Shown here: in pieces, positions 1 through 64,000 of the stretch | Layout of the letters: each line of letters begins with the position of its first letter | Numbering within the stretch: position 1 is the first letter of the stretch | NCBI RefSeq assembly: GCF_012726265.1 | Contig: NZ_JAASAG010000008.1 | Location: 310,001 to 374,000 of the forward strand | Reading direction: 5' to 3' | Length of the DNA stretch: 64,000 bases | DNA from: Streptomyces sp. HNM0575 | Lineage (GTDB): Bacteria > Actinomycetota > Actinomycetes > Streptomycetales > Streptomycetaceae | Program-made: the position numbers and the translations under genes | The notes under the pieces: model-generated | Told to the model about the DNA's origin: nothing | The model's input: the letters and a program-made list of their open reading frames with translations, nothing else | Databases searched by the model: none

Positions 1-1
1 G

Positions 2-1186
2 GCCGTGGACAGCGCTCGCGCGATGCCCATGTCGGCCTCCTGCGTGGTGAACCGGGCCGAACTGCTCGCCATGCTCGAAGAAGTGCGCCAGGCCCTGCCC
101 GGTTCGCTCGCACAGGCCGAGCAACTGCTCGGCGGCCGCGACCAGATGGTGGCCGAGGCACAGGCCGAAGCACAGCGGATCATCGAATCCGGACACGCGG
201 AGCGCGGCTCGCTGGTCTCGGGCACGGAGGTGGCCCGCCAGGCGCAGGCCGAGGCCGAACAGGTCCTGGCCCAGGCCCGCCAGGAGGCGGCGGAGGTCCG
301 CGCCGAGGCGGACGACTACGTCGACAGCAAACTCGCCAACTTCGAGGTCGTGCTCAGCAAGACGATCGGCTCCGTCGAGCGTGGACGCGAGAAGCTGCTC
401 GGCAGCGGCCCCGGCTCCGAGGAGTGGAACGAGGAGTACGCCGAGGACGCACCGGAACGCTCCACCGACCCACGGGAGTTGAGGGAGCGCGCCGACAACT
501 ACGTGGACTCCAGGCTCGGTTCGGTCTCGGCGGTGCTCGCCAAGACGCTGGAGGCCGTCGGCAGGGGCCGCTCCAAGCTGCTGGGCCACCGTCCGTCCGA
601 CGAGCTCGGTGCCCACATGGCCGCGCAGGACGCCGCCGACCAGGGCGTGCACACCAGCGACGCCGACTTCATGGCGGACCTCGCGGCGCTGGGCCAGGAC
701 CAGCCCGCCGAGGCGCCGGCACCGGCAGCGCCCCCGGTGCCTCCCGCACCCGTCCAGCCCGGGTACGAGCCCGTCGCGGGCGCCGCCGATCCGTACGCCG
801 CACAGGCACAGCAGGACTCGTACGCACAGCAGGACGCGTACTACGGCGGCCAGGACGCCTACGCCTACCAGCAGCAGCAATACGCCTACTACGGACAGCA
901 GCCCGACCCGTACTACGCGCAGCAGGCCGAGATGCAGCAGATCCAGCAGGCCCGGCTCCAGCAGAGCCAGGCCTATGCGGGCCACCCCCAGGCCCAGCAG
1001 GGCCACCCGCAGATGCAGGGACAGCCGCAGCAGCCCCAGCACCCCCAGCAGCAGCTCGACGAGACAAGCTTCTTCGACACGAGCATGATCGACCTGGACC
1101 AGGTGCGCGAGTACGAGGCCCGTCACGGCGGCGGCCCGGGCGCCCACGGCGGCGGCCAGGGCCACGGCTACGGCCAGGGCGGCTGA
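2..1186 (+). CDS. Conserved coiled-coil protein, 5' end outside window
   Basis: The reading frame is open to the left edge, so the true start lies upstream and 394 residues are visible. The segment beginning MPMSASCVVNRAELL matches a conserved actinobacterial protein that databases often label ATP synthase subunit B-like or DivIVA-like. Residues about 35-140 are Ala/Glu/Gln/Arg-rich coiled coil. A motif of the form ADxYVDS+L occurs twice (near nt 310 and 490), suggesting an internal duplication. From about residue 230 the protein is disordered and rich in Ala, Pro, Gln and Tyr. No membrane span or catalytic motif is visible. It lies upstream of the yceD-rpmF-rnc genes. A structural role at the membrane or cytoskeleton is only inference from the coiled coil. 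Confidence 0.75.
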   Translation, partial: AVDSARAMPMSASCVVNRAELLAMLEEVRQALPGSLAQAEQLLGGRDQMVAEAQAEAQRIIESGHAERGSLVSGTEVARQAQAEAEQVLAQARQEAAEVRAEADDYVDSKLANFEVVLSKTIGSVERGREKLLGSGPGSEEWNEEYAEDAPERSTDPRELRERADNYVDSRLGSVSAVLAKTLEAVGRGRSKLLGHRPSDELGAHMAAQDAADQGVHTSDADFMADLAALGQDQPAEAPAPAAPPVPPAPVQPGYEPVAGAADPYAAQAQQDSYAQQDAYYGGQDAYAYQQQQYAYYGQQPDPYYAQQAEMQQIQQARLQQSQAYAGHPQAQQGHPQMQGQPQQPQHPQQQLDETSFFDTSMIDLDQVREYEARHGGGPGAHGGGQGHGYGQGG

Positions 1187-1202
1187 GACGGCCGGATCTC
1201 GA

Positions 1203-1232
1203 TTGGGCGGGGGCGCGAAGGTCCAGTATCCT
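1203..1232 (+). promoter_or_regulatory. Candidate promoter for yceD-rpmF-rnc
   Basis: TTGGGC (1203-1208) and TATCCT (1227-1232) are separated by 18 bp, about 85 bp upstream of the DUF177 gene. This fits a vegetative Streptomyces promoter, but the assignment rests on pattern only. Confidence 0.35.
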
Positions 1233-1316
1233 GGCTCTTCGGTCACGCGCTCATGGCGATGACTGCTGCCCGGAGTTCACCGCCGGGCGGCACCGCACCG
1301 TAGAAAGCAGGAAGTT

Positions 1317-1943
1317 CTGAACGCCCGCCTCGACCCCCGAGCCCCCCTCGTGTTCGACACACGGGAGCTGGGGCGGCGGCCTGGCGCGATGAAGGAGCTC
1401 TCCCGCTCGGTGAAGTCTCCCGATGACCTCGGAGTCGAGGTCATCGGTGTGCCGGATGACGCGACGATCGAGCTGGACCTCCGCCTGGAGTCGGTCATGG
1501 AGGGTGTGCTCGTCACGGGCACCGCCCGTGCGCCGCTCAAGGGGGAGTGCGTAAGGTGTCTGGAGCCGCTGGAGCAGGAATGCGAGGCGGACTTCCAGGA
1601 GTTGTTCTCCTACCCCGACGCCGACGACCGGAGCCACAGCGGTGCGGAAGCCGGCGACGACGCCGAGGAGGAGGACACCTTCTCCATCGAGGGCGACTAC
1701 TTCGACCTCGAGCCCGTGCTGCGGGACGCGGTGGTGCTGTCACTGCCGTTGCAGCCGGTGTGCCGGGAAGACTGCCCCGGGCTGTGCGCCAAGTGCGGTG
1801 CGCGTCTGGCGGACGACCCGGGACACGATCACGATGACGCCGTCGACATCCGTTGGGCGGCACTGGAGGGACTCGCCGATTCCATGAAGGACGGCGAGAA
1901 GGACGCGCCCCGCGAAGCCGGGGATGACTCACAGGAGAAGTAG
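1317..1943 (+). CDS. DUF177/YceD family protein (probable CTG start)
   Basis: This is a YceD/DUF177 protein, a family almost always encoded just upstream of rpmF, as here (rpmF starts 3 nt after its stop). Two cysteine motifs are visible: a CxxC within the segment CVRCLEPL and a C-terminal cluster CREDC...CAKCG that could bind a metal. An acidic stretch lies between them. The first ATG/GTG-type start is GTG at 1350, but the conserved N-terminus of the family ([20 protein letters not shown]) extends upstream in frame to a CTG at 1317. That CTG is preceded at proper spacing by AGGAAG (1308-1313), while the GTG has no such site. I therefore prefer 1317. The function is believed to relate to rRNA or ribosome assembly, but this is not shown by the sequence. 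Confidence 0.85.
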
Positions 1944-1945
1944 CC

Positions 1946-2119
1946 GTGGCTGTTCCGAAGCGGAAGATGTCGCGCAGCAACACGCGCCACCGCCGGTCGC
2001 AGTGGAAGGCTGCGGTCCCCACCCTGGTGAAGTGCGAGCGCTGCCAGGAGCCCAAGCAGCAGCACATCGCGTGCCCGAACTGCGGCACCTACAACAAGCG
2101 ACAGGTCCTCGAGGTCTGA
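1946..2119 (+). CDS. rpmF: Ribosomal protein L32
   Basis: This 57-residue protein starts at GTG 1946, with AGGAG about 7 nt upstream. The N-terminus [17 protein letters not shown] is typical of L32. It carries a complete zinc ribbon, CERC...CPNCG, so it is the zinc-binding form rather than a cysteine-free paralogue. It is a structural component of the 50S subunit. It sits between the DUF177 gene and rnc in the usual bacterial order and is probably co-transcribed with both. Confidence 0.97.
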
Positions 2120-2126
2120 TCGGCTG

Positions 2127-3017
2127 GTGACAGGCTCCATGTCAGACGCTCCGGCCCATGGAGGCGCTGACCGCCGCGGCGGAAGCCACAGGGCGCCGCC
2201 GGCGGCGGATGCCGTGGATGAGGCCTCGTCCCACGCGACTCTGGAAGGGCGGCTCGGGTACGAACTCGAGCCCGCCCTTCTGGTGCGTGCGCTGACCCAC
2301 CGCTCGTACGCGTACGAGAACGGCGGTCTGCCCACCAACGAGCGCCTCGAATTCCTCGGCGACTCCGTACTCGGCCTCGTCGTCACCGACACTCTCTACC
2401 GCCTGCACCCCGACCTCCCGGAGGGCCAGCTCGCGAAGCTGCGCGCAGCGGTGGTCAACTCGCGGGCCCTGGCGAAGGTCGCGCGCGGCCTGGACCTGGG
2501 GGCCTTCATCCGGCTCGGTCGGGGCGAGGAGGGCACCGGCGGCAGGGACAAGGCCTCGATCCTGGCCGACACCCTGGAAGCCGTGATCGGTGCCGTCTAT
2601 CTCGATCAGAGCCTGGAGGCGGCCGGCGAACTCATCCACCGGCTCTTCGACCCGCTGATCGAGCAGTCCTCGAACCTGGGCGCGGGCCTGGACTGGAAGA
2701 CCAGCCTCCAGGAGCTCACCGCCGCCGAGGGCCTTGGCGTCCCGGAGTATCTGGTGACGGAGACCGGCCCCGACCACGAGAAGATCTTCACGGCTGCCGC
2801 CCGCGTCGGTGGTGTCGCGTACGGCACCGGCACCGGCCGCAGCAAGAAGGAAGCGGAACAGCAGGCGGCGGAGACGGCCTGGCGGGCGATCCGGGAGGCC
2901 GCGGACGGCGACGCCTCGTCGTCCTCGTCCGGTACGTCCGGGCAGGACGCCCCGGGCACCACGGTCGGTACGAACGACGCCACCACCGACGCCACGGCCT
3001 CGTCGCAGGGCCGCTGA
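2127..3017 (+). CDS. rnc: Ribonuclease III
   Basis: RNase III cleaves double-stranded RNA in rRNA precursors and mRNAs. The signature segment [13 protein letters not shown] lies near residues 71-83 and carries the acidic metal ligands. The second conserved acidic segment ([13 protein letters not shown]) is near residue 150. A double-stranded-RNA-binding domain occupies about residues 185-258 (DWKTSLQEL... to KKEAEQQAA). In Streptomyces the orthologue (absB) affects antibiotic production globally. The C-terminal tail, about 40 residues rich in Ser, Thr, Gly and Asp, looks disordered. GTG 2127 lies 7 nt after the rpmF stop; an ATG at 2139 is an alternative start. Neither has a strong ribosome-binding site, so translational coupling to rpmF is likely. 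Confidence 0.95.
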
Positions 3018-3116
3018 CGCTCCGGCCGGTGCCGGCCGGGCCGCACCACGGCCCGGCGCCCGGCCGCCCCGGCGTCCTGGCCCGCCCCGGCGGGCCCGCC
3101 CAACTGAGGAGAAGCC

Positions 3117-4034
3117 GTGCCCGAGCTGCCCGAGGTCGAAGTGGTCCGCCGCGGGCTGGAGCGCTGGGCGAGCGGCCGTACGATCACCGGCGTCGAGGTG
3201 CTGCACCCCCGCGCGGTACGGCGCCACACCCCGGGCCCGGAGGACTTCGCCGCCAGGCTCCGCGGCCACCGCTTCGGGCCGGCCCGGCGCCGCGGCAAAT
3301 ATCTGTGGCTGCCGCTCGACCCCGGTTTCTGCGTGCTGGCCCACCTCGGCATGAGCGGTCAGCTCCTCATCCAGCCCTCCGACGCCCCCGACGAGCGGCA
3401 TCTGCGGATCCGCGTCACCTTCGAGGACCCCGCTGCGGGTGAGCTGCGCTTCGTGGACCAGCGGACCTTCGGCGGGCTGTCCGTGCATCCCGAATCCGTC
3501 GTCCCCGACTCCGGTGCGCTCCCCGACGTGATCGCGCACATCGCCCGCGACCCCCTGGACCCGCTCTTCGACGAGCGGATCTTCCACTCGGCGCTGCGCC
3601 GGCGCCGTACGACGATCAAGCGGGCACTGCTCGACCAGTCCCTGATCAGCGGTGTGGGCAACATCTACGCCGACGAGGCCCTCTGGCGAGCCCGGCTGCA
3701 CTACGAGCGCCCGACCGCATCGCTGACCCGCCCCCGTACGACCGAGCTGCTGGGCCACGTCCGCGACGTGATGAACGCGGCGCTCGCCGCCGGAGGCACC
3801 AGCTTCGACAGCCTCTACGTCAACGTGAACGGAGAGTCGGGCTACTTCGAGCGGTCACTCGACGCCTACGGGCGCGAGGACGAGCCCTGCCGGCGCTGCG
3901 GCACCGCGATGCGCCGCCGCCCGTGGATGAACCGCTCCAGCTACTACTGCCCCACATGCCAGCGCCCGCCGCGCCCGCGGCCCACGGTGTCCGTGGCGCC
4001 GGGGCGGGCGGGCAGCCCGGCCGTCTCTCAGTAA
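3117..4034 (+). CDS. mutM: Formamidopyrimidine-DNA glycosylase (Fpg/MutM)
   Basis: This bifunctional glycosylase/AP lyase removes 8-oxoguanine and other oxidised purines. After removal of Met the protein begins PELPEVEVV, giving the catalytic Pro and Glu required for Schiff-base chemistry. The conserved Lys of the beta-hairpin is present in RRGKYLWL, near residue 61. The helix-two-turn-helix region ([20 protein letters not shown]) is at about residues 170-190. A C-terminal zinc finger CxxC...CxxC is intact. The start is GTG 3117, preceded by GAGGAG. A tail of about 25 residues after the zinc finger is rich in Pro and Arg. The 3' end overlaps the convergent CAP gene by 7 bp. Confidence 0.96.
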
Positions 4035-5008
4035 CCGAAGTCCTGAGTCCACCAGGGGCCGTCGTCGTCCACGTACTCGCCGACGCCCATCGTCTTGTAC
4101 TCGCAGTTGAGGATGTTGGCCCGGTGCGAGGGGCTGCTCATCCAGTCGTCAACAACGTCCTCGGGTGTCTCCTGACCGCGGGCGATGTTCTCGCCGCCCA
4201 GGTCGAGGATTCCCAGGCCCTCGGCACGGTCCCAGGGGCTGGAGCCGTCGGGGGCGAGGTGGCTGAAGAAGTCCTCGATCCCCATGTCGCGGCTGAAGTC
4301 CCCGGCCAGGTCCGCGAGTTGCTTGCTGGCCTTGACGGGCTTGCAGCCGACGTCCTCTCGCTCGTCGTTGACGAGCGAGAGCACCCGGGCCTCGTCGCGG
4401 GTGGTCTGGCTCACCTCGCTGGAGGACTCGCCGGTGTCGCTGCCGCCCTTCCCCTTGCCGGAGCCCGAGCCGGTGCCCTTGCCGGCGCCGGACCCGTTGT
4501 CCGAACCGCCGCCGCCCTGGGCGTTCCCGCTCCCGCTGCCCTTGCCGCTCCCGCCGCCCTGTCCCTTGCCGGTGCCGGGCTGCTGCGAGTCGTTGCCGCC
4601 GCCCGGCTCGGACGGCTGCGTCGGTGCGGGGCTCTGGTTTCCGGGCGAGGTGTTCGGCGGTACGTTGCCGCCGCCCTGTGACCCGTCGTCACCGGGGACC
4701 GGGTTGTCCGAACCGCCTTCGGGCGCAGGCACGTTCGGCTTCGACGACTGGTCGGGAGGACCGCCGGCCTGGACGTCGCTGTACTGAGTACCTGCTGCGC
4801 CTCCGGGCTGCGGGAGCACCGTCGAAGCGACGGCCACCGCACCCATCGCCATCGCCGCGGACGCTCCCAGAAGTCCCGCCCGTGCCGAGAACCCGCCCCG
4901 CTGAGGAGTAGGGGGGGTCGGCCTGCGGTGCGAGCCGCGCTGCCGAGGCCCCATGTCGTACGTGACGACAGGCTCGGGAGCGTGGGAAACACGTCTGTGA
5001 CGGCCCAT
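4028..5008 (-). CDS. Secreted or membrane-anchored CAP-domain protein
   Basis: This 326-residue protein has a basic N-terminus and then a hydrophobic segment at about residues 45-68 that would act as signal peptide or membrane anchor. A long Gly/Ser/Asn/Lys low-complexity linker covers about residues 75-195. The C-terminal CAP (SCP/PR1-like) domain runs from about 205 to the end, with recognisable parts VNDERxxxGCKPVK, [16 protein letters not shown] and [14 protein letters not shown]. Such proteins are exported in Streptomyces, usually with unknown substrate. ATG 5008 is the start; a short AGGA lies about 9 nt upstream. It is convergent with mutM and divergent from acyP. Confidence 0.88.
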
Positions 5009-5137
5009 CTCAGAAAGTCCTCACATGTGTTGGCCTTCGAAGCCCCCCGATCGGGTGAGGCTCGTTGCGCGGGACTTTACGGCATGACAGACGGGGCGCA
5101 CGTGCCGACCGAGGAAATGTCCGGATAGCCTCCGGCA

Positions 5138-5458
5138 ATGACTGCGGGTAATACGAAGCCGAGTGACAATAACGCGTCAGTAACACCGGTGCGCATGACC
5201 GCTTGGGTCCGCGGCCGGGTCCAGGGAGTCGGCTTCCGCTGGTTCACCCGCGCCGCCGCTCTGCGCATCGGCGGGCTCCAAGGCTTCGTCGTCAACCTCG
5301 GGGACGGGCGGGTCCAGGTCGTCGCCGAAGGGGAGCGGGCGGAGTGCGAACGGCTCCTGGAATGGCTGCGGTCCGACGACACGCCCGGGCAGGTCGACGG
5401 CGTGACGGAGATCTGGGACAGGCCGCGCGGAGCCTATGCCGGCTTCGCCATTCGATGA
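5138..5458 (+). CDS. acyP: Acylphosphatase
   Basis: Acylphosphatase hydrolyses acyl phosphates. The catalytic Arg sits in the phosphate-binding loop [10 protein letters not shown] (near residue 28) and the catalytic Asn in [13 protein letters not shown] (near 50); both are present. The protein is 106 residues with about 18 extra residues at the N-terminus compared with the compact 90-residue family. The start could therefore be the downstream GTG at 5189 or ATG at 5195. No good ribosome-binding site precedes ATG 5138. It is divergent from the CAP gene and in the usual place upstream of smc. Confidence 0.92.
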
Positions 5459-5762
5459 TCCAAAGCGGTTGCCAATCGGGGCTGACCATGCAAGGCTTCC
5501 GCAACGAGTGGTTGAGAGTGATCTTCACGCCCCCCGCGGGCCGCCGCCTCCGGTGCTTGAGCGCCGTCGAGCCAGGGCCGCCCAGGGCCGCGGGGTGTGA
5601 TCGTGTTGACCGTCAAACCTTTTGGTGAGAAGCTTGAAGTCCCCCGCAGCCGGACTGCTTGCTCCGGAAAAACAAGTTCAGAAGTGGTACAGCGGGCGCG
5701 ATTTTTTCCCTCACGACCAGCCACCACTCGGGTTGGTCACTCAGTGTGGAGGACCATCGATC
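5459..5762. other. Intergenic region acyP to small coiled-coil gene
   Basis: This stretch of about 300 bp has no convincing gene. It is less GC-rich than its surroundings around 5600-5720, as expected for a promoter region. TTGACC at 5602 could be a -35 element, but no good -10 follows at 16-18 bp. A short stem GACCAGCC/GGTTGGTC (about 5717-5739) lies just upstream of the ribosome-binding site of the next gene. Confidence 0.4.
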
Positions 5763-5975
5763 ATGGCAAAGGCGCTTCTCGGTTACGTCGGCGGTTCCGA
5801 CCCCCGAGTTCTCGGCGAGATGCGAAGGCTTCAGCAGCGTGTCCAGGACCTGGAATCCGAGCTTGTACGGATGCAGGCCGAGAACGACGCTCTGTCCGCC
5901 GCCGCTCGGCATCAGGACTCGATGCTCGAAGGTATCGACATCGACGTACACCAGGCAGAGCCTGCGCTGACCTGA
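5763..5975 (+). CDS. Small conserved coiled-coil protein (70 aa)
   Basis: ATG 5763 is preceded by a strong ribosome-binding site GGAGGA at 5748-5753, and a perfect hairpin terminator follows the stop, so this is a genuine small gene. The protein begins MAKALLGYVGG. Residues about 15-45 form a heptad-like coil (RRLQQRVQDLESELVRMQ), followed by an acidic tail. I recall homologues upstream of smc in other Streptomyces, but no function is known to me. In length and composition it resembles small structural or partner proteins. Confidence 0.85.
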   Translation: MAKALLGYVGGSDPRVLGEMRRLQQRVQDLESELVRMQAENDALSAAARHQDSMLEGIDIDVHQAEPALT

Positions 5976-6030
5976 CTCGACCTGCTCCCGGGCCGGGCCT
6001 GGCGTACAGGCTGCCGCTCATGAAATCCGC

Positions 6031-6056
6031 GAGGGACGCTTCGGCGTCCCTTCGTT
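6031..6056 (+). terminator. UUCG-tetraloop hairpin terminator
   Basis: GGGACGC (6033-6039), loop TTCG, GCGTCCC (6044-6050) is a perfect stem with an extra A-T pair outside. The UUCG loop is very stable and T-rich sequence follows. It ends the small coiled-coil gene upstream of smc. Confidence 0.8.
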
Positions 6057-6243
6057 GTTTCCAGGTCCTCCGGGGTGGCTCTTCCTTCACCACATCGTGT
6101 GCCGTGAGTAGTTGGCGCTGCGCTTACCGACTGATGTGCCCATGGCCTGACACGGTGAAACCGAATGGAACGGGCGGGAGTTCGCCGCGCTCGATGCCGG
6201 TCCCGGACAGGTTGCGGCGGCAAGTGGACTAGAGTCCGACGGC

Positions 6244-9200
6244 GTGCACCTGAAGAGCCTGACACTGCGGGGATTCAAGTCCTTCGCCTCCGCCACGACG
6301 CTGCGGTTCGAGCCCGGGATCACGTGCGTCGTGGGCCCCAACGGCTCCGGCAAGTCGAATGTCGTGGACGCCCTGTCGTGGGTGATGGGCGAGCAGGGCG
6401 CGAAGTCGCTGCGCGGCGGGAAGATGGAGGACGTCATCTTCGCCGGTACGACCGGGCGTCCGCCGCTCGGCCGCGCCGAGGTCTCCCTCACCATCGACAA
6501 CGCCGACGGCGCCCTGCCCATCGACTACTCCGAAGTCACCATCACGCGGATCATGTTCCGCAACGGCGGCAGCGAGTACCAGATCAACGGAGACACGTGC
6601 CGGCTGCTGGACATCCAGGAGCTTCTGTCGGACTCCGGGATCGGCCGGGAGATGCACGTCATCGTCGGCCAGGGGCAGCTCGACGGTGTGCTGCACGCCG
6701 ACCCCAACGGGCGGCGCGCCTTCATCGAGGAGGCCGCGGGAGTCCTCAAGCACCGCAAGCGCAAGGAGAAGGCGCTGCGGAAGCTGGACGCGATGCAGGC
6801 CAACCTCGCCCGTGTCCAGGACCTCACCGACGAGTTGCGGCGCCAGCTGAAGCCGCTCGGGCGTCAGGCCGCCGTGGCCCGCAAGGCACAGGTGATCCAG
6901 GCCGATCTGCGGGACGCCAGACTGCGGTTGCTCGCCGACGACCTGGTGGCCCTGAAGGAGGCCCTCAGATCCGAGATCGCCGACGAGGCCGCGCTGAAGG
7001 AGCGCAAGGACGACGTCGAATCGAGACTGAAGGACGCACTGCGGCGCGAGGCCGACCTGGAGCACCAGGTGCGGATGCTGACGCCGCGTCTGGAGCGGGC
7101 GCAGCAGACGTGGTACGAGCTCTCGCAGCTCGCCGAGCGGGTGCGCGGCACCATCGGCCTCGCGGATCAGCGCGTACAGCATGCGGCGGCCGGGCCGGTC
7201 GAGGAGCGCCGCGGTCGCGACCCCGAGGACATGGAGCGCGAGGCCGCACGGATCCGTGAGCAGGAGGCGGAGCTGGAGGCCGCGCTGGAGGCGGCCGAGC
7301 GGGCGCTGGACGACACCGTCTCGCACCGGGCTGAGCTGGAGCGGCAGCTGCACGAGGAGGAACGCCGCCTCAAGGACGCCGCCCGCGCCATCGCCGACCG
7401 GCGTGAGGGCCTCGCGAGACTGCACGGGCAGGTCAACGCCGCCCGTAGCAGGGCGACTTCGGCACAGTCCGAGATCGACCGGCTGACGACGGCGAGAGAT
7501 GAGGCGCAGGAGCGCGCCGCCGCCGCGCAGCAGGAGTACGAGAGCCTTCAGGCCGAGGTCGAGGGACTGGACGAGGGCGACAGCCGGCTCGCCGACGAGC
7601 ACGAGGCCGCCAAGCGGGAGCTCGCCGGCGCCGAGGCCGCGCTCTCCGCGGCCCGGGAAGCCGTCACCACCGTCGAGCGGGAGCGGGCCGCCACCTCCGC
7701 ACGCCACGACGCGCTCGCTCTGGGCCTGCGCCGCAAGGACGGTACGGGCGCGCTGCTCTCCGCGGGCGACGCGCTGAGCGGGCTGCTCGGCCCGGCCGCC
7801 GAACTGCTCAGCGTCACACCGGGGTTCGAGGTCCCGGTCGCCGCGGCACTGGGGGCGGCGGCCGACGCCGTGGCGGTCTCCGGGGCCTCGGCGGCCGCGG
7901 ACGCGCTGCGGCTGCTGCGCAAGCACGACGCGGGACGGGCGGCGCTGCTGCTGGCCTCGGAGTCCGGCCCGTACGACGGACACGAGGCGTACGGGTCCGG
8001 ATCCCACGAGTCCGGCCCCGTAGCGCAGGGCGAAGGCGGGCCGACACCGGTGGCGCGGCTCGTGCGCGCTCCCGCGGAGCTGATGCCGGCGGTGCGCGGG
8101 CTGCTGCGGGACATGGTGGTCGTCACGACGCTGGAGGACGCCGAGCAGACGGTCGCGGAGCGGCCCGGCACGGTGGCCGTGACCGCCGAGGGCGACGTTC
8201 TGGGAGCCCACTTCGCCCAGGGCGGCTCGGCCGGTGCGCCCAGCCTGCTGGAGGCACAGGCGGCCGTCGACGAGGCCGCGGCGGAGCTGGAGGAGCTCGC
8301 GACCCGGCACACGGAGCTGAGCGAGCAGCAGGAGAGCGCGAAGGCGCGGCGCCGCGAGTGCGCCGCGCAGGTCGAGGAGTTGGGGGCGCGGCGCAGCGCA
8401 GCCGACAAGGAGAAGTCGCAGATCGCCGGCCGTCTCGGCACGCTGGGCGGACAGGCCCGTGGCGCGGCCGGCGAGGCCGAGCGCACGGCTGCCGCGGTGG
8501 CGAAGGCCGAGGCCGCGCTCGCGAGGGCGACCGAGGAGGCCGAGGAGCTGGCGGAACGCCTCTCCGTCGCCGAAGAGGATGAGCAGGGCGAGGACACCGA
8601 GCCCGACACGTCGCTGCGCGACCGGCTCTCCGCCGACGGTGCCAACGCGCGGCAGACCGAGATGGAGGCCCGCCTCCAGGTGCGTACGCACGAGGAGCGG
8701 GTCAAGTCGCTTGCGGGACGGGCGGATTCACTCGACCGTGCGGCGCGTGCCGAGCGTGAGGCCCGGGCGCGCGCGGAGCAGCGCCGCGCCCGTATGCGGC
8801 ACGAGGCCGAGGTCGCCGGGGCGGTGGCCTCCGGAGCGCGGCAGCTGCTCGCGCACGTGGAGGCCTCGCTGGGCCGGGCCCAGGAGGAGCGCGAGGCGGC
8901 GGCGCAGGCCAAGAGCGAGCGCGAGCGCGCGCTGACCGCCGAGCGCAACGAGGGCCGCGAACTCAAGGACGAGCTGGACAAGTTGACCGACTCGATGCAC
9001 CGCGGCGAGGTGCTGGGCGCCGAGAAGCGGATGAAGGTCGAGCAGCTGGAGACCAAGGCCCTGGAGGAGCTGGGCGTCGAGCCGGCGGGGTTGGTGAGCG
9101 ACTACGGGCCGGATCAGCTCGTACCGCCGTCCCCGCCCGCGGAGGGCGAGGAGCTTCCGGAGGATCCGGAGCACCCGCGCAACAAGCCGGTGCCGTTCGT

Positions 9201-9846
9201 ACGCGCGGAGCAGGAGAAGCGGCTGAAGACGGCCGAGCGGGCCTATCAGAAGTTGGGGAAGATCAACCCGCTGGCGCTGGAGGAGTTCGCGGCGCTCGAG
9301 GAGCGGCACCAGTTCCTCAGCGAGCAGCTGGAGGACCTGAAGAAGACCCGTGCCGACCTGCTCCAGGTCGTGAAGGAGGTCGACGAGCGGGTCGAGCAGG
9401 TCTTCACCGAGGCCTACTACGACACCGCGAGGGAGTTCGAGGGCGTCTTCTCCAGGCTCTTCCCCGGCGGTGAGGGCCGGCTCGTACTGACTGACCCCGA
9501 CGACATGCTCGCCACAGGGGTCGACGTCGAGGCCCGGCCTCCGGGCAAGAAGGTCAAGCGGCTGTCGCTGCTGTCCGGCGGCGAGCGCTCGCTGACGGCC
9601 GTGGCGCTGCTGGTGTCGATCTTCAAGGCGCGCCCCAGCCCCTTCTATGTGATGGACGAGGTGGAGGCGGCGCTGGACGACACCAACCTCCAGCGACTGA
9701 TCGGCCTGATCGAGGAGTTGAAGGACAGCTCCCAGCTGATCGTGATCACGCACCAGAAGCGGACGATGGAGGTCGCGGACGCGCTCTACGGCGTCTCGAT
9801 GCAGGGTGACGGCGTAACGAAGGTCATCAGCCAGCGGCTGAGTTGA
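6244..9846 (+). CDS. smc: Chromosome partition protein SMC
   Basis: SMC is the ATPase of the SMC-ScpAB condensin that organises and segregates chromosomes. The 1200-residue protein has all expected parts: N-terminal Walker A GPNGSGKSN (residues about 32-40), Q-loop region, two long coiled coils rich in Ala/Glu/Arg, a hinge at about 515-665 (from GLLGPAAELL through the Gly-rich segments), and a C-terminal head with signature LLSGGERSL and Walker B FYVMDEVEAALDD. The hinge contains a short strain-specific insert rich in Gly, Ser, Tyr and His (near nt 7975-8040). GTG 6244 has no Shine-Dalgarno, and a TAGAGT (6230-6235) lies immediately upstream, so translation may be leaderless. Confidence 0.97.
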   Translation: MHLKSLTLRGFKSFASATTLRFEPGITCVVGPNGSGKSNVVDALSWVMGEQGAKSLRGGKMEDVIFAGTTGRPPLGRAEVSLTIDNADGALPIDYSEVTITRIMFRNGGSEYQINGDTCRLLDIQELLSDSGIGREMHVIVGQGQLDGVLHADPNGRRAFIEEAAGVLKHRKRKEKALRKLDAMQANLARVQDLTDELRRQLKPLGRQAAVARKAQVIQADLRDARLRLLADDLVALKEALRSEIADEAALKERKDDVESRLKDALRREADLEHQVRMLTPRLERAQQTWYELSQLAERVRGTIGLADQRVQHAAAGPVEERRGRDPEDMEREAARIREQEAELEAALEAAERALDDTVSHRAELERQLHEEERRLKDAARAIADRREGLARLHGQVNAARSRATSAQSEIDRLTTARDEAQERAAAAQQEYESLQAEVEGLDEGDSRLADEHEAAKRELAGAEAALSAAREAVTTVERERAATSARHDALALGLRRKDGTGALLSAGDALSGLLGPAAELLSVTPGFEVPVAAALGAAADAVAVSGASAAADALRLLRKHDAGRAALLLASESGPYDGHEAYGSGSHESGPVAQGEGGPTPVARLVRAPAELMPAVRGLLRDMVVVTTLEDAEQTVAERPGTVAVTAEGDVLGAHFAQGGSAGAPSLLEAQAAVDEAAAELEELATRHTELSEQQESAKARRRECAAQVEELGARRSAADKEKSQIAGRLGTLGGQARGAAGEAERTAAAVAKAEAALARATEEAEELAERLSVAEEDEQGEDTEPDTSLRDRLSADGANARQTEMEARLQVRTHEERVKSLAGRADSLDRAARAEREARARAEQRRARMRHEAEVAGAVASGARQLLAHVEASLGRAQEEREAAAQAKSERERALTAERNEGRELKDELDKLTDSMHRGEVLGAEKRMKVEQLETKALEELGVEPAGLVSDYGPDQLVPPSPPAEGEELPEDPEHPRNKPVPFVRAEQEKRLKTAERAYQKLGKINPLALEEFAALEERHQFLSEQLEDLKKTRADLLQVVKEVDERVEQVFTEAYYDTAREFEGVFSRLFPGGEGRLVLTDPDDMLATGVDVEARPPGKKVKRLSLLSGGERSLTAVALLVSIFKARPSPFYVMDEVEAALDDTNLQRLIGLIEELKDSSQLIVITHQKRTMEVADALYGVSMQGDGVTKVISQRLS

Positions 9847-9954
9847 GCCCGGGCCGGCGGGTGCGACTGCCACAACGCCTAGGCGGACACCGTCTCTTCA
9901 CACCTTGAACAACGACGTGACGGTCGTAACTGCCATCTGATCAGTCTGGACCTA

Positions 9955-9982
9955 TTGACTTCGAAACTTAAAGTCATAGTCT
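9955..9982 (+). promoter_or_regulatory. Candidate glcP promoter
   Basis: TTGACT (9955-9960) and TAGTCT (9977-9982), 16 bp apart, lie in a locally AT-rich stretch about 110 bp before glcP. The pattern is plausible for a vegetative promoter; no operator was recognised. Confidence 0.4.
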
Positions 9983-10091
9983 CTGCAACGTCACTTTTAC
10001 CTTCAAGCCGTGGCGCGTGCAGTCTGCGTGCCCGCACCGAAGGCGGCACAGTCCCGAACCCGGTCCCCACGCCGGGCACGCAGGAGAGACC

Positions 10092-11516
10092 TTGACGAGC
10101 ACCTCAGCATCGGCGCCCCCGGCGGAAGGCGGCCACACCGCCCCGCTCGGACGTGTCGTCTTCATCGCAGCAGCGGCCGCCATGGGCGGCTTCCTCTTCG
10201 GCTACGACAGCTCCGTGATCAACGGAGCCGTCGAGGCGGTACGCGGCAGGTTCGAGGCCGGCTCCGCCATGCTGGCCCAGGTGATCGCCGCAGCGCTCAT
10301 CGGCAGCGCGATAGGCGCCGCCCTCGCCGGGCGCATCGCGGACCGCATCGGCCGCATCCGTGTCATGCAGATCGCCGCCGTGATCTTCACGGTGAGCGCC
10401 GTCGGATCGGCGCTGCCGTTCGCGCTCTGGGACCTCGCGCTGTGGCGCGTCCTGGGCGGCGTCGCCATCGGCATGGCCTCCGTGATCGGTCCCGCCTACA
10501 TCGCGGAGGTGTCGCCGCCGGCGTACCGCGGGCGTCTCGCCTCCTTCCAGCAGGCCGCGATCGTCACGGGCATCGCCGTCTCGCAGCTGGTCAACTTCGG
10601 GATCCTGACGCTCGCGGACGGCGACCAGCGAGGGAAGCTGGCAGGGCTGGAGGCCTGGCAGTTGATGCTCGGCATCATGGTGATCCCGTCGATCGCCTAC
10701 TTCCTGCTCTCCTTCGTGATCCCCGAGTCGCCGCGCTATCTGATCTCCGTGGGCAAGCAGACCAAGGCCCGCGAGGTGCTGGCCGGTGTCGAGGGCGAGC
10801 ACGAGCGCATCGACGAGCGGCTCGCCGAGATCGAGCACGGCATGCGCACCGAGCACAAGTCGACGTTCAAGGACCTGCTCGGCGGGCGCTTCGGCTTCCT
10901 GCCCATCGTCTGGGTCGGCATCGGTCTGTCGGTCTTCCAGCAACTCGTCGGCATCAACGTCGTCTTCTACTACTCGTCGACGCTGTGGCAGTCCGTCGGG
11001 ATCAACCCCGAGAGCTCTTTCTTCTACTCCTTCACGACCTCGATCGTGAACATCGCCGGCACCGTCATCGCGATGCTGCTGGTCGACAAGATCGGCCGCA
11101 AGCCGCTCGGGTTCATCGGATCGGTCGGCATGACGATCTCGCTGGGGCTCGTGGCCTGGGCCTTCTCCGCCGTACAGGGATCGGGCGACAACGTCTCGCT
11201 GCCGGACACCCAGGGCACCGTCGCACTGATCGGCGCGCACACCTTCACGCTCTTCTTCGCGCTCTCGTGGGGCGTCGTCGTCTGGGTGCTGCTCGGCGAG
11301 ATCTTCCCGAACAAGCTGCGCGCCGCCGGACTCGGCGTCGCGGCGGCGGCCCAGTGGATCGCCAACTGGGTCATCACCGCCAGCTTCCCGAGCCTGTCGG
11401 ACTGGAACCTGTCCGGCACGTACGTGATCTACACGTTCTTCGCCCTGCTCTCGATTCCGTTCCTGCTCAAGTGGGTGCCGGAGCCGAAGGGCAAGGCGTT
11501 GGAGGAGATGGGCTAA
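10092..11516 (+). CDS. glcP: Glucose permease, MFS sugar porter (GlcP)
   Basis: This 474-residue major-facilitator protein belongs to the sugar-porter family. It has about 12 hydrophobic segments and the family motifs GGFLFGYDSSVINGA, GRIADRIGRIR, PESPRYL, QQLVGINVVFYYSS and GRKPLG. It strongly resembles GlcP, the main glucose/H+ symporter of Streptomyces, which I recall lying beside smc in S. coelicolor, as here. The start is TTG 10092, because AGGAG (10082-10086) sits 5 nt upstream and residues MTSTSASAPP match known GlcP N-termini. Upstream in-frame codons lack a ribosome-binding site. A strong terminator follows, so it is probably monocistronic. Confidence 0.93.
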   Translation: MTSTSASAPPAEGGHTAPLGRVVFIAAAAAMGGFLFGYDSSVINGAVEAVRGRFEAGSAMLAQVIAAALIGSAIGAALAGRIADRIGRIRVMQIAAVIFTVSAVGSALPFALWDLALWRVLGGVAIGMASVIGPAYIAEVSPPAYRGRLASFQQAAIVTGIAVSQLVNFGILTLADGDQRGKLAGLEAWQLMLGIMVIPSIAYFLLSFVIPESPRYLISVGKQTKAREVLAGVEGEHERIDERLAEIEHGMRTEHKSTFKDLLGGRFGFLPIVWVGIGLSVFQQLVGINVVFYYSSTLWQSVGINPESSFFYSFTTSIVNIAGTVIAMLLVDKIGRKPLGFIGSVGMTISLGLVAWAFSAVQGSGDNVSLPDTQGTVALIGAHTFTLFFALSWGVVVWVLLGEIFPNKLRAAGLGVAAAAQWIANWVITASFPSLSDWNLSGTYVIYTFFALLSIPFLLKWVPEPKGKALEEMG

Positions 11517-11547
11517 CCGACCCCCGCCGCCCGCTCCTCTGAACGGT

Positions 11548-11582
11548 CGCCGCCCCGGCCCCCGATGCGGGCCGGGGCGGCG
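11548..11582 (+). terminator. glcP terminator hairpin
   Basis: A perfect 14-bp GC-rich stem (11548-11561 with 11569-11582) closes a 7-nt loop, 32 bp after the glcP stop. No T-run follows, as is common in Streptomyces. Confidence 0.8.
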
Positions 11583-11641
11583 GCGTGCGCGGGGACGGGT
11601 GTGCCGTCCCGGACTTGACGGTGGCGGATACTGGACGGGCT

Positions 11642-12850
11642 ATGGAAATCGTCATCCTTGTTGCAGTCATCGCCGTCGTCGTGCTGGCCACGATCAGCGG
11701 GCTCGTCGTCAGCGGCCGTAGGAAGAAGACCGCCGAGCGCGAGAAGCCCGCCGCCGCCCGTGGCACGACCACCGCGCCCGCCGAACCGCATGTCGGCGAG
11801 GAGGCCACCGGCACCGCCGAGGCGCCGCGCAGAACGATCGAAGAGGTCGGCCTGCCGCCCGCCGAGGCGGAGGCCCCCGCCGCCCCCGCGCCCGCAGAGC
11901 CCGCGATCGAGGAGCCCGAGCCCACGGCCGGGAGACTCGTACGGCTGCGCTCCCGGCTCTCCCGCTCGCAGAACACCCTGGGCAAGGGGCTCCTCACACT
12001 GCTCTCGCGCGAGCATCTCGACGATGCGACCTGGGAGGAGATCGAGGACACCCTGCTGACCGCCGACGTCGGCGTCGCACCCACGCAGGAGCTGGTCGAG
12101 CGCCTCCGTGAGCGTGTGCGGATCCTCGGCACCCGTACGCCCGAGGAGCTGCGCGGGCTGCTGCGGGAGGAGCTGCTCACGCTGGTCGGCCCGGATCTGG
12201 ACCGTACGGTCCAGACCGAGACCGGAGGGCCCGTCGACCGGCCGGGCGTCGCGCTGGTCGTCGGCGTGAACGGCACCGGCAAGACCACCACGACCGGCAA
12301 GCTCGCACGCGTGCTCGTGGCCGACGGCAAGTCCGTGGTGCTCGGCGCCGCCGACACCTTCAGGGCCGCCGCGGCCGACCAGTTGGAGACGTGGGGCAAG
12401 CGCGTCGGCGCCCGCACCGTGCGGGGGCCGGAGGGCGGCGACCCGGCGTCCGTGGCCTTCGAGGCGGTGAAGGAGGGCACCGAGCAGGGCGCCGAGGTGG
12501 TGCTCATCGACACCGCGGGGCGGCTGCACACCAAGACCGGGCTCATGGACGAGCTGGGCAAGGTCAAGCGCGTCGTCGAGAAGCAGGGTCCCGTCGATGA
12601 GGTGCTGCTCGTACTCGACGCGACGACCGGCCAGAACGGTCTCGTGCAGGCACGCGTCTTCGCCGAGGTCGTGGACATCACCGGCATCGTGCTCACCAAG
12701 CTGGACGGCACGGCCAAGGGCGGCATCGTCGTGGCGGTGCAGCGCGAACTCGGCGTCCCCGTAAAGCTGATCGGGCTCGGGGAGGGCGCGGACGACCTCG
12801 CGCCGTTCGAGCCCGGGGCCTTCGTGGACGCGCTGATCGGCGGGGAGTGA
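11642..12850 (+). CDS. ftsY: Signal recognition particle receptor FtsY
   Basis: FtsY is the membrane-side GTPase that receives SRP-ribosome complexes. Residues 2-23 form a single hydrophobic anchor (MEIVILVAVIAVVV...), followed by an Ala/Glu/Pro-rich acidic linker to about residue 100. The NG domain then carries the P-loop GVNGTGKTTTTGKLA (near residue 209), DTFRAAAADQL, DTAGRLHTK and TKLDGTAKGG motifs. The N-terminal membrane segment is typical of actinobacterial FtsY. ATG 11642 fits the start of the anchor; no strong ribosome-binding site precedes it. Its partner Ffh is encoded about 8 kb downstream. Confidence 0.97.
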   Translation: MEIVILVAVIAVVVLATISGLVVSGRRKKTAEREKPAAARGTTTAPAEPHVGEEATGTAEAPRRTIEEVGLPPAEAEAPAAPAPAEPAIEEPEPTAGRLVRLRSRLSRSQNTLGKGLLTLLSREHLDDATWEEIEDTLLTADVGVAPTQELVERLRERVRILGTRTPEELRGLLREELLTLVGPDLDRTVQTETGGPVDRPGVALVVGVNGTGKTTTTGKLARVLVADGKSVVLGAADTFRAAAADQLETWGKRVGARTVRGPEGGDPASVAFEAVKEGTEQGAEVVLIDTAGRLHTKTGLMDELGKVKRVVEKQGPVDEVLLVLDATTGQNGLVQARVFAEVVDITGIVLTKLDGTAKGGIVVAVQRELGVPVKLIGLGEGADDLAPFEPGAFVDALIGGE

Positions 12851-12916
12851 TCCGCCTCGCCGCGCTCCCGTCCCGGCGAGGGCCTCGCCGTGGTCGCGGC
12901 CGGGTCCGTACGGCGC

Positions 12917-12949
12917 AGCGCCCCGTCCCACGGTGAGGGACGGGGCGCT
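12917..12949. terminator. Bidirectional terminator between ftsY and the convergent gene
   Basis: A perfect 13-bp stem AGCGCCCCGTCCC / GGGACGGGGCGCT with a 7-nt loop lies between the convergent ends of ftsY and the primase/polymerase-like gene and could serve both. Confidence 0.8.
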
Positions 12950-13007
12950 CTCGCGTCGGCGTGATGTGCGTGCCGCGTGACCGCGGCGCAGGTGCGTACG
13001 GCCCCGG

Positions 13008-13703
13008 TCAGGCCGCCGAGCGGTGGGAGACGTATGCGAGCGTGCCCAGCAGCAGCCGGGCCTGCGGCGGACGGCCCGTGCCCTCCAGGGTCGGCGGGCG
13101 CAGCCAGCGCACGGCGCCGAGGCCGCCGCGGTCCGACGGCGGCGCGGTGACGTACTCGCCCTCGCCCAGGCCGCGAAGATCGAGCCGGGCGTCGTCCCAG
13201 CCCATCCGGTAGAGCAGTTCGGGCAGTTCGGCGGCGGCGCCGGGTGCGACGAAGAACCATGCGCGGCCGTGCGGTGCGAGCGCGACGGGTCCGAGCGGCA
13301 GACCCATCCGTTCCAGCCGTACGAGCGCGTGACGGCCGGCAGCCTCGCCGACCTCGATCACGTCGAAGTGCCGTCCCGTCGGCAGCAGGAGCGCGGCGCC
13401 GGGGCACTGCCGCCAGGCCGCGCCCGCCTCGTCGAGCGTCGAGCCGGGCGGCACCTCCAGGGAGGCGTCGAGGGGGTGTGCTCCCGGCGCGGGGCAGACG
13501 GCCGCGCCGCACGAGCACTCCGTACGCCCGCCCGCACCACGCGCGGCACGCGCGCCCGGGACCACGGACCATCCCCACAGCCCGGTGTACTCGGCGACCG
13601 TCGTGGCCGCGGAGGTGCGGTGACGGCGGCGGCCGCCGGAGCGCAGTTGATGAGAGTCCCGGGTGCCGCCCAGGCCGCTGATGGCGCCGATCGTGAAGCC
13701 CAT
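13008..13703 (-). CDS. Bifunctional DNA primase/polymerase-like protein
   Basis: This 231-residue protein begins MGFTIGAISGL at ATG 13703, preceded by the strong ribosome-binding site GGAGGGAG. It resembles the short proteins with a prim-pol N-terminal-like domain that I recall beside nsdA in Streptomyces. Visible parts are WGWSVVPGAR, a Cys-rich CSCGAAVC segment, HPLDAS, and a central HFDVIEV where prim-pol enzymes carry their acidic metal ligands. The acidic pair here is D and E rather than D and D. There is no helicase domain. Whether it polymerises DNA is unknown; a regulatory or degenerate role is possible. It is divergent from nsdA. Confidence 0.75.
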   Translation of the reverse strand: MGFTIGAISGLGGTRDSHQLRSGGRRRHRTSAATTVAEYTGLWGWSVVPGARAARGAGGRTECSCGAAVCPAPGAHPLDASLEVPPGSTLDEAGAAWRQCPGAALLLPTGRHFDVIEVGEAAGRHALVRLERMGLPLGPVALAPHGRAWFFVAPGAAAELPELLYRMGWDDARLDLRGLGEGEYVTAPPSDRGGLGAVRWLRPPTLEGTGRPPQARLLLGTLAYVSHRSAA

Positions 13704-13960
13704 GCTCCCTCCAACTGGTCCTGCCTGCCTGTGGTTACGAGCCTGCTGCGCACAGTGACGGGACACATGCGTGGGTGTCCGCCCGTATCGGCCGAGTCGT
13801 GTGTCAAGTGAATCGTGTGCGGCCACAGAGGGGTTCATTCGAAGGGGTGGCGAATGGTGGCGATTCTGCGAACCCCCTCGCCCCGCCCGTGATCGTAGGA
13901 TTACTTTCGGTACACACGCGGTGGCGGAATCGCCTCGTGGGTATGCCGGAGGCATGGTTC

Positions 13961-15580
13961 GTGGGGGCGGTGAGGGGCCTGATGGGGGCGTTACCGGTTG
14001 GTGAGAGCGACAAGCTCCCCAACAAGCAGCTGAGTTCGTGGTTCATGCGCAGCGGCTGGTCCAAGGGAGAGCTCGCGCGCCAGGTCAACCGCAGGGCCCG
14101 TCAGCTGGGCGCACACCACATCAGCACCGACACCTCGCGGGTGCGCCGCTGGCTGGACGGCGAGCAGCCGCGCGAACCCATTCCGCGCATCCTCTCCGAG
14201 CTGTTCTCCGAGCGCTTCGGCTGCGTGGTCGCGGTCGAGGACCTCGGGTTGCAGCCCGTACGCAGGTCGCCCGCCGCCTCCGGGGTCGATCTGCCGTGGG
14301 CGGGCCCGCAGACCGTCGCGATGATCAACGAGTTCACGCGTAGCGACCTGATGCTGGGCCGGCGCGGATTCCTCGGCGCCTCCCTGTCGGTCTCCGCCGG
14401 GCCGTCGCTGATCGAGCCGATGCAGCGCTGGCTGGTGCCGAGCCCCTCGGCGGCGGACGCGGGCGGCTCCGCGGCCGCCGGCTCCGCTGTCGTGACCTCC
14501 CCGCACGGCAGCGGAGCCACGGCGTCCGCGACGGGGAGCGGCGGCGCGGTCACGCCGATGCCCGCCCGCCGCGGACCGGGAGCGCGGCAGCGCACGGAGA
14601 AGCTGTCGATGCCCGAGGTCGAGCTTCTGGAGCACACCACGGTCATGTTCCGGCAGTGGGACGCCCAGTGCGGCGGCGGGCTGCGCCGCAAGGCGGTCGT
14701 GGGGCAGCTGCACGAGGTGACGGACCTGCTTCAGGAGCGGCACGCGGAGCCGGTCGGGCGCCGCCTGTTCCGTGTGACGGCCGAACTCGCCGCGTTGGCA
14801 GGGTGGATGAGCTACGACGTCGGCCTCCAGTCCACCGCGCAGAAGTACTTCGTGCTGGCGCTGCACGCCGCGAAGGAGGCCGGGGACCGGGCCCTCGGGT
14901 CGTACGTACTGAGCAAGATGGGCCGGCAGATGATCCATCTGGGGCGCCCGGACGACGCGTTGGAGCTGGTGCACCTCGCGCAGTACGGCAGCCGTGAGGG
15001 TGCGACGGCCCGTACGCAGGCGATGCTGCACGCGATGGAGGCGCGCGCGTACGCGAACATGGGCCAGCCGGGGAAGTGCCGGCGGGCGGTGCGCATGGCC
15101 GAGGACACCTTCGAGGACGCCGGGCCGGGCGACGGCGACCCGGACTGGATCCGCTTCTTCTCCGAGGCCGAACTGAACGCGGAGACCGCCCACTCCTACC
15201 GCGATCTCGCCTACTCGCAGGGGCGCAGCCCGACTTACGCGTCGATGGCGCGGCCGTCGATGGAGCGGGCCGTCGAGCTGTTCAGGCGTGAGGCGGAGGA
15301 GACGGAGGGCGGCGGCCACCGCCGTTCGTACGCGCTGAACCTCCTCGGCATGGCGAGCGTGCATCTGCTCCAGAAGGAGCCGGAGCACTGCGCGTTCCGC
15401 GCGGGGGAGGCGATCGAGCTGGCCAGGAGGCTGCGCTCCGAACGCGTAAACAACCGGCTGCGCAGGACCGCGGCGTGGGCGGCGCGCGACTTCGGGGAGG
15501 TGGCGGAGGTGGTGCAGCTCGGCGAGCGGCTCGCGGCCGAGCTGTCCGACGCGGAATCGCCGGCCGCGGCGGCGGGGTGA
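13961..15580 (+). CDS. nsdA: NsdA, negative regulator of differentiation (contains a TTA codon)
   Basis: The protein matches NsdA of S. coelicolor, a TPR-containing protein whose loss enhances sporulation and antibiotic production. It has an N-terminal DNA-binding-like region (WFMRSGWSKGELARQVNRRA), the segment GVDLPWAGPQTVA, an Ala/Gly/Ser-rich variable linker (about nt 14450-14590), and a tetratricopeptide region (WMSYDVGLQSTAQKYF, MGRQMIHLGRPDDALEL). GTG 13961 is favoured because GGAGG (13948-13952) lies 8 nt upstream; GTG 13970 and ATG 13982 are alternatives. Codon 11 is TTA (13991-13993), read only by the bldA tRNA in Streptomyces, and all candidate starts lie upstream of it. A neighbouring terminator and intergenic gaps suggest monocistronic expression. 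Confidence 0.92.
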   Translation: MGAVRGLMGALPVGESDKLPNKQLSSWFMRSGWSKGELARQVNRRARQLGAHHISTDTSRVRRWLDGEQPREPIPRILSELFSERFGCVVAVEDLGLQPVRRSPAASGVDLPWAGPQTVAMINEFTRSDLMLGRRGFLGASLSVSAGPSLIEPMQRWLVPSPSAADAGGSAAAGSAVVTSPHGSGATASATGSGGAVTPMPARRGPGARQRTEKLSMPEVELLEHTTVMFRQWDAQCGGGLRRKAVVGQLHEVTDLLQERHAEPVGRRLFRVTAELAALAGWMSYDVGLQSTAQKYFVLALHAAKEAGDRALGSYVLSKMGRQMIHLGRPDDALELVHLAQYGSREGATARTQAMLHAMEARAYANMGQPGKCRRAVRMAEDTFEDAGPGDGDPDWIRFFSEAELNAETAHSYRDLAYSQGRSPTYASMARPSMERAVELFRREAEETEGGGHRRSYALNLLGMASVHLLQKEPEHCAFRAGEAIELARRLRSERVNNRLRRTAAWAARDFGEVAEVVQLGERLAAELSDAESPAAAAG

Positions 15581-16041
15581 GCGCGTGCCGCACCGCTGTC
15601 GTGCGCGCCGGGAGGGGCCCCGGCCGCACGCCGCCACACGCTATCGCCGCGCGCGTGGCGCCCGCGGCGGGACGGATCTCAAAAGAATTACGAACTCGTG
15701 GAACCCACCCGGGAGTTGATCCGTCCAACCCATGACAACCGGCCGTGACCGGTACCCCGGACACCCGACAGGCTCCCCCCGTTGCCAGTCGTACAGGGTG
15801 CGGTCGCGGCCGGTTCTCCACGTCAGGGAGCGCCCGGTCCACAGTGGCCCGCGCGGCGCCCCGCCACACGGCGGTTCATCCACCCGTAACACCGCGGCGC
15901 CCATCGTCATCACGGTGAAACACCGCACGGCATCAATGGAAACGGGACGCGGCGACTGTGGCCGCATCACCCCCCGGCCACCCCGATCAACCCGCCCGTC
16001 CCGTCCGTAAGGCGCGGGCCGGTACTTCGAGGAGACGTCCA
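15581..16041. other. Intergenic region nsdA to amtB
   Basis: About 460 bp with no supported gene. It holds a less GC-rich patch at 15674-15690, which could be a promoter, and the GlnR-like half-sites listed separately. No terminator hairpin for nsdA is obvious. Confidence 0.5.
15906..15943 (+). promoter_or_regulatory. GlnR-like binding site upstream of amtB
   Basis: GTCAT (15906-15910), 6 bp, GAAAC (15917-15921) matches one gTnAc-N6-GaAAc box of the known Streptomyces GlnR consensus at four of five positions plus five of five. A second GAAAC lies exactly 22 bp downstream (15939-15943), the spacing expected for the second box; its partner half-site (15928-15932) is degenerate. The site is about 100 bp before amtB, an established GlnR target in S. 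coelicolor. Confidence 0.55.
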
Positions 16042-17732
<1,691 letters not shown>

Positions 17733-17742
17733 GGGGCGGCGC

Positions 17743-20736
17743 ATGGGCGGCGGAATCAGCGGGCTCGGCGGGCTCCCCGGCACGGCAGGGGAAGCGGGCC
17801 CGGACACGTCCGAAGGCGCGGCCGGTGATGCGGTCGGTGACGGGACCCGTGGCGCGGCCGACGCCCGTGCCCGTCACGCGGCCGGTGCCGCGCAGCAGTC
17901 GGAGGCGGAGGCGGAGGCGGAGGGCGGCTATGCCGCGGACCGGCTCCGTCTCCTCCGCGGCGAGGACGGCACGGCGGCCGGGGCGCCCCGCCGTGCCGAG
18001 CTTGCACGGCTGACCGACCGGTGGCTGACCGGTCTGCTGGGGGACGCGGGTCCCGGCGTCGCCCTCGTCGCGGTCGGCGGCTACGGCAGGGGCGAGCTGT
18101 CGCCGCGCAGCGACCTCGACCTGCTGCTCCTGCACGACGGCAGCGCGGGCCCGGGCGGGATCTCCCGCATCGCGGACCGCGTCTGGTACCCCGTCTGGGA
18201 CCTCGGGATCGCCCTGGACCACTCCGTACGCACGACCTCGGAGGCCCGCGCCACGGCCGAGGAGGACCTGAAGGTCCAGCTCGGCCTGCTCGACGCCCGG
18301 CACGTCGCCGGCGACGCGACGCTCACCGAGGGGCTGCGCACCGGGCTGCTCGCACGGTGGCGGGCGCAGGCGCCCAAGCGCCTGCCCGAACTGCGGGAGC
18401 TGGCCGACGAACGGGCCCGCAACCACGGTGAGTTGCGATTCCTGCTGGAGCCCGACCTCAAGGAGGCGTACGGCGGGCTGCGGGACGCTACGGCGCTGCG
18501 TGCGGTGGCGGCGTCCTGGCTGGCGGACGCGCCGCGCGGCGGGCTGGCGCGGGCGTACGAGTCGCTGCTGGACGTACGAGACGTGCTGCACCTCTCCACG
18601 GGCCGAGCCACCGACCGGCTCGTCCTCCAGGACCAGGACCAGGTAGCCGCGGCGGTCGGCCTCGCCGACGCAGACGCCCTGCTGCGGCAGGTCTACGAGG
18701 CCGCCCGCACCATCGCTTACGCGTCCGATGTGACGTGGCGCGAAGTGGGACGCGTGCTGAAGTCCCGCGGGGGACGCACCTCGCGGCTGCGGGTGCTGCT
18801 GGGCGGCGGTGGCGCGGGCTCCCCGCGGTCCGCGGCCCAGACGGGGACCCGGGCGCGGAACCAGGCGGGCCGGGCGGGCGGCCAGGCGAGCGCCAGGCCG
18901 GGGGAGCAGGAGCGCACGCCGCTCGCCGAGGGCGTCGTCGAACACGAGGGGGAGGCGGCGCTCGCGCGCACCGCCAGGCCCGAACGCGACCCCGTGCTGC
19001 CGCTGCGTGCGGCGGCGGCCGCGGCACAGGCGCAGCTGCCGCTGGCGCTGCCCGCGGTGCGGCGGCTCTCGTCGGCGCCGGAGCTGCCGGTGCCATGGCC
19101 CGCGGAAGCGCGCGAGGAGTTCGTGACCCTGCTGGGTGCGGGCGAGGCGACGGTGCCGGTGTGGGAGGCGCTCGACGCCGAGGGCCTGACCGGGCGCCTG
19201 CTGCCCGACTGGGAGCGCGTGCGCTGCCGCCCGCAGCGCAACCCCGTGCACCGGTTCACCGTCGACCGTCATCTCGTGGAGACGGCGGTACGGGCCTCCG
19301 CGCTGACGCGCCGCGTACAGCGTCCCGACCTGCTGCTGGTGGCCGCGCTGCTGCACGACATCGGCAAGGGCTGGCCGGGCGACCACTCGATGGTGGGCGA
19401 GACGATCGCGTACGACATGGCGCGGCGCATGGGCTTCGACGCGGCGGACGCGGACGTGCTGGCAAGGCTCGTACGGCATCACCTGCTGCTCGTGGAGACG
19501 GCCACGCGGCGCGACTTGGACGACCCGGCGACGATCCGTTCGGTCGCCGACGTCGTGGGTGCGCCGGGAACCCTTGAACTCCTGCATGCGCTGACCGAGG
19601 CCGACGCGCTCGCCACCGGGCCCGCGGCATGGTCGGCATGGCGCGGCACGCTCGTCGCGGACCTGGTCAAGCGGGTCGGCGGGGTGCTCGCGGGGGAGGC
19701 GGTGGAGGAGCACACCGAACCGTTCGTGCCGTCGGCCGAGGCGGAACGGCTCGCGGTCGAGGCGTGGCGCAGCCGGGGGCCCGCGCTCGCGCTCAGCACG
19801 CCTGCCGCGCACGCGGCACGGGACGCGGAACACGGCGACGAGCACCACGGGCGCGACGGACTTCCGCAACACGGTGTCGCGGAACACGGCCTCGCGAATG
19901 ACGGCGAAGAGGACCGGCCGAGCGCCCCCGTCGGGGCCGAGCTGCTGATCGCCGTCCCGACGCGCCCCGCCGCGGACCACCCGGCGCAGGCGGCCGGTGA
20001 CGAGGGCGCGCTCGGAGCGGCCGGCGCCGCCGGCGCCCCCGGCGGCAGCGGCCCGTATGCGATGGGCGTGCTCCCTGCCGTGGCGGGCGTCCTCGCACTG
20101 CACCGGATGACCGTACGCGCGGCGGACCTGCGGCTGATGCGGCTGCCCGCCCAGGTGACCGGGGCGGCGGTGAGCGGGGCGACTGAGAACGGGCCGGCTG
20201 AGAACGGGCCGATGGAGAACGGGCCTTCGGTGACCGGGGCGGTGCCCGGCCTGCCCGGTACCGCCGACGAGGAGGCGGCCGTACTGCTGCTGTCGTGGCG
20301 GGTGGCCGCCGAGTACGGTTCGCTGCCACCCGCGCTGCGGCTCCGCGCCGACCTCGCACGTGTCCTCGACGGCTCCCTCGACGTCGCGGCCCGTCTCGCC
20401 GAGCGCGAGGCCGCCTACCGCAGGCCACGTCGGCGCCGGGCCGGGCGGCACGCACCGCCGCCCCGGGTCACCGTGGCGCCGGCGGGTTCGCAGTCAGCGA
20501 CCGTGCTGGAGGTACGGGCCCAGGACGCACCGGGCCTGCTGTACCGCATCGGACGGGCCCTGGAGGGGGCTGGCGTGCTCGTACGCAGCGCGCATGTCAG
20601 CACGCTCGGGGCCAACGCCGTCGACGCGTTCTATCTCACGGGAGCCGACGGTGCCCCGCTGCCGGCCGGCGAGGCCGCGGGGATCGCCCGCGAACTCGAG
20701 CGCGAGCTGGGCCGGGAACCGGACGACGCCGCGTAG
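17743..20736 (+). CDS. glnD: PII nucleotidyltransferase GlnD with low-complexity inserts
   Basis: GlnD modifies and demodifies GlnK. The nucleotidyltransferase motif GGYGRGELSPRSDLDLLLLH lies near residue 112, the HD hydrolase motif LLHDIGKGWPGDHS near 535, and a C-terminal ACT domain (VLEVRAQDAPGLLYRIGRALEGAG) near 925. At 997 residues it is roughly 160 longer than the S. coelicolor enzyme as I remember it. The excess falls in low-complexity inserts: an N-terminal Gly/Ala/Glu leader, a segment at about nt 18820-19000, a His/Glu/Asp-rich segment at about 19800-19930, and short tandem GAGAACGGGCC-type repeats at about 20180-20230. The catalytic motifs are untouched, so it is probably active. 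ATG 17743 is the start. Confidence 0.94.
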   Translation: MGGGISGLGGLPGTAGEAGPDTSEGAAGDAVGDGTRGAADARARHAAGAAQQSEAEAEAEGGYAADRLRLLRGEDGTAAGAPRRAELARLTDRWLTGLLGDAGPGVALVAVGGYGRGELSPRSDLDLLLLHDGSAGPGGISRIADRVWYPVWDLGIALDHSVRTTSEARATAEEDLKVQLGLLDARHVAGDATLTEGLRTGLLARWRAQAPKRLPELRELADERARNHGELRFLLEPDLKEAYGGLRDATALRAVAASWLADAPRGGLARAYESLLDVRDVLHLSTGRATDRLVLQDQDQVAAAVGLADADALLRQVYEAARTIAYASDVTWREVGRVLKSRGGRTSRLRVLLGGGGAGSPRSAAQTGTRARNQAGRAGGQASARPGEQERTPLAEGVVEHEGEAALARTARPERDPVLPLRAAAAAAQAQLPLALPAVRRLSSAPELPVPWPAEAREEFVTLLGAGEATVPVWEALDAEGLTGRLLPDWERVRCRPQRNPVHRFTVDRHLVETAVRASALTRRVQRPDLLLVAALLHDIGKGWPGDHSMVGETIAYDMARRMGFDAADADVLARLVRHHLLLVETATRRDLDDPATIRSVADVVGAPGTLELLHALTEADALATGPAAWSAWRGTLVADLVKRVGGVLAGEAVEEHTEPFVPSAEAERLAVEAWRSRGPALALSTPAAHAARDAEHGDEHHGRDGLPQHGVAEHGLANDGEEDRPSAPVGAELLIAVPTRPAADHPAQAAGDEGALGAAGAAGAPGGSGPYAMGVLPAVAGVLALHRMTVRAADLRLMRLPAQVTGAAVSGATENGPAENGPMENGPSVTGAVPGLPGTADEEAAVLLLSWRVAAEYGSLPPALRLRADLARVLDGSLDVAARLAEREAAYRRPRRRRAGRHAPPPRVTVAPAGSQSATVLEVRAQDAPGLLYRIGRALEGAGVLVRSAHVSTLGANAVDAFYLTGADGAPLPAGEAAGIARELERELGREPDDAA

Positions 20737-20767
20737 GCCGAGGCCCCTCGGCCGCGGCCGGTCACGT

Positions 20768-20808
20768 CCCGTGCGGACCCGCCCCCCGGACGGTCGGGTC
20801 CGCACGGG
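20768..20808 (+). terminator. glnD operon terminator
   Basis: A perfect 14-bp stem (20768-20781 with 20795-20808) with a 13-nt loop follows the glnD stop by 31 bp. Confidence 0.8.
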
Positions 20809-20880
20809 CTCCGTCCATCCTGTCCCGTCCGCCCTCTTCCGCCCTTTCCGTCCCGTTCCGGAGCCGGTCGTCGCCCGGAC

Positions 20881-20908
20881 CTGACCGCACTCCGTACGGA
20901 CGGATACC
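20881..20908 (+). promoter_or_regulatory. Candidate ffh promoter
   Basis: CTGACC (20881-20886) and GATACC (20903-20908) are 16 bp apart and about 60 bp upstream of ffh. This is a weak match to vegetative promoters. Confidence 0.3.
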
Positions 20909-20966
20909 CTTGGAGGCCGACTGCCGACCTGACCCAGTACCCAGACGCGAAGGACCCGCGAACGCC

Positions 20967-22520
20967 GTGTTCGACACTCTCTCCGATCGCCTCGCAGCGA
21001 CCTTCAAGAACCTCCGGGGCAAGGGCCGCTTGTCCGAGGCGGACATCGACGCCACGGCCCGCGAGATCCGCATCGCGCTGCTGGAGGCGGACGTCGCCCT
21101 TCCCGTGGTGCGTGCCTTCATCAAGCAGGTCAAGGAGCGCGCCGTCGGGAGCGAGGTCTCCCAGGCGCTGAACCCCGCCCAGCAGGTCATCAAGATCGTC
21201 AACGAGGAGCTGATCGGCATCCTCGGCGGCGAGACCCGCCGCCTGCGGTACGCGAAGAACCCGCCGACCGTCATCATGCTCGCCGGTCTTCAGGGTTCGG
21301 GTAAGACGACGCTGGCGGGCAAGCTGGGCCGCTGGCTCAAGCAGCAGGGCCACACGCCGCTGCTCGTCGCCTGCGACCTCCAGCGTCCGAACGCCGTCAA
21401 CCAGCTCTCCGTGGTGGCCGAGCGCGCCGAGGTCGCCGTCTTCGCGCCGGCGCCGGGCAACGGCGTCGGCGACCCGGTGAAGGTCGCCGAGGACTCCGTG
21501 GTCCACGCGCGCGACAAGCAGCACGACGTCGTGATCGTCGACACTGCGGGCCGCCTCGGCATCGACGAGGAGCTGATGCGGCAGGCCGCGGACATCCGCG
21601 ACGCCGTCAGCCCCGACGAGATCCTCTTCGTCGTCGACGCGATGATCGGCCAGGACGCCGTCACCACCGCCGAGGCCTTCCGCGATGGCGTCGGCTTCGA
21701 CGGAGTGGTCCTCTCCAAGCTGGACGGCGACGCACGCGGCGGTGCCGCCCTCTCGGTCGCCCAAGTGACCGGCAAGCAGGTCATGTTCGCCTCCAACGGC
21801 GAGAAGCTGGACGACTTCGACGCGTTCCACCCGGACCGCATGGCGTCCCGCATCCTCGGCATGGGCGACGTGCTCACGCTCATCGAGAAGGCCGAGCAGA
21901 CCTTCGACCAGCAAGAGGCCGAGAAGATGGCCGCGAAGCTGCAGAAGGGGCCCAAGGAGTTCACGCTCGACGACTTCCTGGCGCAGATGGAGCAGGTCCG
22001 CAAGATGGGCTCCATCTCCAAGCTGCTCGGCATGATGCCCGGCATGGGCCAGATGAAGGAGCAGATCAACGATCTCGACGAGCGCGAGGTCGACCGTACG
22101 GCCGCGATCATCAAGTCCATGACGCCGGCCGAGCGCGCCGAGCCCACCATGATCAACGGTTCGCGCCGTGCCCGTATCGCACGGGGCTCCGGCGTGGAGG
22201 TCAGCGCCGTGAAGAACCTGGTCGAGCGGTTCTTCGAGGCCCGCAAGATGATGTCCCGCATGGCGCAGGGCGGCGGCATGCCCGGTATGCCGGGGCTGCC
22301 GGGCATGGGCGGCGGCGGCAAGAAGAAGCCGAAGCAGCAGAAGAAGGCCAAGGGCAAGCGCCAGTCGGGCAACCCGATGAAGCGCAAGCAGGAGGAGAAG
22401 GCGGCCGCCGAGCGCAAGGCCGCGGGCGCGGGCAGCGCCTTCGGCGGAGCGGGCGCGGCGCAGAGCCCGGAGGAGTTCGAACTTCCTCAGGAGTTCAAGG
22501 ACATGCTGCCCCCGAAGTGA
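20967..22520 (+). CDS. ffh: Signal recognition particle protein Ffh
   Basis: Ffh is the SRP54 GTPase that binds signal sequences and 4.5S RNA. It starts at GTG 20967 (MFDTLSDRLAATFKNLRG). The G domain carries GLQGSGKTTLAGKLG (near residue 106), DLQRPNAVNQL, DTAGRLGIDEEL and SKLDGDARGG. The M domain from about residue 300 is Met-rich (MEQVRKMGSISKLLGMMPGMGQM), with the RNA-binding RIARGSG motif. The C-terminus has a basic tail (KKKPKQQKKAKGK) and an Ala/Gly-rich end, as in other actinobacteria. Length 517 fits Streptomyces. No SRP RNA gene is visible in the window. Confidence 0.97.
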   Translation: MFDTLSDRLAATFKNLRGKGRLSEADIDATAREIRIALLEADVALPVVRAFIKQVKERAVGSEVSQALNPAQQVIKIVNEELIGILGGETRRLRYAKNPPTVIMLAGLQGSGKTTLAGKLGRWLKQQGHTPLLVACDLQRPNAVNQLSVVAERAEVAVFAPAPGNGVGDPVKVAEDSVVHARDKQHDVVIVDTAGRLGIDEELMRQAADIRDAVSPDEILFVVDAMIGQDAVTTAEAFRDGVGFDGVVLSKLDGDARGGAALSVAQVTGKQVMFASNGEKLDDFDAFHPDRMASRILGMGDVLTLIEKAEQTFDQQEAEKMAAKLQKGPKEFTLDDFLAQMEQVRKMGSISKLLGMMPGMGQMKEQINDLDEREVDRTAAIIKSMTPAERAEPTMINGSRRARIARGSGVEVSAVKNLVERFFEARKMMSRMAQGGGMPGMPGLPGMGGGGKKKPKQQKKAKGKRQSGNPMKRKQEEKAAAERKAAGAGSAFGGAGAAQSPEEFELPQEFKDMLPPK

Positions 22521-22540
22521 ACCATCGGGCCCGGGGGCGG

Positions 22541-23209
22541 ATGATGTCGTTCATGCGCGTATACATCCGGCCCCCGCAGCCCGGCGACGAGACCGCCTAC
22601 CGAGAGGCGGTGCTCCGTTCCGCCGACCACCTCAGCCCCTGGAATCCCGTCGAGCCGGACGGCCTTCCCGACTTGCTGCGGCGTCAGGGCCCCGCGCTGC
22701 GCAGCTTCATGATCTTCGACAGCGACGACGACGGGCTCGTCGGCCGCGTCAACGTCGCGAACATCGTCCGTGCCCGCTTCTGCAACGGCTCGCTGGGCTA
22801 CGACAGTTACGTGCCGTACGCGGGCACCGGCCGGATGACCGAGGGGATGCGCCTGATCGTCGACCGGTGCTTCGAGAGCGCTCCGCAAGGTCTGGGGCTG
22901 CACCGCCTGGAGATCAACGTCCAGCCGGAGAACGACCGCTCCACCGCCATGGCGCGGCGGCTGGGCTTCCGGCACGAGGGGTTCTCGCCCCGCCTGCTCT
23001 TCCTCAACGACGCCTGGCGGGACCACGAGCGGTTCGCGATCACCGCCGAGGAATGGCCGGAGGCGCGTGCCGCGCTGCGGATGCGCGAGCGGAACAGCCG
23101 CCCCAACGGCTCGCGGAACAGGGCGCAGCAAGGATCGCAGTACGGGTCGCGGCAGGGCCCGGAGCAGGGCCGGCCCGAACCGGGTGTGGGGATGGGCGCC
23201 GACCGCTGA
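22541..23209 (+). CDS. GNAT family N-acetyltransferase
   Basis: The protein resembles RimJ/RimL-type GNAT acetyltransferases: IRPPQPGDETAYREAV at the N-terminus, a central GSLGYDSYVPYAGTGRMTEGMRLIVD cofactor-binding region, and LHRLEINVQPENDRSTAMARRLGFRHEGFSPRLLFLNDAWRDHERFAI at the end of the fold. These usually acetylate N-terminal amines of ribosomal or other proteins; the substrate here is unknown. Several nearby starts exist (GTG 22517, ATG 22541, 22544, 22553); I chose 22541 because a G-rich stretch precedes it. The last 40 residues are Gln/Gly/Arg-rich and look disordered. It is immediately downstream of ffh. Confidence 0.88.
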   Translation: MMSFMRVYIRPPQPGDETAYREAVLRSADHLSPWNPVEPDGLPDLLRRQGPALRSFMIFDSDDDGLVGRVNVANIVRARFCNGSLGYDSYVPYAGTGRMTEGMRLIVDRCFESAPQGLGLHRLEINVQPENDRSTAMARRLGFRHEGFSPRLLFLNDAWRDHERFAITAEEWPEARAALRMRERNSRPNGSRNRAQQGSQYGSRQGPEQGRPEPGVGMGADR

Positions 23210-23424
23210 CGGCCCGTCCGGGCGGAAGGCCGCCGACGCGGAACCGGCTGCCGTGACTGCCTTCCGGCGCGGCCGCCGTCCTCTTCCCCCGCCGTCCGAC
23301 TCCGCACCGACGCGCATCTGACGTTCCGCCAGGACAGAGATGTACGGTACATGCCACCGGGGCGGTGTCATTCGGACACGGCCCCGACAGCATTCCGCCA
23401 CCCCCTCGTAGACCGGAGAGCCTT

Positions 23425-24732
23425 ATGCGCAACAGATCCGTTCTGGCAGCGGTGAGCCTCGCGGCGGTCGCCCTCGTGGCGTCGGTTCCCGTGCCCGCCG
23501 CCGCGGCCTCGGGGACCACCGCCGCCGGCGCGGCACCCGCCTCCGCACGCGGCGACTGCCCGCAGCTGTCGAAGAAGCTCAAGTGGTACGGGCACAACCG
23601 CGAGGAGCTTCAGCGGACGATCGACGAGCGCGGCCTCTGCGGCCACCACGCCGGCCCCGGCAAGTCCCGGCCCGTCGCCGCGTTCGACTGGGACAACACC
23701 GTCACCAAGAACGACACCACCGACGTCACGCTCGCCTGGGCGTTGCAGCACGACAAGATCCTCCAGCCGCGCAGCTGGCACGACACGAGCAAGTGGCTCA
23801 CGCCCGCCGCGAACCGTGCGCTGACGAAGGCGTGCGGCCGGTCCGTTCCCGTGGGCCGTCCGCTGCCCACCTCCGGGGACACCGACTGCACCGACGAGAT
23901 CTTCGAGATCCGTGCCGAGGCGCAGACCATGGACGGGCACCCGGCCTTCGGCGGCGAGTGGAACCACCGCCGCACGGTGCCCGAATACGCCTGGGTGGCG
24001 CAGCTGTTCGCCGGGCACACCCCCGCGCAGGTCGGCGAGTACACGGCTGCCGCCCGCAAGAAGGCCCTCGCGGCCCGCGTCGGCAGCGAGATGAAGGTCG
24101 GCACCCACACCGTCCCGGCGTACGTGCGCTACTACCAGCAGCAGAAGGACCTCATCAGCACGCTTCAGAAGGCGGGCTTCGACGTCTACATCGTCTCGGC
24201 CGGAGTCGAGTACGCGGCCGAGGTGTGGTCGAAGGGCGTGGGCATCGACCGCAAGCACACCATCGCGATCCGCAGCATCCTGCGCGACGGCCGCATCACC
24301 ACGGCCATGGAGGGCTGCGGGGGCGAGCCCGCGAGCGAGGGCGAGACCATCCCGTACATCGACGGCAAGCGCTGCTGGATCAACCAGGACATCTACGGGA
24401 TCAAGGGCCCTGCCGCCTGGAAGCAGCAGGACCGCGCTCACCGGATCACGGTGGGCGGCGGTGACGCCGACACCGACGTCACCTTCGTACGCGACGCCAC
24501 GGGCGCCCACCTCGTGCTCAACCGCAACAAGGACGAGGTGATGTGCCGGGCGTACGACGACGAGGACGGCCGCTGGATCGTCAACCCGATGTTCATCGAG
24601 CCGCTGCCGCAGAAGCCGGAGCCCTATCCGTGCGCGACGTCCGCGTACATCGAGGAGAACGGTGCGCTGACGGCCGTACGGCGCTACGACGGCAGTGTCG
24701 TGCCCGATCAGCGGGACAGCGTCTTCGGCTGA
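23425..24732 (+). CDS. Secreted HAD-superfamily phosphatase
   Basis: ATG 23425 with GGAGAG just upstream begins a clear signal peptide (basic MRNR, hydrophobic core, Ala-rich cleavage region near residue 28). The mature protein carries the HAD motif I segment AAFDWDNTVTKND (first Asp near residue 87) with the DxD nucleophile/acid pair, motif II-like DVYIVSAG near residue 255, and a C-terminal GGGDADTDV motif III/IV-like acidic segment. It resembles exported acid phosphatases that I recall after ffh in Streptomyces. Cysteine pairs are consistent with extracytoplasmic folding. The substrate is unknown. Confidence 0.87.
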   Translation: MRNRSVLAAVSLAAVALVASVPVPAAAASGTTAAGAAPASARGDCPQLSKKLKWYGHNREELQRTIDERGLCGHHAGPGKSRPVAAFDWDNTVTKNDTTDVTLAWALQHDKILQPRSWHDTSKWLTPAANRALTKACGRSVPVGRPLPTSGDTDCTDEIFEIRAEAQTMDGHPAFGGEWNHRRTVPEYAWVAQLFAGHTPAQVGEYTAAARKKALAARVGSEMKVGTHTVPAYVRYYQQQKDLISTLQKAGFDVYIVSAGVEYAAEVWSKGVGIDRKHTIAIRSILRDGRITTAMEGCGGEPASEGETIPYIDGKRCWINQDIYGIKGPAAWKQQDRAHRITVGGGDADTDVTFVRDATGAHLVLNRNKDEVMCRAYDDEDGRWIVNPMFIEPLPQKPEPYPCATSAYIEENGALTAVRRYDGSVVPDQRDSVFG

Positions 24733-24768
24733 TCCGCGGGTCGGGGTCAGAGCGGGTCAGAGCGCGGG

Positions 24769-26301
24769 TCAGAGAGGGAGGGGCGAACCGGCGGCGAGTC
24801 CGCGCGGCCCGGCTCGGGGGCCGTCCTCGGGCACGCCCCCGGTGACGTCCCCGTTCGAGTTCGCGTCCGCGTCCGGGTTCGCGTCCGCGGGCCCGTCGCC
24901 GATGCCGAGGAAGCGTGCCGCTGTCGCACCCACGTCGGCGAGTGACGCCGCGTCCGGGAGGAGCACCGCCCCGGACGCGGCGTTCCGCGTTTCCGTGCGG
25001 CGCGTTCCGGTCGCGGCCGGTTCCGTGCGGTCTGTTTCCGCGCGGCCTGTTTCCGCGCGGTCTGGTTCCGTACGGGACGGTTCCGTGCGGGCCGGTTGCG
25101 CGCGGCCCGCTTCCCGGCCGCCCGTGGGCGCACCGCGGGCGAGAACCAGCACCGGCACGTACTCACGGGTGTGGAAGGCATGGCCGATCAGCGGGTCGTT
25201 GCCGTGGTCCGCGGTGACGATCAGCACATCGCCGGGCCGGTCCAACTCCCGCACCAGCAGGCCCAGTCCGGCGTCCGCCTCCCGGAGCACCTCGCCGAAG
25301 CGCGCGGCGTCCTGCTGGTGCCCGGCCAGGTCGGTCTCCTGGACGTTGGCGACGACGAGGGCCGGGCCGTCGTCCCCGCCCGAAGCGGCGCCCTCCCGTC
25401 TCCCGGCGGCACGCACCGCGTCCAGCGTGTGCGCCATCACCTCGTCCGTACGTACGGCAGGGCGGCGCACCGCGCTCCCGCACGTGAGGATGTCCGCCGC
25501 CTTTCCGACGAGGGTGACCGCGGCGCCCGCGCGTGCCGCGAGCTCCGGCAGCTGACGTGTGTGGTCCAGCGGCGCCCCCAAGTGCCGTACGCGCAGGCCG
25601 CCGTTGCGGTAGAAGCCCGATGCGGGTGTGTCGAGACCGGTGGTGCCGCCCTCGCCCTGCCGTACGAAGGAGCGCAGCGGGCCGTCCGCGTGGCCGCCGA
25701 CGGCGATGACGCGGGCGACGGGCGCGACCGCCCGGACCGTACGGGCCACGGAGAGGATCCGCTCGAAGGGCAGGTCGTCGAGGCGGGCGGAGACGTTCCA
25801 GTTGACGCCCGGGTCGGCCTCCAGGTTGTCGTGCACGAGGACGTCGCCGTCGACCAGCAGCACCGGACCGCCGTCCAGGGGCTCCGCCTTGTGACCGGCC
25901 TCCTCCAGCGCCCGTACCAACTCTCCCGTGTGCGCGGCGAGGCGGGCGACGGCGACCCGGCTGAAGTCGGCGCCCATCATGGTCTGGTGGCCCGCATAGG
26001 TGTCCGCGCCCTCGTAGCCGAGGCGGGCACGGGCGACCGCGACGGGCAGCGCCGTCCCGGTCGCGAGGGCGGGGTGCGGGCACAGCACGCCGAGACCGAG
26101 CGCGCCGAGGGCGGGAAGCAGCAGCTCCGGTTCCGCACCACCGTGGGCGGGGCGGCAGTGGTCGAGGAGATGCACGAGCGTGTGGGCGTTCCGGTCGCCG
26201 GGGCGCAGGGTGCCGGCGTCGGGCATGGCGCCGATGCCGAGACCGTCGAGTACGACGACCACCGCCCTGCGGACCCTGTCCCCGGACGGATGCGTACGCA
26301 C
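24769..26301 (-). CDS. yhfW: YhfW-like phosphopentomutase-family metalloenzyme
   Basis: This member of the alkaline phosphatase/phosphopentomutase superfamily resembles E. coli YhfW. Metal-ligand motifs are visible: AVVVVLDGLGIGAMPDAG with the first Asp near residue 19, ADTYAGHQTMMG, DNLEADPGVNWN, TADHGNDP and GHAFHTREYVPV. YhfW is distinct from true DeoB, and its substrate is not known to me. A low-complexity insert of repeated R-T-E-P/R-A-E-T units (encoded at about 24995-25120) precedes the last conserved segment, making the protein about 100 residues longer than the E. coli one as I remember it. The start is uncertain: GTG 26301 or GTG 26262, neither with a strong ribosome-binding site. 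It is the last gene of the yhf cluster, 59 bp after yhfX. Confidence 0.82.
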   Translation of the reverse strand: MRTHPSGDRVRRAVVVVLDGLGIGAMPDAGTLRPGDRNAHTLVHLLDHCRPAHGGAEPELLLPALGALGLGVLCPHPALATGTALPVAVARARLGYEGADTYAGHQTMMGADFSRVAVARLAAHTGELVRALEEAGHKAEPLDGGPVLLVDGDVLVHDNLEADPGVNWNVSARLDDLPFERILSVARTVRAVAPVARVIAVGGHADGPLRSFVRQGEGGTTGLDTPASGFYRNGGLRVRHLGAPLDHTRQLPELAARAGAAVTLVGKAADILTCGSAVRRPAVRTDEVMAHTLDAVRAAGRREGAASGGDDGPALVVANVQETDLAGHQQDAARFGEVLREADAGLGLLVRELDRPGDVLIVTADHGNDPLIGHAFHTREYVPVLVLARGAPTGGREAGRAQPARTEPSRTEPDRAETGRAETDRTEPAATGTRRTETRNAASGAVLLPDAASLADVGATAARFLGIGDGPADANPDADANSNGDVTGGVPEDGPRAGPRGLAAGSPLPL

Positions 26302-26360
26302 AACCCGGGAGGGAGCGGCCCGCGTTGAGCCCGCCCGGGCGGCTCGCCGTCCGCCGCCGC

Positions 26361-27527
26361 TCACAGGGCCCGCCCCAGCGCGTCGTACAGGCCGGTCAGC
26401 TCCGGTGCCCCGGAGGCGAGACCCGAGACGACCGCCACGCTGCTGCGCGTGACGAACATCTGCGTGCGGAAGGCGAGCAGCGCGGTGTCGCCCGCGCGCA
26501 CCGGCGGCGCACCCGGCGGGGGAGCCTCCAGCAGCCGGTAGTAGTCGATGTTCTCCGCGGGGAGGCCCTGTACGGGCAGCCGCAGGCCCGTGCGGTGCAG
26601 CAGCGCGTCCTTGATCTGCGCGCGGGCGTAGAAGCCTCCGCCGAAGAGGGCGGGGCGGCCGTCGGCGAGGGTGTGGGCGACCTCGGTGACGTAGACGTAG
26701 CCGGGGCGTTCCGGCTGGTCCGGGTCGAGCGCGTGCAGCGGCGTCGTGCCCGTCAGCGCGTGGCCGGGCTCGCCGTGCGTGGCGCCGAGCCGGGCGAGGA
26801 GGGGGAGGGCGGCGGCCGATGTGGCGCCGGGCGCGCTGAGCCGGAGGCCGGTGTGGCCCCGGCTGTCCAGGAGGGCGCGGGCCTCGCGCAGCATCCCGAA
26901 GGTGTCCGTGGGCCGCGGCGTGCCCGTAGCCGGATCGCATACGAGGCACGGGAATCCGGTCACGCCCGCGATCCGTATGCCCGGCATCGCCTCGGCCTCG
27001 GCGGCGAAACCGGCCACGCCCTCCAGCGGGATCCCGCCCTCCTGGCCGGGGAAGGCCGAGCGGGGTCCGCCCGCCAGCCGCAGCAGCACGTCCTGTACGA
27101 AGCCCTGCCTGCGCGCCTCGTCCGACACGGCGCGGGCGTTGGCCGGGTCGAAGACGGTGACCGCCTCGGGGCGCCAGGCGAGCATCTCCGGCAGCGCCCG
27201 CCGCGGAATCTGCGCGAGGTGCCCGAGGTTGCCCGCGCGGGCGCCCGCGGCGCGCAGGGTGCGTGCCTCGGGGGCGTCGATCGCGGCGGAGGCGGGGATG
27301 TGCCGGGCCACGGCCGCGATCAGCTCCGGGTTGCGGCCCAGCTGCTTGACGACGAACCACAGGGTCAGGCCCGACCGCCGGGCCTGGTCGGCGAGCAGCG
27401 CGGCGTTGGCCTCCACGGCGTCCCGGTCGACGACGTAGGTGTCCGGCGGTATCGCACCGTCCCGGTGCAGCGCGGCAGCGGTGTCCGCGAGTCCGGGATT
27501 GCGGGCGAGGACGGTGTCGAGGAACAA
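26361..27527 (-). CDS. yhfX: YhfX-like fold-III PLP enzyme
   Basis: The 388-residue protein has the N-terminal alanine-racemase-like barrel. The PLP lysine is Lys61 in LWFVVKQLGRNPEL, and the cofactor-pocket segments SAIDAPEARTLR, GNLGHLAQIP and CLVCDPATGTPRPTDTFGM follow the YhfX pattern. The start is TTG 27527, preceded by AAGGA at 6 nt; the resulting length matches E. coli YhfX (about 387). Family members act on amino acids or amino-acid derivatives as racemases or decarboxylases, but the YhfX substrate is not known to me. It is fourth from last in transcription order before yhfW, with a 155-bp gap after yhfS. Confidence 0.87.
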   Translation of the reverse strand: MFLDTVLARNPGLADTAAALHRDGAIPPDTYVVDRDAVEANAALLADQARRSGLTLWFVVKQLGRNPELIAAVARHIPASAAIDAPEARTLRAAGARAGNLGHLAQIPRRALPEMLAWRPEAVTVFDPANARAVSDEARRQGFVQDVLLRLAGGPRSAFPGQEGGIPLEGVAGFAAEAEAMPGIRIAGVTGFPCLVCDPATGTPRPTDTFGMLREARALLDSRGHTGLRLSAPGATSAAALPLLARLGATHGEPGHALTGTTPLHALDPDQPERPGYVYVTEVAHTLADGRPALFGGGFYARAQIKDALLHRTGLRLPVQGLPAENIDYYRLLEAPPPGAPPVRAGDTALLAFRTQMFVTRSSVAVVSGLASGAPELTGLYDALGRAL

Positions 27528-27682
27528 GGTCGGTCCTTCGGGACTGGGGGAGGGGAACGGCCGCCGGGCGGCCGGGCGAAGGGCTTGGAGCCGGGGGCGA
27601 CGGCGGACGAAGCGGTGCGGGGCCGCGGATGTGGCAGCCGTGGGGCGCGGGGGCCGGGCGGTCCCGGGCGGCCGTGGCGGTC

Positions 27683-28825
27683 TCAGTCCGCTCCCGGGCC
27701 GTTCGCGGCGTAGAGGTCTTCCAGCGCGCGCCGGAGGATGTCCAGTACGAGACCGGCCCCCGCACGCATCGGGTTGATCCGCACCGTCCAGTCGGCGAGT
27801 TCGGGCCGGTCGTCCAGGGCGGAGGAGGACATCCGGTAGAAGAGCGGTGCGATCTCGTAGCGGGAGTCGGCGCCCACCGGATGAGGCGCGGCCCCGTAGC
27901 GCGCCGCATGCTCGGGCAGTCCGCGCGCCAGCGGCCGTTCCAGCCGCACCACAAGGCAGCGGTCCTGCACGTTGGCGATGCGTACCTCCGCCACCCCCGG
28001 CACCTCGCCCGCCTCCAGCCGCTCCGCGATCTCGGTGCCCGTGCGCGACTGCACGGACCACATCACGGGCACGTGCGTGAGCGCCCGCAGCGCGTCCAGC
28101 GCCTGGTGGCCCTGCACCTGGCCGCCGCCCGAGTAGTTGTCCTCGCGCACCCGTCCCACCAGTTCGCGGGAGCCGACGACGGCGCCCACGCCCTCCGGCC
28201 CGTGCAGCTTGAACAGCGAGAAGCACGAGGCGTCCGCGCCCATCCCGGCGCCGCTCAACGGCACCCGGAACGCGGTGTAGTTGTCGTCGACGACGGTGCG
28301 CACCCCCGCCTCCCTGCACAGCGCCACCACTTCCCCCGGGTCGTAGGAGTCGCCGAGCCGCTGCCGCGAGTGCTGCACGTACGCGAAACGGAACTCCCCG
28401 CCCGACAGCGCCGACCGCAGCTCCGCACGGTCGTTGAAGTCCGCCTCCCGGGTCCGTACGCCGAGACCGCGCAGCGTGACCGCGGTGGTGCGGTAGACCG
28501 GCGCGCGGTGGATCAGCAGCGGATCCCCGGGGCGCAGCACGGCGCCGAGCGCACCGCGGATCGCGCCCGTGCCCGCGCCCTGCACCAGTGCCGCGTCCTC
28601 GGTGCCGAAGAAGTCCGCCAGCACCGCCTCCACGCGGGCGGTGGTACGGGGCCTGCCGAGGCCCGGCACCACACCGGCGTCGGGCTCGAAGAGCTGCGTG
28701 CCCTCGAAGTGCCGCGCGGTGGACTCCATCAGCCGGAACTGCGTCCGCACGGCCTCCTCCAGCGGCACCGTCGGCAGCGGGTAAGTCCGCGGCAGTCGTG
28801 GCGCGTTCAGTCGTGGCGCGTTCAT
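27683..28825 (-). CDS. yhfS: YhfS-like fold-I PLP aminotransferase/lyase
   Basis: The 380-residue protein resembles YhfS. The catalytic lysine is Lys206 in SLFKLHGPEGVG, and the Asp contacting the PLP ring nitrogen is in VVDDNYTAF (near residue 180). Other fold-I features are GAGTGAIRGAL near 83-93 and DNYSGGGQVQG near 228. The family is related to cystathionine gamma-synthase and selenocysteine synthase-like enzymes; the reaction of YhfS is not known to me. ATG 28825 follows the php stop with a 1-nt gap (TGAGATG), implying coupled translation. The N-terminus carries a short duplication, NAPRL twice, from a 15-bp direct repeat. Confidence 0.87.
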   Translation of the reverse strand: MNAPRLNAPRLPRTYPLPTVPLEEAVRTQFRLMESTARHFEGTQLFEPDAGVVPGLGRPRTTARVEAVLADFFGTEDAALVQGAGTGAIRGALGAVLRPGDPLLIHRAPVYRTTAVTLRGLGVRTREADFNDRAELRSALSGGEFRFAYVQHSRQRLGDSYDPGEVVALCREAGVRTVVDDNYTAFRVPLSGAGMGADASCFSLFKLHGPEGVGAVVGSRELVGRVREDNYSGGGQVQGHQALDALRALTHVPVMWSVQSRTGTEIAERLEAGEVPGVAEVRIANVQDRCLVVRLERPLARGLPEHAARYGAAPHPVGADSRYEIAPLFYRMSSSALDDRPELADWTVRINPMRAGAGLVLDILRRALEDLYAANGPGAD

Positions 28826-28826
28826 C

Positions 28827-30083
28827 TCACGGGCCCTCCGTCCTCCTCGTACCGGCCGTCCGGCGCGCGGGCGCGTCCCGCGCTTCCTCCCCGTCCGCTC
28901 CTCCCCGTCCGGCGCGCCCTCCCCGCGGTGCCTCCTCGTCCCTCGCCCCGTCCCTTTCCTCGTCCCTCTCCTTCCCGTCCGCGTCGCCGCCCGTCAGAAA
29001 GCGCAGCGGATTGCGCCGCGTCAGCAGGTCGACCAGGTCGTCGTCCGCTCCGGCCGCGCGCAGCCGCGGAAGGAACGAGCGGAACAGATGCCCGTAGCCC
29101 GTGCCGCCCTCGCTTCTCAGATAAGCGTGGCGCGAGATGTCGCAGCTGAGCAGCGCACGGTCCGCGTGGCCCGCCTCCAGCAGCGTGAGAAGGAGCCGAA
29201 GCCGCGCGTCGTCGCTGCGGTAGTGCTCCTTGCCGACGGTGTCGAAGGCGACATACGCGCCCGCCGCGGCCAGTTCGCGGTGCACCCCGTGGTCGTCGAG
29301 CAGGTCCTGGTGCCCGATGCTCACCCGGTGCGGCGGGAGTCCGGCGCCGGTCAGCAGCTCCAGCTGTGCGGCGCCGCCCCGCCCCAGCTGCGCGTGGGTG
29401 GCCACGGACAGGCCGGTCGCGCGTGCGGCGAGCGCGGCGGCCGTGAGCGTACGGACCTCCTGCCCGGTCGGTACGTCGCCGTGGCTGCCGGCCTCGCCGA
29501 TGACGCCCGGCCCGATGCCCGTACCGCAGGACTGGCCGTCCGCCCCGGCGTGGTCGGCGCCGTCCGCCCCGGACTCCGTGCGGCCGTCCGCAGCGCCGGT
29601 GCCTCGGTCCGTACCGGTGCCTCGGTCCGTACCGGTGCCTCGGTCCGTGCCGCTACCTACCCCCGTACCGGCCTCGATCTCGCGGATCAGCGACTCGGCC
29701 AGCTCCGACGCGTCCGCGGTCGCGGCCTCCGCAGGATGGAAGCGCTCGTAGTACCAGCCCGTGCCCGCCACCACCGCGACCCCGGACTTCCGGGACATGC
29801 GGGCGAGGGCGCGTAGGTCACGGCCCATGCCGCGACACGTCAGCTCGACGACCAGCGAGAGGCCGAACTCCTCTCGCAGCACGGCCAGTTCGGCGCTCAC
29901 CGCCGCGCGATGACGGCCGTCGAGCACCGCTGCCGCATCACCGCCGTGCGACAGGTCCAGCGCCAGGTGCTCGTGTGCCAGTACGGGTCCGCGCACCCGC
30001 GCGGCAGGCACCGGCCCCGTGACGGTGCGGAGCGGCGCGGGCAGGGGCGGGTGCACGGGACGCGGAGTTCGCTGCTCGTACAT
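28827..30083 (-). CDS. php: Phosphotriesterase homology protein Php
   Basis: This amidohydrolase-superfamily protein keeps all ligand positions expected of Php: HxH (His37, His39 in VLAHEHLALD), Glu197 (VIGEAGSHG), His230 (ATHAQLG), His258 (SIGHQDLLDD) and Asp315 (LSCDISRHAY). In true phosphotriesterase the bridging residue is a carboxylated Lys; here, as in E. coli Php, it is Glu. Activity as a phosphotriesterase is therefore unlikely, and the natural substrate is not known to me. Two additions enlarge it to 418 residues: an insert at about 138-192 encoded partly by an 18-bp tandem repeat, and a charged, Arg/Glu/Gly-rich C-terminal tail of about 55 residues. ATG 30083 is preceded by GGGGAGG at somewhat long spacing. 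Confidence 0.88.
   Translation of the reverse strand: MYEQRTPRPVHPPLPAPLRTVTGPVPAARVRGPVLAHEHLALDLSHGGDAAAVLDGRHRAAVSAELAVLREEFGLSLVVELTCRGMGRDLRALARMSRKSGVAVVAGTGWYYERFHPAEAATADASELAESLIREIEAGTGVGSGTDRGTGTDRGTGTDRGTGAADGRTESGADGADHAGADGQSCGTGIGPGVIGEAGSHGDVPTGQEVRTLTAAALAARATGLSVATHAQLGRGGAAQLELLTGAGLPPHRVSIGHQDLLDDHGVHRELAAAGAYVAFDTVGKEHYRSDDARLRLLLTLLEAGHADRALLSCDISRHAYLRSEGGTGYGHLFRSFLPRLRAAGADDDLVDLLTRRNPLRFLTGGDADGKERDEERDGARDEEAPRGGRAGRGGADGEEARDAPARRTAGTRRTEGP
29596..29649. repeat. 18-bp tandem repeat inside php
   Basis: Three head-to-tail copies of an 18-bp unit (ccggtgcctcggtccgta) lie at 29596-29613, 29614-29631 and 29632-29649; the last differs at one base. The repeat stays in frame, adding the six-residue unit G-T-D-R-G-T to the Php insert. 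Confidence 0.95.
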
Positions 30084-30136
30084 GGTGCTCGGTGCGCCTC
30101 CCCTGCCGGTGGCCGAAGACCTGAAGCGGGGCCCGG

Positions 30137-31573
30137 TCAGCTCTTGACCGGCGTGAACAGGTCCAGCCAGTACAGGAGATTGAGCAGCACACCGCCCACG
30201 AGCACGGCGGCCGGCGCCGCGGCCATGCGCACCACGACCCGGCCCGTCGCCTCGTTGAACAGATACAGGCCGCCCACGATGAGGATGCCCAGACCGCCGC
30301 CCATCGTGTTGGCCGCCAGCAGCGACCCGAACAGGATGGCCAGCCACAGGCTTTCGCTGATCGCGTTCCGCAGATGCTCCGAGGAGTCGCGTACGGACGG
30401 AAGCCGCCCCAGCATCCTGCCGATCCACGACAGCGCCAGCACCTCGACGGCGAAGACCGCCGCGCCGGCGAGCAGCGCCAGCCACGGGCTCGGCAGCAGA
30501 TAGCCGATGGGATAGACGAAGGTGAAGCCCGCGATCGCGTACGCGCCCGAGGCGAGCGCGGTGGTGGCGATCAGCGGGATGAAGCCGAAGACGCGGTAGA
30601 AGTCGACCTGCGCGGCGCCCGAGTAGTCGGACTTGGCTATGAGGAAGCTGGTGGCCTCGCCGCCGCCGAAGACGTGCATCTGCGCCAGCAGGCAGACGCC
30701 CGCGCCCAGCACCATGAACAGCGGCAGATGACGGCGGAGCCGGGTGGCGCTCGCGCTGAACAGCGAGCGCATCGGGTCCTCCAGCTCGGCCTCGGAGACG
30801 TCCTTGCCGCCGCCCGCGCCCGCGCCCGCGCCCGTGCGCCCGCCCTCGCCCGACTGCCCGTCCCCGCCCGCCTGTTGGGCCTGTTCGGCCTCCTCCGCCC
30901 GCTCCGCACGCCGCTGCCGCACGTCCTTCGCCGTCGCGAGGCCGACGAGCATGACCACGCCCACCGCCATCGCCGGCGCACCGGCGAACACGTCCGGCCA
31001 CAGCTTCATCGTGAGGATCACCAGCGCCAGCTCCACGACACCGGCTATCGCGCCGCGCAGCCTGCCGAACTGCCTGCTGATCGCGAGCACCGGGAAGAGC
31101 GTGAAGAGGAAGAGGATCGGAGTCGCCATCTGCTGCATGGCAGTCAGGAAGTCGACGGGCAGCTCGTGTGCCACCTTGTTCGCCCCGCCCAGCCCGAAGA
31201 CGACCAGCGCGCCCCACGCCCCGCCCAGCAGGGGAGCGAGCCACTTCTTCGGCGAGAGCAGCCCCAGCACGTCGGTCGGCAGGAAGAGCAGCCACGGGTT
31301 GAGCACCCCGGTCGACAGCGCCATCGGCGCCCCGAGCCCGAAGATGAACCCCGCGGAGAGCCCGAACGAGACCGCGGTCGTCGCACTGCGCGTGCTGCGG
31401 CCCTGGATGAAGTCGAGCATGAACGGCCGTACGCCGTCGTTGAATACGGCCAGCGCCAGATGGGATATGAGCGCGGTCAGCGCGCACAGCACGATCACGG
31501 TGGTCTGCTGGGCGCCCGAGAAGTCGAGGCCGTGCCCGCCCGCGCTCCCCGCGCCGGCAAGAAGAGTGCTCAC
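30137..31573 (-). CDS. yhfT: YhfT family membrane transporter
   Basis: This 478-residue integral membrane protein resembles YhfT. About ten to twelve hydrophobic segments are visible (for example TVIVLCALTALISHLALAVF, GLLSPKKWLAPLLGGAW and TIVIGG-like stretches). A cytoplasmic insert of about 50 residues rich in Ala, Glu, Gln and Gly divides the two halves (near nt 30780-30920). It is presumably the transporter of the cluster, carrying its unknown substrate. GTG 31573 is the start, with GGGAG 6-7 nt upstream. It follows yhfU by 27 bp. Confidence 0.85.
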   Translation of the reverse strand: MSTLLAGAGSAGGHGLDFSGAQQTTVIVLCALTALISHLALAVFNDGVRPFMLDFIQGRSTRSATTAVSFGLSAGFIFGLGAPMALSTGVLNPWLLFLPTDVLGLLSPKKWLAPLLGGAWGALVVFGLGGANKVAHELPVDFLTAMQQMATPILFLFTLFPVLAISRQFGRLRGAIAGVVELALVILTMKLWPDVFAGAPAMAVGVVMLVGLATAKDVRQRRAERAEEAEQAQQAGGDGQSGEGGRTGAGAGAGGGKDVSEAELEDPMRSLFSASATRLRRHLPLFMVLGAGVCLLAQMHVFGGGEATSFLIAKSDYSGAAQVDFYRVFGFIPLIATTALASGAYAIAGFTFVYPIGYLLPSPWLALLAGAAVFAVEVLALSWIGRMLGRLPSVRDSSEHLRNAISESLWLAILFGSLLAANTMGGGLGILIVGGLYLFNEATGRVVVRMAAAPAAVLVGGVLLNLLYWLDLFTPVKS

Positions 31574-31600
31574 GGGATGCTCCCTGTATTCGTCGGGCGG

Positions 31601-31960
31601 TCAGCGGGTGTGCGCGGCGATGGCGCGCGCGACCACGGGCGTGGTGTCGGGGATCTGGTCCACGCCGAAGCCGAAGACCCTCGTACCGCCCTCCAGCAGC
31701 GCGGTGACCTCCGCCTCCGAGGGCACACCGCGGCCGAAGGTGTGGCACGTACCGCTGCCCAGCACGCCCAGCAGCACCCCGAGGGACGCCCCGGCGCCGG
31801 TGTGGCAGGTGCCCAGGTAGTAGTCGGCCTGCCCGGCGCGCAGCTTCATCGCCGCCTCCATGTCCCCGGAGACGGTGACCTCAAGGCCGTCGATGCCCAA
31901 CCCGCCCAGCTCCTCGGCGACTTGGGTCTTGCCGATCCCTCCGGTGAGGATCCTCGTCAC
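31601..31960 (-). CDS. yhfU: YhfU (DUF2620) small protein
   Basis: The 119-residue protein begins MTRILTGGIGKTQVAEELG and matches DUF2620/YhfU in length and pattern. It contains QADYYLGTCHTGAGASLG and SGTCHTFGRG, two similar Cys-His segments, followed by VFGFGVDQIPDTTPVVARAI. Overall it looks like a small Rossmann-like domain reminiscent of PTS IIB proteins, and a Cys could be a phosphoacceptor; that is inference. The GTG start overlaps the yhfY stop by 4 bp (GTGA), so the two are coupled. Presumed partner of the YhfT membrane protein. Confidence 0.85.
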   Translation of the reverse strand: MTRILTGGIGKTQVAEELGGLGIDGLEVTVSGDMEAAMKLRAGQADYYLGTCHTGAGASLGVLLGVLGSGTCHTFGRGVPSEAEVTALLEGGTRVFGFGVDQIPDTTPVVARAIAAHTR

Positions 31961-32505
31961 GGTCGCTCTCCGTTCTGCCGTACGGACGCGCCCTGCCGCA
32001 CGTCCTCTCCTGCACCGGCTCGCGAACCGGCCGCCGTGCCTGCGCTCTGCGCCAGCACGGCCAGATGCATCGCCAGATAGTGGGTCTCGGAATCGGGGAG
32101 CGGCGCCGTGCCGAGCGTCCGCTCCGCCCGCAGGGCGATCCGCCGCGCCAGCAGTACGGCGCCGGGCCGGTCGGCCAGTTCGGCCGCCATCTGCTCGCCG
32201 GCGGCCGGGTCGTCGAGGGACTCGCCGTCGAGCAGCCGGTTGAGGGCCATCATCAGATGGCTGGTGAGCATGCCGGCGGTCTCCTCGGAGACGGGCAGGC
32301 CCTCGCGCGTCAGTCCCCTCAGCTCGCTCTCGACGAACTCGGTTACTTCCGCGCGTACTTGACCCGTATCCCGGAACAGCGCGATGCGAAGGGCGAGTTG
32401 TCCGTCCAGGCCTCCGCCCCGCTCACCGCCCGGCTCACGGTCGTGTCCCTGATCCGGATCAAGTTCCGGTTCCCGTTCCGGAGTCCCGCCCGCCTTCTCC
32501 TCCAT
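31957..32505 (-). CDS. yhfY: PRD-domain regulatory protein (YhfY-like)
   Basis: ATG 32505 has the ribosome-binding site GGAAGGAAG. The first 50 residues are acidic and disordered. Residues about 55-165 resemble one PTS regulation domain (PRD): a first conserved His in LTSHLMMALNRLLDG and a second in THYLAMHLAVLAQ. PRDs are normally phosphorylated by PTS HPr or EII proteins to control transcription factors. There is no DNA-binding domain, so YhfY probably acts through a partner, perhaps YhfZ or YhfU. E. coli YhfY is shorter as I remember it; the extra length here is the acidic N-terminus and Ala/Gly-rich C-terminus. Confidence 0.78.
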   Translation of the reverse strand: MEEKAGGTPEREPELDPDQGHDREPGGERGGGLDGQLALRIALFRDTGQVRAEVTEFVESELRGLTREGLPVSEETAGMLTSHLMMALNRLLDGESLDDPAAGEQMAAELADRPGAVLLARRIALRAERTLGTAPLPDSETHYLAMHLAVLAQSAGTAAGSRAGAGEDVRQGASVRQNGERP

Positions 32506-32707
32506 GGAGCTTCCTTCCGCGGCACGATCACCGGCCACGACAGTAATCAGGATTCTGCTTTCTGGGGAGCCCTGCTGCGGTTCTTTTTCACCCTCCATAC
32601 GGAAAGAGAAGAGCCCGGAAGCGTGAAAGGGACCGCGCGAGAACCGCGCGAGACCGGAACGGGAAGCGCATCTGCGCACGCACGGGAACGCCTCGCCGCG
32701 CGAAGTC

Positions 32708-33649
32708 TCAGTACTGCGGGACCCGTTCGCCCCTCATGACCTCGCGCTGCACCTCGGTCACCAGCCGGAAGTCCAGCGACGTCCGTACGGCGTCGAGCGC
32801 CGGCGTCTCACCGGCCCTCCCGATCAGCGCCGCGCTGGAGTTGCGGGAGGCCAGCTCGCGGGCGATCTCCTCGTCCAGCGGCAGGACTTCGACGTCCGGC
32901 CCGAGATGGTCGCGCACCTCGTCGAGGTTCCACACCGTGGCGTCGACGCGTCCCTGTGCGAAGAGCCCCCGCAGCTGCATGTACGACGCCTCCACCCACT
33001 CCACGTCCTCCCGCCCCTGGAACGCCCGCGCGGCCAGCATCCGCAGGTCCTCGGAGGAGGAGTCCACGGCGACCCGCAGCCCCTCCGCCTCAAGCCGGGC
33101 GCCGCGGCGCAGCAGCAGGCCGTGCGAGCCGACGTACGTCCCGGGCCCCAAGTCCCATACGAGCTCGACCGGATGCTCCTCCGCGACCCGGTCCGCGGCG
33201 AAGCGCGAGAGCACGACCAGGTCGGCCTTTCCGTCGAGCAGCGCTCCGAGCCGCGTGGACGCCCCGCGCATGAACGTGATGGCGAACGGCGCCCCCGCCC
33301 GCTCGAAGGCGGCGCGCAGCCCGGTGGCCAGGCCCTCGTAACGGTGCGAATACGGCAGGGGCATGGCCGCGAGCAGCGTGCCCAGGCCCGCGAGCCGCCA
33401 CAGTATGGCGCGGTCGGAGTGCACCAGGAACGTGCCGAGATGGCCGCGTGCCTTGGTCTCGACGGCTCCGGCCTCCTCGAGAAGCTGGAGCGCCGCCTGT
33501 ACGGTCCCGTTCCCCACCTGCAACTCGCCCGCGAAGTCGCGCAGTCGTGGAAGACGTGTGTCCGCTTCGTGATTCAGCAGCAGCGCGGCCAGTTGACGTG
33601 CTGCCATGCCGTTGCGAGTCAGGAAACGCGCGTCGGCGCCGCTGATCAT
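32708..33649 (-). CDS. yhfZ: YhfZ-like transcriptional regulator
   Basis: This 313-residue protein resembles E. coli YhfZ (about 301). The N-terminal winged helix-turn-helix is GntR-like: RLPRLRDFAGELQVGNGTVQAALQLLEEAGAVETKARGHLGTFLV (given here only as boundary motifs LPRLRDFA and GHLGTFLV, residues about 33-76). The C-terminal two-thirds resembles a periplasmic-binding-protein effector fold (GLATGLRAAFERAGAPFAITFMRG, GKADLVVLSRFAAD, DATVWNLDEVRDHLG). It is the first gene of the cluster and probably its ligand-responsive regulator. ATG 33649 has no Shine-Dalgarno but lies 7 nt downstream of a good -10 element, so the mRNA is likely leaderless. Confidence 0.85.
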   Translation of the reverse strand: MISGADARFLTRNGMAARQLAALLLNHEADTRLPRLRDFAGELQVGNGTVQAALQLLEEAGAVETKARGHLGTFLVHSDRAILWRLAGLGTLLAAMPLPYSHRYEGLATGLRAAFERAGAPFAITFMRGASTRLGALLDGKADLVVLSRFAADRVAEEHPVELVWDLGPGTYVGSHGLLLRRGARLEAEGLRVAVDSSSEDLRMLAARAFQGREDVEWVEASYMQLRGLFAQGRVDATVWNLDEVRDHLGPDVEVLPLDEEIARELASRNSSAALIGRAGETPALDAVRTSLDFRLVTEVQREVMRGERVPQY

Positions 33650-33965
33650 GCGCCGGATAATATCCAGAATCCGGGATATTGCCAACGGGCGAGAGTAAGT
33701 GATCCTGCTCTCTCCCTGGTCGCAGGCGGTACCCCGGTGCACACGGCTCCGGGGAATGTCGGTATGGTCACCGAGGTGTACCGATCGCTCCCGACGGCCT
33801 CCCATCCCGGAGGTACGTCCGGGATGGCCGGGCCGGCAGCGGTTACGCGCAATCCTGCCTGCTCGCCCGGCTGATGCGGCACCTTCGCAACTGACCGGTA
33901 CGTGCAAAATATTCAAGTTGTCCCGGAATCGGAACACTGAGGCGGTCCGACTCGTTGAGCACGAC
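33650..33965. other. Divergent intergenic region yhfZ to conserved hypothetical
   Basis: This 316-bp gap has no supported gene. The left end holds the yhfZ promoter and inverted repeat. The right end is locally AT-rich (33905-33920), presumably the promoter region of the rightward gene. The middle shows only short GC-rich dyads. Confidence 0.5.
33655..33685 (-). promoter_or_regulatory. yhfZ promoter with overlapping operator-like inverted repeat
   Basis: On the minus strand, TTGGCA (33685-33680) and TATTAT (33662-33657) are separated by 17 bp; the -10 ends 7 nt before the ATG. An inverted repeat AATATCC-8-GGATATT (33659-33680) spans spacer and -10, and the odd palindrome GGATA-A-TATCC (33655-33665) overlaps it. 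The arrangement suggests repression, probably autoregulation by YhfZ. Confidence 0.65.
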
Positions 33966-34616
33966 GTGAGCACGACACCACCAGTTCTCGCCGCCGAGTT
34001 GGCAGCTGCCTGGGCGGACATTCAGAGCCGCCACCCGGAGCTGCCGGACTTGGCCGCGCCCGAATCGCTTATCGGGGAGTCCTCTTCCGCATGCGGCAGC
34101 GGGCTCTCCTTCGAAAGGCTGCTGCACGAGGCGGTGCACGGAATCGCCGCCGCGCGCGGAATCAGGGACACCTCCCGCGCCGGCCGCTATCACAACCGCC
34201 GATTCCTCGCCGTGGCCGAGGAGTTGGGGCTTGTGCACCCCGAAGAGCCGCATGCCAGCAGTGGTTTCTCGCTTGTCACTCCGTCCGCGGAGACCAGACG
34301 GGCCTACCGCCCCACGATCGAGCGTCTCCAGCGCGCGCTGAAGGCGTACAGCGCCGCGACCGAGGCCGACGGCGGAGGCAGCTTCCGCGGTCCGGCGGCG
34401 CGGCACGGATCGAGCGGGGGCGGCGTGCGCGTCAAGGCCGTGTGCGACTGCGGGCGGAACGTGCGCGTGGTGCCCTCGGTGCTGGCGCAGGCCCCGATCG
34501 TGTGCGGAGCGTGCCGCAAGCCGTTCCGCATCCCCGACACCGCGGACGCCGCGGTGGAGCGCGCCGCGTCGGCGGGCTCCGAGGACAGGGTGGAGGCCGT
34601 GGCCGGCGTCGGTTGA
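33966..34616 (+). CDS. Conserved hypothetical with C-terminal zinc-ribbon-like segment
   Basis: The 216-residue protein starts at GTG 33966 (MSTTPPVLAAELAAAW). The central part carries GSGLSFERLLHEAVHGIAAARGIRDTSRAGRYHN: the HEAVH segment recalls a zincin-like HExxH, but position three is A-V-H after HE, so it does fit the letters HEAVH; metallopeptidase function is speculative. The C-terminal third has paired cysteines, CDCG...CGAC, of zinc-ribbon type. I recall a similar gene just upstream of rpsP in other Streptomyces, often described as a SprT-like or hypothetical protein. No strong ribosome-binding site is visible. It marks the return to core gene order after the yhf insertion. Confidence 0.75.
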   Translation: MSTTPPVLAAELAAAWADIQSRHPELPDLAAPESLIGESSSACGSGLSFERLLHEAVHGIAAARGIRDTSRAGRYHNRRFLAVAEELGLVHPEEPHASSGFSLVTPSAETRRAYRPTIERLQRALKAYSAATEADGGGSFRGPAARHGSSGGGVRVKAVCDCGRNVRVVPSVLAQAPIVCGACRKPFRIPDTADAAVERAASAGSEDRVEAVAGVG

Positions 34617-34969
34617 GCCCAGCTTTGTGGGCGGAGCCCAAGTGCCGCCGCGCCGAAGTGAGTTGAGCGACTGGCGCCGGGTTCCGTGAGGGCCGGCGAG
34701 GCGGCGCCGGGCCGGATTCCGGTCCGCTTCACCGCGTCCCGGCCTGCGCCGTTCCCCTCCGTACGATCCCGGCGGCGAGGCCCGCGGCCGGGGTCCGGAC
34801 TTCGGTTCGGCCGGGCGGGTCACTTGTGGCATCATGGTGCGCTGTACTCGACAGTCGCACAGGACCCCTCTCTCCTACGGCTGACGCGTCCATCGGACCT
34901 CCGGGTACCGCAACCCCACGTGGTCACCCGTTGTGTCCACCCACGTCAAGACCAGGAGACACCACAGCA
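34617..34969. other. Intergenic region before rpsP
   Basis: About 350 bp without a supported gene. A weak stem GCCCA/TGGGC (34617-34632) directly after the stop could help termination. TTGTGG near 34823 followed by an AT-richer stretch may belong to the rpsP promoter, but spacing to a -10 is poor. The rpsP leader follows, about 100 nt long, with no riboswitch recognised. Confidence 0.4.
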
Positions 34970-35416
34970 GTGGCAGTCAAGATCAAGCTGAAGCGACTGG
35001 GCAAGATCCGCTCGCCGCACTACCGCATCATCGTGGCCGACTCCCGTACGCGCCGTGACGGCCGTGCCATCGAGGAGATCGGTCTCTACCACCCGGTGCA
35101 GAACCCTTCGCGCATCGAGGTCGACTCGGAGCGCGTCCAGTATTGGCTGGGTGTCGGCGCGCAGCCGACCGAGCCCGTGGCCGCCATCCTCAAGGTCACC
35201 GGCGACTGGCAGAAGTTCAAGGGTCTGCCCGCGCCCGAGCCGATGAAGGTCGCCGAGCCGAAGGCCGACAAGAAGGCCCTCTTCGAGGCCGCGGCCAAGG
35301 AGTCGGCGGACGAGCCCAAGGGTGGGGCCATCACCCAGAAGGCGAAGAAGGCGGACAAGAAGGCGGACGAGGCCGAGAAGAAGGCCGAGTCCACCGACGA
35401 GTCGACCGGGTCCTGA
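34970..35416 (+). CDS. rpsP: Ribosomal protein S16
   Basis: The 148-residue protein starts at GTG 34970 ([22 protein letters not shown]) with AGGAG about 13-17 nt upstream. The S16 core ([37 protein letters not shown]) spans about residues 1-85. A long Lys/Ala/Glu-rich tail follows, as in other actinobacteria. It is a 30S assembly protein and the first gene of the rpsP-khpA-rimM-trmD-rplS group. Confidence 0.97.
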
Positions 35417-35418
35417 TC

Positions 35419-35658
35419 ATGCTCGAGGAGGCCCTCGAGCACCTGGTCAAGGGCATCGTCGACAACCCGGACGAGGTGCAGGTCGAATCCCGCACCTTGC
35501 GCCGTGGGCGCGTGCTGGAGGTCCGGGTGCACCCCGACGACCTCGGCAAGGTGATCGGCCGCAGCGGTCGCACCGCGCGTGCTCTGCGTACGGTCGTGAG
35601 CGCCCTCGGCGGGCGCGGCGTCCGCGTCGACCTGGTCGACGTCGACCAGGTCCACTGA
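35419..35658 (+). CDS. khpA: KH-domain RNA-binding protein KhpA
   Basis: This 79-residue protein starts 2 nt after the rpsP stop. It consists of a single KH domain with the GxxG loop as GRSG in VIGRSGRTARALRTVVSALGG. Such proteins lie between rpsP and rimM in most Gram-positives and bind RNA as KhpA/KhpB complexes or help ribosome assembly. ATG 35419 is the first plausible start, coupled to rpsP. Confidence 0.93.
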   Translation: MLEEALEHLVKGIVDNPDEVQVESRTLRRGRVLEVRVHPDDLGKVIGRSGRTARALRTVVSALGGRGVRVDLVDVDQVH

Positions 35659-35681
35659 GCAGCCGCCCAAGACAGCACCGG

Positions 35682-35720
35682 CACGGGCCGGGGACGGACA
35701 CTGGCCGTCCCCGGCCCGTG
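35682..35720 (+). terminator. Strong hairpin between khpA and rimM
   Basis: A perfect 16-bp stem (35682-35697 with 35705-35720), loop ACACTGG, lies 24 bp after khpA and 125 bp before rimM. It looks like an intrinsic terminator without a T-run, so rimM-trmD may need read-through or their own promoter. Confidence 0.8.
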
Positions 35721-35844
35721 TTCGCGTAACGAGCCGGGACGCGCGAGCAGCGAGCAGCGGGAGCGATATGCGCAGCACCGGCGATCGGCCGGGCCGGGTC
35801 GGTCCGGTCCCGCAGTACGAGCAGGTCGAGCACGGAGAGGCACA

Positions 35845-36411
35845 GTGCAGCTAGTCGTCGCGCGCATCGGCCGCGCCCACGGCATCAAGGGCGAGGTCAC
35901 CGTCGAAGTGCGCACGGACGAGCCGGAGTCGAGGCTCGCGCCCGGAGCGGTGCTGGCCACCGACCCGCCGCGGCCCGAACCGCTCACCATCGAACGCGGC
36001 CGTGTGCACAGCGGCCGGCTGCTGCTCCGCTTCGCGGGCGTCCACGACCGCGGCGCCGCGGAAGCCCTCCGCAACACCCTGCTCATCGCCGAGGTGGACC
36101 CGGACGAACAGCCCGAGGATCCCGAGGAGTTCTACGACCACCAGCTCGTCGACCTCGACGTGGTCACCGGCGACGGCAAGCCCGTCGGCCGGGTCGAGGA
36201 GGTCGCGCACCCGCCCGGGCAGGACCTACTCGTCGTCAGGCGGGACGACGGCAGCGAGGCGCTGATCCCGTTCGTCACGGAGATCGTCCCCGAGGTCGAC
36301 CTCGCCGCGCAGCGGATCGTCGTCGAGCCGCCGCCGGGACTGCTGGACGAAGCCGCCACGGGCGGTTCCGGCGAACCATCGGCGTCCGGGGCGGAGGACG
36401 ACGGCCGGTGA
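35845..36411 (+). CDS. rimM: 16S rRNA maturation factor RimM
   Basis: RimM assists 30S head assembly near S19. The N-terminal domain begins [25 protein letters not shown]; the C-terminal PRC-barrel domain follows at about residue 98 ([36 protein letters not shown]). A short variable Gly/Ser/Asp tail ends the protein. GTG 35845 has GGAGAGG about 5 nt upstream. Its 3' end overlaps trmD by 4 bp (GTGA). Confidence 0.95.
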
Positions 36412-37229
36412 GGATCGACGTCGTCACCATCTTCCCCGAGTATCTGGAGCCGCTGAACGTCTCCCTCGTCGGCAAGGCCCGAGCCCGCGGCCTGCTCGAC
36501 GTCCGCGTTCACGACCTGCGCGCGTGGACCCACGACCGGCACCACACCGTGGACGACACCCCGTACGGCGGCGGACCAGGCATGGTCATGAAGCCCGAGC
36601 CCTGGGGCGAGGCCCTCGACGAGATCATCGGCCCGGCCGCGGCGTCCCCCGCACCGCCCCCCGTGCTGATCGTGCCCACCCCCAGCGGCCGTCCCTTCGA
36701 CCAGGAGCTGGCAGTCGAGCTGTCCCGCGCACCCTGGCTCGTCTTCACGCCGGCCCGCTACGAGGGCATCGACCGCCGGGTCGTCGACGACTACGCGGAG
36801 CGCCTCGAAGTCCACGAGGTCTCCATCGGCGACTACGTACTGGCCGGCGGTGAGGCGCCCGTACTGGTCATGGTGGAGGCCGTCGCGCGGCTGCTGCCGG
36901 GCGTGCTCGGCAACGCCGAGTCGCACCGGGACGACTCCTTCGCGGCAGGGACGATGGCCGGCCTGCTGGAGGGCCCCGTCTATACGAAGCCCCCGCTGTG
37001 GCGGGACCGCGGCATCCCCGACGTGCTGCTCAGCGGGCATCACGGCCGCATCGCCCGCTGGCGCCGGGACCAGGCCCTGGCCCGTACGGCCGCGAACCGC
37101 CCCGATCTCATCGCCCGCTGCGACCCGGCCACCCTCGACGCCGGCGACCGTGCCGAGCTGGAGCGCCTGGGCTGGACCGAGGGACCGGACGGCCGATTTT
37201 GGCCGACCGGGGAGCACGTGGAAGAATAG
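36408..37229 (+). CDS. trmD: tRNA (guanine-N1)-methyltransferase TrmD
   Basis: TrmD methylates G37 of tRNAs, preventing frameshifts. The SPOUT knot motifs are present: [16 protein letters not shown] at the start, [20 protein letters not shown] near 45-64, the S-adenosylmethionine-binding [13 protein letters not shown] near 112, and [31 protein letters not shown] near 140-170. The C-terminal helical domain is complete. GTG 36408 is coupled to rimM by overlap. Length 273 is normal for actinobacteria. Confidence 0.97.
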
Positions 37230-37358
37230 GCGGCTGCCCGTACCCGGCGCGCGACCCTGCCACAGGGGGACCGACGCCCGCACGGGGCGGCGCTCTCCAG
37301 TCAGCATCACGATCATTCCGCTGATGACCTGTGGCATCGGCGAGGAAAGCAGACGATC

Positions 37359-37709
37359 ATGTCTCAGCTTCTTGAGAACCTCGACGCGGCTTCGCTGCGC
37401 GACAACGTCCCGGCCTTCAGGCCCGGCGACACGGTCAACGTCCACGTACGCGTCATCGAGGGCAACCGCTCGCGTGTGCAGCAGTTCAAGGGCGTCGTCA
37501 TCCGCCGCCAGGGCGGCGGTGTGCGGGAGACCTTCACCGTCCGCAAGGTCAGCTTCGGCGTCGGCGTCGAGCGCACCTTCCCGGTTCACACCCCGATCGT
37601 GGAGAAGATCGAGGTCGTGACCCGCGGTGACGTGCGCCGCGCGAAGCTGTACTACCTGCGTCAGCTCCGCGGCAAGGCCGCCAAGATCAAGGAGAAGCGC
37701 GAGAACTGA
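37359..37709 (+). CDS. rplS: Ribosomal protein L19
   Basis: The 116-residue L19 begins [32 protein letters not shown] and has the typical [23 protein letters not shown] core and [17 protein letters not shown] end. It is a 50S protein at the subunit interface. A leader of 129 nt separates it from trmD; I see a possible ribosome-binding site GAGGAAAG but no recognised regulatory RNA. Confidence 0.97.
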
Positions 37710-37752
37710 TCGAGCTGTCGGAGGTCCGGCGGGCGGCTAGGCTTTCGGCCCG

Positions 37753-38475
37753 ATGGACACCGAGACGCAGCAGCAGGACGATGCGGAGCGGGACCGCTCC
37801 TCCGGCCCGTTGGGGCAGGTATGGAGGGGATGGTCGCGCTCCGCTCGTTTGTGTGCGGTCATTGCGTCGCTGCTCAGCGGGCTGCTGCTGGTCAGCGCGT
37901 TCGTGGCACAGCCTTTTTTGATCCCGTCTGCATCAATGACCCCCACGCTGGAGGTCGGTGACCGGATACTGGTGAACAAGCTTGCCTATCGGATCGGCAA
38001 CTCTCCGGCCCGCGGGGACGTTGTTGTGTTCGACGGCAGAGGTTCGTTCATGGACGAGGAGGGTACCGGCGGCAATCCGGTGACCGGTCTGTTGCGAGGG
38101 GCCGGTGCTGCGCTCGGCCTGGTGGAGCCGGCCGAGACGGACTACGTGAAGCGTGTGATCGGCGTCGGCGGGGATCGGGTCCGGTGCTGCGACAAGCGCG
38201 GAAGGATCGAGGTGAACGGTGTTCCGCTGGACGAGGGCTATCTGCATGGCGGTGACGACCCGTCAGCCGTGCCGTTCGATATCGAAGTGCCGCAGGGGCG
38301 GTTGTGGGTGATGGGCGATCACCGTTCCGATTCCAGCGACTCTCGGGACCACCTCGGCGACGCCGGTGGAGGTACCGTTCCTGTAGAGCGGGTGATCGGG
38401 CGGGCCGACGGGATCGCGTGGCCGACGGACCGCTGGGGAGCGGTTCGCGGCGGCGGGGGAGGTGCCCATGAGTGA
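37753..38475 (+). CDS. sipW: Type I signal peptidase (SipW-like)
   Basis: This is the first of four tandem S26 signal peptidases. After a cytoplasmic N-terminus, one membrane span lies at about residues 33-53. The catalytic Ser is in IPSASMTPTLEVGDRILVNKL and the catalytic Lys in YVKRVIGVGGDRV, with the conserved MGDHRSDSSDSRDHLG box near the end. There is no strong second C-terminal membrane span. It is slightly less GC-rich at third positions than neighbours. ATG 37753 is the start, 43 nt after rplS. The gene order rplS-sipWXYZ is as in S. coelicolor and S. lividans. Confidence 0.92.
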   Translation: MDTETQQQDDAERDRSSGPLGQVWRGWSRSARLCAVIASLLSGLLLVSAFVAQPFLIPSASMTPTLEVGDRILVNKLAYRIGNSPARGDVVVFDGRGSFMDEEGTGGNPVTGLLRGAGAALGLVEPAETDYVKRVIGVGGDRVRCCDKRGRIEVNGVPLDEGYLHGGDDPSAVPFDIEVPQGRLWVMGDHRSDSSDSRDHLGDAGGGTVPVERVIGRADGIAWPTDRWGAVRGGGGGAHE

Positions 38476-40150
38476 CAGGGTCGGCCCCGCGCGCAACCGC
38501 CGGTACGACTACGGCGTGCCGAGCGACTACGACGACGAGCCGTACGACGGCCGGTACGACCGTCGTGGAGCGAACGGCGCGAACGGCTACGGCAGTTCGG
38601 ACGGCGGCGGCTACGCCGGCCCGAACGGAGCCGACGCATACGGCGCCCCGAACGGCAACGGCTACGCCAATGGAAACGGCTACGTAAACGGCAACGGCTA
38701 CGGCGCCCCCAACGGCAACGGCAACGGCAACGGCTACGCCGGCAACGGGAACGGTTACGGCGCTCCGAACGGCAACGGATACGCCAACGGCAATGGGAAC
38801 GGCGCAGCGCCGTACCCCGGTTTCAACGGACGCAACGGCGGCCCCGACGGCTCCGATTACTACTCCGGCGACTACGACTACACCGAACCGTACGAGTACT
38901 TCGGCAGCTCCCAGGGCCGCCCCGGCGGCAATGGCGCCCCGAACTCCAACGGTTATGCCGTACCCAACGGCTACGGCTACGGCGCCCCCACCGGCAACGG
39001 CCTGGGAGCGTCCCCCACCGGCGCCCCGCCCGGACGCGTACCGCCGCCGTCCAACTTCCCGCCGAACGCCCCGCTTCCGCCGCCCCAGGTGAGTTCCGGC
39101 GAGACCATGCGGCTCAGTGCCTACTCGGCACGGCTGATGGATCTGCCCGGCCGCGAGACCAGGGACGAGCGGCTCGGCATTCCGCCCGGCCCGAGCGGCG
39201 GACGGGCCGAACGCCGCCGCGCGGCAAAGCGCGTCAAGCGGCGCAGACGCCTGTCGGTGACGAAGGAGATACCGATACTCGTCGGCGTCGCCCTGATCAT
39301 CGCGCTGGTGCTGAAGACCTTCCTCGTCCAGGCCTTCGTGATCCCCTCCGGCTCGATGGAGCAGACGATCCGCATCGGCGACCGCGTACTGGTCGACAAG
39401 CTGACGCCCTGGTTCGGCACGAAGCCCGAACGCGGCGACGTCGTCGTCTTCCAGGACCCGGGCGGCTGGCTGCCGGCGAGCGAGAAGAAGCGCGGCAAGG
39501 ACCCGGTCGGCATCAAGCAGGGCAAGGAACTCCTGACCTTCATCGGTCTTCTGCCGTCGGACGACGAGCAGGACCTGATCAAACGTGTCATCGCCGTCGG
39601 CGGCGACAAGGTCAAGTGCTGTAACGCACAGGGCAAAGTGACCGTGAACGGCAAGCCGCTCGACGAGCCGTACATCAATCCGGGCAACAAGCCCTCGGAG
39701 ATCAACTTCGACGTCAACGTGCCGGTGGGCCGCGTGTTCGTCATGGGCGACCACCGTGCCAACTCGGCCGACTCCCGCTTCCACCTGCGCGACAAGGGGA
39801 ACGGCACCGTTCCCGAGAGCGAGGTGCAGGGGCGGGCGGTCGTCATCGCCTGGCCGTTCGACCACTGGGGCAAGCTGGAGGCGTCGAACACCTTCAGCGC
39901 GGTTCCCCAAGCCGCGGGCGGTTCCTCGGCCGCGGGTCCGCCGATCGGGGCCGGGGACGACCTTGTGACGCAATATCCGATCCCTGCGGAACTCCCGCTC
40001 GTTATGGGAGTGGTGGGCCTGTCCCGGCTCTGGGACAGGCGGCAGTGGATTGTGAGGAGTGGTTGTGGGGGACTTGGCGGTCGGCGCTCGTTCCGGTTCC
40101 GGCGAGAACGAGGGCGAGGGCGAGAGCGGCACGGAGCACAGGAGCCCTGA
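38468..40150 (+). CDS. sipX: Type I signal peptidase (SipX-like) with expanded Asn/Gly/Tyr-rich N-terminus
   Basis: ATG 38468 follows a GGGGGAGG ribosome-binding site and overlaps the end of sipW by 8 bp. The first 270 or so residues are cytoplasmic and extraordinarily rich in Asn, Gly and Tyr, built of repeating N-G-N-G-Y and G-A-P-N-G-N units. The peptidase domain follows: one membrane span (PILVGVALIIALVLKTFLV), catalytic Ser in IPSGSMEQTIRIGDRV, catalytic Lys in LIKRVIAVGGDKV, and MGDHRANSADSRFHL. Length 560 contrasts with about 320 in S. coelicolor as I remember. The C-terminal 29 residues overlap the next gene in another frame and are Arg-rich, so the exact stop context is unusual. Confidence 0.88.
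   Translation: MSDRVGPARNRRYDYGVPSDYDDEPYDGRYDRRGANGANGYGSSDGGGYAGPNGADAYGAPNGNGYANGNGYVNGNGYGAPNGNGNGNGYAGNGNGYGAPNGNGYANGNGNGAAPYPGFNGRNGGPDGSDYYSGDYDYTEPYEYFGSSQGRPGGNGAPNSNGYAVPNGYGYGAPTGNGLGASPTGAPPGRVPPPSNFPPNAPLPPPQVSSGETMRLSAYSARLMDLPGRETRDERLGIPPGPSGGRAERRRAAKRVKRRRRLSVTKEIPILVGVALIIALVLKTFLVQAFVIPSGSMEQTIRIGDRVLVDKLTPWFGTKPERGDVVVFQDPGGWLPASEKKRGKDPVGIKQGKELLTFIGLLPSDDEQDLIKRVIAVGGDKVKCCNAQGKVTVNGKPLDEPYINPGNKPSEINFDVNVPVGRVFVMGDHRANSADSRFHLRDKGNGTVPESEVQGRAVVIAWPFDHWGKLEASNTFSAVPQAAGGSSAAGPPIGAGDDLVTQYPIPAELPLVMGVVGLSRLWDRRQWIVRSGCGGLGGRRSFRFRRERGRGRERHGAQEP
38560..38830 (+). repeat. Degenerate Asn-Gly-Tyr coding repeats in sipX
   Basis: This stretch is made of degenerate GGCAACGG/AACGGCTAC-type units encoding N-G and N-G-Y repeats. 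Copies vary in length and sequence, typical of an expanding minisatellite within a reading frame. Confidence 0.85.
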
Positions 40151-41150
40151 CGCATCCGCGTCCTCCACATCCGTGTCCGCTTCCGGACTCGAGGCACAGA
40201 CAGCGGCGCGTGACGCGCCGACCGCAGAGAAAGGCAGTGACATCAGCGTGAGCACGGGTGCGGAGGACGGCACCACAAGTGATCACACGTCGGACGCACA
40301 ACACGGCAGGCATCAGCGGTCGTTCTGGAAGGAGTTGCCGGTTCTCATCGGCATCGCGCTGATCCTCGCCCTGCTGATCAAGACGTTCCTCGTCCAGGCG
40401 TTCTCCATCCCGTCGAACTCGATGCAGAACACGCTTCAGGTCGGGGACAGGGTGCTGGTCGACAAGTTCACGCCCTGGTTCGGGTCCGAGCCGGAGCGGG
40501 GAGAGATCGTCGTCTTCCACGACCCGGGCGGCTGGCTGAACGAGGCTCCCGTGCCGGAGCCCAGCGGCGTCGGCGGTGCCATCCAGACCGTGCTCAGCGC
40601 CGTCGGCCTGATGCCGTCCGCCGACGAGCAGGACCTGATCAAGCGCGTCGTCGCCGTGGGCGGCGACAGGGTCGAGTGCAAGCGCGGCGGCCCGGTGAAG
40701 GTCAACGGCAAGGCGCTCGACGAGTCGTATCTCTTCCCCGGGAACACCCCGTGCGACGACAAGCCCTTCGGCCCGGTCGAGGTCCCCATCGGGAAGATGT
40801 GGGTGATGGGCGACCACCGTCAGGACTCCCTGGACTCGCGCTTCCATCAGAAGCTGGACAACGGCATGATCCCGACGGACAGGGTCGTCGGACGCGCCCT
40901 CGTCGTGGCCTGGCCGGTCACACGGTGGTCCGCGCTGCCGGTGCCCGACACCTTCGAGGAGAACGGTCTGGCCGCGAAGGCCGTGGGCGGGGCGCCCGCG
41001 GCTCTCGGCATGGCCGGGGCGGTGCCGCTGGTGATGTGGCGGCGCAGGAGGCGCACGGCACAGGCGCCGGCCAAGACCGCGAGCGGTGCCTCGGCGGCGG
41101 CCGTCGAGCGGGGCCCCGACCCCTCCGCCGGACCCGCCGTCAACGGCTGA
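40065..41150 (+). CDS. sipY: Type I signal peptidase (SipY-like)
   Basis: GTG 40065 has GAGGAG 5 nt upstream (40054-40059) and gives the N-terminus MGDLAVGARSG, which matches my memory of SipY. An in-frame GTG at 40248 is an alternative. After a disordered acidic N-terminal region, the membrane span PVLIGIALILALLIKTFLV, the catalytic Ser in IPSNSMQNTLQVGDRV and the catalytic Lys in LIKRVVAVGGDRV are intact. MGDHRQDSLDSRFH follows, then a second hydrophobic span and RRRRR near the C-terminus. The 5' 86 bp overlap sipX in a different frame, unusually long for adjacent genes. Confidence 0.9.
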   Translation: MGDLAVGARSGSGENEGEGESGTEHRSPDASASSTSVSASGLEAQTAARDAPTAEKGSDISVSTGAEDGTTSDHTSDAQHGRHQRSFWKELPVLIGIALILALLIKTFLVQAFSIPSNSMQNTLQVGDRVLVDKFTPWFGSEPERGEIVVFHDPGGWLNEAPVPEPSGVGGAIQTVLSAVGLMPSADEQDLIKRVVAVGGDRVECKRGGPVKVNGKALDESYLFPGNTPCDDKPFGPVEVPIGKMWVMGDHRQDSLDSRFHQKLDNGMIPTDRVVGRALVVAWPVTRWSALPVPDTFEENGLAAKAVGGAPAALGMAGAVPLVMWRRRRRTAQAPAKTASGASAAAVERGPDPSAGPAVNG

Positions 41151-41229
41151 CCTCCCCCCGTACTCAGGGCTCTCTACCCCGGGTAAGGTGCGCCCAGACC
41201 GAAGCGGCGAGCTGACCGGGAGTGCGGGA

Positions 41230-41958
41230 ATGGGCAAGGCTGGACGTACGGGCACAAGTCACGGTCGCCTCGGGCATGCCCTCTCGGGCGTCGCCGTCGC
41301 AGTCGGCTGTGTGCTCTTCCTGGGCGCTTTCGCACTGGGTGCCGTGCTCTACCAGCCGTACACGGTCCCGACGGACTCCATGGATCCGACCGTCAAGGCG
41401 GGCGACAGAGTGCTCGCCGAGCGGATAGACGGCAAGGACGTGCGCCGCGGCGACGTCGTCGTCTTCCAGGACTCGGTGTGGGGCTCGGTCCCCATGGTCA
41501 AGCGCGTGGTGGGCACCGGCGGCGACAAGGTCGCCTGCTGTGACAAGCAGGGCCGGCTCTCCGTGAACGGCAAGACCATGCAGGAGCCGTATCTGAAGGA
41601 CACCGGACCCGACTCCCAGCCCCCGTTCAAGAGGACCACGGTGCCCCAGGGGAAGCTCTTCCTGCTGGGCGATCACCGCATGGACTCGGTGGACTCCCGC
41701 GTCCACCTCACGGACGGCGACCACGGAGCCGTCTCCCGTACGGCGGTGAACGCACGCGTGGACGCCATCGCCTGGCCCACCAGCGGGCTCGGGATGCTGG
41801 CACGGCCCGCGGGCTTCTCGGGGCTGCCGGGCGGTACGTCCAAGCCGGGGCCGTTGCAGCCCCTGCTGATCGCCGTCGTCGCCGGTGCGGCCCTGATCAT
41901 GGGCGGCGCGGCGTACGGCCCGATCGCGCGGCGGGCCGGACGGGGCACTCGCGGCTGA
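41230..41958 (+). CDS. sipZ: Type I signal peptidase (SipZ-like)
   Basis: ATG 41230 begins MGKAGRTGTSHGRLG. The membrane span VAVAVGCVLFLGAFALGAVL is followed by the catalytic Ser in VPTDSMDPTVKAGDRVL, Lys in MVKRVVGTGGDKV, and LGDHRMDSVDSRVHL. A second C-terminal hydrophobic span (PLLIAVVAGAALIMGGAAYG) gives the two-span topology. It is the fourth signal peptidase in the cluster. Four distinct enzymes suggest specialised or redundant processing of the large Streptomyces secretome. Confidence 0.92.
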   Translation: MGKAGRTGTSHGRLGHALSGVAVAVGCVLFLGAFALGAVLYQPYTVPTDSMDPTVKAGDRVLAERIDGKDVRRGDVVVFQDSVWGSVPMVKRVVGTGGDKVACCDKQGRLSVNGKTMQEPYLKDTGPDSQPPFKRTTVPQGKLFLLGDHRMDSVDSRVHLTDGDHGAVSRTAVNARVDAIAWPTSGLGMLARPAGFSGLPGGTSKPGPLQPLLIAVVAGAALIMGGAAYGPIARRAGRGTRG

Positions 41959-41997
41959 CGCACAATGGGGGGACGCACGGCTGAAGGGGAACATGCC

Positions 41998-42321
41998 ATG
42001 AGCGCCGAGGACCTCGAGAAGTACGAGACCGAGATGGAGCTGAAGCTCTACCGGGAGTACCGGGACGTCGTCGGTCTCTTCAAGTACGTGATCGAGACGG
42101 ACCGGCGGTTCTACCTCACCAACGACTACGAGATGCAGGTCCACTCCGTGCAGGGCGAGGTCTTCTTCGAGGTCTCGATGGCCGATGCCTGGGTGTGGGA
42201 CATGTACCGTCCCGCCCGGTTCGTCAAGCAGGTGCGGGTCCTGACCTTCAAGGACGTCAATATCGAGGAGCTCAACAAGAGCGACCTCGATCTTCCCGAG
42301 AACTCCGGCTTCAAGGGCTGA
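41998..42321 (+). CDS. DUF2469 protein
   Basis: The 107-residue protein MSAEDLEKYETEMELKLYREYRDVVGLFKYVIETDRRFYL... is the highly conserved actinobacterial DUF2469 protein found between the signal peptidases and yraN. It is mostly alpha/beta with no catalytic signature I recognise. ATG 41998 is chosen because the conserved protein begins here and an AAGGGGAA ribosome-binding site precedes it; the function is unknown to me. Confidence 0.92.
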   Translation: MSAEDLEKYETEMELKLYREYRDVVGLFKYVIETDRRFYLTNDYEMQVHSVQGEVFFEVSMADAWVWDMYRPARFVKQVRVLTFKDVNIEELNKSDLDLPENSGFKG

Positions 42322-42436
42322 ACCGGCGGGGCTGCGGCTTGCCGCTCGGCACGAAGAGGGCCGAGCGGAGGGCTGACCGGAGCGGGACGGCGGGGTCGTT
42401 GCGGGTACCGGAAGTCTCGCCCAGAGGGTGACGCGC

Positions 42437-42463
42437 TTATCCACAGCGGCCTGGTTGTCCCCA
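42437..42463 (+). promoter_or_regulatory. Two DnaA-box-like sequences upstream of yraN
   Basis: TTATCCACA (42437-42445), a perfect DnaA box, and TTGTCCCCA (42455-42463), one mismatch from TTGTCCACA, lie in the same orientation 18 bp apart in the 206-bp gap between DUF2469 and yraN. Confidence 0.5.
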
Positions 42464-42527
42464 GATTTCGTCCTTGATCATCTTCGTTCCTCCACCTCCA
42501 TCACAGTCGGTGACGGAGGTGGTGCTG

Positions 42528-42911
42528 ATGAGCGCCCGTAGAGCCCTCGGACGTTACGGCGAGGATGTGGCAGCCCGGCGGCTGCGTCAGTCAGGGATGG
42601 TGGTGCTGGAGCGCAACTGGCGCTGCACCGACGGAGAGCTCGACATCGTCGCGCGGGACCGCGACGCCCTCGTGATCTGCGAGGTCAAGACGCGGCGGAC
42701 GGGCCGGGGAGGCGCCTTCGAGCATCCGATGTCCGCCGTCACCCCCGCCAAGTCGGCACGGCTTCGGAGGCTGGCCTCGCGCTGGCTCACCGAGCGGTGG
42801 CTGGCGCGGTACGGGCAGCCGCCCCGCGGCGGTGTCCGCATCGACCTGGTCGGGGTGCTGCTCCCGGAGCGGGGCGCCCCCTTGGTGCAGCACGCACGAG
42901 GGGTGGCCTGA
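42528..42911 (+). CDS. YraN/UPF0102 family protein
   Basis: The 127-residue protein has the restriction-endonuclease-like core of UPF0102: [12 protein letters not shown], the acidic [12 protein letters not shown], and VICEVKTRR, which together give the D-ExK arrangement. ATG 42528 has GGAGG (42515-42519) 8 nt upstream. The stop overlaps the comM start by one base. UPF0102 proteins are often encoded beside comM-dprA and may act in DNA processing, but this is not shown. Confidence 0.92.
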
Positions 42912-44593
42912 TGGGCTTCGCGCGTACGTGCTCGGTGGCGCTCGTCGGGGTGGAGGGCGTCGTCGTCGAGGTGCAGGCCGACCTCGAGCCCGGAGTCGCC
43001 ACGTTCACGCTCGTTGGGCTGCCCGACAAGAGCCTCACCGAGAGCCGCGACCGCGTGAGGGCAGCAGTCGTCAACGCCGGTGCGGATTGGCCGCAGCGGA
43101 AGCTGACCGTAGGGCTGAGTCCCGCAGCGGTTCCCAAGAGCGGCAGCGGATTCGACCTCGCCGTCGCCTGCGCGGTGCTCGGCGCCGCCGAGCGCATCGA
43201 CCCGCGGAGCATCGCCGACCTGATGATGCTGGGCGAACTCGGGCTGGACGGGCGGGTGCGCCCCGTGCGCGGAGTGCTGCCCGCCGTACTGGCGGCGGCG
43301 GACGCGGGCCATCGGCAGGTCGTGGTCGCCGAGGAGGCCGTGCCGGAGGCATCGCTGGTGCCCGGCGTGAGCGTCATCGGGGTCCGCAGCCTGGGGAAGT
43401 TGATTGCGCTCCTCAACGACGAACCGCCACCGGAGGAGGCGCCGGCGGACGACTCGGGAATGGAAGGCCTTTCTCCGGACGGGCCGGGCCCGGAGCGCAG
43501 CCCGCCCGTGCTGTCGCTCCACAGTGCCGGCTGGGCGGCGCCGGGCCTCACGCGGGAGCCGGAGCGGATGCTGGACATGGCGGACGTCGCCGGGCAGAGC
43601 ACGGCCCGCAGCGCACTGGAGGTGGCGGCGGCCGGCAGGCACCACATCTTCTTCGGGGGGCCTCCCGGCGCGGGCAAGACGATGCTCGCCGAACGCCTGC
43701 CGGGGCTGCTGCCCGCGCTGACATCGCAGGAGTCGCTGGAGGCCACCGCCGTGCACTCCGTCGCGGGTGTGCTGCCGCCCGGGCAGCCGCTGGTCACACG
43801 GCCTCCGTACTGCGCGCCTCACCATTCGGCCACCATGGCCTCGCTGATCGGGGGCGGCTCGGGCCTGCCCCGGCCCGGCGCGGTGTCCATGGCCCACCAC
43901 GGAGTTCTCTTTCTGGACGAGGCCGCGGAATGCGGTGTGCGCGTGCTCGACGCGATGAGGCAGCCGCTGGAGTCCGGGCACGTGGTCGTCGCCCGTGCCT
44001 CCGGGATGATGCGAATGCCCGCCCGCTTCCTGCTGGTTCTCGCCGCCAACCCGTGTCCCTGCGGACGGCACGGCATGACGGGCGGAGGCTGCGAGTGCCG
44101 TCCCGCGTCCGTCAGGCGCTACCGGGCGAGGCTCTCCGGACCTCTGATGGACCGCGTCGACCTCAGGGTCCAGGTCAAGCCGCTCTCACGCTCCGAACTC
44201 GCGGGTCTGCACGGGAAGGCGGAGAACACCGCGGCCGTCGCCGAGCGCGTACGGGCCGCTCGCGAACGGGCCTCCGCGCGCTACGTGGGCACTCCGTGGT
44301 CGGCGAACAGCGATGTCCCGGGGCATGAACTGCGCACCCGCTGGCCCGCCGAGCCCGGCGCCCTGAGCAGGGCGGAGGAAGACATGGAGCACGGGCTGCT
44401 GACGGCACGAGGCATGGACCGGGTCCTCCGCGTGGCCTGGACGGTCGCGGACCTGGCCGGGCACGACCGCCCGACGGCACAGGACGTCGACTGGGCGCTC
44501 GAGTTGCGCACGGGCATCAGGCGGGGCACCGCCCTGTCGACCGTCTCGGCCGCATCCGCGGCGACCCCTGCCGCACCCCGGAGGGGCCGGTGA
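42911..44593 (+). CDS. comM: ComM-like Mg-chelatase/YifB AAA+ ATPase
   Basis: The 560-residue protein has an N-terminal Lon-like domain (VALVGVEGVVVEVQADLEPG, LPDKSLTESRDRVRAAV) and a central AAA+ module with Walker A GGPPGAGKTML and Walker B GVLFLDEAAECG. The C-terminal Mg-chelatase-like region has RYRARLSGPLMDRVDL. ComM is a branch-migration helicase aiding integration of DNA in transformable bacteria; its role in Streptomyces is uncertain. Start ATG 42911 overlaps the yraN stop, and the stop overlaps dprA by 4 bp, so yraN-comM-dprA is one operon. Confidence 0.95.
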   Translation: MGFARTCSVALVGVEGVVVEVQADLEPGVATFTLVGLPDKSLTESRDRVRAAVVNAGADWPQRKLTVGLSPAAVPKSGSGFDLAVACAVLGAAERIDPRSIADLMMLGELGLDGRVRPVRGVLPAVLAAADAGHRQVVVAEEAVPEASLVPGVSVIGVRSLGKLIALLNDEPPPEEAPADDSGMEGLSPDGPGPERSPPVLSLHSAGWAAPGLTREPERMLDMADVAGQSTARSALEVAAAGRHHIFFGGPPGAGKTMLAERLPGLLPALTSQESLEATAVHSVAGVLPPGQPLVTRPPYCAPHHSATMASLIGGGSGLPRPGAVSMAHHGVLFLDEAAECGVRVLDAMRQPLESGHVVVARASGMMRMPARFLLVLAANPCPCGRHGMTGGGCECRPASVRRYRARLSGPLMDRVDLRVQVKPLSRSELAGLHGKAENTAAVAERVRAARERASARYVGTPWSANSDVPGHELRTRWPAEPGALSRAEEDMEHGLLTARGMDRVLRVAWTVADLAGHDRPTAQDVDWALELRTGIRRGTALSTVSAASAATPAAPRRGR

Positions 44594-45819
44594 CCGAAGT
44601 CCACACTTCCGGCGCCGCTGGGGGCGCCGCCGCCCATACCTCGTGTGAGCGGCCGGGCGGGGACCTGGGTGAGGCGGACCCCCAAGAGCGGTTCGCGCGT
44701 GCCGCGTTGACGCGAATCGTGGAGCCCGGGGACGCGACGGCCGGACGTCTGCTGCGTGCATACGGCGCCCAAGAGCTCGTACGGGCCCTGCGCGAGGACG
44801 CCGTATCCCCGCCCGGGTTCAGCCAGGAACGCTGGACGGGGCTGCGCTCCCGGTCCCAACGGGCCCGTCCCGAGGCCGACTTGGCGGAGATCGCGTCGGT
44901 GGGCGGCCGCTTCGTATGCCCGGGAGACCAAGAATGGCCCGGTCAGCTCGACGCTCTGGGGGTGACGAGACCCATCGGGCTGTGGGTGCTCGGGGAGCCG
45001 TCCCTGCGGTACTGGGCGCTGCGTTCCGTAGCGGTCGTCGGGGCCCGTGCCTGCTCCGAATACGGCGTGCACATGGCCGCAGTGCTCGGCGCGGGGCTCG
45101 CCCAACGCGGCTGGACCGTGGTCTCCGGCGCCGCCTACGGCGTCGACGGGGCCGCCCACCGCGGGGCTCTGGCCACCGGCGGCGCCACCATCGGAGTGCT
45201 GGCGTGCGGCGTGGACGTCGCCTACCCGCCCGGACACGCCGAGTTGATCTCGCGCATCGGCGAACAGGGCCTGCTGCTCGCCGAGTTGCCGCCCAAGGAC
45301 CACCCCTCGCGAAGCCGCTTCGTACTCCGTAACCGAGTCATCGCGGCCCTGACGCGCGGCACGGTCGTGGTGGAAGCGGCGCTGCGCAGCGGCTCGTTGT
45401 CGACGGCACGGCATGCGCGGCGACTGGGCCGGTTCGTGATGGGCGTTCCCGGACCGGTCACGTCGGGACTCTCGGCGGGGGTGAACGAGCTGCTGAGGGA
45501 GGAGGGGAGCGTCGTGACCGATGCCGCCGAAGTGATCGAACTCGTAGGCAGCATCGGCGATCTCGCACCCCGAAGACGCGGACCCTCACTGCCCCGCGAC
45601 GTGCTCCACGCCGAGGCGGCGCTGGTGCTCGACGCGTTGCCCGCGCGCGGCGCCATGGAGGCCCGGCGGCTGGCGCAGGAGATCGGCATCACCAGGGACG
45701 CGGCAGTAGCGAGGCTCCAGGAGCTGTGCGGGCTCGGCTTCGTCGAACGCGTCGGCAGCGACTGGCAGTTGAGCCGCGCACCGGACCCCGGGAGGGGCGC
45801 CGGGCACACCATCGAGTGA
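44590..45819 (+). CDS. dprA: DNA processing protein DprA
   Basis: DprA binds single-stranded DNA and loads RecA. The Rossmann-fold core includes VAVVGARACSEYGVHMA, WTVVSGAAYGVDGAAHRGAL, GVLACGVDVAYPPGHAELI and SRFVLRNRVIAALTRGTVVVEA, all typical. A C-terminal winged-helix-like region (near residue 335-395) follows. GTG 44590 overlaps the comM stop. The N-terminal 100 residues include a SAM-like helical region. Length 409 is normal for actinobacteria. Confidence 0.95.
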   Translation: MTEVHTSGAAGGAAAHTSCERPGGDLGEADPQERFARAALTRIVEPGDATAGRLLRAYGAQELVRALREDAVSPPGFSQERWTGLRSRSQRARPEADLAEIASVGGRFVCPGDQEWPGQLDALGVTRPIGLWVLGEPSLRYWALRSVAVVGARACSEYGVHMAAVLGAGLAQRGWTVVSGAAYGVDGAAHRGALATGGATIGVLACGVDVAYPPGHAELISRIGEQGLLLAELPPKDHPSRSRFVLRNRVIAALTRGTVVVEAALRSGSLSTARHARRLGRFVMGVPGPVTSGLSAGVNELLREEGSVVTDAAEVIELVGSIGDLAPRRRGPSLPRDVLHAEAALVLDALPARGAMEARRLAQEIGITRDAAVARLQELCGLGFVERVGSDWQLSRAPDPGRGAGHTIE

Positions 45820-46096
45820 TGAGCCGGTCCTTGACCTGCGGCTATCGAATGAAAGGGTGATCCGTATGCTCTGGTTCCGCCCCGTATCCCCGCGAAGGCC
45901 GGTTCTGGGCCCTGATGCGCGAGTAACTCCCCGGTGCGGGCAGCGGAACGTATCTGCGCATGCCGGAGCGCGCGCTCATCGCATATTGCGACGCTTTCGT
46001 CACGCTACGCTCACAGCTCCCCAGGAAGAGGCACCCGGTCACGCGCACGCTCTCGCCGCGTGACGACTACTCAGCAGAAACGGCTCAAGGCGACGA

Positions 46097-46942
46097 ATGC
46101 CCCAGCACACCCCCGGGCCTGAGCCCGTCGGCACCGCAGCCGCGCCGGCCACGACCGAGGCCACCGCGCTCGGTGCCGGTCACAGCGCGCTCGACGAGCT
46201 GTGGCGGTCGTACAAGGCCACGGGTGACGAGCAGCTGCGGGAACAGCTGATCCTGCACTACTCGCCGCTGGTGAAGTACGTGGCCGGGCGCGTCAGCGTG
46301 GGTCTGCCCTCCAACGTGGAACAGGCGGACTTCGTCTCCTCCGGGGTGTTCGGACTGATCGACGCCATCGAGAAGTTCGACCCCGAGCGTTCCATCAAGT
46401 TCGAGACGTACGCGATCACGCGCATCCGCGGGGCGATGATCGACGAACTGCGCGCGCTGGACTGGATCCCGCGGTCGGTGCGGCAGAAGGCACGAGCCGT
46501 CGAACGGGCCTACGCCTCACTGGAGTCCACGCTCCGGCGCAGCCCCTCGGAGTCGGAGGTCGCAGCGGAAATGGGCATCCCGCTCGAAGAACTCCACGGT
46601 GTCTTCAGCCAGTTGTCCCTCGCCAACGTCGTGGCGCTGGAGGAGCTGCTGCACGTCGGAGGCGAAAGCGGCGACCGGCTCAGCCTCATGGACACCCTTG
46701 AGGACACGGCGGCGGACAACCCCGTCGAGGTCGCCGAGGACCGCGAACTGCGGCGTCTGCTGGCCCGTGCAATCAACACCCTGCCGGACAGGGAGAAGAC
46801 CGTCGTGACCCTCTACTACTACGAGGGCCTGACACTCGCGGAGATCGGCCAGGTACTGGGCGTCACCGAGAGCCGCGTGAGCCAGATCCACACCAAGTCC
46901 GTCCTTCAGCTTCGGGCAAAGCTGGCCGACGTCGGTCGCTGA
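46097..46942 (+). CDS. whiG: Sporulation sigma factor WhiG
   Basis: WhiG is the FliA-like sigma factor that commits aerial hyphae to sporulation. Region 2 ([50 protein letters not shown]) and region 4 ([30 protein letters not shown]) are highly conserved. ATG 46097 gives [10 protein letters not shown], close to known WhiG N-termini. The 277-bp gap upstream presumably holds its promoter; TTGACC at 45831 lacks a clear -10. In S. coelicolor a block of genes lies between dprA and whiG, which is absent here. Confidence 0.97.
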
Positions 46943-46963
46943 ACCGGCGCCTCCCTCCGTAAG

Positions 46964-47554
46964 GTGGACGGCGTGCCAAGGATTCGAGCGGCCTCAGTGG
47001 CCGAGCACCGGAACATGCAGCGCTCCGCTCTCCTCGACGCTGCCCGTGCCCTGCTGTCCGAAGGCGGCACAGAAGCGCTGACGTTCCCCGCCCTCGCCCG
47101 GCGCACGGGGCTCGCACGCTCATCGGTCTACGAGTACTTCCGCTCCCGAGGCGCAGTCGTCGAGGAACTCTGCGCCGTCGACTTCCCCGTATGGGCGGCC
47201 GAGGTCGAGGCGGCGATGGCCGAAGCCGGGACGCCGGAGGAGAAGATCGAGGCGTATGTACGGCGACAGTTGGCGCTGGTGGGTGACAGGCGGCACCGTG
47301 CGGTCGTCGCGATCTCGGCCGGTGAACTCGACGCGGGCGCACGCGAGAAGATCCGCGCCGCGCACGGCGGACTCGTCGCCATGGTCGTCGAGGCTCTCGG
47401 CGCACTGGGCCATGACCAGCCGCGGCTTGCGGCGATGCTGCTTCAGGGCGTCGTCGACGCGGCGGTGCGGCGCATCGAACTCGGCGCCGCCGAGACCCCG
47501 GAAGAGATCACCGAAGCGGCAGTCTCCATGGCGCTGAGCGGCCTCCACGGATGA
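46964..47554 (+). CDS. TetR-family transcriptional regulator
   Basis: The 196-residue protein has an N-terminal helix-turn-helix (ALLDAARALLSEGGTEALTFPALARRTGLARSSVYEYFRSRGAVVEELC; boundary motifs at residues about 22-70) of TetR type and a ligand-binding domain with no recognised specificity. GTG 46964 or GTG 46973 is the start. It is 21 bp after whiG in the same direction, an arrangement I recall in S. coelicolor. The target is unknown; a link to development is suggested only by position. Confidence 0.88.
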   Translation: MDGVPRIRAASVAEHRNMQRSALLDAARALLSEGGTEALTFPALARRTGLARSSVYEYFRSRGAVVEELCAVDFPVWAAEVEAAMAEAGTPEEKIEAYVRRQLALVGDRRHRAVVAISAGELDAGAREKIRAAHGGLVAMVVEALGALGHDQPRLAAMLLQGVVDAAVRRIELGAAETPEEITEAAVSMALSGLHG

Positions 47555-47605
47555 GCTGACGCGGCTCCGCTGTCTCCGCTGCCGCCGACTATCACAGCTC
47601 ATCCA

Positions 47606-48337
47606 TCACCCCGGCTCCTCACCTCCCGCCTCCTCACCTCCCGGATCCTGGCCGTCGGCCCGATTCCGGTCGCCCGATATGGCCGCGTCCCCGCCGCGGC
47701 CTGCGCCGTCGCCGGTGTCTTCTGCGCCTCCGCTCTCGGGCAGCGGCACACCGAACACGGGGAGCAGCCTCGACGGACCGCCGCGCAGCACGGATGCCGG
47801 CAGCAGCGAGAGCGGGTCGAGATAGCGCTCGCCTTTCCGCACGCCCCAGTGGAGACAGCCGCCGCGGCAGTGGGACGCCGCGCCAGCCGCAGTGCCAAGG
47901 ATCTGTCCCGCTCGCACCCGCCGCCCCTTCCGGACGGAGGCCCGCACCGGCTCGTACGTCGTGCGCAGCGGTGGACGTCCGGTCCCCGGCAACTCGACCG
48001 ACACCACTCCGCGACCGGCGACCCTTCCCGCGAACGACACCCTTCCCCCGGCGACCGCCCGCACGGGACTGCCCCGCGGAGCCGCGAGATCCACGCCTCG
48101 GTGACCGGCCGCCCAGGGTTCGGGGGGCGGCTCCCAGCCGCGCACGACCGCGGGCCGCGCCGCACCCCGGCCCCCCTTCACCGGCCACAGGCGGGCCTTG
48201 CCCCTGTCAGCGCCTGATGCCCGCGCGACCGGCCGCTGCCGCCCGCCGTCGCCGTGCGCCGGCGGGCTCCATGCCGCCGCGACGACCACGGCCAGCGCGA
48301 GAGTCGCCGCCGCACACGGAACGCTCCGAAACCACAT
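47606..48337 (-). CDS. Secreted M23-like peptidase with altered metal site
   Basis: ATG 48337 begins a signal peptide MWFRSVPCAAATLALAVVVAAA; GTG 48349 is an alternative start. The LytM/M23 fold is recognisable: AAGHRGVDLAAPRGSPVRAVAGGRVSFAG with His and Asp ligands, YEPV..VRKGRRVRAGQILG, and HCRGGCLHWGVRKGERYLDPL. Where active M23 enzymes have HxH, this protein has C-L-H, so the third zinc ligand is Cys or is absent. I recall the same feature in related Streptomyces proteins. It may be a degenerate regulator such as EnvC-type proteins, or an active variant. It is convergent with the TetR gene. Confidence 0.85.
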   Translation of the reverse strand: MWFRSVPCAAATLALAVVVAAAWSPPAHGDGGRQRPVARASGADRGKARLWPVKGGRGAARPAVVRGWEPPPEPWAAGHRGVDLAAPRGSPVRAVAGGRVSFAGRVAGRGVVSVELPGTGRPPLRTTYEPVRASVRKGRRVRAGQILGTAAGAASHCRGGCLHWGVRKGERYLDPLSLLPASVLRGGPSRLLPVFGVPLPESGGAEDTGDGAGRGGDAAISGDRNRADGQDPGGEEAGGEEPG

Positions 48338-48818
48338 CAACCCGTCCACACCCCGTTCGTCGATTTCCCGGGCCGGGCGCCTCCGCCACCAACCCGGCGA
48401 TCAGCAGTCCTGGACGGACTGTCCCGCAGAGCGGCCGACCGCAGGGATCTTGCCGAACTTCTGTGGAAAAGCAGCCAGTTGTGGACAAGTGCACCACCTG
48501 ATCATGCGTCCCGCTGCTGCCCGTACACCTTGTGAGCACGGCCTGTGAGCACGCCGGGCCGCGTACGTGCATGTCCGGAAATCCGGACCTTCCCCACGAG
48601 GGAGCCGGGGCCCTCTCCGGTCCCGTACACTGCTGGTGGCGGCCCGGACACCGGGCTGACTTCGCACGCCTCGCCACCCTCACCCGGTGGCCGCGTCTTC
48701 TCGGTCCCACGAGGGCCTCTCGGCAGGTCCCGCGGGCACAGCGCGACAGAGGCGTCAGGCAAGCGATGGCCGTCCCGGCCAGCGCTGACGACAACCGAGT
48801 AATACAAGGAGAACGGCC
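48338..48818. other. Intergenic region before rpsB
   Basis: About 480 bp lie between the divergent M23 gene and rpsB. It holds two DnaA-box-like sequences (separate entry) and a -10-like TACACT at 48626-48631 with no matching -35. The last 130 nt would be the rpsB leader; no known RNA motif was recognised. Confidence 0.5.
48462..48488 (-). promoter_or_regulatory. Two DnaA-box-like sequences upstream of rpsB
   Basis: On the minus strand, TTTTCCACA (48470-48462) and TTGTCCACA (48488-48480), the latter an exact Streptomyces DnaA-box consensus, lie in the same orientation 18 bp apart. This is the same spacing as the pair upstream of yraN. Confidence 0.55.
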
Positions 48819-49736
48819 ATGGCCGTCGTCACGATGCGGGAGCTGCTGGAGAGCGGCGTCCACTTCGGGCACCAGACCCGCCGCTGGAACCCGAAGATGA
48901 AGCGTTTCATCTTCACCGAGCGCAACGGCATTTACATCATCGACCTGCTCCAGTCGCTGTCGTACATCGACCGCGCCTACGAGTTCGTCAAGGAGACCGT
49001 CGCGCACGGCGGCTCCATCATGTTCGTCGGCACCAAGAAGCAGGCCCAGGAGGCCATCGCCGAGCAGGCCACGCGCGTGGGCATGCCCTACGTCAACCAG
49101 CGCTGGCTCGGCGGCATGCTGACGAACTTCTCCACCGTCTACAAGCGCCTCCAGCGGCTGAAGGAGCTGGAGCAGATCGACTTCGAGGATGTGGCCGCCT
49201 CCGGCCTCACCAAGAAGGAGCTGCTCGTCCTCTCCCGTGAGAAGGCGAAGCTGGAGAAGACCCTCGGCGGTATCCGCGAGATGCAGAAGGTGCCCAGCGC
49301 CGTGTGGATCGTGGACACCAAGAAGGAGCACATCGCGGTCGGCGAGGCGCGGAAGCTCAACATTCCGGTCGTCGCGATCCTGGACACCAACTGCGACCCC
49401 GACGAGGTCGACTACAAGATCCCGGGCAACGACGACGCGATCCGCTCCGTCACGCTGCTGACCCGCGTGATCGCCGACGCCGCCGCCGAGGGCCTCATCG
49501 CCCGCTCCGGCGCCGCCGAGGCGGCCAAGGGCGGCGACAAGGCCGCCGAGCCGCTGGCCGAGTGGGAGCGCGAGCTCCTCGAGGGCGAGAAGGGCGAGAA
49601 GGAAGAGGGCGCGGCGGACCAGTCCGCCGAGTCGGCTCCCGCAGCGGAGGCCGAGGGCGCGGAGAAGGCCGAGGCCAAGGCCGACGAGAAGCCGGCAGAG
49701 GAAGCCGCCGAGCCGAAGACCGCCGAGAGCGCCTGA
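48819..49736 (+). CDS. rpsB: Ribosomal protein S2
   Basis: The 305-residue S2 begins [32 protein letters not shown] and contains the typical [25 protein letters not shown] and [35 protein letters not shown] segments. A Glu/Ala/Lys-rich tail of about 60 residues follows, as in other Streptomyces. ATG 48819 has AAGGAGAA upstream. It is the first gene of the rpsB-tsf group. Confidence 0.97.
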
Positions 49737-50046
49737 CGTTCCGTTCGTTCACCGGAGCGCGGCGGGAGGCACGCTTATGCCGCCGACCGCCGCGCACCGG
49801 TGACCAGTTCGGCGGCCCTGCGGGAAGACGCGGCCGTGCCCCGGCGCGACGCCGAGGCCGATGGCGGCACGGATCCGGCGCCGACGCCCCGCGTACCGGC
49901 CCCGCACCCGGACCGCCGTGCGGCGTGAGGCCCGCCCCCGCGGCCGCAAAGAGACCTCAAGAAGGACGAGTTCCGCCCCGGTACCGGCACGCACGGTGTG
50001 AGTCCGGAGACCGAGGCGGAGCCTGGTCACAGAAGGAAACCAAAGA
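49737..50046. other. Intergenic region rpsB to tsf
   Basis: This 310-bp GC-rich gap has no supported gene. The only clear signal is the tsf ribosome-binding site AGAAGGAAA near 50030. No strong hairpin separates rpsB and tsf. Confidence 0.45.
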
Positions 50047-50883
50047 ATGGCGAACTACACCGCCGCCGACGTCAAGAAGCTCCGCGAGCTCACCGGCGCC
50101 GGCATGATGGACTGCAAGAAGGCCCTGGAGGAGTCCGAGGGCGAAGTCGACAAGGCCGTAGAGGTCCTGCGAGTCAAGGGCCAGAAGGGCGTCGCCAAGC
50201 GCGAGAGCCGTACGGCGTCGAACGGCGCGCTCGTCGCCCGCATCGCCGACGACAACACCTCCGGTGTGCTCGTCGAGCTCAAGTGCGAGACGGACTTCGT
50301 CGCCAAGGGCGACAAGTTTCTCGCCGTCGCCGATGCCATCGCCGCGCACGTCGCCGCCACTTCACCGGCCGACACCACGGCGCTGCTCGCCTCGGAGATC
50401 GAGCCCGGCAAGACCGTCCAGGCGTACGTCGACGAGGCCAACGCCAACCTCGGCGAGAAGATCGTGCTGGACCGCTTCGCCCAGTACTCCGGCGCGTACG
50501 TCGCCTCCTACCTGCACCGCACGAGCCCGGACCTGCCGCCGCAGGTCGGTGTGCTCGTCGAGCTGGACAAGGAGAACGCGGAGATCGCGAAGGACGTGGC
50601 GCAGCACATCGCCGCCTTCGCGCCGAAGTTCCTCACCCGCGACGAGATCCCCGCCGAGACGGTCGAGAACGAGCGCCGTATCGCCGAGGAGACCGCGCGC
50701 GAGGAGGGCAAGCCCGAGCAGGCGCTGCCCAAGATCGTCGACGGGCGGGTCAACGGCTTCTTCAAGGAGAACACCCTCCTCGACCAGCCCTTCGCCAAGG
50801 ACAACAAGAAGACCGTCCAGAAGGTCCTGGAAGAGGCCGGCGTGACGCTGAAGCACTTCGCGCGCTTCCGCGTCGGCGCCTGA
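50047..50883 (+). CDS. tsf: Elongation factor Ts
   Basis: EF-Ts is the nucleotide-exchange factor for EF-Tu. The N-terminal UBA-like domain with MANYTAADVKKLRELTGAGMMDCKKALEES is typical, as is the core LVELKCETDFVAKGDKF, which includes the TDF motif. The C-terminal dimerisation-like region ends with KHFARFRVGA. The 278-residue length is normal for Streptomyces. ATG 50047 is preceded by AAGGAAA. Confidence 0.97.
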   Translation: MANYTAADVKKLRELTGAGMMDCKKALEESEGEVDKAVEVLRVKGQKGVAKRESRTASNGALVARIADDNTSGVLVELKCETDFVAKGDKFLAVADAIAAHVAATSPADTTALLASEIEPGKTVQAYVDEANANLGEKIVLDRFAQYSGAYVASYLHRTSPDLPPQVGVLVELDKENAEIAKDVAQHIAAFAPKFLTRDEIPAETVENERRIAEETAREEGKPEQALPKIVDGRVNGFFKENTLLDQPFAKDNKKTVQKVLEEAGVTLKHFARFRVGA

Positions 50884-51079
50884 GTCCCCGGAGCCTCAGG
50901 CCCGGGTGATACCCGCAGCCCGGCCCGTACGAGCATGCCGCCGCGTGAGTACGCGACCGGTACGCGCCCGATAAGGTCGGGCACAGGGCAGTTGTGACGA
51001 GGAGGCCATTGCCGCAGCAAGGATTCACGAGATCCGACGGCAGTGGCCTCCTTCGTATGTGCACGAGGAGAGTTGGTTC

Positions 51080-51847
51080 ATGAGTAAGGACAGCGACACA
51101 TCCGACACAGGCAGGAGCCGCGGCAGCCGCAAACGTTTCCTGCTCAAGCTCTCCGGTGAGGCGTTCGCCGGCGGCGGGGGGCTCGGGGTCGACCCCGACA
51201 TCGTGCACAAGATGGCCCACGAGATCGCGTCCGTCGTACGGGACGGCGCGGAGCTCGCCGTGGTGATCGGCGGCGGCAACTTCTTCCGGGGCGCCGAGCT
51301 CCAGCAGCGCGGCATGGACCGTGCCCGTTCCGACTACATGGGGATGCTCGGCACGGTCATGAACTGCCTGGCGTTGCAGGACTTCCTGGAGAAGGAAGGC
51401 ATCGACTCCCGGGTGCAGACGGCGATCACCATGGGGCAGGTCGCCGAGCCGTACATTCCGCTGCGAGCCGTACGGCACCTGGAGAAGGGCCGGGTCGTGA
51501 TCTTCGGCGCCGGTATGGGCATGCCGTACTTCTCCACCGACACCACTGCCGCGCAGCGAGCCCTGGAGATCCACGCCGAGGCGCTGCTGATGGGCAAGAA
51601 CGGAGTCGACGGCGTCTACGACTCGGATCCCGCGAAGAATCCGGACGCCGTCAAGTTCGACGCCCTGGAGTACGGCGAGGTCATCACGCGCGATCTGAAG
51701 GTCGCCGACGCCACGGCCGTCACGCTCTGCCGGGACAACAAACTGCCCATCCTCGTATTCGAGTTGCTCGCCGAGGGCAATATCGCGCGGGCGGTGAAGG
51801 GTGAGAAGATCGGCACCCTGGTGAGCAACCAGGGGACGAGAGGCTGA
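51080..51847 (+). CDS. pyrH: UMP kinase
   Basis: PyrH phosphorylates UMP in pyrimidine biosynthesis. The 255-residue protein has the amino-acid-kinase family fold: [68 protein letters not shown] and [15 protein letters not shown] 51080 is preceded by GAGGAGAG (51065-51072); an upstream GTG at 51059 is in frame but lacks a better site. Co-transcription with tsf and frr is the usual bacterial arrangement. Confidence 0.97.
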
Positions 51848-52010
51848 CGTTCGCCGTCCGGCGTGCGTCCCCTGCGCGCTCGGTGCCCGTAGGGTGACTC
51901 GCCGTCGTACGAACGGCTGGACACGGGGTGGACAACCGCCTGCCGGTCGGACACCGTGCAGGAAACAGGGCTTACCCGCATAGCTCATTCAAGGAAACCA
52001 GGAGCACGTG

Positions 52011-52568
52011 GTGATCGAAGAGACCCTCCTCGAAGCCGAGGAGAAGATGGAGAAGGCGGTCGTGGTCGCCAAGGAGGACTTCGCCGCGATCCGCACCGGC
52101 CGTGCGCACCCGGCGATGTTCAACAAGATCGTGGCCGAGTACTACGGCACGATGACGCCGATCAACCAGCTGGCGTCGTTCTCGGTTCCGGAGCCGCGGA
52201 TGGCGGTGGTGACGCCGTTCGACAAGAGCTCGCTGCGCAACGTCGAGCAGGCGATCCGCGACTCCGACCTGGGCGTCAACCCGTCCAACGACGGCAATAT
52301 CATCCGGGTGACGTTCCCCGAGCTGACCGAGGAGCGCCGCCGGGAGTACATCAAGGTCGCCAAGGCCAAGGCCGAGGACGCGAAGATCTCGATCCGCAGC
52401 ATCCGGCGCAAGGCCAAGGAGTCCTTCGAGGCGGCCATCAAGGACGGCGACGTCGGTGAGGACGAGGGCCGCCGGGCCGAGAAGGAGCTGGACGACACCA
52501 CCTCGAAGTACACGGGACAGGTGGACGAGCTGCTCAAGCACAAGGAAGCCGAGCTGCTCGAGGTCTGA
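52011..52568 (+). CDS. frr: Ribosome recycling factor
   Basis: Frr, with EF-G, splits terminated ribosomes. The 185-residue protein [40 protein letters not shown]... has all conserved segments including [29 protein letters not shown] and [14 protein letters not shown]. Two adjacent GTG codons (52008, 52011) could start it; 52011 matches the usual N-terminus. AGGAG lies about 6-9 nt upstream. Confidence 0.97.
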
Positions 52569-52589
52569 GGTCCCCGAGTGGGGGCCGCC

Positions 52590-52640
52590 ACGGGATCCGT
52601 CAGGGATCTGTCCCGGGACCCTCCGGGATCCGTCAGAGGT
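52590..52640. repeat. Short direct repeats between frr and cdsA
   Basis: GGGATCCGTCAG occurs at 52592-52603 and 52625-52636, separated by related GGGATC/GGACCC sequence, and GGTCTGA is repeated just after. It is a small degenerate repeat patch in the 93-bp intergenic gap. Confidence 0.7.
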
Positions 52641-52661
52641 CTGAGGTCTGAGGCTGCATCT

Positions 52662-53843
52662 GTGAACGACTCAACGTGGGGAGCCCCGCCCCCGTCGCCC
52701 CGCGCCGGATTCCAGGGCGCATCCGAGCAGGGGCGCGCCGCGCCGGGAAGTGCCTTCCAGCCCGGTGCGGGTGAAGCTCCCGCGCACGAGGCGGGCGGTG
52801 TGCCGCAGACTCGGCACATGCCCATCGTGTCCGATCCGGGCGGCCCTGGCGGTGGCCACGGCGGCTCCGGTCCTGGCGGCTACGGTTCCCGCTCCGCAGG
52901 CGGAGACGGCTTCGGGCGTCCCGGAGACTCCGGCGGTACGAGCGGTACGAGCGGGCCCGGCAGGGGCGGCGGCGACCACGACGGCCGGTATTCCTCCGAC
53001 CCCGGCCCGGCACCTCTGGGCGGCAAGAAGCGAGCCGGACGGGACCTGCGCGCCGCGATAGGAGTCGGCGTCGGCCTGGGCGTGGTCATCCTCGCCTCCC
53101 TCTTCTTCTACAAGCCGGTCTTCCTGGGCGTGATCGTCGTCGCCGTCGTCGTCGGCCTGTGGGAGCTGACCTCGAGGCTCACCGAGCGCAAGGAGATCCA
53201 GGCGCCGCTGGTGCCGCTCGCCGTGGGCGGCGCCGCGATGGTGATCGCGGGCTATCTGCGCGGTCCCGAGGGCGCGTGGGTGGTCATGGCGCTGACCGTG
53301 CTCGCCGTGCTCGCGTGGCGGATGACCGAAGCACCCGACGACTATCTCCGCGATGTCACGGCCGCCGTCTTCGCCGCCTTCTACGTGCCGTTCCTCGCCA
53401 CGTTCGTCGCGCTCATGCTCGCCGCCGGCGACGGCCCCTGGCGGGTGCTGACGTTCCTGCTGCTGACGGTCGTCAGCGACACCGGCGCGTACGCGGTCGG
53501 CTGGCGTTTCGGGAAGCACAAGCTGGCCCCCAGCATCAGTCCCGGCAAGACCCGTGAGGGACTGGGCGGCGCCGTCGCGTTCTCGATGGGCGCCGGGGCG
53601 CTGTGCATGCAGTTCCTCATCGACGGAGGCAGCTGGTGGCAGGGCCTGCTGCTGGGGTTCGCGGTCGCGGTCACCGCCACCCTCGGCGACCTGGGCGAAT
53701 CCATGATGAAGCGCGACCTCGGCATCAAGGACATGGGCTCGCTGCTCCCCGGCCACGGCGGCATCATGGACCGGCTGGACTCCTTGCTGCCGACGGCTCC
53801 CGTGGTCTGGCTGCTCTTCGTCGCCTTCGTCGGCGGCGCCTGA
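52662..53843 (+). CDS. cdsA: Phosphatidate cytidylyltransferase CdsA
   Basis: CdsA makes CDP-diacylglycerol from phosphatidic acid, the branch-point of phospholipid synthesis. The first 120 residues are a Gly/Pro/Ser/Ala-rich cytoplasmic extension. About eight membrane spans follow (GVGLGVVILASLFFYKPVFLGVIVVAVVVGLWEL and later), and the CDP-transferase signature lies near the C-terminus: GDLGESMMKRDLGIKDMGSLLPGHGGIMDRLDSLL. GTG 52662 has GAGG 8 nt upstream and gives MNDSTWGAPP; an upstream frame extension lacks support. Length 393. Confidence 0.95.
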   Translation: MNDSTWGAPPPSPRAGFQGASEQGRAAPGSAFQPGAGEAPAHEAGGVPQTRHMPIVSDPGGPGGGHGGSGPGGYGSRSAGGDGFGRPGDSGGTSGTSGPGRGGGDHDGRYSSDPGPAPLGGKKRAGRDLRAAIGVGVGLGVVILASLFFYKPVFLGVIVVAVVVGLWELTSRLTERKEIQAPLVPLAVGGAAMVIAGYLRGPEGAWVVMALTVLAVLAWRMTEAPDDYLRDVTAAVFAAFYVPFLATFVALMLAAGDGPWRVLTFLLLTVVSDTGAYAVGWRFGKHKLAPSISPGKTREGLGGAVAFSMGAGALCMQFLIDGGSWWQGLLLGFAVAVTATLGDLGESMMKRDLGIKDMGSLLPGHGGIMDRLDSLLPTAPVVWLLFVAFVGGA

Positions 53844-53904
53844 CTCCTGGTCCCGCCCTCTCAATCCGCGGACACGGAGCGCCGCGACCGCCGAGACTCG
53901 CACG

Positions 53905-54435
53905 ATGGATGCAGGAATCGCAGCGCTGCTCGGCACCGGCCTCGGCTCCATCGCAACCCTGGGTGCGGCGGTGCTCAGTGGGCACTTGCAGTCGCGTTCA
54001 CAACATGAGCAGGCCAGCCGCCTGCATCGCCGCGACGCCTACACCAAGTACCTCGGTGCGCTCCACGACCGGGACATCGCCATGGACGCCATACTCGGAG
54101 CGCTCCAGCCCGGGGCGTCACGTCCCGATGCGGTGGATGAGAAGGTGTCCCACTTCATCGCTCTGGCCCGCGAGGTTCACCGTGCCGCTGAAGTGGTCAT
54201 CCTCGAAGGCCCGCGACACGTCATCGAAGCCGCGGAGCAGATCACGCACGCGTCCGCTGATCTCTCCGAAGTCATGCAGCGCATGGTCGAGAACGCCCGC
54301 TCAGGGAACGACGTTCAGCACGAAGCCGACAGCGCACTGGCCGCGGAGCGGGAACACCGGCTCTACCAGAGCGTCCAGAACTTTCGCGCGACGGCCCGCG
54401 AGGCACTCGGCAACGCGGAACAGCACACTCGCTGA
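53905..54435 (+). CDS. Hypothetical membrane-anchored protein
   Basis: The 176-residue protein has a single N-terminal hydrophobic segment (AALLGTGLGSIATLGAAVLSG, residues about 4-24) followed by an all-helical, charged domain with many Gln, Glu, His and Arg (LHRRDAYTKYLGALHDRD, AAEREHRLYQSVQNFRATAREALG). It resembles small proteins that databases call hypothetical in Streptomyces, with no function known to me. Its third-position GC is lower than that of cdsA and rlmN, hinting at a later arrival. ATG 53905 is the start; no strong ribosome-binding site. Confidence 0.75.
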   Translation: MDAGIAALLGTGLGSIATLGAAVLSGHLQSRSQHEQASRLHRRDAYTKYLGALHDRDIAMDAILGALQPGASRPDAVDEKVSHFIALAREVHRAAEVVILEGPRHVIEAAEQITHASADLSEVMQRMVENARSGNDVQHEADSALAAEREHRLYQSVQNFRATAREALGNAEQHTR

Positions 54436-54528
54436 GCGTCCGCCTCCGACAGCCGGCGCCGGATGGTGACCACCGTCGCACCGCTCCGGCCCAGGCCACC
54501 CCCGGCCGTCTGCGAGACTGGACGGGTT

Positions 54529-55665
54529 ATGCCTGCACCCGGAGAGCTCACATTCGTCGCGCCGCGCGGAGCCGCGAAACCGCCGCGGCACCTTGCCGAT
54601 CTCACGCCCGCCGAGCGCCGTGAGGCGGTGGCCGGGGCGGGGGAGAAGCCCTTCCGGGCCAAGCAGCTGTCGCAGCACTACTTCTCCCGGCTCGCGCACG
54701 AGCCCGAGCAGTGGACCGACATCCCGGCCGCCGCGCGCGGCAAGCTCGCCGAGGCGCTGCTGCCCGACCTCATGAACGTCGTGCGGCACATCAGCTGCGA
54801 CGACGGCATGACCCGTAAGACGCTGTGGCGGCTGCACGACGGCACGCTCGTGGAGTCGGTCCTGATGCGCTATCCGGACCGGGTCACCATGTGCATCAGT
54901 TCGCAGGCGGGCTGCGGCATGAACTGCCCGTTCTGCGCGACCGGTCAGGCGGGTCTCGACCGCAATCTGTCGACGGCCGAGATCGTCCACCAGATCGTCG
55001 ACGGCGTACGGGCGCTGCGCGACGGCGAGGTCACCGGAGGCACCGGCCGGGCCGACGGCTCCGGGGCAGGCCCGGCGCGGCTGTCGAACATCGTCTTCAT
55101 GGGCATGGGCGAGCCGCTCGCCAACTACAAGCGCGTCGTGGGAGCCATCCGCCGCCTGACCGATCCGGAGCCCGACGGTCTGGGGCTGTCGCAGCGCGGC
55201 ATCACGGTCTCGACGGTCGGACTCGTCCCGGCGATGCTGCGGTTCGCCGACGAGGGCTTCAAGTGCCGCCTCGCTGTATCGCTGCACGCACCGGACGACG
55301 AGCTGCGCGACACCCTCGTCCCCGTGAACACCCGCTGGAAGGTGCGGGAGGTGCTGGACGCCGCGTGGGAGTACGCGGCGAAGTCCTCGCGTCGAGTCTC
55401 CATCGAGTACGCGCTGATCAGGGACATCAACGACCAGGCCTGGCGCGCGGATCTGCTCGGCCGGCTGCTCAAGGGCAAGCCCGTGCACGTCAATCTCATC
55501 CCGCTCAATCCGACCCCCGGCTCCAAGTGGACGGCGTCGCGGCCCGAGGACGAGGCCGCGTTCGTTGAGGCGCTGGAGGCGCACGGCGTGCCGGTGACCG
55601 TACGGGACACCCGCGGACAGGAGATCGACGGCGCCTGCGGGCAGTTGGCGGCGACGGAGCGCTGA
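54529..55665 (+). CDS. rlmN: Dual-specificity rRNA/tRNA methyltransferase RlmN
   Basis: RlmN is a radical-SAM enzyme that methylates adenosine C2 in 23S rRNA (A2503) and some tRNAs. The radical-SAM cysteine motif CxxxCxxC is CGMNCPFC (near residues 129-136). The segment [33 protein letters not shown] and [18 protein letters not shown] are diagnostic. The two conserved mechanism cysteines are present (one near 118-130, the other in the C-terminal GACGQL). ATG 54529 begins [14 protein letters not shown], as in S. coelicolor. Length 378. Confidence 0.96.
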
Positions 55666-55871
55666 AGCGGCCGCAAGGTCTAAGGTCTCAAGCCGCCGCA
55701 GCAGGGCAGCAAGCCCGTAACCGCAAGCCCCTGACCGCAAGCCCGCAGGGCAGGAAGCACGCGCGACGCCCGAAGACGGGTGGCTGATAACCTTCGTCGA
55801 AGGGCGCCTTGTCGCAGGCACATCAACCCTTCGTCCGGATCAGGGCTCCCGCAAGAGACAACAGACAACAG
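55666..55871. other. Intergenic region rlmN to TPP riboswitch
   Basis: About 200 bp with no gene. A 12-bp-like unit (accgcaagccc) is repeated around 55718-55745. A GATAAC at about 55787-55792 may belong to the promoter of the thiamine operon; no convincing -35 was found. Confidence 0.4.
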
Positions 55872-56002
55872 ACCGACAGGGGAGCGCACTCAGCGCTGAG
55901 AGTGCGGCCGTCACGCACGCGCCATGTGCACGCACATGTACGCAGCCAGGTACGGCCCGCAGACCCTCGAACCTCGCCCGGGTCATGCCGGGTAGGAAGT
56001 CG
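55872..56002 (+). ncRNA. TPP (thiamine pyrophosphate) riboswitch
   Basis: The conserved THI-element parts occur in order: a 5' CGACAGGGGAGC, GCTGAGA (55895-55901), GACCC (55962-55966), GAACCT (55969-55974), and CCGGGTCATGCCGGG followed by TAGGAAG. The P3 arm ends in a perfect hairpin CATGTGC-AC-GCACATG (55923-55938). P1 is formed by CGAC (55874-55877) and GTCG (55999-56002). The AGGAAG Shine-Dalgarno of the downstream gene (55994-55999) lies within the element, pointing to translational control by thiamine pyrophosphate. Confidence 0.93.
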
Positions 56003-57094
56003 ATGAGCCGTATGAGCAAGCACGTGCTGCGCGCGGGCGCCGCCGTCACCACGACCGTTCTCGCCCTCACCGGGGTGCTCACCGCCTGCGGATCGGGCGG
56101 GGGCGGCGGTGAGGACGACAAGACCGTCACCCTCGTCACCCACGACTCCTTCGCCGTATCCAAGCCCGTACTCGCGGAGTTCACCGAGCGCACCGGCTAC
56201 AAGGTGAAGGTGCTGCGGGGCGGCGACGCGGGCGCCGCCGTCAACCAGGCCGTGCTCAACAAGGGCAATCCGCAGGGCGACGTCTTCTTCGGCGTCGACA
56301 ACACCCTGCTGTCAAGGGCCCTCGGCAAGGGCGTCTTCAGCCCGTACAAGGCCGACGGCCTCGGCCACGTACCGGAGAAGCTGCAACTCGACGCGAAGCG
56401 GCACCGAGTCACGCCCGTCGACTCCGGCGAGATATGCGTGAACTACGACCGGAAGTGGTTCGAGAAGCGGCACTTGGCGCCGCCCCGGTCCCTGGGCGAC
56501 CTCGCGGATCCCGAGTACAAGAACCTCCTCGTCACCCCGAACGCCGCAACGTCCTCGCCCGGCCTGGGATTTCTGCTGGCCACCGTCGATAAGTACGGGA
56601 AGGACGGCTGGAAGGGCTACTGGAAGAAGCTGCGTGCGAACGGCGTCGAAGTCGTCGACGGCTGGGAGCAGGCGTACAACGACCGTTTCAGCGGCTCGAA
56701 CGGCGGCAAGGGCAAGGGCGACCGCCCGCTCGTCGTCTCCTACGCGACCAGCCCGCCCGCCGAGGTGATCGGCAAGAAGCCGCTGCCGGCGAAGGCACCG
56801 ACGGGCGTCGCGGACCGGACGTGCTTCCAGCAGACGGAGTTCGCCGGGCTGCTGGACGGCGCACGCAACGCCAAGGGCGGCAAGGCGCTGCTCGACTACA
56901 TGCTGAGCAGGAAGTTCCAGGAGGACCTGCCGCTTCAGATGTTCGTCGACCCCGCCCGCGAAGACGCCGAAGTACCCGAGGTGTTCAGGAAGTACGGGGG
57001 CAGGGTGGAGGGCGCCGCCGCCATGGACCCGGCTGAGATCGACGCGCACCGCGAAGAGTGGATCAAGTCGTGGACGTCGCTCGTCGTGAAGTAG
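56003..57094 (+). CDS. thiB: Thiamine ABC transporter substrate-binding lipoprotein
   Basis: The protein begins MSRMSKHVLRAGAA with a signal peptide and lipobox (LTACGS; modified Cys near residue 29), so it is a lipoprotein. The mature part is a periplasmic-binding fold (KTVTLVTHDSFAVSKPVLAEFTERTGYKVKVLRGGDAG, GDVFFGVDNTLLSRAL, PVDSGEICVNYDRKWF, VVDGWEQAYNDRFSG). It lies directly after a TPP riboswitch, which identifies the ligand as thiamine. ATG 56003 is chosen because an in-frame ATG at 55985 falls inside the riboswitch and AGGAAG lies just upstream; ATG 56012 is an alternative. It overlaps the permease gene. Confidence 0.92.
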   Translation: MSRMSKHVLRAGAAVTTTVLALTGVLTACGSGGGGGEDDKTVTLVTHDSFAVSKPVLAEFTERTGYKVKVLRGGDAGAAVNQAVLNKGNPQGDVFFGVDNTLLSRALGKGVFSPYKADGLGHVPEKLQLDAKRHRVTPVDSGEICVNYDRKWFEKRHLAPPRSLGDLADPEYKNLLVTPNAATSSPGLGFLLATVDKYGKDGWKGYWKKLRANGVEVVDGWEQAYNDRFSGSNGGKGKGDRPLVVSYATSPPAEVIGKKPLPAKAPTGVADRTCFQQTEFAGLLDGARNAKGGKALLDYMLSRKFQEDLPLQMFVDPAREDAEVPEVFRKYGGRVEGAAAMDPAEIDAHREEWIKSWTSLVVK

Positions 57095-58989
57095 CGGAGC
57101 AACCGGCGGGCGCGGAGCGGGAGTCGGAGCCGGTGACCGGAGGCCCGGCGCCGAGGCGGCCGCGCGGCGTCGACGGTACGGGAGGCAGCGGCACCCGTAC
57201 GGGCAGGAGTGCCCGTACGGGCACGGGATCGGGCAGGGGCAGCGGCAGGGGCATGGGAAGCGCCGTGCGTCTCGCGTTGATGGCGCCGCCCGTCGCCTTC
57301 TTCGCGGTCTTCTTCGCCTACCCCGTGGCGGCGATCGTCGCGCGCGGCCTGCGCGACGGGAGCACCGGCGGCTGGCGTCCGGGGCACCTTACCCAGGTCG
57401 TCTCCGACCCGGACACCCTCCACGTGCTGTGGTTCACGGTCTGGCAGGCGGCGGCCTCGACCGCGTGCACGCTGGCGCTCGCGCTGCCCGCGGCGTATGT
57501 CTTCGCGCGGTTCGACTTCCCGGGGAAACAGCTGCTGCGCGCCGTCGTCACCGTCCCGTTCGTACTGCCGACGGTCGTCGTGGGCTCGGCGTTCCTGGCG
57601 CTGCTGGGGCGCGGTGGCCTGCTGGACGAGTGGGTCGGGCTGCGCCTCGACTCCGGTGTCTGGGCGATCCTCCTCGCCCACGTCTTCATCAACTACGCGG
57701 TCGTCGTACGGACCGTCGGCGGCCTCTGGTCCCAGCTCGACCCGCGCCAGGAGGAGGCCGCGCGGGTGCTCGGTGCGAGCCGCTTCGCGGCGTGGCGCCG
57801 CGTCACGCTGCCCGCGCTCGCACCGTCGGTCGCCGCCGCCGCACTGATCGTCTTCCTCTTCACCTTCACGTCCTTCGGCGTGATCCAGGTGCTCGGCGGT
57901 CCCCGCTACGCCACGCTCGAAGTCGAGATCTACCGGCAGACCGCCGCACTGCTCGACCTGCCGACGGCCGCCGTTCTCACGCTGATCCAGTTCGCGACGG
58001 TCACGGCGCTGCTGGCCGTGCACGCGCGCACCATGCGTAGGCGGCAGTCCGCGCTGAGCATGGTCCCCGCCGAGCAGACCGCGCGGCGGCCCCGCGGAGC
58101 CGTGGAGTGGGTGCTGCCGGGTGCCGTACTGGCGGTGACCGCGCTGCTGGTCCTCGTGCCGCTCGCCGTGCTGACGCTGCGCTCCTTCGACGGGCCCGAC
58201 GGCTACGGACTCGCCAACTACCGTGCGCTGGGGCGGATTACGGACGGCGGCACGACCACCGCCACCTTCACCGTGCCGCCCGTGGACGCCGTCGGGAACT
58301 CCCTCGCGTACGCCGCCGTCGCGACGCTGATCGCGCTCGTCATCGGGGGGCTCGCGGCCGCGGCACTGACCGTACGGACGGGGGCGGCTGCGGGCACGGG
58401 CGCCGGGGCGGGAGCCGCGAACGGGCGCTCCGGGGCCGAAGGCGGCAGCGAGGGAGCGGTCGGCCGGCTGGTGCGCGGCTTCGACTCCATGCTGATGCTC
58501 CCGCTCGGCACGTCAGCGGTCACCGTCGGCTTCGGCTTCCTCGTCGCGCTCGACGAACCGCCGCTGGACCTGCGTTCGTCGTGGATGATCGTCCCCGTGG
58601 CGCAGGCACTGGTCGGCGTTCCCTTCGTGATACGGACGCTGCTGCCGGTGCTGCGGGCCGTCGACGTACGGCTGCGTGAGGCCGCGGCCGTGCTCGGCGC
58701 CTCGCCGCTGCGGGCGTGGCGCGAGGTGGATCTGCCCTTGGTCGGCCGTGCGCTGGTCGTCGCCGCGGGCTTCGCCTTCGCGGTCTCGCTCGGCGAGTTC
58801 GGCGCGACGGTGTTCATCGCCCGTCCCGACGCACCGACCCTCCCCGTGGCCGTGGCCCGCTTCCTGGGCCGGGCCGGTGAGGTCAACTACGGGCAGGCGA
58901 TGGCGATGAGCACACTGCTGATGCTCGTGTGCGCGGTGACGCTCCTCGCGCTGGAACGGATACGCACCCATCCCTCGGGGGAGTTCTGA
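57070..58989 (+). CDS. thiP: Thiamine ABC transporter permease
   Basis: The 639-residue protein is a fused two-part permease. Each half has about six spans and an EAA-type loop (EEAARVLGASRFAAWRRVTLPALAP near residue 235 and EAAAVLGASPLRAWREVDLPLVG near 550), which contact the ATPase. An N-terminal Arg/Gly/Thr-rich cytoplasmic region of about 60 residues and a Gly/Ala insert between halves are extra. GTG 57070 is chosen; it overlaps thiB by 25 bp and lacks a clear ribosome-binding site. It is part of the TPP-riboswitch-controlled operon. Confidence 0.92.
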   Translation: MDVARREVAEQPAGAERESEPVTGGPAPRRPRGVDGTGGSGTRTGRSARTGTGSGRGSGRGMGSAVRLALMAPPVAFFAVFFAYPVAAIVARGLRDGSTGGWRPGHLTQVVSDPDTLHVLWFTVWQAAASTACTLALALPAAYVFARFDFPGKQLLRAVVTVPFVLPTVVVGSAFLALLGRGGLLDEWVGLRLDSGVWAILLAHVFINYAVVVRTVGGLWSQLDPRQEEAARVLGASRFAAWRRVTLPALAPSVAAAALIVFLFTFTSFGVIQVLGGPRYATLEVEIYRQTAALLDLPTAAVLTLIQFATVTALLAVHARTMRRRQSALSMVPAEQTARRPRGAVEWVLPGAVLAVTALLVLVPLAVLTLRSFDGPDGYGLANYRALGRITDGGTTTATFTVPPVDAVGNSLAYAAVATLIALVIGGLAAAALTVRTGAAAGTGAGAGAANGRSGAEGGSEGAVGRLVRGFDSMLMLPLGTSAVTVGFGFLVALDEPPLDLRSSWMIVPVAQALVGVPFVIRTLLPVLRAVDVRLREAAAVLGASPLRAWREVDLPLVGRALVVAAGFAFAVSLGEFGATVFIARPDAPTLPVAVARFLGRAGEVNYGQAMAMSTLLMLVCAVTLLALERIRTHPSGEF

Positions 58990-60044
58990 TGCTGCGACTC
59001 GACGGTGTGACCGCCGGTTTCGGCGCCGGGCGGCGCGCACTGGACGGCGTGGACCTGGAGGTCGCGGACCACGAGACGGTGTGCGTCCTCGGCCCCAGCG
59101 GAAGCGGCAAGTCGACGCTGCTGCGCGTCATAGCCGGGCTGCACGCCCCGGACTCGGGGCGGGTCGTGCTCAACGGGCAGGACCAGGCCGGTGTGCCGCC
59201 GCACCGCCGGGAAGTCGGGCTGATGTTCCAGGACCACCAGCTCTTCCCCCAGCGCGACGTGGGCGGCAACGTCGAGTTCGGCCTGCGCATGCGCGGTACC
59301 GGCCGGCGCGAGACGGACGAGCGCGTCGACGAACTGCTCGGCCTCGTCGGCCTCCCCGGCGCCCGGCGGCGCGCGGTCACCTCCCTGTCCGGCGGCGAAC
59401 AGCAGCGCGTCGCCCTGGCGCGGGCGCTTGCACCGCAGCCGCGGCTGCTGATGCTGGACGAGCCGCTCGGTCAGCTGGACCGGGGACTGCGCGAACGCCT
59501 CGTCGTCGAACTCCGCGCGCTCTTCCGCCGGTTGCGCACCACCGTGCTGGCCGTCACGCACGACCAGGCGGAGGCGTTCGTACTGGCCGACCGCGTCGTC
59601 GTGATGAACGAAGGCCGCGTCGCGCAGGCGGGCACGCCGCTGGAGGTGTGGCTGCGGCCCGCCTCCGAATTCGTCGCCCGTTTCCTCGGATTCGACAACG
59701 TCGTGGACGCGACGGTCCACGGCGGCGCCGCCGAGACGCCGTGGGGCAAGCTGCCCGTAGAGGACGGCACTCCGGAGGGCGCGTGCCGACTGCTCGTACG
59801 CCCTGGCGCCGTGCGGCTCACCGAACCGGAGGACGGGCTGGCGTGCACCGTCGAGGCGCGCACCTTCCGTGGTGGCGACGCGGGAGCGGTGACGCTGTTG
59901 CTCAGCCCGGACAGCGGCCCGCGGCTGGAGGCCGCCTGCGCACTGCGTGAGGCGCCGGAGCCGGGGACCCGCGTCGGTGTCACCTTCCCCGACGGGCGGG
60001 ACGTGGTGCGGCTCGGCGCAGGGTCAGGGGCGAGGGCCGACTGA
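58989..60044 (+). CDS. thiQ: Thiamine ABC transporter ATP-binding protein
   Basis: The ABC ATPase has Walker A GPSGSGKSTLL (near residue 35), Q-loop LMFQDHQLFPQRDV, signature LSGGEQQRVALARAL, Walker B LLMLDEPLGQLD and the switch His in VTHDQAEAF. A C-terminal TOBE-like region follows (LLVRPGAVRLTE). ATG 58989 overlaps the permease stop (TGATG), so the two are coupled. The whole operon thiB-thiP-thiQ imports thiamine or a precursor. Confidence 0.93.
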   Translation: MLRLDGVTAGFGAGRRALDGVDLEVADHETVCVLGPSGSGKSTLLRVIAGLHAPDSGRVVLNGQDQAGVPPHRREVGLMFQDHQLFPQRDVGGNVEFGLRMRGTGRRETDERVDELLGLVGLPGARRRAVTSLSGGEQQRVALARALAPQPRLLMLDEPLGQLDRGLRERLVVELRALFRRLRTTVLAVTHDQAEAFVLADRVVVMNEGRVAQAGTPLEVWLRPASEFVARFLGFDNVVDATVHGGAAETPWGKLPVEDGTPEGACRLLVRPGAVRLTEPEDGLACTVEARTFRGGDAGAVTLLLSPDSGPRLEAACALREAPEPGTRVGVTFPDGRDVVRLGAGSGARAD

Positions 60045-60110
60045 CAAGTGACACAAGCGACACAAGTGACAACTGGCGGACGGCAGTTGAGGGATGACGA
60101 CTGGCAGATA

Positions 60111-60142
60111 ACAGCTGACGGATGACAAACGCCGTCAGCTGT
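60111..60142 (+). terminator. Hairpin after the thiamine operon
   Basis: An 11-bp perfect stem ACAGCTGACGG (60111-60121) / CCGTCAGCTGT (60132-60142) with a 10-nt loop lies 67 bp after thiQ. Its 3' arm is the first copy of the heptanucleotide repeat, so it may have arisen from repeat inversion rather than as a terminator. Confidence 0.5.
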
Positions 60143-60240
60143 CAGCTGTCAGCTGTCAGCTGTCAGCTGTCATCTGCCATCCGTCATCGGTGGTCTGTCA
60201 TCTGTCGCCCGTCATCGGCCGCCTGTCACCTGCAAGCCGC
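60134..60240. repeat. Heptanucleotide (GTCAGCT) tandem repeat tract
   Basis: Five perfect copies of GTCAGCT (60134-60168) and one imperfect (60169-60175) are followed by about 65 bp of degenerate copies (tgtcatctg, ccgtcatcgg and similar). The tract fills most of the 200-bp gap between the convergent thiQ and LOG genes and touches the 3' end of the latter. Confidence 0.9.
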
Positions 60241-60246
60241 CATCCG

Positions 60247-61344
60247 TCATCCGTCCGCTGTCAGCCGCGCCAGGGTCTCCGGGACCTCCTCGACCGACGC
60301 CGCCAGGGCGATCCGTGAGGCCATCGGCCTTTCCCGGGCCAGCGCCTGAAGCAGTGGCCAGCACGGCAGCGTCCGCGTCCAGTGCTCCTCGTCGACCAGC
60401 ACCATCGGCGTCGGGGCGCCGCGCGACTGGTAGTAGTTCGGCGTCGCGTTGTCGAAGATCTCCTGTACGGTGCCGGCCGCGCCCGGCAGGAAGACCACGC
60501 CCGCGTTCGACCGTGCCAGCAGGCCGTCCTCACGTACCGCGTTGACGAAGTACTTCGCGATGTGCTGCGCGAACGCGTTCGGCGGCTCGTGTCCGTAGAA
60601 CCACGTCGGGATCCCCACCGACGCACCGCCCCCGGGCCAGCCCTCCCGTACCTCGAAGGCCGCACGCGCCCACTCGCCCACCGACGCCGCGAAGTCCGGC
60701 GCCGCCGAGAGCATCTCCAGCGCCTTGCTCAGCATTCCGTCCTCGAAGGGCGCCGAGTACGCACCGAGGTTGGCGGCCTCCATCGCACCCGGGCCGCCAC
60801 CCGTCGCGACGGTGTGCCCGGCGCGGGCGAGAGCGCGTCCGAGGTGCGCGGCGCCCGCGTACGCATCGCTGCCGCGCGCCAGCTTGTGGCCTCCCATGAC
60901 GCCCACCACCCGTGCGCCGACGAGCTGTTCGTCGAGGGCGTCGGAGATCGCGTCGTCGTGCACGGCGCGGAGCATCGAGGAGAAGACGTCGCCGTCGTTC
61001 TTCGTCCGCTGGAACCAGTCGTACGAGCGGGCGTCGGGTGTCCGCTCGTATCCGCCCGCGAGTCCGTCGAAGAGCTCTTCGGGAGCGTAGAGCCGCCCAC
61101 GGTACGGGTCGAACGGCAGCCCCGGCACCGGCGGGAAGACCAGCCCGCCGCTCTCCTGCACCCGCAGTACCGACTCCGCGGCCATCGCACAGCCCAGGAA
61201 GACGGCGCCCTCGGTCTCTGCCGAGGCCAGAGCCGCGCCCCGTTCCCGCAGGTCTACCGACTGCACTCGCCAGCCGCTGAGCGAACCGGTCGCCTCCACG
61301 ACGTCGTCGAACTCTTCGAGGGTCTCTATCTCGTGGTCGAGCAT
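60247..61344 (-). CDS. LOG-family (putative lysine decarboxylase) nucleotide-binding protein
   Basis: The 365-residue protein carries the TIGR00730/LOG Rossmann fold. VVGVMGGHKLARGSDAY binds phosphate, and ATGGGPGAMEAANLGAY is the classical segment. The usual PGGxGTxxE motif appears as PGAAGTVQEIFDN, with the second Gly replaced by Ala. LOG enzymes release cytokinin bases from their ribotides; many bacterial members hydrolyse nucleoside monophosphates, and this longer branch is less studied. An N-terminal domain of about 130 residues precedes the fold. ATG 61344 is the start. It is convergent with the thiamine operon and separated from the downstream ABC genes by a terminator. Confidence 0.85.
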   Translation of the reverse strand: MLDHEIETLEEFDDVVEATGSLSGWRVQSVDLRERGAALASAETEGAVFLGCAMAAESVLRVQESGGLVFPPVPGLPFDPYRGRLYAPEELFDGLAGGYERTPDARSYDWFQRTKNDGDVFSSMLRAVHDDAISDALDEQLVGARVVGVMGGHKLARGSDAYAGAAHLGRALARAGHTVATGGGPGAMEAANLGAYSAPFEDGMLSKALEMLSAAPDFAASVGEWARAAFEVREGWPGGGASVGIPTWFYGHEPPNAFAQHIAKYFVNAVREDGLLARSNAGVVFLPGAAGTVQEIFDNATPNYYQSRGAPTPMVLVDEEHWTRTLPCWPLLQALARERPMASRIALAASVEEVPETLARLTADG

Positions 61345-61416
61345 CCGCTCAGCGTAGGCGTCACGCGGCCGGGGCGGCTCCGCTTGTGCTAAAGGCGGGC
61401 CCTTGCTGGATGCGAA

Positions 61417-61449
61417 AGGCGGCCCCCTCTACTGGAAAGGGGGCCGCCT
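61417..61449. terminator. Terminator of the ABC exporter operon
   Basis: A perfect 12-bp stem AGGCGGCCCCCT / AGGGGGCCGCCT with a 9-nt loop lies between the ABC permease stop (61515, minus strand) and the LOG gene start. A partial second copy of the left arm precedes it (AAAGGCGGGCCC, 61391-61402). Confidence 0.8.
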
Positions 61450-61514
61450 CTGGTGCTCCGGCGGAAGCGGTGGACGACGGCGCAACATCGGCACCGCCGC
61501 CAGCCAGTGCCGCC

Positions 61515-62813
61515 TCAGGACGTAAGCGGAAGCGCGGCGAGCTGTCCCACCGCCCAGGTCAGCGCGCCCAGTACGCCGCACACGACGATCGCGCGGAGCG
61601 CCGCCGCCCCGCGCAGCAGCCGTCGCGGAGCGCCGAGCTTGACCAGGGCGGCGTTGGCGGGTTTGCGAGCCGCGCGTGACTCCGCTGCCGCCGTCAGCGC
61701 GCTCGCCGTGACGCAGACGACCACCAGCGCGGCTCCGAGCAGCGTCAGCGGCCCGAACATCCGCGCACCGGCCTGCGGTGATGCGCCGTAGAGTTCGGAG
61801 GCCGCCAGTCCGCCCGCGGCCACCGCGCACAGCACGCCCAGCGGCCGTCCGATGCGCGCCGACTCCTGCTGGAGCACCCGCCCCGCCAGCAGGCGTACGG
61901 CACCGGGCCTGCCGACGGACAGCAACCGCCCGCACAGCTGGGTGAGTCCGGGGCCGGCCAGTACGAGACCCATCGCGGTGAGCAGCCAGCCGCCCAGCAC
62001 GCCGGGCGCGCTGTTGGACAGCACGGCCGACAGCGACAGCGGCTTGGGCGACCGGCTCGCGTATGTCTCCGCCGCGAGCCCCGCCGCCATGAACGCGGCG
62101 CCCCACGGCAGGGTGACCGACGCGGGAAGCGAGCCGGGCAGGATCCGCAGGGGCTGTCCGTCACGGTCGTCTGCCGCGTGCTCCCGTTGTCCCTCCGCAT
62201 TTCCGTCCGCTACGGCACGGGCGGTGTGCGCACCGCCGGCCCCGCCGCCGACGCCGACGGAGCCCCCGCCGGCGCCCGCCGTGCCGCCCGCCAATGCCGG
62301 CAGCACACCGGGCCGCGTCGCCAACGCCGCGGCGCACGCGGCCGCCAGCGGCGGAACGCACAGCAGCACGACCGTCGCGGCGACGGGCAGCGGACGGTCG
62401 GCGGCCAGCATCCGCATCGCGGCCCCGCCGAAGGGCGCCGACGCCAGCTGCCCGCGCAGATAGAGATAGATCACGAGCGCCACGGCGCTGCCCAGCAGGG
62501 ACGACATGGCGGTCGAGGCGGCGGCGAGCACCGGGACCCGCGCCGGTCCGATGCCGGCGGCGTCCAGTGCGGAACGCGACCGCGAGCCCGGTTCCGTACG
62601 GGCGACCGCCGCGGCGAACTGCACTGCCGCCGCGAGCGGTACGAGACACCACACCAGCCGGACCAGCGAACCGCCGGGCTGCTGCGGGTGGGAGAGGGCA
62701 TGACTCAGGGCGGCGAGAAGCAGGAATCCCACGACGGACGTCGCGCACGCCACCAGCAGGCGGCGCAGCAGCGTCAGCGGGTGACCCCCGCGGGTCAGAC
62801 GGAGAGCGAGCAC
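61515..62813 (-). CDS. FtsX-like ABC transporter permease
   Basis: The 432-residue membrane protein begins MLALRLTRGGHPLTLLRRLLVACATSVVGF. About eight to ten hydrophobic segments are visible, with an extracytoplasmic or loop region and a Gly/Ala/His-rich insert near nt 62150-62310. It resembles FtsX/MacB-type permeases paired with a dedicated ATPase. The GTG start 62813 overlaps the ATPase gene (which ends at 62795), so the two are translationally coupled. The substrate is unknown; such exporters often move lipids, peptides or antibiotics. Confidence 0.85.
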   Translation of the reverse strand: MLALRLTRGGHPLTLLRRLLVACATSVVGFLLLAALSHALSHPQQPGGSLVRLVWCLVPLAAAVQFAAAVARTEPGSRSRSALDAAGIGPARVPVLAAASTAMSSLLGSAVALVIYLYLRGQLASAPFGGAAMRMLAADRPLPVAATVVLLCVPPLAAACAAALATRPGVLPALAGGTAGAGGGSVGVGGGAGGAHTARAVADGNAEGQREHAADDRDGQPLRILPGSLPASVTLPWGAAFMAAGLAAETYASRSPKPLSLSAVLSNSAPGVLGGWLLTAMGLVLAGPGLTQLCGRLLSVGRPGAVRLLAGRVLQQESARIGRPLGVLCAVAAGGLAASELYGASPQAGARMFGPLTLLGAALVVVCVTASALTAAAESRAARKPANAALVKLGAPRRLLRGAAALRAIVVCGVLGALTWAVGQLAALPLTS

Positions 62814-63673
62814 GCGGCACCCTTGGAGTCTTCGCCGTCCGAGTCGCCGTCGCCCGTGGCCATGCCCTTGCCACCGGCTTCGCCGTCCCCGCCGTTGTCG
62901 TCGCCGTCGCCCGTGGTCGTGCCGCCGGGGGCCGGGGGGACCAGGCCGCCGTCGAGCCGTCCGTCGACGAGCGTGAGGTTGCGGTCCGCGAGCGTGGGTC
63001 CCACCGCGTCCGCCGCCTCCGGGTCTCCCGGTGTCACCTTCGGCAGCATCACCGCCGGGTCGTGGGTGGTGAGCACCACGGTGATGTCGTGGGTACGGGC
63101 TGCGGTGGTCAGGGTGCGCAGCACCTGGGCGCGCTCCGCCTGGTGCAGCGGGGCGGTCGGCTCGTCGGCGAAGACGATCGCGGGGGCGGGCGCGAGGGCG
63201 CGGGCGATGGCCACGCGCTGACGCTGCGACTGGCGCAGTGCCGAGGGGCGCTTGCGCGCGCAGTCGCCGACGTCGAGCCGTTCCAGCCACTCGACGGCTG
63301 CCTTGCGGGCGGCGCGTGAACCGGCGCCGCACAGCAGCATCGGCAGCGCGGCGTTCTCCCATGCGGTCAGTTCCGGGATGAGCTGCGGTTCGCTGCCGAC
63401 CCAGCCGAAGCGGTCGCGCCGCAGCCGTTCGCGCGAGGTGCGGGAGAGGGTGTGCACGGGCACGCTGTTGAACCAGATCTCACCGTCGTGCGGGGTGAGT
63501 TGACCCGACAGGCAGCTCAGCAGAGTCGTCTTGCCGCTGCCTCGGGGTCCGGTGACGGAGACGATCTCGCCGGCGCGGACGCCGATCGATACGCCTTGAA
63601 GTGCGGGGGAACCGCCGTACGAGTAATGCAGTCCGCGTGCCCAGAGCACGTCGTTGTCCGGGGGTGCTGCCAC
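62795..63673 (-). CDS. ABC transporter ATP-binding protein with atypical signature
   Basis: The protein has a good Walker A (GPRGSGKTTLL, near residue 42) and Walker B (AIVFADEPT). The signature is degenerate: where LSGGQ is expected there is LRQSQ followed by RQRVAIARAL, and the D-loop Asp of GALD is replaced, reading APLH. These changes would weaken canonical dimer ATP binding; I recall a group of Streptomyces ABC proteins with the same LRQS and PLH pattern, so it is a family trait. The C-terminal 50 residues are Gly/Asp-rich and disordered. GTG 63673 is favoured over GTG 63688 because GGAGG lies 8 nt upstream. Confidence 0.87.
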   Translation of the reverse strand: MAAPPDNDVLWARGLHYSYGGSPALQGVSIGVRAGEIVSVTGPRGSGKTTLLSCLSGQLTPHDGEIWFNSVPVHTLSRTSRERLRRDRFGWVGSEPQLIPELTAWENAALPMLLCGAGSRAARKAAVEWLERLDVGDCARKRPSALRQSQRQRVAIARALAPAPAIVFADEPTAPLHQAERAQVLRTLTTAARTHDITVVLTTHDPAVMLPKVTPGDPEAADAVGPTLADRNLTLVDGRLDGGLVPPAPGGTTTGDGDDNGGDGEAGGKGMATGDGDSDGEDSKGAACSLSV

Positions 63674-63892
63674 TGAGGGCACCTCCACTCACCTTGGCTC
63701 TGCTGGTCCCTGCCCGGCCCTGTCCCACGGAAGGGTGAAGAGGGGCCCCGGGCGGTCGGTCACAGGAACCGTAAGGAGAGGGTGGCGGCCATCCGTCGCC
63801 ATCCGCCGGGGCGCGGCGCAGATTCCACCGAACGGGCCTCGCAGATGGCCCCGCCAGTTCGCGTCCTCCGCGGCCCTGCCCGGGCCTCGCCG

Positions 63893-63924
63893 CGGGCCCG
63901 GCCCGCCGGGACGGGCCGGGCCCG
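63893..63924. terminator. Terminator following the rightmost gene
   Basis: A perfect 13-bp GC stem (63893-63905 with 63912-63924), loop CCGGGA, lies 12 bp beyond the stop of the leftward gene at the right edge. Confidence 0.75.
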
Positions 63925-63935
63925 GGGACGGCGGC

Positions 63936-64000
63936 TCAGTCCTCGTTCGTGAGGTGGGTCGGGGCGAACATCCGCAGTTCGGCGGGGAGGACCACCACCG
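63936..64000 (-). CDS. 3' end of an unidentified leftward gene
   Basis: The stop codon TGA is at 63938-63936 on the minus strand. The visible C-terminus reads VVVLPAELRMFAPTHLTNED, ending just before a strong terminator, which supports a real gene entering from the right. The sequence is too short to identify the protein. Confidence 0.6.
   Translation of the reverse strand, partial: VVVLPAELRMFAPTHLTNED

Follow-up and report, generated by a model that had tools for sequence, protein, structure and literature searches.

A probable start-codon relocation and a TTA codon may tie the nsdA brake to the bldA timer in a clade of Streptomyces

TTA codons are rare in Streptomyces and depend for their translation on the bldA tRNA, whose level rises late in growth. 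The window analysed here, a 64,000-nucleotide stretch of the genome of Streptomyces sp. HNM0575, carries such a codon at the beginning of nsdA, the gene designated SCO5582 in S. coelicolor. This raises the question of whether the codon is translated and, if so, whether it could place under bldA control a protein published as a repressor of differentiation and antibiotic production in S. coelicolor and S. rimosus. The assignment of the gene made in an earlier note on this DNA is borne out by both homology and context: the product scores 887.5 bits against the NCBIfam equivalog NF050130 (TransRepNsdA, “transcriptional repressor NsdA”; cut-off 830) and 434.8 bits against the NsdB model, which is under the cut-off of 700 for the latter. 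NCBIfam matches identify ftsY upstream and amtB, a PII protein gene, glnD and ffh downstream, an arrangement agreeing with what we take to be the S. coelicolor order (ftsY-nsdA-amtB-glnK-glnD-ffh). Pfam profiles returned weak TPR matches only, and a sequence search of solved structures recovered none similar to the window's NsdA. The same genome also encodes a distant NsdA-family paralogue (L083, C6:137219-138478, 35% identity), one long open frame of which (528 codons, a candidate coding frame) has a TTA near its middle.

An automated scan of the 51 genes (17,630 codons) called on both strands by codon usage recovered the nsdA codon as the only in-frame TTA in the window, just as the note had reported from reading; its frame runs on to the nsdA stop. 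To gauge how unusual this is, we took the genome-wide rate from 20 sampled stretches of 20 kb (400 kb of the 7.38-Mb genome) plus the window, which together hold 4 TTA codons among 120,112, in 4 of 343 genes, versus 6,603 CTG codons. Since about 0.6 TTA codons are thus expected in the window, a single one is unsurprising. In the other three genes of the sample, the TTA is codon 7 (lectin-like protein), codon 31 (transglycosylase/M23 peptidase, Rpf-like) and codon 118 (P450). Streptomycete TTA codons are reported to be biased towards the beginnings of genes (PMC4255298). Hence, it is the place and history of the nsdA codon, rather than its count, that matter.

We accordingly read the start regions of 116 nsdA orthologues, comprising 80 named loci from genome contigs and more obtained via DNA pattern searches in about 393 genomes of the genus; one pattern match (L161, genome G104) was not nsdA and was discarded. 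This comparison across Streptomyces, which the earlier note had suggested, found TTA at the start-region site in 18 of the 116 orthologues, as against only 3 of 116 with a TTA anywhere in the compared conserved body of about 480 codons (single codons in three other species: L011, L060 and L107). An exact pattern search recovered TTA at this site in 7 of 393 evenly drawn genomes of the genus, the window's own included. The viridochromogenes/coelicolor-type genes lack it, in line with the note's remark on S. coelicolor.

The prevailing arrangement, found in 82 of the 116 orthologues, is a GGGGG run followed after exactly 7 nt by a GTG that opens the NsdA frame (typical sequence GGGATGGGGGCGTTCCAGTGAGCGGC); with this spacer the ATG overlapping the run is out of frame. 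Orthologues with a changed run have a Shine-Dalgarno-like TAGGAGC (L100) or GGGAGGGG (L051) at that position, which supports the reading that ribosomes bind at the run and usually initiate at the GTG. In many of these orthologues (e.g., L037 and L058) AGC follows the GTG, and the out-of-frame ATG then opens a five-codon frame (ATG GGG GCG TTC CAG TGA) with a stop codon overlapping that GTG, a possible translational-coupling mini-ORF in many Streptomyces. A further 22 orthologues have an 8-nt spacer, which brings the ATG (TTG in L007 and L076) into frame unless a stop intervenes; 17 of them have the TTA in this spacer. The difference amounts to one base (GTTCC versus GTTACC), which at once makes the TTA and puts the ATG in frame. 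In another orthologue (L009) the TTA lies out of frame within a 9-nt spacer.

Most TTA-bearing relatives of the window retain the GTG with its GGGGG run (L005, L006, L008, L011, L016, L076, L090-L092, L094 and L095), and where the ATG was examined, a Shine-Dalgarno at a suitable distance is mostly missing; L005, for instance, has none at a workable spacing. Therefore, the TTA is probably an untranslated spacer in these species. Two others, L007 with a TGA and L009 with a frameshift, must start at the GTG, as the frame upstream of it is closed, and they show that nsdA can do without the spacer as coding sequence. Because the largest TTA group keeps the GTG, most of the phylogenetic conservation of the TTA lies outside demonstrated coding sequence.

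The clade formed by the window, S. abyssalis (L001; also G389/L089), S. nanshensis (L002), Streptomyces sp. WMMB 322 (L003) and S. daqingensis (L004) departs from this pattern. Among the 116 orthologues the GTG has become GTT or GTC only in the window, L001, L002, L003 and L089, all of which have the in-frame ATG together with the TTA. The ATG is likewise in frame in L004, L005, L006, L008 and L011. The features of the window's start region are collected in the table.

Features of the nsdA start region, in window coordinates
Feature	Position	Strand	Remarks
TAGGAT, -10-like hexamer	13896..13901	+	motif match; adjoins conserved TTACTTTCGGTACACAC block
Inverted repeat TATGCCGGAGGCATG (TATGCC-GGA-GGCATG)	13942..13956	.	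leader of nsdA
Alternative GTG start	13961..13963	+	8 nt after GGAGG (13948-13952); duplex -9.5 kcal/mol; no GTG at the L004 equivalent
Shine-Dalgarno TGGGGGCGGTGAG for ATG 13982	13962..13974	+	7 nt spacing; similar in L001-L004
Alternative GTG start	13970..13972	+	weak Shine-Dalgarno, duplex -4.4 kcal/mol
nsdA coding sequence	13982..15580	+	best-supported start ATG; 532 aa; stop TGA 15578-15580
ATG start	13982..13984	+	in frame only in lineages with 8-nt or 5-nt spacer (spacer table, start-region alignment)
GGGGG run	13984..13988	+	Shine-Dalgarno of the downstream GTG start in most Streptomyces
TTA (Leu) codon	13991..13993	+	codon 4 from ATG 13982, 8 from GTG 13970, 11 from GTG 13961
GTT, relic of ancestral GTG start	13997..13999	+	GTT in window, L001, L003; GTC in L002; GTG in L004 and most other orthologues

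All three starts proposed previously are indeed in frame and upstream of the TTA. The duplex of TGGGGGCGGTGAG with the 16S tail reaches -12.3 kcal/mol, a value attained by 2.7% of leader shuffles, and makes the ATG the candidate with the strongest Shine-Dalgarno throughout the clade. On this ground, and because GTG 13961 has no counterpart in L004, ATG 13982 is the most likely start, so that the TTA is probably codon 4 and not codon 11 as the note had it by assuming GTG 13961. An ATG at 13943 was rejected as a start: its Shine-Dalgarno is weak, and most indels on the way from there to ATG 13982 would break the reading frame. On the other side of the TTA, there is no ATG, GTG or TTG before the conserved SWF motif in the window, L001, L002 and L003, and thus no plausible start with a Shine-Dalgarno before the conserved protein, whereas relatives that retain the GTG, such as L005, L007 and L009, do possess one. 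The first in-frame ATG 3' of the TTA sits within the conserved SWFMRSG motif itself. That the conserved protein begins just past the TTA, a further observation of the note that stands, follows from the ancestral GTG having lain two codons 3' of it. With the GTG gone, a Shine-Dalgarno before the ATG and the TTA included by every candidate start, we infer that the codon lies inside the translated region in these four species of the clade. By this comparison of start regions, it is strongly supported that no NsdA molecule of these species would be made without decoding of a UUA near the beginning of its message. S. daqingensis, in which the new Shine-Dalgarno coexists with the old GTG, looks transitional. 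A second lineage with start relocation, represented by S. ochraceiscleroticus and S. violens (L020, L021), has GTG changed to TTG and the ATG in frame, with TTC instead of TTA. A second TTA triplet is also present further upstream in the window's open frame (relative codon -45, about 13901-13903), where it precedes any likely start.

As for the history of the codon, in a tree of 63 NsdA proteins 15 of the 18 TTA rows fall in one part, in which L007 (TGA) and L010 (TCA) are the exceptions; the other three, those of S. humicola (L016), S. catenulae (L076) and G230 (L094), stand elsewhere. The TTA state requires six changes on this tree, of which starred branches force at least four. Seven outgroup genomes, taken from a different family within the order, were of no use for rooting: six gave no match to the anchor motif, and the start region of the seventh is different and lacks TTA. 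The tree was therefore rooted only at its midpoint. The direction of the one-base spacer change, and with it gain or loss in each case, is accordingly taken from frequency. Within the clade, fourfold sites differ by 31-49% among the five genomes, yet none of these departs from the TTA. There are 85 sites at which the five agree in amino acid and one genome or more has a codon ending in A or T; just three of them show an identical codon throughout, namely the TTA, one GAA and one CGT; leaving out the TTA, this is 2 of 84 such synonymous sites. Moreover, the codon preceding the TTA is GAT in L002, versus GCG or GCA elsewhere, and the TTA is unchanged there. This retention suggests that the site is under constraint, either for bldA control or for the initiation region, which could favour A/T or a certain leader shape.

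The machinery needed for such control is encoded in the same genome: ARAGORN predicts a tRNA-Leu(taa), i.e., the bldA tRNA-Leu(UAA) (L125), and the adpA gene (92% identical to the query) carries its canonical TTA (DRS-L-PEE), with CCA as the next codon. The CCG that follows the nsdA TTA had been considered as a C-context argument against bldA dependence; as adpA of the same genome reads TTA CCA, we place no weight on the codon after TTA. Translation of rmdB of S. ghanaensis, which has one TTA, needed bldA, and changing the codon to CTG removed the need (PMC7026642). Misreading allows some TTA genes to be expressed even when bldA is mutated, as is partly the case for adpA of S. ghanaensis (PMC4932002, PMC3814723). 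Messages with UUA are reported to be less abundant without bldA (PMC2000904). Among the papers searched, none joins nsdA and a TTA codon, and SCO5582 does not appear in a published table of genes that often contain TTA (PMC4255298).

Taken together, bldA gating of the clade's NsdA is plausible from these comparisons. We envisage that the ancestral start was the GTG 7 nt after GGGGG, with the overlapping ATG out of frame. One more spacer base in some lineages would have created the TTA and brought the ATG into frame, and in the window's clade a new Shine-Dalgarno would then have arisen before the ATG and the old GTG decayed to GTT or GTC, leaving the spacer as coding sequence. As UUA is read by the late-accumulating bldA tRNA, NsdA would then appear late, or be confined to places with active bldA and AdpA, so that bldA would enable an activator (AdpA) and a repressor (NsdA) together, in a delayed brake or an incoherent feed-forward loop. 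Such a delayed NsdA would contrast with the early vegetative brake assumed from S. coelicolor. The start shift and the TTA may in this way tie the nsdA brake to the timer that launches development. That the start moved, that the TTA is translated (most likely as codon 4) and that NsdA acts as a bldA-gated late brake is, as a whole, a reading we lean towards, with confidence a little above even. The bolder version, in which start relocation set NsdA in an incoherent feed-forward loop with AdpA and TTA arose repeatedly because this wiring was favoured, we regard as rather unlikely.

The chief competing account, doubtful but with an appreciable chance of being right, accepts translation of the TTA and makes it regulatorily neutral: it would be a by-product of the start shift, at a place where A/T-rich codons aid initiation, and the bldA tRNA would not be limiting. 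A one-base spacer difference is indeed enough to create the codon, relatives with the GTG retain it where it is probably untranslated, and the published misreading of UUA without bldA shows how it might be tolerated. However, nearly all other A/T-ending codons of nsdA have changed in at least one clade member while the TTA is kept in five, its retention in L002 occurs next to GAT rather than GCG, and UUA is the codon most tied to bldA, with one tested example being strictly dependent (PMC7026642).

An annotation artefact, with the real start 3' of the TTA and the TTA a mere spacer, has a published parallel in SCO6717 of S. coelicolor (PMC2000904) and is probably the true state of most relatives, which start at the GTG two codons after the TTA (inescapably in L007 and L009). 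However, for the window we consider it very unlikely: the GTG is GTT or GTC in the window, L001, L002 and L003, which offer no other start codon before the SWF motif, and L001 lacks even the ATG inside that motif. For the window's clade a downstream start is thus excluded as far as sequence can exclude it. Alternatively, with initiation at GTG 13961 and the TTA as codon 11, bldA-gated stalling or an effect of the leader could alter, for example, the stability of the nsdA message or access to the ATG, instead of simply switching NsdA synthesis on or off. The GGAGG preceding that GTG by 8 nt, the inverted repeat spanning the region and the reduction of UUA messages without bldA are in keeping with this. 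Nevertheless, we hold it to be highly improbable, as L004 has no equivalent of GTG 13961 and the indels from the inverted repeat to the ATG are mostly not multiples of three.

The locus finds partial parallels in several known systems. One of them, present in its own genome, is adpA (bldH), likewise a developmental regulator gene whose one TTA is decoded by the bldA tRNA; AdpA, however, is an activator whose TTA lies between two domains and occurs in all streptomycetes analysed (PMC4255298), whereas NsdA is a repressor with the TTA at its start, confined as coding sequence to one clade. The claim that a TTA in a repressor inverts the usual bldA logic was overstated, for whiJ-like/AbaA-like loci (SCO1242, SCO1980, SCO3423, SCO5460) carry TTA and are thought to repress development (PMC4255298). 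These belong to different protein families, and nsdA stands outside the table of frequent TTA genes; given these precedents, its TTA is not a new kind, and it is the origin through start relocation that is unusual. The rmdB gene of S. ghanaensis resembles nsdA as a regulatory gene with one TTA, for which the bldA need was shown by recoding, but it encodes a c-di-GMP phosphodiesterase, not an NsdA-type repressor, and its TTA precedes the EAL domain. In the same species, deletion of bldA raised the activity of AdpA-regulated promoters, from which the authors proposed bldA-dependent repressors without naming genes (PMC3814723). A TTA-containing NsdA would occupy the same predicted network position, the S. 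ghanaensis repressor being deduced from promoter activity in a bldA mutant of another species. SCO6717 shares with nsdA a TTA near the annotated start, whose coding status is set by start choice; its TTA was judged to be upstream of the start (PMC2000904), whereas in the window's clade the downstream start is gone.

The bldA tRNA is usually seen as enabling development via AdpA, and the clade's nsdA is a candidate for the kind of bldA-dependent repressor proposed in S. ghanaensis. The locus would also exemplify a simple evolutionary route to bldA dependence, in which a one-base change between Shine-Dalgarno and start, followed by loss of the old start, turns a spacer into a TTA codon. On the practical side, several species give higher antibiotic titres when nsdA is lost, and recoding one codon in the clade would decouple NsdA from bldA.

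The leader of nsdA contains further elements. The inverted repeat occurs upstream of nsdA, at varying distance, in 25 of the 116 orthologues; its core is found once in the window and nowhere in the 400 kb sampled from the same genome. It is a possible operator or leader hairpin containing the GGAGG. Further upstream, a GTGATCG...TTACTTTCGGTACACAC block (13889-13917) is conserved across the clade, as well as in L010 and L011, in the start-region alignment, and is the likely promoter region. An AdpA-like site (TGGCGGAATC, at 13922), with one mismatch, gives a faint hint of AdpA binding in the leader.
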